Part shown: positions 1-64,000 of the stretch, one piece after another | Layout: each line of letters starts with the position of its first letter | Position numbering within the stretch: position 1 is the stretch's first letter | Assembly (NCBI GenBank): GCA_020152595.1 | Contig: JAIGNY010002993.1 | Span: 366,004 to 430,003 of the forward strand | Direction: 5' to 3' | Origin: Chiridota heheva | Taxonomy: Eukaryota; Echinodermata; Holothuroidea; Apodida; Chiridotidae | DNA: 64,000 bases | Translations under genes and position numbers: made by a program | Notes under the pieces: model-generated | What the model was told of the DNA's origin: nothing | Seen by the model: the letters and a program-made list of their open reading frames with translations, nothing else | Database searches by the model: none

Positions 1-195
1 TACATAAACATTTGCAATGGAATTGCCTCTATGACATCATCAAACACATTCATCATACTGTACTAAAACTGTTAAATGTAACTGAGAAATCTCCTGAATG
101 GAATATGATATCAACCTGATTTTTGTACCAAATTGGCTCTAAAAGTATGCTCTTTCAAATAAAATTTTACAAAAAACCATGGGAATATTCCTTAA
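1..195. mobile_element. TTAA-ended MITE, family 1 (left-truncated by window)
   Basis: This stretch repeats, with a short insertion, the right half of the complete element at 59203-59716 (shared stretches include catttgcaatg and ttggctctaaaagta). It ends in ccatgggaatattccttaa, the terminal sequence that is inverted at the other end of the complete copy. TTAA at the end suggests piggyBac-type mobilisation. Confidence 0.7.
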
Positions 196-449
196 GTGAG
201 AACACATTTTTTTTTTTATGAGACTCTAAAATATTCATCACATCTTTTTGACCCAAGTGAAGAGATACAATAGTTATCCAACACAATTACTTATACCAAG
301 TAGTTAAAACAGTCAAATGTTATCAATACATGAGGCAAAACAAGTCCATGAATATTTGAAAAAATTCACTGAACATATTCATCTAAAGAGTGCCAGCTTA
401 CATTTTGCACTAGTCTAATACATTTATCTAAGTCTTTAGAAAGACTAAG

Positions 450-719
450 ATGGTACCGACATGCACAACAATTTGTGAGAGAAGATGGAAGGAAATTGGA
501 CATATTTTAGGGAGAGATGCCACCAATAATTCAATGGTAGCTCTAATCTTGACACCAGATGGGCGAAGAAAACAAGGCAAGCTAAAGTCACCATGGAGGT
601 GAATGGTAGAGGAGAGAGAGATGCTTGGATTGGAGAGTTGAAAGTAAGACAGTGAAATGGCACAAGGTATGCATCTCTGTGCTAAAGGCCTCAATCTTCA
701 ATTGAGAAGGAAGCAGTGA
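450..719 (+). pseudogene. LINE ORF2 C-terminal relic
   Basis: Read on the plus strand from 450, this decayed frame gives ERRWKEIGHILGRDATNNSM and later LTPDGRRKQGKLKSPWR, then in-frame stops at 600, 639 and 645. The pattern RRW..IGH.LRRD...TPEGRRKRGRPK.TW is the C-terminal signature of non-LTR retrotransposon reverse transcriptases of the CR1/L2/RTE sort. It is clearly dead. Confidence 0.65.
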
Positions 720-1839
720 GTGAATATCCTGCCTTACACACACATATTCCTTACAACATGGTGGCACTCAAAAGATAAGACAAATGGTGAGCAAAAGGCA
801 GCCAAGATGCACTAAACATTGAGACCATAACAGAAACTTAATGAAATAAAATCCAGCGTGCTCTGAGGAATCAGTAATAAAGAATATAAAACATGGGTTC
901 TTCTATAGGGAAAGACAAAATCAAAATGGTGCTCAGTAATTCTTTAATGGTTATTGATAATGATTATGCAAACTAGTATCTTCAAAAAGACAGTTCACAT
1001 CATTTAATCTATAAGAGGTGTGACAACCCAAAAAATAGCAAGCTAATCCTTGTAGTACAAATACAGTCGGAAGGACAGTATGCTCGCGCTATTCAAAATT
1101 GGTATAGAGAATGGGCTTATTGAGGGAGTATATACAGAAATAGCGTAGCAGGGGCAGTTCATTTCAAATAACTTGCGCTTTAAAAAATGCACTTATATTT
1201 TCATTTGCTTTGTTAATTTTCACAACATTTCACTACAAGCTTCAAAATATCTCAAGTTTTCCCAGATATTTTAAGACAAAAAAAAAAAGCTCAAGGTTAC
1301 GTCATTAAGTTTAACTCAGAAAACATGTAAAAGCTAGCAGTCTTTATAACTACAACACCTCTTTTAGTTCTAACAATTGAACAACAAAGAAAATACACTT
1401 GACATGTCAATAAAAGAATGTCATTAAGCCCCCTTTCCAACCTGTACCCTCCCCTAACCCTTACACATTCTTAGAACTACATCCTGGATTGTAATACACC
1501 TTCCAATTAAAAAAAATATGTGTGTCAAGCAAAGTCAAGCAGCATGAAAAATGTACAATAACATTAAAGCAAAATTATGTGAAACAATATTGCTTAAAGT
1601 ATGACAAACTAGGCATTGGAAATGATACAAATCCCCTCACCGCTAATAATGCATATTCCAGACTGTCCCACATTCCATCCCAACCGGTCCGAAATGTCAT
1701 CCCACACCTATACTCCATGCAATCACACCTGAAAGCCAGATACTGTATGTCATTCCACCACTTGTATGACCCACATGCCATCACAACTGAAATCCAGATG
1801 ACACCCCACCACATGCCACTTCACTTTGTCCCACATGTC
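720..1839. other. Intron/flank, no feature recognised
   Basis: AT-rich sequence. I find no exon with credible splice sites on the ULK strand and no recognisable repeat. Confidence 0.5.
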
Positions 1840-2010
1840 GACCTACCCTGTTTCACATGCCAACCCACCCTGTTCCACATGCCAACCCATCCTGTTCCAC
1901 ATGCCAACCCACCCTGTTCTACATGCCAATCCACCCTGTCTAACACACCAATGCATCCTAATCAACATCCCACCCCACCCTGCCCTACATACAATTCCAC
2001 CCTGTCCGAC
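1840..2010. repeat. 22-bp minisatellite, about 7 copies
   Basis: Degenerate tandem copies of a unit close to cacatgccaacccaccctgt. Flanking sequence (1640-1840, 2010-2040) contains weaker copies. The open frame across it is a by-product of the repeat. Confidence 0.8.
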
Positions 2011-2219
2011 ATAAAATCCCACCCTCATCCCAATTCCTTCACCTACTTTATCATCTTGTCATCTTCTACCCCACATTCTGCTTATTGTTTATATTTCCCA
2101 AACCCCTACTTTAACATTATTTAGAAGCAAGGAAACTTTCATTTGCTTTTTTGTTCATGGCAAGACAGACATATTGATTGCTATTTCATGTCAGGAATGT
2201 CAATATGATAACAAAACTA

Positions 2220-3060
2220 GAAATAGGAAGTTAGTAAGTCACAAGTCATATATTTTTGATCTCAGGTCAAACATTTTGCAGTAAATTCTATAGTTATGCA
2301 AATGACCTAATTGACATGCACACTATACCTCACCATTAAGTGTGAACAGTGCTCTTCACATATAATGTATGATCATTTGTTTAAGCAAAATCATACCACT
2401 TTAATTCTGAAAGAGATAACACAGATATAAATATTTTCACTGCTATGCAAATAGGCTAATTAGTATGCACTTACAACCCCCAATCATGCTCAACTGAACA
2501 GTACCAATGCCCTCAACCACTAAACCAAATACCAAGTAACTATCTCAGGTTAAATATTTTGTACACAAGTCTATTGTTAAACAAATAAGCTACTTAATAT
2601 GCACACTACACCTCACCATTGAGCATAGACAATGCTCTTCATATATAATTTGTGTAAACAAATTCCCCACAGCCACTTTAATTTAAGAGATATCATAGAT
2701 ACAAATACTTTAATTGTTATGCAAGTAAGCAAATTAGTATGCACACAAACAGCCCCCAATCATGCTTGACTGAACAGTACCGATGCCATCTACCACTGTA
2801 CCAAGTTATTATCTCAGATTAAATATTTTCTACGAAAGTCTATTGTTATGCAAATAACCTACTTAATATGCACATCACACCTCACCATTAAGTGTAGACA
2901 ATGCTCTTCACATATATGATCATTTGTGTACACAAAATCTCCATTTCTGCTTTTATTCAAAAAATATCATAGATACAAATATTTTCATTGTTATGCAAAT
3001 AAGCTAATTAAAATGCACACACAACCCCCAATCATGTTCATTTGAACAGTACCCATGTCC
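2220..3060. repeat. Tandem triplication, unit about 280 bp
   Basis: Three diverged direct copies share ttatgcaaat.a.cta.tt, cctcaccattaagtg, gctcttcacatata and cccccaatcatg in the same order. I saw no coding potential. Confidence 0.75.
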
Positions 3061-3951
3061 TCTACCCTTGTGCCTAGTTACATGAATGTACACCATTTAT
3101 AATTATGAAAACTCTAACCAAAATCTTTAACCAAAACTTTACAAAATCTCAAACTGGACACCAACGCCGATGACTGGAGTAGTAGAATAGCTCTATTATT
3201 CTTTGAAAAGTTGAATTAAAATGTTATTTTAGCCTAGTCCTTCATTAAAAGAAATTGTAAGCTAAACGAGCAATTACTGCAATTAAAATGTATGGCTCAT
3301 GACAGTATAGGGACTTAAATTAACACTGCAATCTTCATTGTTTCCACAGTGTTATCAGTGCTGCTCAAATGTGATTCCTTTTTGTTAAACATACAAATTA
3401 TTGCATCCTCAACAACTCATACTTCATGATGACAAAATATGCAAAAAACAAAAAGAAAGGAAGGTATTTTATTATCATGTCTAAAATTATTGTAAAATTT
3501 CCTTTTGCACCAATCAACAAACGCATGCACTTCAATGAAGTCCCTTTCCTTGCTAGATATTTCTTCAGACCCTTTTTGAGACTTGTACATTCCAACAAGT
3601 TTTTAGTTCCTAAAAAAATTCAATCATTTTGTGGTACTTTCTACAATACATTTTTTAAATGGCTTTCAAAACAAATACAATTTGGTCATGCAACCTATAA
3701 ACAAAAACGATGTTAACTGCAACGTTGAATCAATCAATCAACCTTTTTAACCGATATGAGCTAAAAGTGATTACTTAAACCAATCAACTGGGGGAATTTT
3801 TCCTTGTTACCCAACCAATCAGCTGCAAGTGCTTGAGGAAAAGCAACAATGGGTACGTGTTTATAAAGCGCATATAATTAGAGTATATAAAATTTCTATG
3901 GACAATTTGCATTGTCAAGATCCATGCATTCAATTTGCATACTGCACGGCC
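3061..3951. other. No gene; unclassified AT-rich sequence
   Basis: A 96-codon open frame exists on the plus strand at 3426-3716, but it has no recognisable domain, no splice context and a poly-Lys, AT-driven composition. I treat it as chance. Confidence 0.4.
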
Positions 3952-4192
3952 TTAAAGGAGCACTAAACCGAAAATTTCACAGATATATATCACCCCAAAA
4001 AAAAAAAACTTCATGCTCCATAGCCCACAGACAACATGGGGGCAGCGGTAACTTGAATATTCATATTAACCAGAAATTTGCTATAGCGTTGCATGCTAGA
4101 TAAGCATTTTATTTAGGGGGGGGGGGAAAGTATGCCCTCAAAATATGCCCCCTAAAAATATGCCCTCACTTTTCGGTCTAGTGCTCCTTTAA
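3952..4192. mobile_element. MITE with inverted termini, family 2
   Basis: The ends are ttaaaggagcactaaaccg and, inverted, cggtctagtgctcctttaa, flanked by or including TTAA. The interior contains gcccacagac and ggtaacttgaatattcat. A diverged second copy lies at 58571-58761. Confidence 0.8.
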
Positions 4193-4204
4193 TAATTTGG
4201 TTTA

Positions 4205-4500
4205 GTCCATTTCTACAACAGGTGAATTTTTTAACAAAGTGAAAAAATTGTTTCTTGTTTTTCATTTTTTTATATTTTTTTTTATGCATTTTAAACAATC
4301 AGACACAGAAATTGTACAAAAAGATTTAATGTTTCGGCATCATATTTATATGCATATTTAATGCAAGGTTCAAAGGATTTCCCACTTGCAAATGACCCTC
4401 ACTAAAGTCAGGCCATTCTACTAGGCCTAAAATCCTTTGCCTCGTGCATTACAATACGCATATAAACACTCCACCTCACATTAATCTTTAATTGAAACAT
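4205..4500. repeat. Dispersed repeat, copy 1
   Basis: This stretch is homologous to 28745-29055: both contain a gaaaaaat/T-rich block, attttaaacaat, ggcatcat.tttatat, a caaagga...tcctttgcc inverted pair and aaacactc..cctca. It is probably a small DNA transposon. Confidence 0.7.
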
Positions 4501-4878
4501 TTCTTTGCATACACTTAGTTCCACACCCCGCGTGAACTATGCAGATGACAAAGAAACCCCACTGCAGTATTTGACTGGTCGATAAGATTCCCCAGTATAA
4601 GATATATCCATTATGGACATGCAAATTTTGGTCATGTGACATGATTCACATTACTTTTCTGTAAATTGCTGATTCAAATTTGAAAAGGTCTATAAAAGAA
4701 ATGAGGAGGAAAGATCCAGAGCAGATAGAATGGGTGGTTCAGAATAGGGATGTGATGTAAGTATCCGAGATTAAATCACTGCAAATCAACATATATTACC
4801 AAGGCTTCCAGTGAAAAGCACTGATGAGAGTGGAATGAATAAATGTAACATGCTTGTTAAATAATATGGATGAAAGAT

Positions 4879-5258
4879 TAAAAGCCAATACACACATGAT
4901 GCAACGCGGCGAGCATTTTTCTACAAAAAATTGAATATAACAAAGGAAAAGAAACATTTTGACCTCTTGTTTTCAGAGAAGGATTGTTATCGCATGGCTA
5001 TTCAGATGATAAGTGGAAATTGATTGAAAGGGCCTTTCTACCCCCATTCAAGCTAAATTCGCAAGCGACAGAAAATAGCGCCCCACAGTTTGAACAAAAA
5101 GGCATTTCTAACAAATTTTCCAGTATCATCAGAAAGCCTCAATTGTAAACTTCATCGTGTGTAAGCAGAAAGTCAAAGCATCTTATAACATTTGTTTTCT
5201 GTATGATTATCTAAAAAAATCGCTCGCCGCGTCGCGTTCGGTGTATAACGGCCTTAAT
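4879..5258. mobile_element. DNA-transposon-like element with CpG-rich inverted ends
   Basis: The left end reads gatgcaacgcggcgagca after agccaatacacac. The right end reads tcgctcgccgcgtcgcgtt before cggtgtataacggcc, its imperfect inverse. The interior is non-coding, so it looks like a non-autonomous (MITE) copy. Confidence 0.7.
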
Positions 5259-5897
5259 TGTTTAAAGAACAAATAACACTTTTATTATTAATAATAGAAT
5301 GAGAGCTATCAGTTTCATAAACAATGTATTATTACCTCATAACTTTTAGATGGTTAAGCAATTCCCTTTCACATCTTAATTTAATCACACATTGGCTTTT
5401 AATCAAAGCCTTAAAATTTACCAGGACTCGCTTCGTACCAACTTGGTGTCAAACTTGGATCAAACTCCATAAAGACTAACAATTTAATTTTCAAAACATT
5501 GGTTTATTTCAAGCAAGCAAGAGCAAATCTTGCCCAATCACTCACTTTAACTAATAGTCCCCAAACAAAAGTGTTTTGTATCAAATAAGTAATATACCTG
5601 GTGTTTTGAATAGTGCATTTAGGGGTTGAACATTGCTCTCTACACTATACAGTGCTACTGTACTGTGTGTTTCTGACCAAGGATTTGAATTTTCTTTAAT
5701 TTTCAGTTATTTCAAGCAAGTGAAAAAAAATCTTGCCAATCTTTCACTGTAAAGTAAAATTGCCCCAACAAAAATGTATCATGTATCAAATGACTAATAT
5801 GACTGATGTTACATGACTGATATGAATTACACAGATATCTCTAACCAACCAAGAGATTTCAAGCAAAAAGTCTTTGGTTTATGGACCATTTACTTAC
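5259..5897. other. Intron downstream of exon O, nothing further recognised
   Basis: AT-rich intronic sequence. Two loosely similar blocks (near 5510 and 5710) share ttatttcaagcaag and tcttgccaat, suggesting an old local duplication. Confidence 0.4.
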
Positions 5898-6086
5898 GCT
5901 TTCTTCTTGCTGGTGATTTGGCGGACCGTGTCGGGGTGGACTCTGGATCCCGTTTCAGAGGGGGTGAGGTTCTGTATAGGTACCCTAATGGCAGACTTCC
6001 ACTCTCTACTGGTGATAGTGAGCTGTCCTTGTTGATGGACAGGGGAGGAGATGGTGATGTACGGTAGTTGACACGGGTAAGAACTC
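5898..6086 (-). CDS. ULK1/2: ULK exon O: linker, last visible exon
   Basis: This 189-nt exon is phase 1 on both ends. It encodes (G)VLTRVNYRTSPSPPLSINKD, then SSLSPVESGSLPLGYLYRTS, then PPLKRDPESTPTRSAKSPAR and RK. It is a basic, Ser/Pro-rich linker with many S-P and T-P sites. The acceptor is TTCTGACAG and the donor AAGC|GTAAGT. The next exon must begin in phase 1; I found no convincing one in the remaining 5.9 kb, so the C-terminal EAT/MIT region lies beyond the left edge. Confidence 0.85.
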
Positions 6087-6811
6087 CTGTCAGAACAAAA
6101 GACGAAAACTGATTTACAAACTTTGCTTTTATATTTTCCTTTTCTAAATCAATATGGAATACTTTTTCTGCTGTGTGTAGCAGCGTAAACACATATGTTT
6201 TGTACCATGTGTGCATGTTATACAACTTTTTTCATATTTATCAACTTTCATCCTCAAATTTGGAGTTGATCTGGGGTTGTTCCACAAAAGTGTGCATGGG
6301 TACTTTAAAGACATAAAAGTTAGAAATACCCTACAAATTAATAATAAAAGTCAATCATGAACAATTGCGGGGTGAGACAACAATTGTAAGAACAGTCAAT
6401 ACTATTAAAATCATTTAGCAACTTTTCAAAGACACACATGATATTTACAACTTCTCAAAAGGCATTAACCAAGCTTTCTTGTTTTAAAAATAGAGACAAG
6501 AGTTCTAAGTTACAGGTCTTGTTTAAAAAAAAATGGCACAAGAGCTGCAGTAAAATTGCGACACACTTTTTCAGCTGTTCAATTGATACAATCAATCAAT
6601 AAATCTTGTACACATGACTCCAGAATTCCCATTAGAGATAAGTAAAGCTTTTCTTCATTTCGTTGCTGCTAGAATACCTAAAGTACACAAACCCCTCATT
6701 AATCGTTTACCTAATTGCGAGGAAAACCTCGTAGAAGGATAAGACTTGTTTTATTGCCTAAGGTGTGAAAACATGTTTACTTTTCATATGGCACATCTAC
6801 AAAACTTTATG
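6087..6811. other. ULK intron N-O, left part
   Basis: No exon, RNA gene or recognised repeat before the minisatellite. Confidence 0.5.
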
Positions 6812-7668
6812 AGCCAAATCACAAACCACTGTAGCCAAATCACAAACCACTGTAGCCAAATCATAAACCACTGTAGCCAAATCACAAACCACTGTAGCCA
6901 AATCACAAACCACTGTAGCCAAATCATAAACCACTGTAGCCAAATCACAAACCACCGTAGCCAAATCATAAACCACCGTAGCCAAATCATAAACCACTGT
7001 AGCCAAATCATAAACCACTGTAGCCAAATCATAAACCACTGTAGCCAAATCACAAACCACTGTAGCCAAATCATAAACCACTGTAGCCAAATCACAAACC
7101 ACTGTAGCCAAATCATAAACCACCGTAGCCAAATCATAAACCACTGTAGCCAAATCACAAACCACCGTAGCCAAATCATAAACCACTGTAGCCAAATCAT
7201 AAACCACTGTAGCCAAATCACAAACCACTGTAGCCAAATCTAAACCACTGTAGCCAAATCACAAACCACTGTAGCCAAATCACAAACCACCGTAGCCAAA
7301 TCACAAACCACCGTAGCCAAATCACAAACCACCGTAGCCAAATCATAAACCACTGTAGCCAAATCATAAACCACTGTAGCCAAATCACAAACCACTGTAG
7401 CCAAATCATAAACCACTGTAGCCAAATCACAAACCACTGTAGCCAAATCATAAACCACCGTAGCCAAATCATAAACCACTGTAGCCAAATCACAAACCAC
7501 TGTAGCCAAATCACAAACCACTGTAGCCAAATCATAAACCACTGTAGCCAAATCACAAATCACAAACCACTGTAGCCAAATCACAAACCACTGTAGCCAA
7601 ATCACAAACCACTGTAGCCAAATCATAAACCACTGTAGCCAAATCACAAACCACCGTAGCCAAATTGG
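6812..7668. repeat. 21-bp minisatellite, about 40 copies
   Basis: The unit is ccactgtagccaaatcayaaa with two main variable sites (cacaaa/cataaa and actgt/accgt). 21 is a multiple of three and the unit has no stop in several frames, so long open frames appear on both strands. These are by-products. One unit near 7238 and one near 7555 are irregular. It lies in ULK intron N-O. Confidence 0.95.
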
Positions 7669-7940
7669 GAATTTCAAGCTTCAATCTCCAAAAAGCTTTA
7701 GGAGACATTAAATACATGCAATTCAAACTATTTTGTTTTTGTTTTGGAAAGAACACAAGGCATAACAAAATGACAATACTAAATTTAAATGGCAAAACTG
7801 ACTTTAAACCTTTACATATACATACATTAATTCTAATATTCCTAATTGACTGGTTGGTTGTTTATTAACATCACATACTTCAAAATGTTATCTATATGCA
7901 CATGCGTAATAAACATTTTAAGTTGACATTCAGTACTTAC

Positions 7941-8010
7941 CAGAAGAAATAAATGAGCCTGGTGATGTTAGAGTGGTCCCTGGGGTAGGGCTTGGCACCT
8001 TACTCCTCAT
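7941..8010 (-). CDS. ULK1/2: ULK exon N: linker
   Basis: This 70-nt exon enters in phase 0 and exits in phase 1. It encodes MRSKVPSPTPGTTLTSPGSF followed by ISS. The other two frames meet stop codons at once, and the open frame is the one required by exons M and O. The acceptor is CACTACACAG and the donor is TCTG|GTAAGT. The 21-bp minisatellite begins about 270 nt downstream in the intron. Confidence 0.82.
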
Positions 8011-8439
8011 CTGTGTAGTGTATATATGATAAAGGAGTTTACAACCTTTTCCTAACTAAAACTGGACACAGTAATCTTCATACTTTAAATGGTAAATGGA
8101 TATACAGTAACCTTCATGTGTTTTGGGTCTTGGAGGCTTGCTGCTAAAGATTTCATGAAAATTTTGGTCTAATCATGCCGACAACTTCTTTGCTTTAAGT
8201 TTTACTTGAAGCTGCATGTCTGATGTGCTACCAAGAACACATGAAGGATAAGTTCCTTTACAGCATTCCCACTAACATAAATACTTCAGATCATAATTTG
8301 ATGTACCTCAAAGATAATGATTTAATTTAGTTTTTGTTTGATAATCATTACACTGACTGCCTGTACAACAAGGCATACAGTTCAAAACATTATCTCTTAC
8401 TTTTCGTGCCTTAACATCTTACACACACGTTCCTCAACC
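8011..8439. other. ULK intron M-N, unclassified part
   Basis: No recognised repeat or exon. Confidence 0.4.
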
Positions 8440-8635
8440 AGACCTACCCACTCACAACTGCAGAACCAACTCCAAATTCCACCGTCCCAAACTGCAACAT
8501 ATGGAGACTAGGCTTTTGGTCACTGCACATCTTTACTCTGGAATGCCTTACCTTTTAACTTTACATTCACTGCAAACTTTCAAGAAAAAGCTGAAAACTC
8601 GATTTTTCCACTCACTTTTTTATTAATTAATTTTA
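8440..8635 (+). pseudogene. LINE ORF2 C-terminal relic
   Basis: Plus-strand translation gives PKLQHMETRLLVTAHLYSGM, then PYLLTLHSLQTFKKKLKTRF. It follows the usual end of CR1/L2-like ORF2 proteins (YG.R.FS..AP.LWN.LP...FK..LKT.LF). It is short, degraded and antisense to ULK. Confidence 0.6.
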
Positions 8636-9048
8636 TCAATTTTGTTTTCTTTTTTGTTCATTCTCTGCACTTTTTTCCCAGGTGAATTGAGCAATTCTCT
8701 ATTGGCTTATTAAGACATATTATCATTATACAATTACTTTTCCTGGACAGGAAACTATGGCAAAACCCTTGTAAATCTTCCAGGAGGCTACAAAACATTT
8801 TTTTGATGAGTTCTAATAAGTAGGGTAATTTCAAGGAGCTAAATATAAGCTAAGAATTGTCTAAAACTGCGCTTGCCAGTTCATGTTGCATACAGGGTGT
8901 GAAGATTCTCTTGCATCTTTGTAAGAAAGAACTTAGCACACAAGATTGCAATTCTTTTACAAAACTTTATAAAAAAGGCTCTTGTTCTGTGTCCTCACGA
9001 TGAAGGAAAAGACACAGCATATGGTGAAAAATATCAATAGAGCAATAC

Positions 9049-9178
9049 CTGTGGTGAGGTTCTGTGTAGCACCGACGGCACTAATGCTGATGAAGGACTT
9101 TTTGGAAGCATCTTTGAGGGTGTGCGTTGATTTGGAAATTGCAAAAATGTTTCTGGTGAGAGTGGCAGGCTGCTAGGT
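9049..9178 (-). CDS. ULK1/2: ULK exon M: Ser/Pro-rich linker
   Basis: This 130-nt exon enters in phase 2 and exits in phase 0. It encodes (R)PSSLPLSPETFLQFPNQRTP, then SKMLPKSPSSALVPSVLHRT, then SPQ. The composition is Ser/Pro/Thr-rich with several S-P sites, as expected of the disordered ULK linker. No human segment aligns convincingly. The assignment rests on splice sites (acceptor TTTCAG, donor CACAG|GTATTG), phase continuity and position. Confidence 0.82.
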
Positions 9179-9404
9179 CTGAAAGCAGAGTAGAACAGAA
9201 CACTTTAAGATCTGGATGTGACTAATCATGGAAATGACAATCTTTAGGCATGAATTTAATTTAATATGAATTACCTGTACTCAAATGAGATGTAAGATTT
9301 TTTAAAGCTTTCAAACCCATGAATTATGAAGTTTTTAGTTGGAGTGTGGAGTAACTTAAATGTTATTCTGAAGAACAAAATGGGGTTATTTTTCATTCAT
9401 AGAA

Positions 9405-9700
9405 ACTTTGTCAGTTTTGTTTGTTTGTTTGATGAGGGCTTTACGGCACCACAACAACGAGGGTCAAATTGTGCTTGAGAGGTCAGATCATTCTAGAGGT
9501 AGGAAGGAAAGGAAACAGGGGAAGAATGAGAGAAATTCAAGAACAAAAAGTCAGAAAGCTGTGATTGAGAGGGGAGGTGCATGGTTGAAACAAAAACAAA
9601 GTAGAGAGGGGGTGGAAGAGGAGAATTAAATATGGTTGTAGAGGGAAGCATGATGAAGAAAGGAGATAATTTTATCTGGAGGATTTTTCTGGAAGAACTC
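9405..9700 (-). mobile_element. LINE 3'-end fragment (RNase H LINE family)
   Basis: It begins with a (tttg)n run and tttgatgagggctttacggc, then caccacaacaacgagggtca. The same block ends the longer LINE at 24390-25812 and occurs at 17053-17112. On the minus strand this is a 3' UTR ending in a CAAA-repeat tail, so it is a 5'-truncated insertion in ULK sense orientation. Confidence 0.75.
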
Positions 9701-10454
9701 AGCAGTCATTTTTGTCTTACATGCAACTTGTGTAAGTTGTATAAAATTGGTTTCTTCATGCGAATTCTACAAAATTGAAGATAAGATGGGCTCTAACTTG
9801 TGTTTAAATTGTCACCGTACGTCCGTCCACCTTCACAATATTGTGAAAATGATTTTTCCATGATATCAAACAACATATTGTAATATGTTGTGTTTACATG
9901 TACAATGCAAATTGCAACCAAATTTTCTGAAAGAGATTTCCCAAAACATGTACACGAGAGAAAGTTTTTAAAGCATATCTACTGGAGATCTGATTAATCA
10001 TTTTATGTTCTCCTAACTCTGAACTTCTAAGCTTTATGAAAAAAGTAAGATTTTTGTCAACAGTATTCTTAAATTCTTAATAACTTAGTACATGCTAAAT
10101 ATCACAAACTTTTTGTCCAGGAGAATCTGTATCTAATTCCTACATATTGTGACAGCCCTAGAAGCTACTATTTTGAAAATGGCAAACAGCAACCCCAATG
10201 TAGAGTACTTACAGACATAAACATATTGCAAGTGAAGGTAATGTTTTCTCCTTCTAAAGTTAGAAAATATTCTGAAATTAATGTTTAGTATAAATACATA
10301 CTGAATGCCTGTTCACTCTTCTTTTCATTACAGGGAACATTAAATCTTTATTAGAATACACATGATTGACATTATCTGATTTTCTTACCATCATTCAGGC
10401 AGCCATGTTACACCATTATTTATAGGGTATGTATGGAACTAGTAATCCTCTTAC
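9701..10454. other. ULK intron L-M, nothing recognised
   Basis: AT-rich intron with no credible extra exon. Confidence 0.4.
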
Positions 10455-10556
10455 CTGTCATTTGGTGATGGCGTGGACCCATTAGGGGAGTCCACATCAC
10501 CAGCACCACTAGGTCTAGCCATAGCCTTAGAGAATGCTACCACCGGTGATGTAGAC
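10455..10556 (-). CDS. ULK1/2: ULK exon L: linker with GSTSP motif
   Basis: This 102-nt exon is phase 2 on both ends. It encodes (G)STSPVVAFSKAMARPSGAGD, then VDSPNGSTPSPND. The GSTSP..F pattern resembles the ULK1 segment RRSGSTSPLGF, which contains the Ser555/556 AMPK site; the upstream Arg residues are only partly kept (GRTVGS). Only phase 2 is open: the other entry frame I tested (phase 1) hits TAG early. The acceptor is TCTTGTAG and the donor is ACAG|GTAAGA. Confidence 0.87.
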
Positions 10557-11309
10557 CTACAAGACAAAACATTGAACGAATGCATGAATTTCCACAAAAA
10601 CAGCAGAAATAATCCCTTAATAAATGTAATAATGCAAGGACTTAATCAGAGGATAGAAATGACAGGAAGTTGGACTGTTTGATAAATATTGCAAACAAAA
10701 CCTGCCAGACATTAAAAAGTCTGTGATTTGGAAAACAAACATATTCATGATAGTATTTTTCTCACATCAATTTAAATTCATATCAAATTTAATAATTTTA
10801 ATTTGTATTAATTTTAATTTTATTTATTTAAATTTGTATTCATCTGTGATGTCAATTGCACATCAGAAGATTAAGAATACATGTTTACAAAAAAAGAAAA
10901 AAATAGAAGACAATCTGGCACTTTCATGATATGGTTGTTTTCCTGCAAGTGAGAAGGCATATCAAAGGTAGTACCCTCAATTATAAGAATATAAAAAAAA
11001 TATTATCAGCTTGGAAATCATCTAAACATTTTGTTGATTCTTATGAAGCAACAGACATACAAATTCTTTTAATCAGCTCCATTTGTTCATTCAATCTGTG
11101 CTACAAAATAGAGAAATGCAATTTACCTTCAAATATTAACTTTTTTTGTACATTTTATTGAGAAAAAATCTTTAAAAACTATAACACTAGAGACATGTTT
11201 ACATATACCATCTGAAAATAGATCAAATAGCAACAAATCCTTTAGACTTGATTGAAATTTGACCATTTAACAGCTTTTTTAATCATTAGGTTGGCTTATT
11301 CAACCAAAA
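10557..11309. other. ULK intron K-L, unclassified part
   Basis: Very AT-rich; short open frames here lack any domain signal. Confidence 0.4.
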
Positions 11310-11775
11310 AACCAAAAGGTTTTGAGGTTCCGACGTGCAATAGGGATTTTAAGTTTGTATAATAAATGTTACTGCATATTGGGCTTATAATAACAATAAC
11401 CAAAAAAACTCAGTTCTCACAAAAATGGAATTCCACAGTTAATTCATTTCAATTATTTTTATCCCATTAAATACACTTGCTAGCGACATAATTATTTCAA
11501 ATATGAAACTAAACAGACATGCGGTTGTTAAAATATGAATATTTTAACATTAAGCCCCGCCTACTCATTAATATGCAGGACATCACTACCAAAAACAATA
11601 GGGCACATCTACGGACCATGGGCTAACTGTGTACCACATATGACATGAATCCGGTGTATCGTTCTTAAGATATCGTGTTTACAAGCTAGCGTCACCCACA
11701 CATACATACGTACATAAACCCACGCCATCATGACCGCATAGGTTCCTGATGCTAATCGCATCGGAACCAAAATTA
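11310..11775. mobile_element. Dispersed element with GGTTCCGA inverted ends, copy 1
   Basis: It starts near ggttccgacgtgc and ends near gcatcggaacc, its inverse. The interior holds the block caatagggcacatctac, accatgggcta, gtgtaccacatatgac and cgttcttaagatatcg, which recurs at 29779-30720 and 50320-50515. Confidence 0.7.
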
Positions 11776-11884
11776 TATGCAACCATTTTGTCACTTGCAT
11801 AGCTATTATTTTAAAGTTGTTTAATTATTTTGCCAAAAAGTTAATATTTTTACACAACAATGAATTGTAAAAATATTATTTTAC

Positions 11885-11964
11885 CCAACTGTCCTGCCGT
11901 GACTACTGGGGCTTCCACTGGTTGCTAATACTGATGGGCGAGTGGTACATACCAAGACAAAATC
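11885..11964 (-). CDS. ULK1/2: ULK exon K: LC3-interacting region (DFVLV)
   Basis: This 80-nt exon enters in phase 0 and exits in phase 2. It encodes DFVLVCTTRPSVLATSGSPS followed by SHGRTV. The first five residues match the LIR of ULK1 (DDFVMVP) and ULK2 (DDFVLVP), which binds ATG8/LC3/GABARAP proteins. The acidic residues normally upstream of the LIR come from the end of exon J (EEVEG). The acceptor is AATTTTGCAG-like with a T-rich tract, and the donor is GTTGG|GTAAAA. The alternative donor one base earlier breaks the frame of exon L. Confidence 0.88.
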
Positions 11965-12179
11965 CTGCAAAACAAAAATGCACAAGATTGACCAATTGTT
12001 GATGATTCTTGCCAGGAGCAAAGGTCACTTCCAAGGTGAGACATTATAATGCATATTCATCATCAAACCCGGTAACAATTTACAAAAATAAAATGATTCA
12101 GTTCTTGGACAAAAAAAGAGGCATAAAATTAATGATATTGATTAATACTTTTAAAATATAAAATAAAACTTTTCGCTTT

Positions 12180-15100
12180 TAGGCAATCATTCATGAACTA
12201 CACACAATCACTTATGCCTTCCACTTCTTCATTGTTAAATATGCCCCCTCCACTTGCACCCAATCATTCATAACTACACACAATCACTTACGCCTTCCAC
12301 TTCTTCATTGTCAAATATGCCCCTCCACTTGCACCCAATCATTCATGAACTACACACAATCACTTACACCTTCCACTTCTTCATTGTCAAATATGCCCCC
12401 TCCACTTGCACCCAATCATTCATAACTACACACAATCAATTACCCTTTCCACTTCTTCATTGTCAAATATGCCCCCTCCACTTGCACCCAATCATTCATG
12501 AACTACACACAATCACTTACCCCTTCCACTTCTTCATTGTCAAATATGCCCCCTCCACTTGCACCCAATCATTCATGAACTACACACAATCACTTACCCC
12601 TTCCACTTCTTCATTGTCAAATATGCCCCCTCCACTTGCACCCAATCATTCATGAACTACACACAATCACTTACGCCTTCCACTTCTTCATTGTCAAATA
12701 TGCCCCTCTACTTGCACCTAATCATTCATGAACTACACACAATCACTTACCCCTTCCACTTCTTCATTGTCAAATATGCCCCTCCACTTGCACCCAATCA
12801 TTCATAACTACACACAATCACTTACCCTTCCACTTCTTCATTGTCAAATATGCCCCCCTCCACTTGCACCCAATCATTCATAACTACACACAATCAATTA
12901 CCCTTTCCACTTCTTCATTGTCAAATATGCCCCTCCACTTGCACCCAATCATTCATAACTACACACAATCACTTACCCCTTCCACTTCTTCATTGTCAAA
13001 TATGCCCCCTCCACTTGCACCCAATCATTCATGAACTACACAATCACTTACACCCTCCACTTCTTCATTGTCAAATATGCCCCTCCACTTGCACCCAATC
13101 ATTCATGAACTACACACAATCACTTACCCCTTCCACTTCTTCATTGTCAAATATGCCCCTCCACTTGCACCCAATCATTCATAACTACACACAATCAATT
13201 ACCCTTTCCACTTCTTCATTGTCAAATATGCCCCTCCACTTGCACCCAATCATTCATAACTACACACAATCACTTACCCCTTCCACTTCTTCATTGTCAA
13301 ATATGCCCCCTCCACTTGCACCCAATCATTCATAACTACACACAATCAATTACCCTTTCCACTTCTTCATTGTCAAATATGCCCCTCCACTTGCACCCAA
13401 TCATTCATGAACTACACACAATCACTTACCCCTTCCACTTCTTCATTGTCAAATATGCCCCTCCACTTGCACCCAATCATTCATGAACTACACACAATCA
13501 CTTACACCCTTCCACTTCTTCATTGTCAAATATGCCCTCCACTTGCACCCAATCATTCATGAACTACACACAATCACTTACCCCTTCCACTTCTTCATTG
13601 TCAAATATGCCCCTCCACTTGCACCCAATCATTCATGAACTACACACAATCACTTACGCCTTCCACTTCTTCATTGTCAAATATGCCCCTCCACTTGCAC
13701 CCAATCATTCATAACTACACACAATCACTTACCCCTTCCACTTCTTCATTGTCAAATATGCCCCCTCCACTTGCACCCAATCATTCATAACTACACACAA
13801 TCAATTACCCTTTCCACTTCTTCATTGTCAAATATGCCCCTCCACTTGCACCCAATCATTCATAACTACACACAATCACTTACCCCTTCCACTTCTTCAT
13901 TGTCAAATATGCCCCTCCACTTGCACCCAATCATTCATAACTACACACAATCAATTACCCTTTCCACTTCTTCATTGTCAAATATGCCCCTCCACTTGCA
14001 CCCAATCATTCATGAACTACACACAATCACTTACCCTTCCACTTCTTCATTGTCAAATATGCCCTCCACTTGCACCCAATCATTCATGAACTACACACAA
14101 TCACTTACGCCTTCCACTTCTTCATTGTCAAATATGCCCCTCCACTTGCACCCAATCATTCATGAACTACACACAATCACTTACCCCTTCCACTTCTTCA
14201 TTGTCAAATATGCCCCTCCACTTGCACCCAATCATTCATGAACTACACACAATCACTTACGCCTTCCACTTCTTCATTGTCAAATATGCCCCTCCACTTG
14301 CACCCAATCATTCATAACTACACACAATCACTTACCCTTCCACTTCTTCATTGTCAAATATGCCCCTCCACTTGCACCCAATCATTCATAACTACACACA
14401 ATCAATTACCCTTTCCACTTCTTCATTGTCAAATATGCCCCTCCACTTGCACCCAATCATTCATAACTACACACAATCACTTATGCCTTCCACTTCTTCA
14501 TTGTCAAATATGCCCCCTCCACTTGCACCCAATCATTCATAACTACACACAATCATTACGCCTTTCCACTTCTTCATTGTCAAATATGCCCCTCCACTTG
14601 CACCCAATCATTCATGAACTACACACAATCACTTACCCCTTCCACTTCTTCATTGTCAAATATGCCCCCTCCACTTGCACCCAATCATTCATGAACTACA
14701 CACAATCACTTACGCCTTCCACTTCTTCATTGTTAAATATGCCCCCTCCACTTGCACCCAATCATTCATGAACTACACACAATCACTTACACCCTCCACT
14801 TCTTCATTGTCAAATATGCCCCCTCCACTTGCACCCAATCATTCATGAACTACACACAATCACTTACACCCTCCACTTCTTCATTGTTAAATATGCCCCC
14901 TCCACTTGCACCCAATCATTCATGAACTACACACAATCACTTACGCCTTCCACTTCTTCATTGTCAAATATGCCCCCTCCACTTGCACCCAATCATTCAT
15001 GAACTACACACAATCACTTACGCCTTCCACTTCTTCATTGTCAAATATGCCCCTCCACTTGCACCCAATCATTCATGAACTACACACAATCACTTACACC

Positions 15101-15250
15101 TTCCACTTCTTCATTGTCAAATATGCCCCTCTACTTGCACCCAATCATTTATGAACTACACACAATCACTTACGCCTTCCACTTCTTCGTTGTCAAATAT
15201 GCCCCCTCCACTTGCACCCAATCATTCATGAACTACACACAATCACTTAC
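12180..15250. repeat. 75-76-bp minisatellite built from exon J end plus 5' splice site, about 40 copies
   Basis: On the ULK sense strand each unit contains GCAAGTGGAGGGGGCATATT, GACAATGAAGAAGTGGAAGG, then usually GTAAGTGATTG and about 20 nt more. The first 43 or so nt match the last coding bases of exon J with about one mismatch; the rest is the start of the intron. The array starts exactly at the exon J donor and fills 3.07 kb. Most units keep GTAAGT. Others have GGGTAATTG or the dead ATAAGTG. Variants of 74-77 bp occur. Every open frame across it is a repeat by-product. Confidence 0.96.
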
Positions 15251-15501
15251 GCCTTCCACTTCTTCATGGTCAAATATGCCCCCTCCACTTGCAACCATCT
15301 CCCTCTTTTCAATGATGGTTCTCAGCTTTGGACTTTTGGTTGGGTTGAGTTCAGGTGAGGAGCCAACCTTTGCTTGGGGAGACAAGACATGGACATCCTC
15401 TGGTGATGATATGGGAGCCATGACAGGAGACACAGACATGGGCCCCTCTGGTGAGTCAGAGGAGTAACTAGATGGGCGGCTTGGTACTGGCAATGGAGAT
15501 G
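15251..15501 (-). CDS. ULK1/2: ULK exon J: Ser/Pro-rich linker, upstream of LIR
   Basis: This 251-nt exon enters in phase 1 and exits in phase 0. It begins (T)SPLPVPSRPSSYSSDSPEGP, like the ULK1 post-kinase segment with SPPVPVPSYPSS. It is rich in Ser-Pro pairs, typical of the phosphorylated linker. The tail reads TIIEKREMVASGGGIFDHEE and VEG, so it ends in acidic residues just before the LIR motif of the next exon. The donor is GGC|GTAAGT. The last 43 or so nt, with the donor, are the founder-like copy of the 75-bp minisatellite that starts at once downstream. Reading past the donor reaches an in-frame TAG after six codons. Confidence 0.9.
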
Positions 15502-16005
15502 CTAAAAATAGGTTCAAAGAAAACAAAAGGTTTGTGATTTTACTCAGAATTAAACAGAAATCAAGAATAAAAAATATCTATAACCTTTTTTTTAAGCTTG
15601 TTAAAGAGACAACAAGAGTTTTCTCTTTTCAAAATTATTTTAAAACCCCTGAAAATGAAAAAAAAAAGAAAAAACCTCATTTTAATCAAAATGTATATCA
15701 TATTTACAATATTGAGTGTTCTACAGCAACAAAACAACATCACCACAAGCCATATACATTCTACATTTGCAAAATTTGAAAGGCACCTTTTTTAATAACA
15801 AATGGTTTCACTTGAAGTCAAGCTGTCTATTTTTTCAACTTTGCATACACACAATTTGTCACATAGATACACTAAATTAATTATAAAAGGTATAAAAAGA
15901 AATATTTGGGATTGTTGTAAAACATACCAATCCCAAATATATTTTTAGACCTTTCATAAAAAAAAAAATCTCTTTCAAAGTAGTCAGAACCAAAGAATTA
16001 CTCAC

Positions 16006-16059
16006 TTGATGAGGTAGATTGCACACTTTTCGCTAGAAATAGATGATTAAAGAAGTCAT
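16006..16059 (-). CDS. ULK1/2: ULK exon I: end of kinase domain
   Basis: This 54-nt exon is phase 1 at both ends. It encodes (D)DFFNHLFLAKSVQSTSS, matching ULK1 DEFFHHPFLDASPSV at the last kinase helix. The acceptor is TTTTTTGCAG and the donor TCAA|GTGAGT. The Pro usual in HPFL is Leu here. The kinase domain closes in this exon and the disordered linker begins. Confidence 0.9.
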
Positions 16060-16544
16060 CTGCAAAAAAATGCACAAAAACAAAAAAAAAACATTCAAAA
16101 AATGGTCTCTGATATATCACATAAACATAAAATCAATGTCATGGTTAGACTAATGTAGCACCATTTCATGGTTTATCCTGTTTAATTGGTTTAAATTTAC
16201 TAGCTTGTAAGCACCAAAACCATCCAGAATATAGAAAACAGAGATGCAGCACATATTTATCACATTCCATTTGGCTCTTTTTTTTTAAGTTAATTCGTTG
16301 GGTTTAAGTTTCACTTTTATTATTATCAGTTAATTAAGCATTTTCTTGTTCCACACTATCTTGTCTATGTTATACAATGTATGTGGCCTCTATGACTTAT
16401 TTCAGTGAAGTTCTAGAGTGTAAAGCCCAGCCAAAATGTGAGATTCTTATTTTTTCTATATACATGTCATGTCAGCTCGGGCCATAAATGTTGTTAGTTA
16501 AATCCATTAGGTCCATTTGGCCTGTGCTTATTCCCGGTTTACAT

Positions 16545-16765
16545 GGCGCAAGCAGAAAAGAGCAGATGACTTCCCATGGACGGGATGCCAGTTCATCGCA
16601 GATTCACTCACCAATGGTGTTGGTACTCATCTTACAGCTGAGTGGACTGGAGCAAGTAGAGAAGAGTGTCTTGCTCAAGGACACAATGCGGCGGGGGTCG
16701 AACCCGGTACTTTTTGCATACAGGCATGACTCTTTAACCACTGAGCCACTGCATCCCAGGCTATA
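16545..16765 (-). mobile_element. tRNA-derived SINE, copy 1
   Basis: The minus strand starts with a tRNA-like head (GGCTCAGTGGTTAAAGAG, A-box region; GGGTTCGACCC, B box). It is followed by the body TGTGTCCTTGAGCAAGACAC, CCACTCAGCTGTAAGATG and the tail GAACTGGCATCCCGTCCATG. This layout is that of RNA polymerase III SINEs of invertebrates. Confidence 0.85.
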
Positions 16766-16859
16766 GAACACCACTTTATATATTAAACTTGAAATTCTTC
16801 TTTAACAACATTATCATGTCTTCATATAAATGCATAGAGGGGAAAGTAAAGCTCCATAT

Positions 16860-17040
16860 GTGAGGTATCCATCACTGGTTAACACCCCAGCAATGTGGTA
16901 CTCATTTAAGAGCTGAATGGACTAAAGCAAGTGGAATAGCGTGTCATGCTCAAGGACACAATGAATGACTCTTGCTGTGAATCAAACTCAGCACCTTTGA
17001 AATACGAGTTTGACCCTCTACCACTGAGCTTCTCTACAAC
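16860..17040 (-). mobile_element. tRNA-derived SINE, copy 2 (diverged)
   Basis: It has the same order on the minus strand: AGCTCAGTGGTAGAGGGTC, a weak B box (GAGTTTGATTC), TGTGTCCTTGAGCATGACAC and TTCAGCTCTTAAATGAGTAC. It is more mutated than copy 1, and lies back-to-back with it and with a LINE tail. Confidence 0.75.
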
Positions 17041-17052
17041 ATGCACTTAGGA

Positions 17053-17112
17053 GTTATGTTTGTTTGTTTGTTTGATGAGGGCTTAATGGCACCACGACAA
17101 CGAGGGGTTAAA
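17053..17112 (-). mobile_element. LINE 3' tail fragment
   Basis: About 60 bp: a (tttg)n run followed by atgagggcttaatggcacca and cgacaacgaggg. It is identical in layout to the 3' ends at 9405 and 24390, a severely 5'-truncated copy that ends 34 nt from exon H. Confidence 0.75.
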
Positions 17113-17146
17113 AAATCCACTGTACAGTGACATAGGAAAAGCTTAC

Positions 17147-17229
17147 CAAATTCTATCCTATCTTTCTGGTTTCTCTTCAACAACCTTGTCAGTAAGTCAG
17201 TCATGTGTTTGGAAGTACCAGGAAGTATA
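17147..17229 (-). CDS. ULK1/2: ULK exon H: kinase C-lobe, alpha-H
   Basis: This 83-nt exon enters in phase 2 and exits in phase 1. It encodes (H)ILPGTSKHMTDLLTRLLKR, then NQKDRIEF, matching the ULK1 stretch TIPRETSAPLRQLL...LLQRNHKDRMDF. The conserved Arg of KDRI, which pairs with the APE Glu in protein kinases, is present. The acceptor is GTCCTCAG and the donor TTTG|GTAAGC. The intron upstream of it contains a locally duplicated stretch (17440-18560). Confidence 0.93.
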
Positions 17230-17439
17230 CTGAGGACAAGGTAAAGAGCATATCAATATGGCATCTACAAAATAGCTACCACCAGATGTAAATTATAGAA
17301 AATATATCTTCTCTTCCACTCTGTAAAAGTGCATAGCTAGACTATTCTTAAATTCATGCTTGATCTGTTGTCTAGGCATAAGATTAAACCAGGGCTCAAG
17401 AGCATTAATGAATCAACTTCTTTTGGCCTGCATATGTTT

Positions 17440-18560
17440 TCTACCAGTCAATTTCTACTCATTGCCGATTATCAAATCTTACCAAGAAACAGCTGCTTGT
17501 GATGTTTATATTATAATAATGATATAATATCAAACTATCTTGGCAAATTTAATTTACCCAAGGACAAAAAACAGAATTAACATGAAAGAAAAGTTTATGA
17601 TATTCAACAATGTAAAAAACATTTCTTCATCATATGAACAAATGCATGGGGGAGGGGGGCGTAGAACACTGATGGGGTAAAAAACTTTTAAAAATTAAGT
17701 TAAAATAGCGGTCTTCAGGTAATATGTTCAGAGGCTACATTTTACAGCAAAACATATGTCTTCTAATAGTCCATTTCTACTCATTGACAATTATCAAATC
17801 TTACCAAGAAACAGCTGCTTGTGATATTTGTATTATAATAATGATATTATATCAAACTATCTGGCCAAATTTAATTTAACCAAGGACAAAAAACAGCAAT
17901 TAACCTAAAAGAAAAGTTTATGATATTCGACAATGTGAAAAACATTTCTTCATCACATGAAAAAATGCATAAAAAGCTGGTAGCCTAATGATCTTGATGT
18001 CTATACAAAGATTCATTGATGGGAAACAGGCTAATCATGTCTATTGTTGTGATGCATGGCAGACACACAAGAGCAACCAAGAGGAAGAAGCATTCTTCTT
18101 CATCACTGATCATCTGAAGGTAGACACAAAACACAGAAGAGTACTCGCATTGGCATATGTACACTCATATACCTATACAGGGGTATGGAACACCCTATTT
18201 TGGATGGGGTAGAATGGTGGGGGAATAGAATGCTGATGGTGTCAAAAACTTTCAAAAATTAAGTCAAAATAGCGGTCTTCAAATTAATATGTTAATATGT
18301 TCAGAAGCTACATTTTACAGCATAACAATTCTGAATCTTTTAGCAAATTTTTTAAACCTTTAACAAAATTTATGGACCTTTCTACTTTCGGGTGGGGGAT
18401 GAGTGGTTGAAAGGGGCCCCCAGGCTACACCCATGTGTTGTGTTAAATAGCAGACCTACAAGAGCAATACATAACAAGAGGTATTCTTCTACATCATTGA
18501 TCATCTAGTAGTAGAGGAAGACACAAAACACACAGGAGCACTGGCATTGGCATGTGCATA
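17440..18560. repeat. Local segmental duplications in ULK intron G-H
   Basis: 17455-17640 is repeated at 17770-17968 (about 90% by eye). 17660-17755 is repeated at 18225-18325. 18045-18170 is repeated at 18435-18560. The interleaved order implies at least two rounds of tandem duplication. Confidence 0.8.
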
Positions 18561-19402
18561 CTACTTTCTATACCCTTGGGTATTTTCTTTTAATTCACTG
18601 TTGGAGTGTGCTATATTTAAATAATTTCTCGAGTGACTTCTCCATATAACACTGTGGTGATTTTTGTATCATTTGAAAGAACTCCTTTAATCTAAAAGGT
18701 TTAAGAAAATTGCAGTTTCTAAATGGGGGATCTAGGTCTTTATGGGTTAAGGAATTAAAAAAACTTAATAAGAAGATATAAACCACAATAATTCAATTCA
18801 AAAAAATTGTAGAATAAATAAGTTAACAGATGGAAATGTTTTATAATATGATTTACAGAAAAATGTAGAATACTGCAGACGTTCCAATATTTTAGAGCTA
18901 CAATCTTGGACAAATCTGTTGAAACAATTTAGTGTTATGAGAACTACATATCATAATGTTATGTTTCTTTAATATTTTTCTGAGAATTGTAACTCCCTAC
19001 CCCCTCCCCTCTTTTCAATGTTGGATTTCTGTATAGAATAATGTAATTTCTGGAAAAAATATTAACATCAGTCGGCACTAAATGAAAGGGATGTTTAAGA
19101 TAGTGAGATAATAGAGGAGGACACTGGCGGCGTCAATGAAATTATAACAATGTCCTTAAATTTTATTAATATTAATCACAACTGAAAGAATAGGGATTGC
19201 AGAAGCAATAGAAAAACTTACCAGCATTTGTGACTTTTAATTGTGGAATAATTTACAAAAAAAAAGCAGGTTCATGAAACGCATCACATATTTTCACTAA
19301 GTGTTTCAATGAGTTTTGTCCAAGATTGTAGAAATGGAACAAAACACTTCCTTGCACACAAGATTTCAAATGACATATATGAACGGGTTATATTCAACTT
19401 AC
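18561..19402. other. ULK intron G-H, unclassified part
   Basis: Nothing recognised; AT-rich. Confidence 0.4.
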
Positions 19403-19563
19403 TGTGGTTCAACTGATTTGGCAGTTTGGTAGAACTTCTTTAGTGCCTGAGGATTAGATGCCTTGAAAGGCGCCTTCCCGGTCAGGCATTGGTAGATGAT
19501 TGTACCAACACTCCACAAATCAGCCTTGGCAGTATATTGCTGGGATGTGATTACCTCTGGTGC
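19403..19563 (-). CDS. ULK1/2: ULK exon G: APE motif to alpha-F/alpha-G
   Basis: This 161-nt exon enters in phase 0 and exits in phase 2. It encodes [20 protein letters not shown], then [20 protein letters not shown], then [13 protein letters not shown]. It aligns along its length with ULK1 [20 protein letters not shown] and [20 protein letters not shown]. The alpha-F Asp (ADLWS) is intact. The acceptor is GTTCACAG and the donor is CCACA|GTAAGT. Confidence 0.96.
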
Positions 19564-19722
19564 CTGTGAACAACAGAAAAAGAAAGAAGTCAATGACACC
19601 AAACACAGCATGAAATATCAGACATTTAAGAGCAGATAGGAACAGAGATGGACAACACCTACAAAAATAACATCAACATTTCGTTACAAAGTATTTGCAT
19701 AATTTTCTATAGTATTTCAGGT

Positions 19723-22082
19723 ATATTCCCTAATAAGCGCCCTCTTGAATAAAAGCCCCCTCCCCCCAGCTTTTTTTTTTAAAAATGACATTCATAAAGT
19801 CACACATAAATTGATTGGTAATATCGTAATATCAAATACACAGTGTGATTTAACACTAGGCTTCAACCAAAACTTGTTATAACTAGAACGGTAAATACCG
19901 TCATGGTTCGCATGCCCATGCAAGTTGATACCCATATCATATGACCCACCCAATTATAAAAATGATATCCCACACTTAGTCCAACATGGCATCATATGTC
20001 CCACATGGCATTCCATGTCACACATGGCATTCAACCCCATGTCCCACATGGCATTCCACCACATGTCCCACATGGCATTTCATCCCATGTCCCACATGGC
20101 ATTCCACCCCATGTCTCACATAACATCCCATCCTATTCCTTGTCCCACATAGCATTTCACCATATCTCTCACATGGCATTCCACCATGCCCCACATAGCA
20201 TTCCATCCCATGTCCCACATGGCATCCCATCTTATGTCCCACATTATATCCAACCATATATCCCACATGACATCCCTTCCTATGTCCCACATGGCATCCC
20301 TCCTTGTGTCCCACATGGCATCCCTCCATATGTCCCCCATGGCATCCCACCTTATGTCCCACATCAGTGGCTTCCCATCTGATTTCCCACATGACATCCC
20401 CCCTTATGTCCCATATTGGATCCAACATATGTTCCACATGATATCCCCCCTCATGTCCCAATGACATCCCAATTTATGTCCCACATGGTATCACATCCCA
20501 TGTCCCCATGGCCTCGTCCTCTATGTCCCACATGGCCTCCTACCCTATATCACACATGGCATTCCAACCTATGTCACACTCTGTGTTATTCGTAGCATCC
20601 CACCCAATGTCCCACATGATTGATATCCCACCCCAGTGACCCCATGTCCCACATGACATCCCATCCCAGTGACCCCATGTCCCACATGACAGCCCATGTC
20701 CCACATGGCATTCCACCCTATGTCCCACATGGCATTCTACATATATCCCACACGGCATCCCACCCTATGTCCTACATTATATCCAACCATATGTCCCACA
20801 CATGGCATACCACCCCATGTTCCACATGACATTGCACATTGCATAGACTCTATAAGCAGTATCGTCCTAGCTATCGCATTCCCTGATTGAGCTTACTAAG
20901 TAATGAAAGTCTGTCAGTTCATATAATAACATATGCAAATGACTTGTTGAATAAGAAAATCAAGGCAGAGTCAAATAATCATGCCTGATATAGTCCTTGG
21001 TGCATACCACATGGTATATATTTTATCCTATGTCCCGCATGGCCCCCATTCATATCCCACATGGCATCCCTCCCTATGTCCATATGCAGTCACATCCTCT
21101 CACACTCCCTGATTGAGCATACCAAGTTAAAAAAGTCTTGTCAGTTCATATACTGTAGCAACTTTATGCAAATGAACACAATGATAAAGACAGAGTTTAA
21201 TAATCAGGCCTGATACAGCCGTTGGTGCACAAATATTTTGAAGAACTTTTAAGGGTTTTAAAACTCCAGTGTTATGAGAGACGCTTTAAGATTTCTGAAG
21301 AATATTGAAAAATTATATCATCAATCTGTTTTAAGTGTCTCTGAAAAACTGTAACATTTTGTAGGGAATTTTCAACCTTCCGTGAGGATATCTCAAGAAA
21401 ATTTAACTTTTTCTGAGTAATTCTGAAGAAACTTGAACATTTTCTGAGGAATTCTCAAAAAACTTTTAACATTTCTGATAAAATCTCAGGAAAAACTGTG
21501 GAAGGCCAGACGGATAAAATCGCCATTTCATAGATTCGCATTATGCTTCGCATGTTCACCAAAAACTGAAAAACTGCCAGAAAAATACACAGTCAAAAGA
21601 GTTGAACCTACTATGCACACAAGAACCGACTGAAAAATTACAAGTGAATAAAATGTTTCAACAGAGGTGAACTTCAGTGTAGTTACGAACCGATTTCGGT
21701 CATTTTGAAGAGGCAGGTGATGGCATACTTTCAAAATTTATCAAAGTCGATATGAAGTTCCATTTCTGGCTTACGGCAAAATACACCAGGAGAGGTGGGT
21801 TTAATCGTAATAAGAGTGTACCATTCCTTTACTTCCACACAATGATTCTTTGCATTTTTTCTTGAAAATGATTAATCGTACTGAAGAAATAATTTTTTAT
21901 GGTTTAGAAAGCCAAATTGAAGCATTTCGGCAAAGGAGATCCATACACTTCATATACTAGTTTCGCAACTTTTCTAAATTTTACCCGAGGTTCCTAATAC
22001 ATTCAAAATTTAATCTCAAATGAACATCCCTTCCCTTTTAAAAATGAAATGCTCGTAAGGTGTTTATTAGGGAATATACGGT
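19723..22082. mobile_element. Element with 16-bp inverted termini hosting a minisatellite
   Basis: The left end gtatattccctaataagc is matched by the right end ttattagggaatatac in inverse (16 bp shared). The span is 2.36 kb and contains the 24-bp minisatellite, with no transposase frame recognised. No clear target duplication was found, so the limits are provisional. Confidence 0.5.
19930..20835. repeat. 24-bp degenerate minisatellite, about 35 copies
   Basis: The unit is close to ccatgtcccacatggcattc plus a few bases, with strong copy-to-copy variation. A small outlying block of copies is at 21010-21085, separated by non-repetitive DNA. Confidence 0.9.
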
Positions 22083-22955
22083 AGATTAACAAATTACAAA
22101 TCCTTGTGTTGAAGTAAAAGTGACAAATTTATTATTCGTCAATAAACTGATAAATTCTTGACTCAGGTTTGTTGTGAGAATATCTTAGTGCATTTTTCAG
22201 GGGGTGAAATATATGACCTCTTTCCAAGTTACAGCTGGTAAATTTTACTTGTGCAGATTCTCAGTCAATTTGTGAGAGGTACCTGAACAGGCATAACAAT
22301 GAAATGTAACTGTGAAAGTTTTGCATTGATAAACGAAGATTCCCAGTGAAACAATTTCAACAACAATAGGGTTGTAAATAGGCAAATTAATTCAATATTG
22401 ATTGTAACTAGCCTTCTGTACATATTTCGTTTTTGGCACATAAATCTGATTGTTTTAATGAACGTTGTGCCAAGATGGCTGCATGGTTGAGAATAGTCCA
22501 CCAAAGTTTTCAGTTTGTGAGATAATGGCACCTATGGCTCAATGCTTTAAGGCCTTAGCAAAAAATACTTTTTATAGGTGTATTATTATAATTATATTTC
22601 ATTCTTTCTTCCTTTCTTTTGTTACTCTGTTTACAAGTTTGTGTGTTTTTCACAAAGGGGTATTTCCGAAAATAATACCAGCCTTTGAGTGCCCCTTCAA
22701 CCAAGATAATTATTTACACTTGTATTAACTTGCATACATGTTCTATTGATTGATATAAACTTCATATTCAATACAATTCAAAAGACACCTTGACTATAAA
22801 CAAGTTCTCCCAAACAACAGTGCTCACAAATTTCTGCATTAGTGATCCATATAATGCTCTGATTGGGATGAAGTCTGCACCCAGAATATGAAACTGTTAT
22901 TCAATACTATGCCAAAACATAACAAACAAATGATAGCTTCCAAGTTGTTACAGTG
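22083..22955. other. ULK intron F-G, unclassified part
   Basis: No exon or recognised element. Confidence 0.4.
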
Positions 22956-22959
22956 ATAA

Positions 22960-24120
22960 CTACCATGTGCAGAGGAGATACATGTAAGCACCAATGTACT
23001 CAGAAGATATCTACCATGTACAAAAAGATACTTATCATGCATAGAACAAAGCATTTCGGTGTACACAGGAGATATCTACAATGTACCCTTGAGATACCTA
23101 CCATGTACACAGAAGATACCTACATGTACCACATACACAGGAGATACCTATAGTACCACGTATACAGGATATATCTCCCACATACACAGAAGATACCTAC
23201 TGTACCATGTACACAGGAGATACCCACCAAGTACACAGGAGATATCCACCATGTACACAGGAGATACCCACTGTGTACACGGGAGATACCTACAATTGTA
23301 CACAGCAGATACCTACCATGTACACAGCAGATACCTACCATGTACACAGCAGATACCTACCATGTACACAGCAGATACCTACCATGTACAAAGCAGATAC
23401 CTACCATGTACACAGCAGATACCTACTATGTACAAAGCAGATACCTACCATGTGCACAGCAGATATCTACCATGTACACAGGAGATACCTACCATGTACA
23501 CAGGAGATACCTACCACTACACAGGAGATACTTACCACATACACAGGAGATACCTACCATGTACACAGAAGATATCTATTGTGTACACAGGAGATACTAC
23601 TATGTACACAGGAGATACCTTCCATGTACACAGAAGACATACATACCATGTACACAGGAGATATATCTACCATGCACACCAGAGATACACCTACCATGTA
23701 CACAGGGGATATACCAGAGATACCTACCAGGTACACAGGAGATACCTACTGTGTACACCGGAGATGCCTACCACATACACAGGAGATACTTACCACATAC
23801 CATGTACACAGGAGATACCTTCCATGTACACAGGAGAAATCTACTATATACACAGGAGATACTTATCATGTACACAGGAGACTGTACCTACCATGTACAC
23901 AGGAGATAGTTATCATGAAAACAGGAAATACCTACCATGTACACAGGAGATCAATGTTCTTCAAATCTATAAAGGGGAGATACCTACCATGTGCAGAAAA
24001 CATATGTGTATTTTTCATGTAGAGATGGGGTACTTACTATGCATAGAATAGATACATGCACCTTACAATGTACAGAGAGGATATACATGTACATAGTAGA
24101 TAGGATGCACTATATATACA
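22960..24120. repeat. 22-bp minisatellite built from exon F end plus 5' splice site, roughly 45 copies
   Basis: The sense-strand unit is GTATCTCCTGTGTACATGGTAG. Exon F ends GATCTCCTCTGTACATG and its intron begins GTATG, so unit and exon boundary agree at 19 of 20 aligned positions (ATCTCCT[C/G]TGTACATGGTA). Degenerate copies continue to within a few bases of the exon. Units vary (acagca, acagga, acaaag) in blocks, for example 23300-23470 has cagcag-type units. Confidence 0.93.
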
Positions 24121-24123
24121 TAC

Positions 24124-24197
24124 CATGTACAGAGGAGATCCACACAAAGTAGCAGCCATGTTGTCTTCTTCCAAGAATCTTGCAAATCCAAAATCAG
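24124..24197 (-). CDS. ULK1/2: ULK exon F: DFG motif and activation segment
   Basis: This 74-nt exon enters in phase 1 and exits in phase 0. It encodes (A)[18 protein letters not shown] followed by GSPLYM. DFG is intact (Asp130). The Thr in AATLCGSP matches the activation-loop Thr180 of ULK1, whose phosphorylation is needed for activity. The acceptor is TTTTAG and the donor ATG|GTATGT. The final codons and the donor are almost identical to the unit of the 22-bp minisatellite that fills the following 1.1 kb of intron. Confidence 0.95.
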
Positions 24198-24389
24198 CTA
24201 AAATGATTCAATCAAACATAACAGTTATGACATACAATAAATCCATAATGTGAAACACTCATTAAAATATGTTATGCATAGCAATAATTAGGCACATGTT
24301 ATCTTCTTTGTACAAAGAAAGAATGGTATGCTGTAAACTACTGTCCTATCAACACCAAAACTCATATACTCATGGACAAAACATCTTAC

Positions 24390-25812
24390 TGGTTTGGTTT
24401 GTTGATGTTTAATGGCACCACGACAGTCAGAGTCAAATGTGCCAAGAGGATGTTAATAAATAATGGTGTAAGAATAAGGATAGTGAGGAGATGAAAGTTT
24501 GTGAGGGAGAAAAAGGGGGAAAGCTGAATGTGGGAGAAAAAGTTAGGTGAAAAGAAAGGGGTGTGTAAGGTTAGGTGTAGAAGGGGAGGAGGGGAGGAGA
24601 TTATATATGGTGGAAGAGGTTGTTGTTGCAGAGGAAGTTGATGATGTTTGAGGAAGAATTATTTTCCAATAGGTCCGAGATTGAGGAGAGAAGAGATCTG
24701 GAGTTCTGGTATAGGAGACAGGCTAAGAAAATATGCTTAATGGAGATATCGATGGGGCAGAGAGGGGCAGGAGGGCTGGAAAAGAGATGGGAGTGAGTAA
24801 GAGAGGAGTGGCCAAGGCGAATGCGGGTGACAACGATGTCTTCCCTGCAGTTGCAACTATGCAGAGGGGTGTTGGTATTGACTTGATGGTGTGAAGTTTA
24901 TTACTGGTTTCATAATTCCATGAACTTTGCCAGGTTTTATTGATGTAGTTGGATGGAAATGGAGAGACGGAGGTCTGAATGTAGCATAGGAAAAGGAGAG
25001 ATGTTATTTGACAGAGCTTTGATGGTGGCTCTGTCGGCTCTCTCGTTGCCAGGGATGCCGACGTGGCTGGGAATCCAGAAAAAAAAAATTCCTAGGAAGG
25101 AAAGAGTGTAGAGTTTGTTGGGGATTGTAGAATAAGAGGGTTGGGCCAGAGCATGATAAGGATGCCAGTGAGGACGCATTTAGAGTCAGATAAGATGATG
25201 AAATGGGGGGAGGGGGGGCGGATAGAGAGTTCTATGAACTTAAGGCTAGGAGGATGGCCTTCGCCTCGGCAAAGTAGATAGAGGTGCCCAGGGGTAACCT
25301 TGAGCAGAGTGTGAGGCCAGGACAGGCTGCAGCAGCTGCAGAGGAGCCTTCCCGTGTGGAGCCGTCGGTGAAGAGGAAGGAGTAGTCATGGAAATGTCTA
25401 CTGAGTTGACAGTATTTGGAGTGGGAGAAGGCTTGGGTTGTTGAGAGCGTTCGTGAAGGAAGAAAGACCAAGGTAAATCTTGGGGGGTAAATAGTCCAGG
25501 TGGGTGTAGGTGGGATGGTGTCTGGCAATCGAGAAAACGTTGATGTTGACTTTGGAGAAGTGGGAGTGCATCCGGATTCCGAAAGGTGGGGGGATGAGTT
25601 TGTTGAGATTGAAGAGGTTGGTGAAGGAGGGAGAGTGGATGGAGTGGAAGCAAGGCTTTCTTGGATCGGTGAGGATACGGAAAGCAAAAGAGAGGCCGGC
25701 CTTCGTACACCGGAGGTCGAAGGGGAGTTTGTTGGTTTCGACGTGGAGACTGGTGATAGGGGAGGTGTAAGTGGCACCAAGGCAAAGCCATAGGGCAGTG
25801 TTCCCATTGACC
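24390..25812 (-). pseudogene. 5'-truncated LINE with RNase H domain
   Basis: On the minus strand: VNGNTALWLCLGATYTSPIT (post-RT region), then in another frame FLFTDGSTREGSSAAAAACP and FAEAKAILLAL (RNase H Asp and Glu), then FFFWIPSHVGIPGNERADRA (last RNase H Asp), then a TRIRLGHSSLTHSHLFS-type tail, and a 3' UTR ending with a caaa-type tail near 24390. Frames change at least twice, so it is inactive. RNase H placed after RT suggests an I/Tad/LOA-like clade. It sits in ULK intron E-F in sense orientation. Confidence 0.85.
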
Positions 25813-26357
25813 TCTAATGACCTCAGTGACATCTTACTGACCCAATGAGAACGTTTCACCTTACTTGCTAGTTTTAACATGAAAACCATACTGGTGTCAG
25901 GGAGAAATAAAAAAGATTGCATAGAAGGATCATGTGAAGGATGCCACCTACAACATCAAGCCTGCAAGGTGTGTCCCCCACTACAGGTGCCTTTCCAAAT
26001 AAAATATATATATCATTTTTCATCAGATGTGGTGCATTCTGGAAAACAACAACAAGCAGTTTTTTGTCCAAAATTTTCCCTAAAATTGGTAGACCTTTCT
26101 CTACCCATTTCAAAAGCTTTGAGGACGGCGGTGACCAAGGAATATATGGTGAACCAGGGCTTCCTAGAACCAATGGGTATCTTAAGCAAACAGGCCCCTT
26201 TGATACGCCAAAGTAGAGTACACAAACTGTAGATGCTATTGGTCTTTTCAAAGCACATCCTTTTTCTTACATTTTTTAGGACCCCTACGATCCTGGGACC
26301 GGGGGAAATGCACATTCTGAACCCAATTGTCAGCAGTACTGGTTGGTGAACCCTTAC
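25813..26357. other. ULK intron E-F next to exon E
   Basis: Overlapping open frames occur on both strands, but none gives a recognised domain. Possibly an unclassified repeat. Confidence 0.35.
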
Positions 26358-26486
26358 CGATCTTTATGATGATTTCAGATGGCGGAGGAGGAGGTTTCCC
26401 TCTTCCTCTGTAGCTGAGAAGCAGATTCTGTGGTTTCAAGTCTCTGTGGATGATACCTTTGGCATGAAGAGTTTTCATGGCTGCAG
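26358..26486 (-). CDS. ULK1/2: ULK exon E: catalytic loop HRDLKPQN
   Basis: This 129-nt exon is phase 1 on both ends. It encodes AAMKTLHAKGIIHRDLKPQN, then LLLSYRGRGKPPPPPSEIIIKI. The catalytic Asp is residue 101 of the visible product and Asn106 is the Mg-binding residue. The catalytic loop is intact. Between it and the DFG motif there is the loop usual for ULK1/2; here it carries RGRGK and a run of five prolines where human ULK1 has a shorter, non-proline sequence. The donor is ATCG|GTAAGG and the acceptor ATTATAG. Confidence 0.95.
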
Positions 26487-27687
26487 CTATAATAAAACAA
26501 ACGGGGAATTGGTACAGTTGGAAGAAACCACTTCTTTAACAGCATTGAAAACACATTTGCTACAACTTTAGGCAGCCTTACAATACTGTATTTGTGCATG
26601 ATAAACTAGACCAGCAGGCAATTATAAATATACATTTATCTGTATAAGACTGAATGTGTACAGCTCAAGGTGAAACCCACTTTTCATTCTCCACCTAATT
26701 AATCTTAATTATTACTCCTGGACTGTTAAAAAGATGGGGATTCTTACTTATTTTTATTTTTAGAGACCATGCAGGGATGCATATTTCAGAAATACAAATA
26801 AAACTTTCAGTTACAAACAGTAGCATATAGAATTGTCTTAACTAATACTCGGCACATATGGAAACACTGTGGGATCAATTAACTTCATGAAATAATTAAC
26901 ACTCACTCAAATAGAGCTAAAGAGACAAACTGAACTTTTCACTTTTGCAACTATTTTTTTTTTAAATTTTCGTAAATTTCCATGGCTTTGTACAAAGGAA
27001 CAGTAAATAATTGATCTAAAATACAATTTCCTTTCAGTTGCACAACAGTTCATGCAAATGAAAACTTCACGGAACATACACGCCCAAAGAAAATGCGTCA
27101 ATAAATACTAAACCACAAAAGTTTGTATTTCCTGTTTTAAGTTGGAAATCCTTCACAACAGCAAATACACAAAGAGTATAGTATTATGCAAATTACATGA
27201 TGTAAAGGAAAAGATTATTTTCAAGCAAGTTCAACTTATGTATACAAAAGAGCATAGGCAGTATTTGAGGGGGGATAGGAGGGTACTTCCAACCACTTTT
27301 TATCTTCAGAAGTTGTATTTTTCATACAGTAATTTGTTGCATCTTAGCATGATTTTGTGGGTTTGACCCCCACCCTCCCACCCACTTTTGACTTAACCCC
27401 CCCCCTCTCCCCCCTCCCCCTTCCCGAACTTTCAATTGGTAAATCCTGCCTATGCAAGAGAGAATAACACAGCAAAAGGAACAACAAGGTGAAGATTACT
27501 GAAATCAAACTAAAAGTTACATGTACACTGCGGCTTTACACTTTTTAAATGTCACTGTGTATTTTACTGTAATAGTTTTCAGATTTTATGACTTGGGATA
27601 TTCCAATAATGAATCTTGCAATTTAACATATGACACTTGCAATTTAACATAGACCTATGAACTTTCCTATTAGTACAAAATATTAAA
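26487..27687. other. ULK intron D-E, unclassified part
   Basis: Contains a C-rich block at 27370-27425 (G-rich on the sense strand, with runs able to form a G-quadruplex). A related C-rich block followed by taaatcctgcc is at 57600-57680. Confidence 0.4.
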
Positions 27688-28450
27688 GGAGACATTAAGT
27701 CAAATATTCTAGCTTGGTATATGATAGAATATTAACCAACTACCAAAACCCCCATCATAAAATCTTATTCCTTTCTCAAGTTATTAAGTTTGAAGTTGGA
27801 CACTGCCATTTTGTCTAATTTTGTGTTGAAATCATGCTAATCTGTATTGGATGTATGACACCATCTTTTAGAGGGTGTATAAACAAAACGGCCAATCATA
27901 AGTTTATATTGACAGAATTAAGTTTAAAGATATACAGATGTAAGAGAACATATATATTGTATTGTCCCATGTATATTGCACAACAGTAGACACGTGACAT
28001 GTTTAAAATTTGATATTTCCTAACAGGAACAAGACATCACAGATGTTCACATATTTCTTTGTCTTTTTGCCATCTAAAGTATTATAGGGTGTAGTATCAT
28101 ACAGTATACACATGTCTGATCAACAAACCTAGCCTTCAAACAAAGTAAATCAAGTATTCGGGATGACGTCACAATAACGTGCGTAAATCTGACCAACCAG
28201 TTTGTCAGTGAAAACAAAAGCATTTTACCATTACAGCCATTGTGAAATCAGTCACCTCTACATTCTCTATGGTAATTTTGCAGGAAATTGATGCAAATGT
28301 GGAGGAAATATTGTAGAAAAGATCATTTTGAAGTTTGAAATATATGTATCGTGCGTACGTAGAATAAATTGTGATGTTCACTTGTGAAACAAATCGTAGC
28401 ACGTTTTCACCGACAACGTCCCGGATCTTCAAAATGCCTAGATGACTGAA
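27688..28450. repeat. Dispersed repeat family 3, copy 1
   Basis: It begins aaaggagacattaagtc, then atgatagaatat, aaccaacta, aaaatcttattcct and gccattttgt. The same order appears at 41383-41424 plus 41882-42010, where a hAT element interrupts it. The right limit is uncertain. Confidence 0.6.
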
Positions 28451-28744
28451 TACTTGAATAGGGAAGTCTTCTTCCTAGACTACTATTAACATCTCTTTGT
28501 TAAATAGGTCAATTGTATTACACAAAGAGCATTTCAGTTTCAGTTTCAAAGTAAGCACACAACATTTTAATATTATAATGAAAATTGAATCAAATGATGT
28601 GTATGGCACTTAATCTTTTGTGAACAGCATGAATAAGGGAAACAGAAAATTATGCATAGGATGCTATATGTTAGTAGAAATTTGTCCCATTTCTTTGAGT
28701 ATTTGCATATGTGACCCATTAAATCCAGATAATTATGCACTACT

Positions 28745-29055
28745 TTCATTATTTTATTCCATTTTTACAACAGGTCAATTTCTTTATAAAGCGAAAAAAT
28801 ATATATAAACGCTTGTCGTTTTTTCAATATTTTTAGTTGTTTTTTGTGTATTTTAAACAATTTAACAGAAAAAGCAAAAAAAAGATTAATGTTTTGGCAT
28901 CATGTTTATATCAACATTTTATGCACTGTTCAAAGGAATTTGTGCTCCCGAATGACCTTCCTATAGTCGAGCCATTCCACTCAAGCCAAACTCCTTTGCC
29001 CAGTGCAAGTATAAAACACTCTGCCTCAACATTTACCTTCTTTTTGGAAAGCATT
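28745..29055. repeat. Dispersed repeat, copy 2 of the 4205-4500 family
   Basis: Same block order as copy 1, with the internal tcaaagga/tcctttgcc inverted pair kept. Confidence 0.7.
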
Positions 29056-29099
29056 TTTGAATATGCTTGTACAGAAAAACGTTATATAAAACAATTATT

Positions 29100-29165
29100 A
29101 CTATTATTATCATCATCATCATCATCGTCGTCGTTATCAACATTATTATTATTATTATTATTATC
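29100..29165. repeat. Compound trinucleotide microsatellite
   Basis: (tca)n/(tcg)n followed by (tta)n. Confidence 0.9.
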
Positions 29166-29778
29166 TATTGCAGATTGCACTGAATCTTATTTTGAAAAAA
29201 ATAAGAGGACAGTGAATCTGGCTAATTTTCTCCTCAAGCTATTAATGTTTCATTGAAATTTGGCACATATGAGATAAAATATACTGTAAAAGACCATTTT
29301 TATTATCAATCTCCATTATGAAATAAATCATTTTCAAATCATGCTGAACTAAATTAATGCATTTGTTTAAAGCAGATTATTAAATATTGATAAGATATTT
29401 ACAGTAAGAGGACTTGACCTTTTAGATAACACAGTGGGAAAATTATTCCACAAAAACTTATGTCCACAAAGTACTATATAAGTAAAGAAGAAATGTGATA
29501 GCCAAAAGTACCACATGTGCATTTCTCAAATTTATTACTTCATTCCTGATTGGACATTCAACCAGCTTATTAAAGCCAGGCAGAAAAGTACCTACATGTA
29601 TGATTAATACATAATTTAAAGAATATAAGAACATAACAAAATTAGAGCAATACATACGATAATCACAACTACTTGATCAGCGGTTTGAATGATCACAACT
29701 ACTTGTTTTGGGGTGAACTGTTTTCAATTTACTTGAAATTTCCAAAAATTACTAATTAACCAGAACCACAAGGTTTAG

Positions 29779-30720
29779 TGGTTCTGATACTCTTTGTCAT
29801 ATGCTGATTGATTTGCAACATTTGTATTTCTGTCATGTCATTGCATATCATGAAATATTTGTTCCATGATATTTATTCATAAGCCCCACCCACCATTCAT
29901 GTTGACAACATTAACATTTGCACAATAATTAACAACATTATCATAGCATGATGCAGAAACAGTTGCTCATTTATTCTATTTTAAGTATTTGTCAGGAAGC
30001 CCTTCCTACTCACTAATATTCATGATATCACTACCACAACATTAGAACATGCACAGATCATGACCATGTATCTGTGTAACTAATATACCATAAATCTGAT
30101 ATATCTTTCATGATATAGTATGGTGCTTACATCATTTAGCGCTTTGACATTAAGCCATGCATATTAATGACATCTGCTGATAACATAAGCATATACACAA
30201 TAACAAACAAAAATATCAAAAAAGTGGACATACAGTTGCTCATTTATCACTTTAAGCCCCACCCACTTATTCATATGCATGATATCACCACCAAAAATAA
30301 AAGGGCACATCTACAGACCATGGGCTATCTGTGTACCAAATATGACTGAATCCAGTTTACCGTTCTTGAAATACCATGTTTATAAGTTCTTTTCAGCAAA
30401 ATCATATTAAGCCCCGCCCACTATGCATATTAATGAAATTCAATGTTTATACATTATGAACATGTACACACCAGCTAACATCATAATTACACCAAATATG
30501 AAACAAAACCGACATGTATGAGATTAGTAAAATATGAACATTTCAGGATTTTTACATTATGCCCCGCCTACTAATTAATATGCATGATATCACCATCAAA
30601 AACAATAGGGCACATCTACAGACCATGGTTTATATGTGTACCACATATGACATAAGTGCAGTTCACCGTTCTTGAGATATCACGTTTACAAGTTGGCCGT
30701 TACAAACACCAGGGGTCAAA
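29779..30720. repeat. GGTTCYGA element, copy 2, with internal tandem subunits
   Basis: It starts ggttctgatac. Three to four subunits of about 170-230 bp repeat aagcccc(g/a)cccac, attcatatgcatgatatcac, gggcacatctac and taccgttcttgaga. It is an expanded relative of 11310-11775 and 50320-50515. Confidence 0.65.
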
Positions 30721-30954
30721 ATTCCCGCTGTTCTAAAAACAGTGCATTTTAAGAAGGAAGAGTTCATTTTCAAATATCACTGTTCCGTGGAACAGTGTTT
30801 TTTCTCACACATATAACATCAACATCCTGCAATATATTGTTTTCTGCTCATAAAACGTGTTCTAAGCGCGAAATCCCGAGTAACAAATATTTTTTAAAGA
30901 TTGAAAAACCTTTTTTTTCCTGCAATTACTGGGGCAATTGATCATAGATGGGCC

Positions 30955-31470
30955 ACTGAAACTAACAATAAAATAACGTTCGGTTTGGATCTCGCTCTGT
31001 CAAGACTGGTTTTACAAGTTGCGAAATTGACCACAAAATACACAGTGAATTCTTTAATCATGGCGATCAGTACATTTACATGTAAACATTACCTGATAAG
31101 TTAAATAAATTTTGCAAGAAACAAAAAATATTGCAGAATAAACGAATGAGAAAAAAGGTTTCAGCAGAGCTGAAATTCTGCATGCTCCACAAAGAAGCCA
31201 TTTTATACGAGGACTGATAAACTGTATTCCCAGATTTATACAGTAGAAATGCACTTTTCATGATTTAGAAAGCAAAATTCCAGGTCTAATTAGGCAATAA
31301 GGTCAAGACTTTTGCCATACTGGTTGCGAGATTTTTTACTTAGCAGCATAAATTGGAGCAATTTTGGTGTACTTCCAAAAATCAAAGTACTAAGCACATG
31401 TAAACAATACAAGCTTGCTTTTTTGGCGTGTACACGTTTACTCAAATTCCTAAGTCTTCACAGGTCTAAA
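30955..31470 (+). mobile_element. Partial copy of the 1-kb TIR element (family 4)
   Basis: Collinear with 56690-57390: shared blocks include cagtacatttacatgtaa, aaataaattttgcaagaa, ctgaaattctgcatgct, tttgccatactggttgcg and ggagcaattttggtgta. The left half of the element is missing. Confidence 0.75.
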
Positions 31471-31799
31471 AGTATGTCAGTACAGATCCACGTGGAAAGC
31501 ATTTCGGTACTGAAGAACAGTTTCCCTGGGCAGTTTCATATTCAGCCTTACCAAGGGGCTGTCAAAATAACAGCTCCCAGGATCCTGAGCTAAGCTTAAT
31601 TGGGGATTTATTAAGAGGATATATCTGTTGGGGGATATTAATGCTTACTTGAAAATGTTCCATATGTAGAATAAATGACTAGAAACAATGATATGCATGC
31701 ATGATAATTCCGAGAAATTAATGTAAAGGGATGCAAGACCTCAAAGATGAACTTTGTGTGTAACCCTATTTTTAATTTTTTATTGACAAAATATAAGTT

Positions 31800-32590
31800 C
31801 CCACCACGTGCGTGGTTTCCCACCACGTGCGTGGTTTCCCACCACGTGCGTGGTTTCCCACCACGTGCGTGGTGCGTGGTTTCACCACGCGTGCGTGGTT
31901 TCCCACCACGCGTGGTTTCCCACCACGCCGCGTGGTTTCACCACGCGCGTGGTTTCCACCACGCGTGCGTGGTTTCACCACCACGCGCGTGGTTTCACCA
32001 CGCGTCGTGGTTTCCCACCACGCGCGTGGTTTCCCACCACGCGCGTGGTTTCCCACCACGCGTGGTTTCCCACCACGCGGCGTGGTTTCCACCACGTGCG
32101 TGGTTTCCCCACCACGTGCGTGGTTTCACCACGCGCGTGGTTTCACCACGCGCGTGGTTTCCACCACGCGTGGTTTCACCACCGTGGTTTCCACCACGCG
32201 CGCGTGGTTTCCCACCACGCGTGGTTTCCACCACGCGCGTGGTTTCCCACCACGTGCGTGGTTTCCCACCACGTGCGTGGTTTCCCACCACGTGCGTGGT
32301 TTCCCACCACGTGCGTGGTTTCCCACCACGTGCGTGGTTTCCCACCACGTGCGTGGTTTCCCACCACGTGCGTGGTTTCCCACCACGTGCGTGGTTTCCC
32401 ACCACGGGCGTGGTTTCCCACCACGTGCGTGGTTTCCCACCACGTGCGTGGTTTCCCACCACGTGCGTGGTTTCCCACCACGTGCGTGGTTTCCCACCAC
32501 GTGCGTGGTTTCCCACCACGTGCGTGGTTTCCCACCACGTGCGTGGTTTCCCACCACGTGCGTGGTTTCCCACCACGTACGTGGTGTGGT
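31800..32590. repeat. Palindromic 19-bp GC-rich minisatellite, about 40 copies
   Basis: The unit is cccaccacgtgcgtggttt. The core ccacgtgcgtgg is nearly palindromic and contains CACGTG; I count about 22 perfect CACGTG copies. The central part (31870-32240) is degenerate (cacgcgtgg forms) and the outer parts are homogeneous. The unit lacks stops in all frames, so open frames on both strands are by-products. It is strikingly CpG-rich in an AT-rich intron (D-E). Confidence 0.95.
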
Positions 32591-34087
32591 CAAGTTGACC
32601 GTGTCACTCGTATAACTTCCATAATCGGCCGGAAGAGGTTAGAATAACCCATTGACTCACACATTATAATTGATACAAAACAGCTCACAACTTTTGTTAG
32701 AAGCATATTTTGATATTCAAACATCCCCATGAATTCATTTTTCTTCCTAATGCCTTCTACGTTTTTCTTTTTTGTAAAGGAAAGGTAAAACTGACCACCC
32801 CCGCTCACACCCCCCCCCTCTATGTTGTTTGCCAAAAACGTAATAATTGTGCTACATATTCATCATTATCTTTGACATAATTTTGTATGTCTCACTCACA
32901 TCCCCGATACTGTATTTTCATGTAATAACTAACGCAACTATCATGAATTCTGTTACATATTTACCCCGTACATATGATACGATACGAAACTTGAGCTTCA
33001 TTTGACAGTTTGATGTTTCCTCTGTCCACCCAATATTCTTCAGGCTAGAGTATTAACTATGAAAAGTATCATTGTTCACACCAATAGGAATTGAAATTTC
33101 AGAAAGAATTATTGGCTTGATCAACTAATCTGTGCTTAGATTTACATGCCATGTGCTAAAGCAATAGGAAACTCCCCTTTTGTAATATTTAAGGGGAAAT
33201 TCTGATAAAGGAGGGGGAATCCCTCTCACTTAAATGTGAACACTGCATAGTATTCATTTCACTTCATTCCAGGGAAATTTCTAATGCCTTAAGAAACTTT
33301 CCTTTACAAACAAACATAAAAAGGAGATTATTCAAGTGTTGCAAAACAAAATCTTGATGTCCCTCAGTGGGGAATTGCAGGAAGTGCATTATACTGTCAA
33401 GATCAATTTGCCTGACATTGCAACCAAACATAAAAACACAAGATTACAATAAGGTGCAAGATCAAATACGTTTTATCTGCTAATATCTGCCAAACTACAA
33501 TCCTAATATATTAGATATATGATGTGTATGCACTTATTGCATAAAGGTCACTTTGTACTACATCACTTGCATAAAAGGATTTCTGTGTCAGCTAGTATAA
33601 GAAATATTGAATTCAGGCACATATGGGCTCAAGTGGACTATTTTCTTGTTAAATATTAATTAAAGATAAACTGGTAACCTCTCATGCACAAAGCTTTGTT
33701 CTTTTCTTCTGTGTTTGATAATGTGAAAATTCAGGGTAGTTAAAGTCATCAGTAAACACCGGGGAAGGGGAGGGGGGAGGGGGGGACTTTCATACTAAAG
33801 TGGTAGGTATGTGCCGCCCAGAATTTCAAAATTGGACTGCAGTATAAGAGCTTTTTTTGATGCTGCAGTATGACAGTTTATGATTTTAATACCTGCAGTA
33901 TGAAAATAAGTGATTTTTGATACCTGCAGTATGAAAATGCACAACGAAAATTCTGAAAAAAGGCAACTGCTCGGGCAGCACATGTATATATACCTCACAT
34001 ATAAAAGTGCCCCCCCTCCCTGTGAAATATTAATTTCTTGATAGCGTATGTGGAATGAGTCCAGAAAATCACAGTGAAAAAACTCAC
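32591..34087. other. ULK intron D-E near exon D
   Basis: No exon recognised. A purine/G-rich run at 33757-33787 and C-runs at 34010 flank a T/C-rich stretch with three degenerate copies of gcagtatgaaaat-type sequence (33838-33942). Confidence 0.4.
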
Positions 34088-34138
34088 CAATCTGTCGGAA
34101 GAAAAATCTTATGGTGTCCTCACTCAAAGTTCCCTTTA
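34088..34138 (-). CDS. ULK1/2: ULK exon D: alpha-D/alpha-E region
   Basis: This 51-nt exon is phase 1 on both sides. It encodes (V)KGTLSEDTIRFFFRQI, matching ULK1 RTLSEDTIRLFLQQI. The acceptor is CCATTGCAG and the donor is ATTG|GTGAGT. The split codons before it (GTA, Val) and after it (GCT, Ala) are restored only by the neighbouring exons assigned here, which supports the order. Confidence 0.93.
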
Positions 34139-35639
34139 CTGCAATGGAAAGAAAACAAACAGAAATATAACCTAACATTCAAATTTGAAATATATAACAA
34201 AATTTGTTCCCAAGAAAGTCTTTATCTCAGTGAATATGAAAAAGGCAACTTTAACATACAGTCAGGGGCACCAGAATGTTTTCTCAGTTGGGGGGCCATA
34301 ACAAAATGGCTACCATATGTCTTGTATAATTTTGACTAAAAATTGGGGGCCAAGTGCTATCTTTTTAAATGTTGGGAATCATGGCCCCCTAGCCCCCTCC
34401 CTCAGTCCTATTTGGCCTAATTCTTAGCTCTAAACCACTACATTTCAAATATTCCCCATTAATACATTCAATTAGCAAAGCATGCCAAGCTTCCTCAATG
34501 TTAATTCTCCAGGAATATTTAAAAACTTAATTGGAAATTAAGTTGGTGACAAACAAAAGTGAACCAATCTGCAAGTAATGCTCACATGAACACTGTATGC
34601 TCGTCAAATTAATGAACTGTAACAATGCAATCGATTACTACCAAACTCGCTTGATTATGCTTGGTCAGAGTTAACAACATCAGAAACAGCTTTGAAAAAC
34701 AGTTTTGACATCAGAGTGAAACTTATTCCGGTACTACTGTATCCGGACTGTGTGAAATTACCAGGAAAAGGTTTCATGAAACATTTCTGTTTTTCGCATT
34801 GGTATTTTACGTCAAGATCAAGTATAGTAGTCTTTAAAACGGTTACATATATTGAAGTAACAATAGCATTTTGAGAATTGTCATTTCCTGTTTACAAACA
34901 AACAAGTACTGTGCAAGGTTATTGGACCCACATACATGTATCATTATGACAGTGAAACAACAAATTTGACACATTAAAACTACATGGGGTTCTGTCATGT
35001 CATCATGCTTATATTAGCCTCATGTAATTTCGGACAATCATGTGAATTTTTTAACACATTTAAAAGACTTTAATCAGATTTGTTAGCCATTCTAGTCACC
35101 TTTGATCTTTCCAAAAAAATTAAGACAATGCTTCCTTAAGTCAATGTCCACTGTCTATTGACTCCTTATCTCACTAACACTGCAACAAAATTTTTTTTTT
35201 TTTTTTTTACTGCAAAATAACTTACAGAAAACAATTGGGTTCTTAAGACGGGTATACACAATTTCCTAGTCGAATTCAAGTCTTTCTGTATAACTTTTAT
35301 ACATAAAAGTAAAACATGACCAAATAAAAAAACTTAAAAAAACTTGCAGTATATGAGAGGGTAAGAATTGTTGGATTACAGCAAGTAAACAATAATTTAA
35401 TGACAAGTTGATAACCAAACTTATATATGACAGCAGACCCCTACGATCCCCGCCAAAACAAATTAAACAAAAGTCAAAATACGATTTGCACTTCGAAAAA
35501 ATTTAAATAACTTTCAAGCCTCCTCCTCCTCCCCCCCCCATTCAATGTTGGGCAATTTTGACAGATTCTTGGCCAAAATGACAACATTGAAGAGGGGCAC
35601 AGGGTTTACATTTACTGCTGATGGGAATTGTAGCTTGCC
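34139..35639. other. ULK intron C-D, unclassified part
   Basis: Nothing recognised beyond a poly-T run near 35190-35208. Confidence 0.4.
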
Positions 35640-35836
35640 CCACCCCCTGGGCATCTGTCTGCTCTGCCCCTTAGAACAAAATGTAAAATATTTATATCTT
35701 TTTAGATTTAATTTTTCAACCTCATAAATGAATACCTTACACAGAATGATAGCTTGTCCTTTTTGGCTAATGACTGGTCCTTACCAATCAAAATAGTTTC
35801 ATTCTGAGGTATGATTATATTGCTAAAATCCCAGAG

Positions 35837-36961
35837 CAGGCTTGAATTTTTTTTTTTAAAGTAACTCGCCAGCCTCTTGGCGAGTAACTTTGTTGAAACC
35901 AATATTTCCACTCGGCAAGTATTTTCAACTACTTGCCAACACTATCAACTAAAATTTACAATTTTTGCTCAACTAGTTTACCTTGTATTGCCCTTTTCCT
36001 GGGCCTGACTTCATGACCATACGTATGCAAAAAACATAGCAAGACTACACACGCACACAATAAAATTAAAATAAAGTAGGTGGTTTAAAAAACAAAATAA
36101 ATCAAGATGCACAAACTTACTTGGATTTTTAAACATTATTTTCAGACCTACTGACAGAAACAAGTATGCCCCTATGGCAGAAAGTTTACACTCAATGCCT
36201 GTTGTGGCCCCAGCCCATGTATATAAACCTACTGTGTGCATATCTGCACTGTATGTAGTACCTAATGGTCCAATATCAGCGACAGCTCAGTGAATTTGTT
36301 TCTAAAATAGTTTGGAAAGTACAGTATTCTATGCATAAGGAGAGCTCTGCAGCTCCGCCCACTTAAAGAAAAAAGATAGAGATAGCGATAGAGATAGCAA
36401 TAGAGATAGCGATAGAGATAGCAATAGAGATAGCGATAGAGATAGCGATAGAGATAGTGATAGCGAGTCTACAACTTTCCATTTTTGTCAAGCAAAGACA
36501 TTACTAAGAAGGATATAGCGTACCTACCCATATTAATACTACGTATTTCTTGCAAGCTACATGAGCCAATTAGATTTATATGTGTAGCTGGGTCACGCGG
36601 TAACTTGCTGAAAACAACCAGATATTGCACAATTTTCCCCGGTATGTCCGTTGCCTTCATACCATGCCATTCACTGCCGTGTAAACAGCATACATGACTA
36701 CACACAATACTGTAGGTGGTGTTTTGAGCAATTAAAAAATATCACTTGTTTTTGTGTGTGGAGGCATTTTTTAGTAGAGAAAAACCTCAAGACAGTATTG
36801 TAAATATGTTACGCGAAATAAACAATTTTTTAAAGCAACATTTTCACTCGCCATGGCTTTATTAAATGTGGCGAGTAACACAGTATATTATGATATATTT
36901 ACTCGCCACAATTTTTTTTTACTGGCCTATGGCGAGTAGGCGAGTGATTTTTCCAAGCCTG
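35837..36961. mobile_element. Non-autonomous hAT element with 8-bp target duplication
   Basis: The termini are caggcttgaa and ttccaagcctg (inverted), with actcgcc/ggcgag motifs repeated inside both ends. Both sides carry the perfect 8-bp direct repeat tcccagag (35829-35836 and 36962-36969). The length is 1125 bp with no transposase. An uninterrupted paralogous site at about 40575 (aaaatcccatagcttcacc) supports the boundaries. Confidence 0.93.
36366..36465. repeat. 12-bp gatagagatagc array inside the hAT element
   Basis: About eight copies of gatagagatagc/gatagcaatagag; purine-rich. Confidence 0.9.
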
Positions 36962-37075
36962 TCCCAGAGCTTCTTCACCAAGCACTTGAACCTTAAGGGT
37001 CCCTGGACTCCACGCCGAAGAGAAGCAGCAATTCGCACACATTAATGTGCCTTCAACAAGTCTAGCACCCTGCCC

Positions 37076-38000
37076 CATTTTAATTCAAGCTAGAGATCTG
37101 TACAATCTTTGTGTAATAAATATCAAGGCATAAATAATATATACCAGCATGAACATGATTACCAAACAAATGGCTTGCCAAAATGATATTTATACAAAGT
37201 ACAAGTGTTTGATGCTACAGTACATTGAGCCAATATTACTCAAAGACAAACCTACAGAGATATATTAAAAGAAATCTTATGTCAAAAAGTGAGAGGTATC
37301 GTTTTTGCTTAGTTACGAAAAATTAAAATACTGTGGCACAGGTCTTAGTTTTTTCTGTCGTGGCTATTTATTGCATCTATTCTATTCTATAATAAATAAA
37401 TTAAAACCTTCATAGCTTTGTGTGTGTCTAACTTTTTGTTTTGAGGGGGCTTAAGTCACCCCAACCCCAAACAAACAAAAACACTGTGGCCAGTGTCAGA
37501 TTAGGAAGGACATAGGACCCCAGGAAAACTTTATATTTTCCGGTTGCATGCATGCTTAATTTTGATGACAAAGTTTGAGATTATTAACGTAAAATTTTAG
37601 GAAAATGCACAAAATTGTTGAAAATTTTGTTCGATTTCGGCAACAATTCCTAAGTATTTATCAAAATTGACAGTGCTTTTCTGGAAAGTGAAGAATTTTT
37701 CTGGAAATTTACAATTCTAAGAAAATGAAGGAAATTTCCCAAAAAATAAAGGAGCTTTCCCGAAAATAAAGCAGATTTCCTTAAAATTCACGAACATTTT
37801 GCAGAAGTTAAAGATATATTTTTTTTTTGGGGGGGGCTATGATATTAGACACGCCACTGCTTTTTTTATTACTATTCATACAAAACAAAATCCACAACAG
37901 CCCTTCTTTAAAGGATGTTCTTGTAACTAGTGTCATTGAAAAATAATGTTAGTATTTATCACATATTATTACAGTTGTTTAGAACAATTATTAAAAGGAA
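37076..38000. other. ULK intron C-D, unclassified part
   Basis: No exon. 37600-37800 has short degenerate repeats of gaaaattt/tttccc type. Confidence 0.35.
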
Positions 38001-38002
38001 AG

Positions 38003-38175
38003 AGCCCAGGGGTCTGCTAGGGCCATTCCGCAGTCTGTCACGTAAATCACAGACTGTAGAATGGCCCTAACAGATCCCTGGGAGACCCAGGGGATCCCTG
38101 GGAGACCTCACGGGTCTGCTAGGGTCATTCCGCAGTTCGTCACATAATTCACAGACTGCAGAATGGCCCAAGAGT
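38003..38175. repeat. Two tandem hairpins ending in GGGCCATTCCGCAGTCTG
   Basis: agggccattccgcagtctgt is followed 8 nt later by cacagactgtagaatggccc (38022-38070), and a second, mutated copy lies at 38112-38169. Each can fold into a stem of about 20 bp. Foldback MITE or transcribed hairpin. Confidence 0.8.
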
Positions 38176-38642
38176 ACCTCACACTTCAATTACAGGTCAT
38201 GCAAGTGTGAAATAAACAAATTATTTCACAGAAAACAACCTTTTTTTTGTTATCAGTATGGTCACTGATTAAGGAGTAGAGTAAACCTATGTACAGTAAG
38301 TTAAGGCTATTCTTTTGTATGGTTGATCATAGACTAGTTCCAGTTTGTAGTTGTTTATCAAGACATGACAGAATAATTCACCAGTAAACAAGCTAAGGTC
38401 ACAGATACTACCTTCATTTCCATGTGGCAAATCATGATTATTCATATTTTCAAGTTTATTGTTTTAACCTAAGCACCTGATGAAGGGCAACCAGAGTTTT
38501 ATTTGCTTGGCATTCATTGTATTGTTTGCAGGTACATGTATAAAATAAACAATCATTGTGAACAATTCTTTAAACAATGAAGTGGGTGATAAATAACATC
38601 TGGATTCAGGAGATAACGGAGTGATATTGTACATTCCTTGTC

Positions 38643-39220
38643 TTAAAGGATTAGTTTAGGGGTCAAGCAAGTCTATCTTATATGAACAAGGACTTTAAAA
38701 GAAACAAAACAGTAAAGAAAGCATTCAAAAATCTTATTCCATTAAGGAGATATTTAAGTTTAAAGTTTGGTATCATTTGTGTAAAAACGACTGAAATCAG
38801 ACTAGTTGTGATGTCATAGCCTCAGATTCCTTAAAGTCATTATGTATTCTATCATATTTTGTCCTGCGATTCCATGGCTTAAAAACCATAAATATGTCAA
38901 AAAAGAAGTAAAACTGAATCTAGGAAGGGTATTTATAATATACTGTACCACCTGAAGAAAAGTTTGAAGATAAATACTTTAAATAGTGAAAAAATTAAAT
39001 AAACCTTTTTTTTAAATAAACAAAGACTTTGAGTAATCTGAGGCTTTGACGTCACAACTAGTCTGATTTCAGTCGTTTCTACAGAAATGATACCATATTT
39101 TAAACTTGAATATCTCTGAAAGGAAAAAAGATTTTTGAATGCTTTCTCTCCCATTATGTTTCTTTTGAAGTCCTCTTTTATAGAAGATGAACTGGCTTTA
39201 CCCCGGGACTAATCCTTTAA
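38643..39220. mobile_element. TTAA-flanked long-TIR MITE, family 6, copy 1
   Basis: TTAAAGGATTAGTTTAG at the left is matched by GGACTAATCCTTTAA at the right. The arms are inverted over roughly 200-250 bp each (for example ctgaaatcagactagttgtg against cacaactagtctgatttcag). A second copy is at 47153-47722. Confidence 0.88.
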
Positions 39221-39732
39221 ATGTGACAAGTTATGTCTGACAGCGTGACAAAAGAGAATGTGAATATTATGAACATGTAAAAAGAACAACTATTGCAACA
39301 ATAATCAACAAATTTGCATAAGAATTTGTAGGATACATTTTGGGAAAAATTAATCACAAACATAGAAATTATGTTCTAGGTAGTTATATAAATCAGATCC
39401 GCAAATGTAGCATACATGTAATAAGGGTAAGGGCAAACAATTTGCAAAATACAGCAATTTATAGAGGATTTGCACCTCTGGAAGTAAAACTGGGAGAGGA
39501 GTTCCAGAATTGTAAAGTGAGAGGAGATCTAGGGTGGGGTGAGAGGCTGTGAACAAGCACAAAATAGAGTTCAACTTATGATCTCTGAAAAATGTTATTA
39601 GCTGGCATAAAAGAGGTCTATGTCTTACATGAATCTTAAAATACAAAACTTATTTTGTCTTTACAATACAATCAAAAAAGCCTTCATGAAATCTTTGCTC
39701 AATTTTACACCCATGAAAATGTATTCACTTAC

Positions 39733-39802
39733 CGTGAAGATAATCAGCTAAGTCACCTCCATTACAATACTCCATGACCATGAATAATGATGTAGGTGTC
39801 TC
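39733..39802 (-). CDS. ULK1/2: ULK exon C: hinge and gatekeeper region
   Basis: This 70-nt exon enters in phase 0 and leaves one base over (phase 1). It encodes ETPTSLFMVMEYC followed by NGGDLADYLH (residues 46-68). This is the most ULK-specific part of the kinase: the hinge MEYCNGGDLADYLH is identical to human ULK1, and the Met of MVMEY occupies the gatekeeper position. The acceptor is TTTTTTAG and the donor is CACG|GTAAGT. It is the strongest single piece of evidence for the family assignment. Confidence 0.96.
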
Positions 39803-41382
39803 CTAAAAAATAATAAAATAAAACAATGTAAAAACTCTTATTTTGTTCTACAAATTTTAACGTCCGTGCAGTCTGCCAGTTCAATTTCTGAAAAACTTAT
39901 AGTCAATGAACGAAATCTTTCAAATAACTTGCAAAAAGTTAACGAGATTTACAGATACATGCTAGACCACACTGGTTATTGAGATCTGAAATAAAAATTA
40001 ATGGCAAATATACACGTAAAAACAATGGGGATGGAGAATTTGTAAATTTCAAGATCTGAATTGAAAATATCGTATTCCACTAATAAGTACCCGGGCGCTT
40101 ACAAAAATAAAATTGCACCACTTTTTAGGCCAAAGTTTCTTCTTAATAAGCGCCCATGCTCGGTGGCCGTGTACAGTGTGCTATTCAAACTGCACTGTAC
40201 ATATATGTGAATTGGTTATATACTAGCTCCACAGAAACCAACACAAAACATTGTGAGCATCACACACAAAATAAGCAAAGAATTTAACCAAACTTGAGTA
40301 TTTTTAGTCTTCAAATTAATGAAAAAAAGTGGTGCACTAGCTTTGCTGTTTCAGAGGAGCCTCAAACTGCCCTCCATTGGCCCATCCTGCCCCCTTTTGG
40401 TCTGCCCTGCCCCTCATCAGAAAAACATGTAAAAAAAAAACTTATATTAACTTCATAAATGAAATACCTTTATGGATACAGAACACAGAATGACAGGTTA
40501 GTAAGAATTGCCCTGTTTGACTCATGAATGGTCCTTATCAGCAAGAATAGTTTCATTCTAAGGTATAATTATAGCCAAAATCCCATAGCTTCACCAGGGG
40601 CATAAGCCTTACGTGGCCCCTGAACCCATGCCAAAAAGGGCACAGCGCTTCGCGTGCGCCCCTTACCAAATCTAGCACCCTGCTCCTTTTTAAATCAGCT
40701 AGGGGTCTGGGGTAGGCGCTTATCAGAGCAGGGTGGTTAATACCTCGAATATGGTAGCCATAGTGCTTTGGCTTCTTGCATTAACATTTATTCAAAATCT
40801 TATAGTCTTCACACAAATGTTGATTGTTTATTTGTTGACATACTCAAACAAAATTTGTAAACTTTGTGCAAGTTGAATGTTTTAAGTACTATAAATGAGC
40901 CCTTTTCTGCATCAAGTTAAATTGTACTGAACTTGAATTTATAAATGGAAAGAGGATTCTGATATTGTAATATTTTTGGGGATTTTATTTTTATCACTCT
41001 ACATCTTTGAAGTTCAGTTCATTTTTATTAAACATTTAATCAATCTATAACATTCATATTTCTTTACCGTCATGGACAGACATGTACTGTACTTTTAGAA
41101 CTTTCCCTCCCCTAGCCTTACAAAATCTAGAACTAAGAAATTTGTTTATTGACTTCAAGATCCCGAACACTCGTTTCTTTCCATCTGCTGTGAGTCACAA
41201 GCTGTTGTCCTATTTTCTCAAGTTTAAGAATGTATTTTAATGACATGGTGCAGCCCAATAAATGAAAATATTCAAACTGTTCCAAATAAAGTCAATTTAA
41301 TATATATCTACAGGTACATAATATATGGCATAACTCTTTTCATGATAATCACCCTCCCAAAAACTAGAATAAACTCTTAAAG
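39803..41382. other. Giant intron B-C, right after exon C
   Basis: Contains the uninterrupted copy of repeat family 5 (40370-40720) and cctaataagcgc-type motifs (40085, 40140) that also mark the ends of the element at 19723-22082. No exon. Confidence 0.45.
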
Positions 41383-41424
41383 GAGAAATAAAGTCTGATA
41401 CAATCATTTTTTCATATAATAGAG

Positions 41425-41873
41425 CAGTGATTCTTAATAAGTGGCCCGCAGGCCAAATCTGGCCCGCGAGACAATCCAATCCGGCCTGCGAACAATAGTC
41501 ATTACATAATGAAATACAGTGCATTGCATGTAAGATCAATCCGAATTGGTAAAAATCACAAAATACTCGTTTATTTTGTTTTTCTCTTAGGCAGATCAGC
41601 TCACTAAAACATCATGGCTTATCAAATAAAATGTTATCTTCAGTTCTGCTATAAATTGGGCTCGTGGTTTGTCAAAGGAAGGTGGATAAGAAAACCGGTG
41701 ACATCTGGTGTATACATCCTTCTAATTGTGCACGCTCTCAACTTGTTTGTATTTAGGGATTGTTTTGACTGGTTTTCCTTGTCACGTGACACTGGTTTTG
41801 CCACGCAATTGGCCCACAGCCTGAAGCTGTTGTGAAATGATGGCCCTTCAAAAAATTGAATTAAGAACCCTTG
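41425..41873. mobile_element. Non-autonomous hAT element, 449 bp, 8-bp target duplication
   Basis: The left end cagtgattcttaat and right end attaagaacccttg are inverse with two mismatches. tggcccgc motifs near the left end are typical of hAT elements. Perfect 8-bp direct repeats taatagag flank it (41417-41424, 41874-41881). It is inserted in a copy of repeat family 3, whose uninterrupted partner is at 27688. Confidence 0.93.
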
Positions 41874-41881
41874 TAATAGAG

Positions 41882-44565
41882 GATACATATCTGAACCAAC
41901 TGCCACACACAGCAAGTCAAAATCTTATTCCTATCTCAATTTATTCATGTTTGAAATCAACACATGGGGGCTGCCATTTTGTTCAATTCTGTATTGAAAT
42001 ATTGTGCATGATGACATAATTTCTGCAATAGGGACATAAGGATTATAATGTTTTCTTTCAAAATGTGATTTAAGTTTTTATTCCAAAATGATGTGACACA
42101 AAGTTTTAACAGCAAATTTTAATAACTTCATGTGTACACAAAAATTTCCTTGACCTTTACAAAAGAAAAACAATTTTTCAAAAGCTAGAAAACTTAAGGT
42201 AGATTATAAAGATATACAAAGCATTCCAACATCCCGATGGGCTGATGACATCATAATCTGCATTTGGGAGTGTTGCAAGCTTAGCTAGCCTAACATATGT
42301 AACTATCCTACACTTAGTGAAAAGGATAGGCTATATGACCATGATTAACTCAGAGCTCAAGTAAAATTTATGATCCATGATCTGGATGAATTTATTATGT
42401 AAATTAATTAAAGAATATGAGAGTGACATCCCCGAAAATAGATTACTGCCTAGACTCAAAAATATTCAATCAAAAAAATTATCAATCAAAAATTCAGAAT
42501 CATGCATAGCCTAAAAAAACCCTCAAGGTCTACTGCTAAATGACGCAGTTTGAACTCGCAATTGAAAATGAAATCCATCTTAGGTCGACATTAGGCTTTA
42601 ACGTTACTGTTAAACCTTCCCAAAATTAAACATTTTCAGCTAGAAATTACCATTTAAAGTATGATACATATCCACTCCTGTGAAGTAACACTAAACTTCT
42701 TCTAACGATGAAAAACATTACAATTTTCAGAAAAATGCACAATTTTGGATATGTTTTTAATCCCTCCACCCCCCACACACACAAAGGTTTTTGCAACAAA
42801 CTGTCTTTGAAATCAAAATGTGGGGCATCTTATAATCTCAAGTTTCAAATAAACCTCACCTAAATTTCAGACCGGCCAAACCAGTCAGGAGCATGGCAAG
42901 TTTTAATCTATTTTTCAATTTTTTCAAAATCAATTTACTCTCTTTAGGGGTAAAATTACCCAATAAACAGACAAAACATTTATCTAAACTTGATATTTTT
43001 CTAAGATTATCACAATAAAACAAATGTAGGATACATTAAAAAACAACCCTGCTCATAACAGATTTCGTACATGGCCCAGCTGAACTTGGAGATACCTATT
43101 TCAAAACAAAATTACAACTCGTCAAAAATGATCGGTGTGCGATCGGTGAGGCCTTGTCTCGAAAAGAATGAGGTCAAATGCCTCATTAACTGGAATCTGG
43201 GGATTGACTATACAGGAACATTCTATAAACATCTCTTCTATTTCCATGCTATAAATAAGCAATAACATATTAAGCTCATCATCAGCAACTTAGACATACA
43301 CTGGTTGACGACACTCAACAGTTATGGTATGAAAGGCCATATAGTGTGAGGTTTAGGCAGCACCCAACAAGGGGGTTAGGGGGTGTTTCCCCTATTCCGC
43401 AGTACTAGGGAGCCAGATCACAGGGGGCCAATAAGGGAGGCACTTGAACAAGATAGTCTTTGACCACCAACATAATACTATTTATTCTCAAAAAGGAGAC
43501 AGTGTGCTTAAGGTACCCCAGGGCCTGCATTAGCTCTCAGCGGCACTGGATTCAGTTATATTAAAGTAACTTAAAAACAAATGATACAATTTAAGAAAGG
43601 GTTACTAGAAGATGCAAAACACACGAGGTTGGAGGCAAGGAGATAGTGATAGGGGCCCAGGAGAGATATCCCAGTAGGGGCCCAGCAGAGATATCCCATG
43701 AATCAGATATTCAAACTGCAGTTGGAAGAAAAAAACAAAAGATACTGTATATTTCTTATGACATGGTTTATAATTATGGCACTCAACTTTATAATTATGG
43801 CACTCATGATATTATAATATTGTAAGATATCCCTGATAAATCATGCAGTAAGTATGTGTCTTGCTGGAGATGATCAACATTTAGAATTTCTCTCAACGTA
43901 CATGTATATACAAGTTTAGATATAAAAAATTGTCATTTTTACATCCATCCTTTTTCATGACAGTTCTTGTCAAATGACCTCACCCTGAAATCATTTACAC
44001 TAGATGTCTACAAACTGACTTTACAATCAAGTAACACAGGTTAAGGTCGTCAATCAAGGACAAGTGTATTAAGGCAGCTGGTAAATAACAAAGAGTTGTT
44101 ATTCTACTTTTACTCAGGCCATTTGAGTTTTACAAAAGAACTTTCTAGCCCTTTAACAATTTATGTGTGTATTCTGATGCAATCATCATCAATACCACAA
44201 AAGTAGTGTCCTGTACATCGAGGTTTCAAAGGGAGTTAAAATTAATTGTAAGTGCACATGTTGCATCATGTGTGTGTAAGACCAGGGAGTTGTTAAGACT
44301 CTGTGCTAAGACTTACAGTTCTACAGAGAAATCTATGACAAAGTGTACATCTACATGTATATATGGAAAAGTACACAGTTTATGTGCATGAAAGATCTAA
44401 GCCCCATGTAACAGTATTGTTGATACTTTTTCATGAATGAAAAAACATATGACATAGGCCTACTAAGTGATGACTTATAACAATACTGAGAAGTACAAAA
44501 CTGACTCATGATTAAAATCACAATCTAAATTCTGCAACTTAAGCATGACAAAGCAAAATTTTGTT
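41882..44565. other. Giant intron B-C, mixed unclassified sequence
   Basis: Begins with the right part of repeat family 3 (to about 42010 or beyond). A repeated aggggcccagcagagatatccca-like pair lies at 43645-43700. No coding signal. Confidence 0.4.
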
Positions 44566-44690
44566 ACAGTTTGATTTTTGGTTAGTTTGAATTTTGGTTA
44601 TATTTTAATTTTTGGTAACATTTTTATTTTTGGCTACATTTTTATTTTTGTTTACATTTTGACTTATGGTTACATTTTGATTTTTTATTC
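44566..44690. repeat. Degenerate T-rich tandem repeat, about 6 copies
   Basis: Unit of about 19-20 bp, ttttggttacattttgatt and variants. Confidence 0.8.
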
Positions 44691-45998
44691 GGAATGCCCA
44701 GCACTAAAACCAGTCTTATCAAGGATTTTTTTTTGAAAGATCAAAATTTTGCCGAGTCTCCCTCAGACTACAAGTTTGCTATCAGAATTTGTACTGCACA
44801 TAATGTATACCGTACACATTAACTTTTTATCAATCAGTTACTCCTGCGATATATATATATATATTTTTTTTAATGGAATTTGACTAAAATGTCAAGTATC
44901 TTTGTAGGAAATACGCTAAGTACACAGTTATATTGCCAACATCAAAGTTAAAACATAAATATTCTGAGGCAGAGATGAATTTGGACAAGCAACCATAAGT
45001 CAATGCCCAGGGGACAAATAGCTTCTAGGCTGATTTGTTCAATTATGGGAACTACTACTTGACCCAAATAAATGTTGTCCTAATGCCTAATATAATAATA
45101 CGTGCTCAACATCAGAACACCTTAAAAGATCACATTGCCTGGGGAGACATGTTTTTGTCCGAATTACAGAACAGAACATTCATGCTTTGTAAACTGATTA
45201 TTTTTAACTTTCTGTTTAATACTTTTACTCTTATACTCAGCCTCTTAGCTTGCCATACAATATAACGCTACAACAGTGATCGAGAGGGTCATTCTCTGGC
45301 TGGTCAAACATGTAATAAACATAACAGAGAATGGCCTCAGATGAATTTACTTTATAAGAATTGATGTGCTAGAATTTTTCAGAATATGCAATTTATAATC
45401 CAATTCTGTAATAATCTTTCCAAGGCCATCATGAAGGGAGCAAAGGTCACCGCTCAAAAATAGAACAAAACTTTGTCCAAAGTCATGGGATTTCTACTCA
45501 CACACTATACATGTCATCAATGAAACCTTAATTTGAAAATACTTAGTATATTGAATATTATTTTTTGTAAATTTAAATGGTCAATTCTAAATCCCTTTGA
45601 TTTTTAACACTTATTTTTCCACGGTTTTTAACCTGTCAAAAATATTTCTATGTGCAATGTACAGTAATATTTTAATTCTACACATTCATAGACCTCTGCA
45701 TACTAAATGCACAGCACCACAACTACAGTAATATCAAACATAATTTTTGTAGCACAGCTAGGGGTCATGCTTATCATGAATTCCACTCCAATTATAATTG
45801 ATTAATATCTTACATATTTTTCACACAAGTGGGTTTAAGAAAAATTCCACCAAGTTGAATTTTCATCTTGAAGGTGTTTTCAAACAAATAAATTCATGGA
45901 ACAAAGGCACTGCCTGCAACTTATATGATAAACTTGCCTTATATCTCTAAACCCTACAGGTTCTTCTGTTTGTTTTTGCTTTGCTATGTTGTCACACA
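44691..45998. other. Giant intron B-C, nothing recognised
   Basis: AT-rich; a short (ta)n run near 44850. Confidence 0.4.
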
Positions 45999-46041
45999 GT
46001 TTAAACAGGGAGTTGTCTAATGCCAACTCCCTGGTTTAAAC
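45999..46041. other. Near-perfect hairpin, 17-18-bp stem
   Basis: gtttaaacagggagttg and caactccctggtttaaac are inverse except for one bulged base, separated by 8 nt (tctaatgc). It is isolated, with no flanking TIR found. Confidence 0.85.
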
Positions 46042-46409
46042 ACATGACATTACTGATCTACGTAAGCATTACAAAGAAAGCACACAGTGGTCAATATACA
46101 ATGCTGATGTCATACAACTAACCTACCCACACAAAAGTAAGTTAAGTGAAAAATGACAACAAAGTCACATGACTGGCAGCTTGCCAGCTAGTGCACAGCT
46201 TCCATAGGCTGATGTTTATTTACATTGCCATAAATGGAAAGGGGTTTCCATCACAAATGAATCCTGTTATACTGTGGGCATAAGTATATCATTTTGAAAT
46301 AAATATTCATAATCTGCATGCTAAGAAAATCATACATTCCTAAAAATATACAAAAGGTGACATTGTTTATTAATGACCTGTGTACAGTACTTCTGTATTT
46401 GTAAAAAAA

Positions 46410-46842
46410 GGAAGTGGTGCTGAAATAGCAATAAGGGAATGGTGCTGAAATAGCAATAAGGGAATGGTGCTGAAATAGCAATAAGGGAATGGTGCTGAAA
46501 TAGTAATAAGGGAGTGGTGCTGAAATAGCTATTGGGGAATGGTGCTGAAATAGCAATAAGGGAACGGTGCTGAAATAGCAATAAGGGAACGGTGCTGAAA
46601 TAGCATTCAGGGAATGGTGCTGAAATAGCAATAAGGGAATGGTGCTGAAATAGCAATAAAGGAATGGTGCTGAAATAGCAATAAGGGAATGGTGCTGAAA
46701 TAGCAAAAAGGGACTGATACTGAAATAGCAATAAGGGAGTGATGCTAAAATAGCCATAAAGGAATGGTGCTGAAATAGCAATAAGGGAATAGTGTTGAAA
46801 TAGCAATAAGGGAGTGGTGCTGAAATAGCAATAAGGAAAACA
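46410..46842. repeat. 25-bp minisatellite, about 17 copies, acceptor-like on sense strand
   Basis: The unit is ggtgctgaaatagcaataag plus ggaat. On the ULK strand each reads CTTATTGCTATTTCAG then CACCATTCC, which resembles a 3' splice site. Most copies keep TTTCAG; a few are altered. Open frames on the minus strand are by-products. Confidence 0.95.
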
Positions 46843-47152
46843 GTACACGGTAATATGATAGTTATTATGTCCTTGCCCTAAAATGCAATGCAGAGTTTAA
46901 ATTTTGGTTTTAAATGTACTCTTACTTAGAACAATTTGGCATCATGTTTCCCACATTTTCATCTGAGAAATTAAAGCACATTGTTTATATACTGACAATA
47001 AATAATTCAAAATATCCCAGCTGCACGAACCAAAAAAATAGTAGTCTTCAAATAGGTCAAGGAACTGTACATATTTTGAAAAGATTATAATGGGTGCATT
47101 TTCCAACTTTGCCAACCAGAAATCTTAAACAACCAATAATCAGTTTCAACTA
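46843..47152. other. Giant intron B-C, nothing recognised
   Basis: Short AT-rich spacer between the minisatellite and a MITE. Confidence 0.4.
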
Positions 47153-47722
47153 TTAAAGGAATGATTAGTTTAGTGGTCAACCATGTCCATCTTACATGAA
47201 AGAATGACTTCAAAAGAAACAAAATAGTGAAGAAAGCATTTAAAAATCCTAATCTGTTAAGGAGATATTTATGTTTAAAGTTTGTTATCATTTCTGTAGA
47301 AATGACTGAAATCAGACTAGTTGTGATGTCACAGCCTCAGATTCGTCAGTCTTTATATATTTTAAAGAAAGTTTATTTTTTTCACTATTTAGATTATTTT
47401 TACTCAAACTTTCTTCAAGTAGCATATTACAAATACTCTTCCTAGATTTAGTTTTTCTACTTTTTTGACATATATTATGGTTTTTAAGTCACAAAATTGC
47501 AGGAAAAATATGATAGAATACATAAAGACTTTGAGGAATCTGAGGCTATGACATCACAACTAGTCTGATTTCAGTCATTTCTACACAAATGATACCAAAC
47601 GTTTAACTTAAATATCTTCTTAAGAAAATAAGATTTTTTAATACTTTCTTTACTGTTTTGTTTCTTTTGAAGTCCTCTTTCATATGAGATGGACATGCTT
47701 GACCACTGAACTAATCCTTTAA
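47153..47722. mobile_element. TTAA-flanked long-TIR MITE, family 6, copy 2
   Basis: Same termini (TTAAAGGA...TCCTTTAA) and the same arms as 38643-39220, including the agactagttgtgatgtca and tgacatcacaactagtct pair. The two copies are similar across their length. Confidence 0.88.
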
Positions 47723-47771
47723 TAAGCTTAATCCACAAAAATGATGGTGCAAATAACCAAAAGGAGGAATT

Positions 47772-48032
47772 TTAAAAGAATATTCCTGTGAACTTTCATG
47801 TTCACATAATAAAGAAACAATTTGGTATAAAAAAAATGTGATGTCATCAATTTTACCTTTGCCTTTATGACACAAACACTGTACACAGTTTCAACACACT
47901 CGCACGATCTTTGAAATGCAAGAACTCCTAAACGGGAAAAGATATCGATCGACATGATTTTTACACCAAATTGTTGCTTTCATAGTCCTCTATAATATAT
48001 ATGAAAATTAAAATTCACAGGAATATTCCTTT
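47772..48032. mobile_element. Small inverted-repeat MITE (gaatattcctgtgaa ends)
   Basis: The left end aaaagaatattcctgtgaac is matched by the right end ttcacaggaatattccttt. It resembles the family at 59203-59716 in its gaatattcc terminus. Confidence 0.7.
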
Positions 48033-48044
48033 CCTCTCCGGAAA

Positions 48045-48180
48045 ATTGCTTGACACGTGCAAGTATTTCTGCTACATACTATTGATGTAACTTCCGCGGC
48101 GGTTATTGCTTAACATGCCAGTATTTCTGCTACATACTATTGACGTCATTTCCGTGGTGTATTGATTGGCTTGTCAGTAT
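48045..48180. repeat. Tandem duplication, about 70 bp x 2
   Basis: agtatttctgctacatacta then ttga(t/c)gt occurs twice, each preceded by ttgcttaaca/ttgcttgaca. Confidence 0.8.
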
Positions 48181-48280
48181 TCGTGCAATTTTCAATGCAA
48201 ATATTGAAACTCACTGCTTTTAAGTTCTCTTCAAACACCCAGAGAAATAATGCAGGCACCCTTGATCTACAATCCTCTTG

Positions 48281-48400
48281 AGTTGGAAAGGTCAATCAGG
48301 GTTGGAAAGGTCAATCAGGGTTGGAAAGGTCAATCAGGGTTGGAAAGGTCAATCTGGGTTGGAAAGGTCAATCTGGGTTGGAAAGGTCAATCTGTGTTAT
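48281..48400. repeat. 19-bp minisatellite, 6 copies
   Basis: gttggaaaggtcaatcagg in near-perfect tandem copies; the last ones read tctggg. Confidence 0.95.
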
Positions 48401-50319
48401 TGTCTTTGTTTTGATAGCAAGGAAGTGATAAGAATTAGGAAAATCTCCAAATAATTCAGGGCTGTCCTTAAAAAAGCACATGGAGCTATAAATCTGTCAA
48501 ACAATAACTACTTTTGTGGATGTTTAATTAACCTTCAGCTACAAGACACATTGTTTGAAGGTCGCTTCCACAGTGTTAGTAAATACCAGTCCTGAATTGG
48601 ATGTTGTAAAAACAGCTGTACTTTTTCAGTTTTTACCAGATTTTCCAGTGAATTCTTTAATAGTGGTAAAAATTAATAGATTTTCAGAATGAAAATCTGT
48701 TAAAGAGTTCATTGTGATGTTGAATTTGTATTGTATATTTATGTGTACTTTGACAAGATAACTGGCCTTGAACAGGGTAGCATGAAGAGCTGTATTCGTT
48801 ACAAGTTTTAAGGCACTTAAATTGTGGAATCAATAAGTGGTGTCCCTGAATCTTTTTGTATTGGGGAACTGTAAACAGAATGAAGACAAGGCAAAATGGT
48901 TCTTGCGCATTGTCTTTGTGAACACAATAAAGCTATGGTTGCATAAAGGGAAAGATGGATGCAATGGGTGACCGGCTAAACACCCCCCTGAAATGTTATT
49001 TCAACTCAAGAATAAGGAACCACCAGCAAATATCATTGAAATTTGAAAAACAAAAAAATATTCAATTTGTGATTATTACAAGAGGCTCAAAATAGCTAAA
49101 TACCAAATGATTTCTGTAAACACATCAGAAATCAATTGGATTCAAAAATTAAGATTTTATTTTTCTCAAGCAGATATCGATCGATACAACAAGAACTTTG
49201 TAAAGTGTAATATATACAGTGGAAGAAGACTAGATAAGCATTAATATGTGTCAGACAAATGATCGGGTTCCTGCTTGATTGTAGTGATTACCCCCTCCCC
49301 GAGCATTCTCATTAAGATGCGCGATAGTGGGATTCCCGCAAAAAATGAATAAATCCTCCTCAAAAAGAATTGCAAGGGGGGAAATTCCAGCAAAGAAACT
49401 GAATGACCCAAAACTAAAATACACTACGATATTTTCGCACAACTACTTCATACATACATCACAGTTATAATGCTACCATTTAGGCTATAAGCATTAAGGC
49501 ATAAATCTAATTATAAAACGTGCTAAAATATCGTTAAAAAAATATTTAAAAAATAAAACGTGTTTCTACACCCTACATTAGAAAAAAAAGATGACAATGA
49601 GCAAAAAGAACAAAAACAGGCCCAGTACAGGCCTCTCGCTCCGAGTGTCCAATGATTATGTTGTCATTACGAAATATGCGATGAAAGTGATAAAATACAA
49701 CACGTAATAGTAACGTAATCATGTCATCTGTCAAATATCAAGATTGTATAGTGTGTAGTGCATGTGGTGTATACCATACAATAATAATGGGAATGATGTG
49801 ACTTATAACACAATGTAGTGCAGCAAAGTTAAACTTACTAAATAATGACTCATATCAGTTTCAACCGTTTTTTAACTGATGAACAATAAAAAGACACAAC
49901 AAAGAAAAGGCAATGAGGGAGGAATGTCTTGATATTTGGGTTTTTTTTCTTTCTTTGAGATTGGTGTTATTTTTAAAATGTAAATTTATTCTCATCGATC
50001 TACAATAGAAAGACACACAAGCAGTATTTACCTTTAGTTTTACATATTTATTTAACTTTTTTTTCTCTTTTGCATGATACATGTATCAACTATGAAGCTG
50101 TTTTTACCCAAGATGGTTACTTCCCAGATTTCAGCAAGAAACATTAGAATGAAGATATTGCTTAGCAATAAGTTATGACGTAAAAGAAATTTTTATATGT
50201 TGGAAGATTTTAGCATTTCGAGTTCTTTTCCCTTTTTTCAACATCCCCCATTACACAAAGGGAGAAAATCTTCCTCCCCAAAAAAAAAAAAAAAATTGAA
50301 ATCCTAGTGTGAACTTCAA
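48401..50319. other. Giant intron B-C, nothing recognised
   Basis: No exon, repeat or RNA gene supported. Confidence 0.4.
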
Positions 50320-50515
50320 CATCTAAAACAATAGGGCACATGTACTGACCATGGGCTATCTGTGTACCACATATGACATGAATAATCCACTGTATCGTTC
50401 TTAAGATATCGCGTTTACAAGCTGGCCCTCACAAACATACATACACACACACACGTATACACACACAAGCCATCATAACCGCATAGGTTCCTGATGCATC
50501 GCATCAGAACCATGC
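50320..50515. mobile_element. GGTTCYGA element, copy 3 (right part)
   Basis: Collinear with 11580-11770: caatagggcacatgtac, accatgggctatctgtgtac, cgttcttaagatatcgcg, an (ac)n run, accgcataggttcctgatg and the terminal cgcatcagaacc. Confidence 0.75.
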
Positions 50516-50954
50516 AACAATACTTTGAGCTAAAAATTATCCAAATAATTCCTATTTTCATACTGTAGACTATAAGAGAAACAAAAAAAAAATATCTTTA
50601 CAATGAAAATCAGCTATTATTGTTCACCATAAGTGACCTTCTTATATGCTGCTCAAATTGTAATTGATTTTTTTGCCAACCTGCTTTGTATTGTACGAGT
50701 TCTCCTGATACACAACAATCAAGGCCACATAGAATTACTATCCATTAAATGTGTCATAGAGATCTACACTGTATCTCCATTTAGAACATTGACATCTATA
50801 CAAGTATGCAAACAAAAATTACTCAAAAGTATATTTTTGAATATGAACAAAGACAAGTTGTAATGATCCTGTACCTGTGGTCAAAGTTAACCATAAGATA
50901 TGATCGAACTCAAACATGAACACAAATTCAGAATGCCTATCTATAATGTCTTTT

Positions 50955-53100
50955 ATCAATTTCATTATCAGATGTGGGTTTACCACACAGCTTGCAGATT
51001 TGCATTAGTTTCTATATAATGCCAATGCAGAAATTGTCATTTCTAATCCACTAATAATAGAACTAAAATTTACAGTAAGTATTTTTAATTCAATTGTCTT
51101 TAGATAATATCATTATCAGATGTGGGTTTACCACACAGCTTGCAGATTTGCATTAGTTCCTATATATTGCCAATGCAGAAATTGTCATTTCTGATCCACT
51201 AAAAATAGAACAAAAATTTACAATAAGTATTCAAATGTCTTTAGATAATTCATTATCAGATGTGGGTTTACCACACAGCTTGCAGATTTGCATTAGTTTC
51301 TATATATTGCCAATGCAGAAATTGTCATTTCTGATCCACTAAAAATAGAACCAAAATTTACAATAAGTATTCAAATGTCTTTAGATAATTCATTATCAGA
51401 TGTGGGTTTACCACACAGCTTGCAGATTTGCATTAGTTTCTATATATTGCCAATGAAGAAATTGTCATTTCTGATCCACTAAAAATATAACAAAAATTTT
51501 CAATTAAGCATTTTTAATTCAATTGTCTTTAGATAATTTCATTATCAGATGTGGGTTTATCAGATGTGGGTTTACCACACAGCTTGCAGATTTGCATTAG
51601 TTTCTATTTATCGCCAATGCAGAAATTGTCATTTCTGATCCAATGAAAATATAACAAAATTTTTCGAATAAGTGTTTTTAATTCAACTGTCTTTAGATAA
51701 TTTCATTATTAGATGTGGGTTTACCACACAGCTTTAAGATTTGCATTAGTTTCTATATATTGCCAATAAAGAAATTGTCATTTCTGATCCACTAAAAATA
51801 GAACAAAAATTTTCAATTAAGTATTTCTAACTAAATTGTCTTTAGATAATTTCATTATCAGATGTGGGTTTACCACACAGCTTGCAGATTTGCTTTAGTT
51901 TCTATATATTGCCAATGCAGAAATTGTCATTTCTGATCCACTAAAAATAGAACAAAAATTTTCAATTAAGTATTTCTAATTCAATTGTCTTTAGATAATT
52001 TCATTATCAGATGTGGGTTTATCAGATGTGAGTTTACCACACAGCTTGCAGATTTGCATTAGTTTCTATATATTGTCAATGAAGAAATTGTCATATCTGA
52101 TCCACTGAAAATATAACCAAAATTTTCAATTAAGTATTTTTAATTCAATTGTCTTTAAATAATTTCATTACCACACAGCTTGCAGATTTGCATTAGTTTC
52201 TATATATTGCCAATGCAGAAATTGTCATTTCTGATCCACTAAAAATATAACAAAATTTTCAATTAAGTATTTTTAATTCAATTGTCTTTAGATAATTTCA
52301 TTATCAGATGTGGGTTTACCACACAGCTTGCAGATTTGCATTAGTTCCTATATATATCCAATGAAGAAATTGTCATTTCTGATCCACTAAAAATATAACC
52401 AAAATTTTTAATTAAGTATTTTTAATTCAATTGTCTTTAGATAATTTCATTATCAGATGTGGGTTTACCACACAGCTTGCAGATTTGCATTAGTTTCTAC
52501 ATATTGCCAATGCAGAAATTGTCATTTCTGATCCACTAAAAATGTAACCAAAATTTTCAATGAAGTATTTTTAATTCAATTGTCTTTAGATAATTTTATT
52601 ATCAGATGTGGGTTTACCACACAGCTTGCAGATTTGCATTATTTTCTATATATTGCCAATGTAGAAATTGTCATTTCTGATCCACTAAAAATAGAACCAA
52701 AATTCACAATAAGTATTTTGTATTCAATTGTCTTTAGATAATTTCATTATCAGATGTGGGTTTACCACACAACTTGCAGATTGGCATTAGTCTCTATACG
52801 TTGACAATGAAGAAATGAATGTTCTGACCTACTACAAATATGAACAAAACTTCAGAATTATCTTAAATTTAAAGTTTTTAAATAGTTTTATTATCAGATG
52901 TGGTTAATATTCCACACAGCTTGCAGATTTACTTATATTGACATTAAAGAAATGAACTTCTAATCTACTACAAATATGTACCAAAATTCAGATCATATAT
53001 CTTAAATTGAAGTTTCTTTTAATAATTTCATTATCAGGTGTGGTTTACATATATGACACACAGCTTTGAGACTTGCATTAGTCTCCATATATTGACATTA
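50955..53100. repeat. Satellite-like array, unit about 125-160 bp, 15 copies
   Basis: Each copy has cattatcagatgtgggttta, ccacacagcttgcagatttg, cattagtttctatatattgc, agaaattgtcatttctgatc and a variable AT-rich linker. Copies near 52900-53100 are the most diverged; the centre is homogeneous. Some units carry an extra duplication of tcagatgtgggtttat. Confidence 0.95.
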
Positions 53101-53124
53101 ATTCTTCAAAGTTCATATCTTTAC

Positions 53125-53199
53125 CTCCATGATCATATGAACAAAAGGAGGCCAATTCTGTCTACGCCACACAAATATTAGTCCAGTTAACAAAGACAC
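53125..53199 (-). other. Candidate in-frame cassette exon between ULK exons B and C
   Basis: On the sense strand there is a long pyrimidine-rich tract ending ATTCCATGGCAG, then 75 nt, then GAG|GTAAAG. The 75 nt are open in the only frame that fits (phase 0 in and out) and would add 25 residues, VSLLTGLIFVWRRQNWPPFV then HMIME, between beta-4 and beta-5. Known ULK kinases have no insert here. An unrelated repeat or a poison exon is as likely. I see splice sites and an open frame only; there is no homology. Confidence 0.2.
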
Positions 53200-53438
53200 C
53201 TGCCATGGAATAAGGAAATCAAGCAGAAAAACGAAACAAAAAATTATCACTTTAGTTCTTTGTATACATGTACCAATTTTTTTCTCAAATATGTGTTTAA
53301 CTCTGGAGCTTTAGTTAAAAACTCTGGATCAACTTATTAGAGATATGACCGTTTAGCGTATACACGCTACACGCTCGCAAATCTTGTAAACGTTTACTAA
53401 ATACTTAATTGCAAGTAATCGTTTTTCATACATCATAG

Positions 53439-54347
53439 TGTAAGAGGTTGGAAAATGTTGTTTTTCTTGTTTAGATCGTATCATACCAAAATGTGTGATA
53501 TTTTAGCATATTTAGCTTTTTTTACTTGCATGTTGCTTCTTCGTGTGGGCTTTGAGGTCAATATTTCTTTTTGCCTGTGGTTTGCCATTTGTGTTTTCTC
53601 AAGTTTGCAGATGGTGTGCTGCAGGTGTATTTTTGGGCTCTATGCCGTTTCTAAGCTTGAATAAGTGTTTTCCATCTTCTTGTGTTGATTGCTAATTTTG
53701 TTTGTCAAGACTTCAAAATTCTGACTCAGATGAAATTACCTGTTCCCTTTAACTTACTATTACTTTAATGAAAATGTCTATTTTGATACATTTCTCAGTT
53801 TAGACTTCCCTTTGTGTATTCAATTACATCTAAGATGGTCATTTTCTTTGTGTATTCAGTTACATCTAAGATGGTCATTTTCTTTATTTTGTCTGTAATT
53901 GGTGGCTGTGGTTAGTTCTCCTTCCTGTTTTTATCTGTCCATCAAAGTCTGGACAGAAGAAGGGTTTCCTTTGTTGAGAGTATTATGGAATAGCCAAATG
54001 TAATATTATGGGATAGGCCACATGTTCTGGTCAGAAGTAATTTTAGTTTTTCAAGAGAGACTTTCAGGAGGCTGGTCAGTGCAGTTGTGTAGCTATGTAG
54101 CTGAGAATTATCTTTGGAAAAACTGTACATAATGTATATACATCTTGAGCTGTAGAAAAATATAGTTTAGTTTTGATGCACCACAAATATTACTCTCTTG
54201 TTTTCTCCATTCTTGTGACTGTTATTTCTTTCATCTACGTTTTTATATATTTCACGACTGCGTAAGAATCCACCAGCATTTGCAGTCCTCATACTGCAGA
54301 TGCTGGCACATCCCAAAGGAGATCATGTCTCGCTCGTGCCCCTTACA
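53439..54347 (+). repeat. 5' LTR
   Basis: 909 bp, TGTAAG...CTTACA. It contains an internal 34-bp tandem duplication ending taagatggtcattttcttt. Confidence 0.93.
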
Positions 54348-55652
54348 AAAATGGTAGTAGAGGTGGGGCTATGGATATTTAGGGATGGATTCTATACTGT
54401 TTCTTCGACATACATGTATCTTCAAATCGATTTAAAGTGGACTGACTATTTTTTTTAACACCTGGATCATTACATTTTGGAACATTCATATCATCTGTGA
54501 TCTTCGTTTAATCCGTGTAGCCAATTCCTCTTACTTACTCCTGAAAGTTATCGTGCATGAACAAGATTTATTAATTTGATTAAACTCTGGACTGACTTAA
54601 GGGAAGTGCGGACCACCCCTCAACGATTGCTCATCGGTGGCCTTAATGCGCCCTTTAGTCGCAAAATTACATAAATGCTGATTTTTTATTTTCAAGTACT
54701 GTAAATCGACTCGAACTGGCTCACTTTTGTTTTCATCTGTTTGTTTTAATGTATCATGATTCTACAATTTTTTGGAGAGATTTATTTTGGAGAATGAGGA
54801 ATGACGACTTTGATTCTCTGATGTGTTTCTTGCACCTGGATGTTTGGTTTCTTATTGAACATGTATTTTCAAACCCAAGATACTACAGTTCTACCGAGAT
54901 GCCGTCCCATTTGGTGCTTACATTATTTTGGAGATTATGCAGAATTGTCAATTTCTATCAAGGAACATTAATGTGTAATAGTTTTGTTATGTTTATTTAT
55001 TTGTGCTCATTGATCATGTTATCATGGATTATGTAAGAGACAGTAATTTGTTTCCAAGCCGGACTTTACTGGACAATACATTTTCTTTTGCTATCCTTTA
55101 AGATTTGTACGTGCTGTACATGTATGTTATTTTCTGTGGAACTACAGGTAATTTACTTTGATCTTAAAGATGTTGTGGTTGGATTTATTTTATGTTCAAT
55201 GTTTACATTTAATATTCAGACGGAATTATTTGCATATTATTCCATAGAAAATTGGAATCTGTTACATTAATATAATTGCTAGGCTTGTTGACAGTCCATT
55301 TTAAAAATGTGTTAAATGAATTTGCTTTGATTCATTATGTTTGAATGATTTTGAGAATGTATATATGGCATGAGCTGTATCAAGATCGCCTCCGGGTGGT
55401 GCAGTCAGGGTCCATGGTTTTGATTTCCAAATATTTTGGTCTGAGCATTTATTTTTGATTCATTTTGCAACTTTGGTGTGTTAACTTGTTCAAAGCAGTT
55501 CTTTGGTCAAAAAGCAATTCATAATATTATGATAGAAGAGTACATTTTTTTTTTGGTTGCACTGACGATATGAAAAATCAAATGTACTTTTTTTTAAAAT
55601 TTAGATTACCAGTTCTTGTTGACAGTGTAAGTCAACATAAAGCAGGGAGGAA

Positions 55653-56561
55653 TGTAAGAGGTTGGAAAATGTTGTTTTTCTTGTTTAGATCGTATCATAC
55701 CAAAATGTGTGATATTTTAGCATATTTAGCTTTTTTTACTTGCATGTTGCTTCTTCGTGTGGGCTTTGAGGTCAATATTTCTTTTTGCCTGTGGTTTGCC
55801 ATTTGTGTTTTCTCAAGTTTGCAGATGGTGTGCTGCAGGTGTATTTTTGGGCTCTATGCCGTTTCTAAGCTTGAATAAGTGTTTTCCATCTTCTTGTGTT
55901 GATTGCTAATTTTGTTTGTCAAGACTTCAAAATTCTGACTCAGATGAAATTACCTGTTCCCTTTAACTTACTATTACTTTAATGAAAATGTCTATTTTGA
56001 TACATTTCTCAGTTTAGACTTCCCTTTGTGTATTCAGCTACATCTAAGATGGTCATTTTCTTTGTGTATTCAGTTACATCTAAGATGGTCATTTTCTTTA
56101 TTTTGTCTGTAATTGGTGGCTGTGGTTAGTTCTCCTTCCTGTTTTTATCTGTCCATCAAAGTCTGGACAGAAGAAGGGTTTCCTTTGTTGAGAGTATTAT
56201 GGAATAGCCAAATGTAATATTATGGGATAGGCCACATGTTCTGGTCAGAAGTAATTTTAGTTTTTCAGAAGACACTTTCAGGAGGCTGGTCAGTGCAGTT
56301 GTGTAGCTATGTAGCTGAGAATTATCTTTGGAAAAACTGTACATAATGTATATACATCTTGAGCTGTAGAAAAATATAGTTTAGTTTTGATGCACCACAA
56401 ATATTACTCTCTTGTTTTCTCCATTCTTGTGACTGTTATTTCTTTCATCTACGTTTTTATATATTTCACGACTGCGTAAGAATCCACCAGCATTTGCAGT
56501 CCTCATACTGCAGATGCTGGCACATCCCAAAGGAGATCATGTCTCGCTCGTGCCCCTTACA
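55653..56561 (+). repeat. 3' LTR
   Basis: Same length as the 5' LTR and nearly identical; I see differences near 56037 and near 56266-56273. Confidence 0.93.
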
Positions 56562-57390
56562 ATAGTGTCTTGCTGTTGAAAATCAATATTCATGATTCAA
56601 ATCACACACACATTCGGCTAACAAAATTCCAATCAATGACTTTTTACAAACTGTAAACCCGAATGTGCAGCAGTTAGACAGTGAAACTAACAATAGGCCT
56701 AACGTTAGGCCATAAGGCTTTAAATCCCACACAATCAAGGCCCGTTTTATCGAACAAAAAACACTTGAATCGTGACAATCAGTACATTTACATGTAAATA
56801 TCTCCTGATGAGTCAAATAAATTTTGCAAGAAAGAAAAAATATTGCATAATAAATAAACAGAAAAAGATTTTAACAGAGCTAAAATTCTGCATGCTTCGC
56901 AAAGATGGCAGCCATTTTTCCGAGAGGACTGATATTTCAGAACTTTCTGGTGGTGGTGGCATAGTTTTTAAATGTTTTACTGCAAGGTATATCATAGGCC
57001 TCAGTATGCAAGATTTTCACAGAACTTTGAAAGCCGTAGCGAATACTAAATAGGATAAAAAAGTTACGCGATGTTGAGTTTAAATGACATTGAAAGGAAG
57101 TTATCTGTTATTTCTAAACTGAATTTCCATGCATATTTTCCATGAAAATGATGATTTATACAGTAGAAGTAAACTTTTTACGATTTAGAAAGCAAAACTC
57201 GGCGTCTATTTGGGCAATACAATCAGTACTTTTGCCATACTGGTTGCGCAATTTTTGTACTCCGCCTCGTAGTTTTGGAGCAATTTTGGTGTATTTCCAA
57301 AAATTACGGTACTAAACTTGTGTACACGATACACGCTCGCTTTTTTGGGCGTGTACACGTTACTAACATCCCTAAACTTTCACAGCTCTA

Positions 57391-57974
57391 AAACTCATAC
57401 GTATAGGAAATATCACATTATACAGTGTTTAAAGACAATATTGTAACAACATACTGTACATGTGTAGACACACAGTATACAACACACAAGCAGGACTTGG
57501 GGGTGCAAGGTGAAAAGGGTCAGTTGTCCCCACTTTTTCCATATTTGTTTCTTCTATACGGTCATGTTTTAGATCTTAGTTTGATGCTATTAATTTGTTC
57601 TAGCCCCCCCCTCCCTTTTGTAGATTAATTTTATTTTGTGATTTTGAACACCCCCCCCCACCCCGTAAATCCTGCCCATGTCACCATGTGTGCACATGTA
57701 ACAGTATGAGAAAATGTTAACTTAACCAACTTTGTAGGACCACATCATTGGCATCCTTTACAAATCAGTTGAAAACATACAGTACCTTAACTCAGTACCA
57801 ATTGATTCTCTCCATTTTTCTTTCTGTATATCAAAGAGGCGAAATCGTCATATGTGCAAAATATTTAAAATTCCTTTCAATTTTTTTAATTGGTTAAAAA
57901 TTTTGCTGCGCGATTCGTTGTCTCGTATTGCAAGGTTTATAGTTATTTAAAATGCTTTAAAGGTCATTACACAA
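57391..57974. other. Giant intron B-C, low-complexity C-rich blocks
   Basis: C-runs at 57604 and 57652 with taaatcctgccc, similar to 27390-27460; possibly shared tails of an unclassified repeat. Confidence 0.4.
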
Positions 57975-58062
57975 TTTAGCCCAGTTGGTTACGGCGATCG
58001 AAAGTCCGTTTTTTTTTTGCTCAAACCAACAGTCGTGAGTTCGAGCCCCGGTAGAATGTTTA
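57975..58062 (+). mobile_element. tRNA-like sequence, SINE head or tRNA pseudogene
   Basis: tagcccagttggttacggcg has an A-box pattern (TAGCCCAGTTGG) and gtgagttcgagccccggtag a B-box pattern (GTTCGAGCC). A T9 run lies between them, which would stop Pol III, and the acceptor arm does not pair well. A functional tRNA is unlikely. Confidence 0.5.
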
Positions 58063-58570
58063 TTGCACTTTTGCTTTTATCTTCTTCTTTTTTTTCTCAG
58101 TAATTTTCATTTGGTGACTATTATTGTAGTATTATAATACTAATATTTCACTTTCGTTTTTTCTTTCTGACAAACGCGTTGAAAAAAAAACAAGTTTCTC
58201 ATCACAATAACGTAATGCGCTGTGTATGTATCTCGGCACACACAATGTACAACATGCTAGTGTCTGGATGTACAAACAGACAGTGGATCAGATCTTGCGT
58301 CCACAACCGGAAGTGACGTCAAAATTTTGCATCCCTAATTTTACCGTATTTCAATGAGACGAGCCTCCCTCTTTAATTTTACTTTCACATCTGACGGTAG
58401 GTTTTATTTGTAAAACTCTTATATTGAATTATTTGCTTTTGTGACATTGAAATGGTAGTATGATTACAACACAAGATTATCAAACTTATACTTTATATAC
58501 AGCAGACAAAGCATTCCAGCCAGTTAGACAAATCTACCACAAAATGGCAAGAGGACAAAGACAGCTTGAA

Positions 58571-58761
58571 GCACTAGACCGAATTTCACAGATATATCAT
58601 CCACACATATCGATAAACTTTATGCCTCCATAGCCCACAGATGAGGTGAGGGCAAAGGTCACTTGAATATTCATATATAAGCAAAAAATTGCTATACCAT
58701 TGCGTGCTAGTTAAGCATTTAATTTCCCCCTTAAAATACGCCCTCACTTTTTGGTCTAGTG
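58571..58761. mobile_element. MITE family 2, copy 2
   Basis: The ends cactagaccgaa and ttggtctagtg are inverted. The interior shares tttcacagatatat, agcccacagat, cacttgaatattcatat and gcgtgctag with 3952-4192. Confidence 0.8.
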
Positions 58762-58842
58762 ATAAAAAATCCCCTCTCAAAAAGCATCACACAAAGTCAA
58801 AGGTGATAAGCACTTACAGTACATGTATCAAAATCACAGATT

Positions 58843-58918
58843 TTTTCTGAAGTTCATGTGAGAACTTTTTCTGAAGTTCATGTGAGAACTTTTTCTGAAG
58901 TTCATGTGAGAACTTCAG
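58843..58918. repeat. 24-bp tandem repeat, 3 copies
   Basis: tttttctgaagttcatgtga plus gaac, near-perfect. Confidence 0.95.
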
Positions 58919-59079
58919 TATGCTTTCTTATTTGCTGTGCAAGTACAGTGTGTATGATACAAATTTTATTCAAGGTAAGCCTACTGTACATAAATTACTT
59001 TAAATTAAACTTAAGTAGCAAAACTTTTCATTGCAATCGGTTACAAATTGATAGTGCTTCAATTTCCAGGCATCAGTAA

Positions 59080-59202
59080 GCCAATTTTTGTGCCAATTTG
59101 TAATAGACAGCATTTTTTTTCTTCTGTAAATCATGTGTCTGCACCAATTTTTGTGCCAATTTGTGATAGACAGCATGTATTTTTTCTGTAAATCATGTAT
59201 CT
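59080..59202. repeat. 60-bp tandem duplication
   Basis: ccaatttttgtgccaatttg then t(a/g)atagacagcat and ctgtaaatcatgt, twice. Confidence 0.9.
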
Positions 59203-59716
59203 TTAAAGGAATATTCCCATATTTTTCGTAACCTTTCATAAGAAAGGAAACAATTCTAGAAACAATTTAGTACAAAAATCATGTTGATATGTTATTCCTA
59301 CCAGGATATATTCAAATTTTAAAGTTCATGACAAAATGCTAATAAACAAATAGGAAAAGGCTCAGTATGACATCACAACAACACATTCTCCCACAAAACT
59401 GTTGTATTTCATTTAAATCTATCATCCTTTTGTATTAGTAAAACCTGCTAGAAAAATAAATTGATTAAAGTCAGGTATTTATATACATTGCCAAATATAC
59501 CCTACTTCAAAAACATTTGGAAAAATGTTCCTGATTAAACAGAAACAACCAATTAACATTCAAAGAAATACATAAACATTTGCAATGTAATTGTCTCTAT
59601 GACATCATCAAGCACAAATTCATCATACTGTACAAAAAGTGAATTTTGTACCAAATTGGCTCTAAAAGTACGCTCTTTCAGATGAAATTTGACAATAAAC
59701 CATGGGAATATTTTAA
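59203..59716. mobile_element. TTAA-flanked MITE, family 1, complete copy
   Basis: TTAAAGGAATATTCCCAT at the left is matched by ATGGGAATATTTTAA at the right. A partial copy starts the window (1-195). Confidence 0.82.
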
Positions 59717-60354
59717 TTGTATGTCACAATCCTTTAAAAGGGTGTAGCAAACTTTTGACCAAGACCTTTGAGTATCTACGGTACCCCCATGGGCCCAATC
59801 ATAGACTTTCCCATCAGTTTCAGTAACTGAGATTTAGGAAAGAAACTTGAAGAATTAGATAAAGATTTTGAACTGTCTGCCCAGTCATACATCACAAATA
59901 TAAAACAAATTAATCTTCATCCATCCACCTGACATTCCCACTCCTAGCCTTCTACATTTACCTACCCTTTTAAACCAAACTATTGACAGCTTGAATTTGC
60001 CTTGCAACAATATCTGCATAACTAAGTGGGGCAAAAAGTCCTACGCTATACTGGTACAGTATACTGTAGCTAGCTAGCAGTGCGCGCTCATGCAGTCAAT
60101 GCAATATACTGTACAAAATGTATTTCTGCACACACTGACTGAGTGACGACAAAATGGTGAAAAAAATTGTGCTTACGGGCCCGCTACAAGATTTATTAAT
60201 CCGATTGCTATTACCCAGAACAATTAGCAAATGGAAGTTTGTTTATTCCTTTTGCTAAAAATTCTAAAGATCCTGAGAAGTGCCATAAATGGATCAAAAC
60301 TTGCGGCAGACCACATAAACATCTAAATGTCAATGTGTTAATCATGCATGATTG
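59717..60354. other. Giant intron B-C, nothing recognised
   Basis: No exon or repeat supported. Confidence 0.4.
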
Positions 60355-61406
60355 CTAGAGCTGTGAATGTTTAGGAAGTTTAGTAAACGTGTACACGCCA
60401 AAAAATGCAAGCGTGTATTGATTACAAGCATTTAGTACTGTAATTTTTGGAAATACACCAAAATTGCTCCAATTTACGATGCTAAGTAAAAAAATCGTGC
60501 AACAAGTATGGCAAAAGTATTGACTCCATTGCCCAAATATACGCTGGAATTTTGCTTTCCAAATCGTGAAAAGTTTATTTCTACTGTATAAATCATCCTT
60601 TTTAGGAAAAATGTACATGGAAATTCAGTTTAGAAATAACAGAAAACTTCCCTTTAATGTCATTTAATATAAACATTGCATAATTTTTTTTGCCATAGGG
60701 CCTACTCGCTAAGGTTTTCAGTGTTTCACTGTGAAAAACTTGTATACTATGATACCTTGCCGTAAAACATTTCAAAACGACAACACCACCCCGGACGTAT
60801 TGTTCATATCAGTCCTCTGGAAAAAATTGCTACCATGTTTGCAAAGCCGCAGAATTTTAGCTCTGTTTAAACCTTTTTTTGTTCATTTATTTTGCAATAT
60901 TTTTTCTGTTCTTGTAAAATTTATTTGACTCATCAGGTAATATTTACATGTAAATGTACTGATTGTCACGATTCAAGTATTTTAACCATGTGTTTTGGGG
61001 TTGATTTAACAGCTTGTAAAACGGGTCTTGATTGAGTGGGATTAAAACCTTACGTTATGGCTAATTGTTAGTTTTACTGTTAATTGCTGCACATTCGCGG
61101 AGCATTTCACAAGTTACTTTGATTTCGGCGAAATCAAAGTGCAAAATATCCCCATTCATATGTGATTACTGCGCATTTGTGATTCTTGCATTTAAAAAGG
61201 ATTATGCTAATCGGGTTTACAGTTTGTAAAAGTCATTGATTGGAATTTTGTGAGCATAATGTGTGTGTGATTTGAATCATAAATCATATTGATTTTCAAT
61301 GGCAAGACTTAACTATGGAAAACGATTGGTCGCAATTGGATAATTAGTAAAAGTTTAGTGCATTTGCGAATGTTTAGTGTGTACATGTAAATGGTTACAA
61401 CTCTAA
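60355..61406 (-). mobile_element. 1-kb TIR element (family 4), uninterrupted copy
   Basis: It starts ctagagctgtgaatgtt and ends ggttacaactctaat (inverse). It is collinear in reverse with 57390-56562 and then 53438-53337. It shows the sequence as it was without the LTR insert. Confidence 0.82.
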
Positions 61407-62329
61407 TGATTGCAGATTTGAGGTTTGTTTCCCCCCCCCCCCCCCCTGGTTTACCGCGTTGCTATGGTGGGTGTGGCTTATTTCCTTAATCGGCGAGGTT
61501 AATTTCTTGCCCAATGATCCACCTCCTCTTCACACTCCTAGGCTGCTTTCTCCTTCCAACAAGATTTTTTCCCACCAATACACCCACTCTACTCAGTGAT
61601 GACACCCACCTTTTAGTTATTTATTTACCTTGTACTCTGTATCCATCAATGACTATAATACCCGCCAAACTCATGAAACAACCCTTTCTTGACCTAACCA
61701 CCCACAACTCACCTGTAACTTTCATTCAGTAACCCACTTCTCATTCAGCAACCCATTTTCACTCTGCTATTCACTGGCCACTCACTTAACCACTCTCTCT
61801 CTCTGCACAAATTTGCCATCCACTTTATCTACCAATCATACAATTACCAGCTTACCCCTTACTCATCATCCAAACCCCCATTCACCCTCTCTTCCTTCAT
61901 TGCACCCCCAGCTCTCTCCTTGAAAACAGAAAAACACAACCATCTGATACACCCCTTAAGTTAGAAACAAAACTCAATATTTTTTCTTACACACCATAGT
62001 GCTGTATATATCTACCAAATCTCTGACTGAAACTCATTGCAGATTCATTTGGAAGTCATCTTAAATCTTTTGTTTCATTTGTACTTGAGCCAGCAAATAG
62101 TTTCAATTTATTTTCAGGTGAGAACTCTAGGTTTTCAGTTCTACTGAGGAGAGAGGCTCCATTGTATGCTTTGAGATAAAACTAAATAGATATCTTGATA
62201 CATGAGGGGTGAAGTCCGTCATTGTATCAGTACAGTTGCCATGAAAAATTCATAATTTTACGAATGAATAGTACAGTACAGGAAGTTGTGATACCCTAAC
62301 CACTTTCAAGCTGGTAGAATTAATTGATT
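61407..62329. other. Pyrimidine-rich, low-complexity stretch
   Basis: A poly-C run (61430-61447) is followed by C/T-rich, cactc/accca-rich DNA to about 61925. No credible exon. Confidence 0.5.
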
Positions 62330-62480
62330 GAAATGCAATGGTTGAATGGTTACAGTGTTACCATCACATGTTCTGGGCTTCATTCCCAGTAAAAACATTG
62401 TACTGCATTTTATCTACTCAGATTGAAGAACTGGCATCCCATCCAAGGGGAGATTTTGACTTTTCAACAGCTTGCATGAA
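62330..62480 (+). mobile_element. tRNA-derived SINE, copy 3
   Basis: The plus strand has an A-box-like ggttgaatggttacag, a degraded B box (gggcttcattccc) and the family tail gaactggcatcccatccaag shared with copy 1. The middle is shortened. Confidence 0.65.
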
Positions 62481-62686
62481 TGGAATAAGGGATAAGTTAT
62501 GGGCCTTGAAAAAGGGGCAATTTTTGTTAATAGATTACTATATCATCTTATTTGCTTATTGACATTATTACATCAGAACGTCTACTTTATTATATAGATA
62601 CAATTGATACACTGATGAATAATATACAATACATACAGTACATGTATATCTTGGTTATCTTCAAAAAGAAATTAAATTATTCCTAC

Positions 62687-62728
62687 CTTAAAATGCAACA
62701 ATGCCACCACATTTTGATGATGCAATTC
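62687..62728 (-). CDS. ULK1/2: ULK exon B: 14-codon micro-exon, beta-4 strand
   Basis: This 42-nt exon is too short for ordinary ORF detection. It encodes ELHHQNVVALLHFK (residues 32-45), matching the ULK1 segment ELKHENIVALYDFQ. The acceptor is ATTTCTTTTCAG and the donor is AAG|GTAGGA. It is phase 0 on both sides, joining seamlessly to the exons before and after. It is followed by an intron of about 22.9 kb, the largest in the window, which hosts the LTR retrotransposon and several satellites. Confidence 0.92.
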
Positions 62729-63344
62729 CTGAAAAGAAATTAGAACTTTTAAATGTACTGTACCTTATTAAAAAACCATGTGATGCAGACCTTATCCTTA
62801 AGAAATATATCTATAATCTTTAATTACATACTACAATTAAAGGTCATAAGGTACATGTAAATGGACAGGATGAGATCACTTCAACTAGAAAGGTTTTAGC
62901 GATTTGAACAGGACACCAAGATTGCAATTTTTCAAGATGTAATCAGATAACCAGGCCAGGATACTAAAGGACTTGTCATCTGCAGCACCATAGGTTTCCA
63001 ATGGATAGTGACTTGCGCCCAACTTTTGGCCTTCTCCCAAAAGCTGACTAGAGGGAGAAAGGATGTAGAATCTCTGCAGAGAAGAATGTATCATCTCTAC
63101 AATCAATGTACATGTTTATGCACATCTGTGGAAAAATCAGGAGTTCAAATGTTCGACTTGAACCTCCAGCATAGTATGCTCTACTGACTCATTAAAAGGA
63201 TCCAAACAAGTTAAAATCAAATACAGAATCAAATACGGTATTAACTCAGTCTTTTTTACATAGAATGAACTCTCTTTCTCTATGAATAGAAAAATAGATG
63301 AAGAATTGAAAATAACATAAAATTTAGCATGGAATTTAATATAC
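62729..63344. other. ULK intron A-B
   Basis: Contains a weak tRNA-like stretch on the minus strand near 63140-63195 (TCAGTAGAGCATAC, GGTTCAAGTC), probably a SINE relic. Otherwise nothing recognised. Confidence 0.4.
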
Positions 63345-63437
63345 CTTTAAGATTTCTATCTCTTTATCTGGGAATGGCTGTGATTTGGTTAGGTTCTTCT
63401 TGCTGATATTTTTAATAGCTACTACCTGATCCGATCT
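63345..63437 (-). CDS. ULK1/2: ULK exon A: kinase N-lobe, beta-3 Lys and alpha-C Glu
   Basis: This exon is 93 nt, phase 0 at both ends, and encodes 31 residues (numbered 1-31 of the visible protein). The acceptor is a T-rich tract ending CAG and the donor is AAG|GTATAT. Residue 9 is the ATP-anchoring Lys in VAIKNISKKNL, equivalent to ULK1 Lys46. Residue 26 is the alpha-C Glu in DKEIEILK. Both are intact. It is the first ULK exon visible. The preceding exon, with the initiator Met and Gly-rich loop, is not found between 63438 and 64000. Confidence 0.92.
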
Positions 63438-64000
63438 CTGAAAAAAAATAAACAAACATTCTTTACGACAAATACCATGTAAACTTCTTACTAATTTACT
63501 AAATAATCTGATGACACAATATTTGTTAGTTTCTTTTTCCATTCCCCAGATAGGAAAGTTTGTGGTGCGCAGGGAATTTATCTCTCGCTCATAAAGTGAA
63601 CCACCATGTGCCAGCACAGTAGGGTAGTTTTAATTCCCCCGTGCACTTTGAAACTTTCCAATATGGTCCATTCCAAACATGCAACCCGTTACATTTATAG
63701 CAGAGTTTGTATTTAATAAACATGTGAATATGAAATTGTCAAGGCAACCTCACTTCCCTTCTGGACAATATTAAGAGCAGGTTTCAGTGCCTGGTGGACA
63801 AACTGCCTGTAAGATCAACCCCAAACTTCAGACCCCTGCTTAGGAAACTCAAATTAGCCATCTTCTTAATCACTGCATTAAATTGTGATCTGTCTACATG
63901 TAAACAAGCAACACAAATTTGGGTATCTATAACAGTTACTGTAGCTTGAGAATCCTCCAGCTTTTATATGGTGCTGATGCAAATGATATCCTTTAGTGTT
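63438..64000. other. ULK intron upstream of exon A
   Basis: No glycine-loop exon and no promoter recognised. The gene continues beyond the right edge. Confidence 0.5.

Follow-up and report, generated by a model that had tools for sequence, protein, structure and literature searches.

Two coding exons of a ULK1/2 (Atg1) gene are each followed by a minisatellite whose units repeat the end of the exon, its 5′ splice site and the adjoining intron. Most of the gene lies on the minus strand of the 64,000-nucleotide stretch of DNA analysed here (the window), and it carries a young array at exon J and an old one at exon G (Table 1). We put the probability at about three in four that both are near-neutral minisatellites of the "mirage" type, which would have arisen by duplication of an exon-intron boundary and grown inside the intron, with the first donor still in use. 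In favour of this reading we counted an exon that is older than its array, single-locus matches among those listed, unconserved donors, recurrence of identical units at even lags, a sampled genome rich in minisatellites, and precedents with normal splicing. Counted against it were the two exon-seeded arrays in one gene, which exceed a random-seeding estimate, and the seven decoy donors nearest to exon J, which are never stronger than the true one.

Gene identity and exon structure

The conceptual translation of the kinase exons contains a ULK-type kinase domain, and its best matches were the solved ULK2 (PDB 6qat, E 1.9e-99) and ULK1 (E 7e-98). A search for relatives with residues 185-400 (padded) gave 13 proteins with an E of 1 or below, P0121 ranking first, followed by P0122 of Apostichopus (Stichopus) japonicus; with residues 205-385 alone, none of 1134 candidates passed a threshold of E 0.001. 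In a tree built from eight sequences, the protein of the window clustered with the holothurian ULKs P0121 and P0122 with support 1.0, by which the gene is judged to come from a holothurian or a near relative. An earlier reading made from the letters of the window (hereafter the sequence-only reading) had named the gene ULK, and the kinase match and the holothurian grouping confirm it. The C-terminal domain was located outside the window, where C2929:351510-362535 of the same 1.1-Gb assembly carries, in order, the exons that match residues 596-929 of P0121.

Exon J is in phase with the preceding exon (TCATCAA/GTGAGT ... TTTTTAG/CATCTCC). It ends with GGAAGGC/GTAAGT in phase 0 and would be joined to exon K at TTTTGCAG/GATTTTGTC, which gives a protein reading ...EEVEG-DFVLV..., as compared with ...SVED-DFVLV... 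in the orthologues. Judged by acceptor and donor phases that fit the neighbouring exons, by the match to P0121 and by the aligned coding tail, exon J is real. The DFVLV motif is common to the aligned holothurian and asteroid sequences. It opens exon K and is a putative LIR, a motif that the sequence-only reading had placed in this exon.

Table 1. Features of the ULK gene and its two exon-seeded arrays (window coordinates)
Feature	Coordinates	Strand	Description	Basis
Exon J	15251..15501	-	251 nt, ends GGC/GTAAGT in phase 0	splice phases, tblastn to P0121 (E 1.4e-13), alignment
Probable true 5′ splice site of intron J	15245..15250	-	GTAAGT	phase and orthologues (EVEG joined to DFVLV)
Intron J	11965..15250	-	3286 nt, 93% array (3067 nt by coordinates)	
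Exonic part of unit 1	15251..15293	-	43 nt, codes ASGGGIFDHEEVEG	unit split, holothurian counterparts
Intronic part of the minisatellite	12184..15250	-	rest of unit 1 and 40 units of ~76 bp, 30/40 with GTAAGT	
Exon K	11885..11964	-	opens with DFVLV, LIR-like	
Exon G	24124..24197	-	ends GSPLYM/GTATGT (ATG/GTATGT); kinase motif GSPLYM	
Exon G-seeded array	22961..24139	-	degenerate 22-bp units, ~53; core 22994-23951	wraparound alignment

The exon J array

TRF reported a single array (12184-15297) with a period of 76, 41.0 copies and 95% matches; the 151-bp dimer scored slightly higher. The array was split into 41 near-identical units of ~76 bp (12184-15293) at a spacing of 74-77 nt. Unit 1 (15293-15217, 77 nt) spans the exon-intron border, as placed by phase and homology: 43 nt are exonic and 34 nt, GTAAGT included, are intronic. 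The other 40 units follow directly, and all 40 copies of the exon J end detected by blastn lie within the intronic array. The sequence-only reading had described about 40 sense, downstream repeats of the exon tail, its GTAAGT donor and the adjoining intron, and the unit split agrees with it. The interval that it gave, 12180..15501, includes exon J as well. GTAAGT is present in 31 of the 41 units, the true donor included. The ten downstream copies without it have GTAATT (7), ATAAGT (2) or GTAATGAT (1). The array is, as proposed, a run of decoy 5′ splice sites.

The ordered units fall into 26 variants with a block structure. Identical units recur at even lags (4/38 at lag 2, 0/37 at lag 3 and 6/34 at lag 6); the array therefore probably grew partly by two-unit blocks, and the pattern suggests turnover. 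A search of the 1.1-Gb assembly with a 391-base query of the exon end and array placed all 11 matches listed at the ULK locus; as this search skips very common words, it does not by itself prove that the J array is absent elsewhere.

The exonic part of the unit in exon J has a run of 5 G, and 24 of units 2-40 have fewer G (window 12184-15293). Gene conversion into exon J could therefore shift its frame, and the adjacent array holds variants, some frameshifting (in G-run length) and some altering the donor, that could be carried in this way into the coding end. A non-coding RNA of a known family was dropped as a candidate, since an Rfam search of the whole window gave 0 matches at the gathering threshold.

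A second, older array at exon G

The end of exon G (last 16 nt and 8 nt of intron) is identical at 22/24 positions to the downstream 22-bp unit. In the window, 24-mers on both strands outside 22940-24110 reached at least 19/24 only at the exon G end; the best score elsewhere was 18. When 15 exons with 40-nt flanks were compared with the window by blastn, 21 matches of exon G were obtained, all on the minus strand within 22956-23952. One match of exon D and two of exon I2 outside themselves were judged to be due to chance.

The wraparound alignment starts at 24151, inside exon G, and continues into the array with a mean column consensus of 86%. The stretch between the exon and the array core (24115-23990) has 61% unit identity and scored 52, whereas the scores of 200 shuffles did not exceed 24; decayed units therefore connect exon G to the core. 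This array is an older relative of the exon J case, its units likewise span the exon-intron boundary, and it contains 33 donor-like sites.

On both strands, 12 array consensi (the 150-bp array at 50958-52930 excepted) were compared with 14 exons and their 60-nt flanks (exon M2 excepted), with 100 base shuffles each. This yielded no further exon as a source, as only J and G stood clear. Three opposite-strand matches with z of 4.1-4.2 were judged to be chance. A 25-bp, 17-copy array in a ULK intron (window 46410-46836) has TTGCTATTTCAG in its sense unit and presents a series of acceptor-like sites; none of the 14 exons compared matched it. In the ULK intron at 24389-26000 (minus strand), open frames resemble a fragmentary retroelement with an RNase H-like stretch.

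Conservation and strength of the decoy donors

Selection on the decoys would predict that their donors are conserved. In units 1-40, GTAAGT is intact in 31 (true donor included), as compared with a median of 38/40 for all hexamers of the unit, and 15 of the 76 have a lower count. Seven of the ten columns of the donor window are variable, a level reached by 4 of 79 windows. In the exon G array, the mean consensus of the donor columns is 84% versus 86% in the remaining columns. In neither the young nor the old array, therefore, does conservation of the donors exceed that of the remaining unit. The sequence-only reading had looked to a unit alignment for donor conservation above chance and had proposed that array length could tune the splicing of exon J to exon K; the alignment speaks against the former, and the latter is left unsupported, as the decoys are kept no better than the rest of the unit in either array.

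Pairing with U1 was scored as the energy of an RNA duplex with the U1 5′ end, which is not the output of a trained splice model. By this score, the true donor (-7.2 kcal/mol) is surpassed by 15 of the 40 J decoys, equalled by 15 and not reached by 10. The first seven decoys equal the true donor, and the first stronger one is in unit 9. That the seven nearest are never stronger has a probability of 0.026 if units are independent, which they are not; it could be a hint of selection near the exon. By unit spacings, the donor of unit 9 is 614 nt beyond the true donor, and its use would give an exon of ~865 nt.

Predicted consequences of decoy use

Counted from the true donor, codon six is an in-frame TAG (intron +16 to +18). 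When exon J was read through each of 37 scored decoys into exon K, the same truncated end, ...EVEGVSDCV, was obtained in 37 cases out of 37, and the stop lay at least 59 nt upstream of the new junction. The predicted premature stop of the sequence-only reading is thereby upheld for every decoy scored. A stop upstream of a junction by more than the usual 50-55 nt marks an RNA for decay, and by this rule the decoy-spliced RNAs would be decay targets. Since the same stop follows from every scored decoy, the decoys could lower output or yield one truncated kinase, and would not offer a choice of full-length proteins. Distinct in-frame, full-length isoforms, as expected of an IFI6-type functional donor array, were predicted for none of the 37, all of which stop after VSDCV.

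Intron J was also scanned for AG preceded by at least 70% pyrimidines in 20 nt, and none was found inside the array. Cryptic exons within the array were rejected, as both qualifying AGs lie outside it (intron +3147 and the exon K acceptor). The decoys are therefore hardly usable except as alternative donors of exon J.

The main alternative is that the array acts as a splicing rheostat, in which decoys compete with the true donor and a longer array leaves less ULK, through nonsense-mediated decay or a truncated kinase without the LIR and the C-terminal domain. We consider it unlikely. The 30 decoys that pair with U1 as well as or better than the true donor agree with it, as does the shared stop at a distance suited to decay, and in human IFI6 repeat units further downstream are reported to serve as donors (PMC4526556). 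The decoys are, however, unconserved in both arrays, all those scored lead to one identical truncated protein, the nearest stronger decoy is in unit 9 and would lengthen exon J to ~865 nt, and the amphioxus counterparts are reported as normally spliced (PMC3087553 and PMC3902484). A related and unlikely proposal is that of a natural splice-site competition array, in which unproductive splicing would occur at a low, heritable level fixed by array length, and with it the ULK dose, varying among individuals and perhaps tissues. It builds on the 30 tandem GTAAGT donors, 15 of which exceed the true donor in U1 pairing. If true, such an array would set the dose of a central autophagy kinase.

Arrays at other exon edges

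The same genome was surveyed in 40 regions (20 of up to 10 kb and 20 of 2 kb) with 42 exon matches, hand-picked, mostly as short matches, from 134 kinase matches listed. An array was found at 1 of 84 kinase-exon edges outside ULK, the edges being those of profile matches and not always exon ends; 67 of 480 random non-coding 60-mers near the surveyed exons recur in tandem. In the first 20 regions, 193 kb in total, 32 arrays were counted. Non-coding hits outside the coding match were obtained in L025 (four) and L056 (15); L020 holds 750 masked bases. In L030, two kinase matches each had one hit overlapping coding sequence, but these were the two matches hitting each other (65% identity) and no array. 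The sampled genome is thus rich in minisatellites, and its exon edges do not look like hotspots.

The single positive edge is at L022:4130-4897, where eight 96-bp units just upstream of a kinase exon that looks PKN-like repeat the intron end ...CTTCAAACACACAG with its acceptor AG, together with the exon's first few bases. This array is an acceptor-side counterpart of the boundary arrays. Closely similar 24-bp units (such as GATGCCATGTGGGACATAGGGTGG) were observed in a ULK intron (window 20013-20837) and beside two other kinase exons (L021:1821-4070 and L049:1-368); this minisatellite family is therefore dispersed in the genome.

For ULK, random seeding gave an expectation of 0.07 exon-seeded arrays and a P of 0.0018 for two or more, an estimate that is post hoc, ULK being the gene under study, and that used 10 hand-picked arrays, one of them outside the simulated span, and 15 donors. 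By this estimate the two arrays look unusual, which the wider survey does not bear out. That in this lineage minisatellites arise at splice donors as mutational hotspots, for example via G-rich transcripts or R-loops, seems improbable to us: arrays were seeded at 2 of the window's 15 ULK donors and one other exon has an acceptor-side array, but the ULK cases are an ascertained sample, and the survey found arrays at a smaller share of kinase-exon edges than of random non-coding 60-mers.

Origin and growth of the arrays

The repeated tail ASGGGIFDHEEVEG is matched in the P0121 alignment by ASGSGMFESVED, directly before the common DFVLV. P0122 has a shorter, gapped counterpart, SGMCETVED, in the same position. 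A coding tail recognisable in the orthologues argues that the exon predates the array, and it is well supported by this comparison that the exon J tail seeded the array; the exonic origin of the unit had been proposed earlier and stands. The reverse order, with the exon J end derived from the array, is very improbable: the exon copy and the units do differ little, with one substitution seen in the exon unit and in no other, but the holothurian orthologues have the tail (P0122 without part of it), and the exon G end encodes the conserved kinase motif GSPLYM. There is scarcely any chance that misassembly, frequent in tandem arrays, inflated or invented an array known here from the assembly, given its 41 ordered units, 26 variants and block structure and the second array in another intron.

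The mirage-type origin that we favour would have begun with a short tandem duplication across the exon-intron border, of about 76 bp at J and 22 bp at G. Growth would then have taken place within the intron by slippage or unequal exchange, at J partly in two-unit blocks. Because the upstream-most donor would still end the exon, the coding sequence would be unchanged and the copies tolerated. The spliceosome most likely stays with the first donor through exon definition, and the decoys would ride along almost neutrally, adding slightly to the risk that mis-splicing brings in a premature stop.

Comparison with known systems

The minisatellite of IFI6/G1P3 (6-16) has a unit of about 12 nt. As reportedly described by Turri in 1995, it supplies multiple splice donors. 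The ULK J array is likewise a minisatellite with multiple potential donors. Downstream repeat units of IFI6 are reported to be in use as donors that give different isoforms (PMC4526556), whereas any scored downstream ULK donor would bring in the in-frame TAG. Internal tandem repeats located at exon-intron boundaries in human genes can change splicing or give rise to new introns; according to PMC2812944 they are short, with an average of 4 units of 30 bp, and are often exon-retained or intron-forming. The ULK J array, in contrast, is intronic past the first donor.

The closest relatives are the amphioxus mirages, minisatellite-like tandem duplications of exon-intron boundaries with units of 10-160 bp, many of them with splice signals. 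According to PMC3087553, they are unstable in length and apparently have no effect on regular splicing. Their units, of 10-72 bp in Adh3 and 150-160 bp in the globins BflGb6 and BflGb9, carry AG/GT signals and occur at both 5′ and 3′ boundaries (PMC3087553 and PMC3902484), and TnC and PGBD5 were added as mirage genes in PMC3902484. The two haplotypes of BflGb6 have 6 and 3 units. An echinoderm case of a boundary minisatellite was not found among the matches listed in the open-licence literature, as judged by title or start of abstract.

The ULK arrays resemble the mirages in being minisatellites that span an exon-intron boundary with units that bear splice signals. They differ in belonging to an echinoderm and not a cephalochordate, in the 41 units of the J array as against 6 and 3, and in the presence of two arrays of different ages in one gene. 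Dozens of near-identical donors, many of them stronger by U1 pairing, follow a coding exon, and the locus is therefore a ready natural test of whether position, exon length or strength decides the choice of the first donor. The ULK arrays thus belong to a known phenomenon, that of the amphioxus mirages, and extend it to an echinoderm, with a very long example in a conserved gene.
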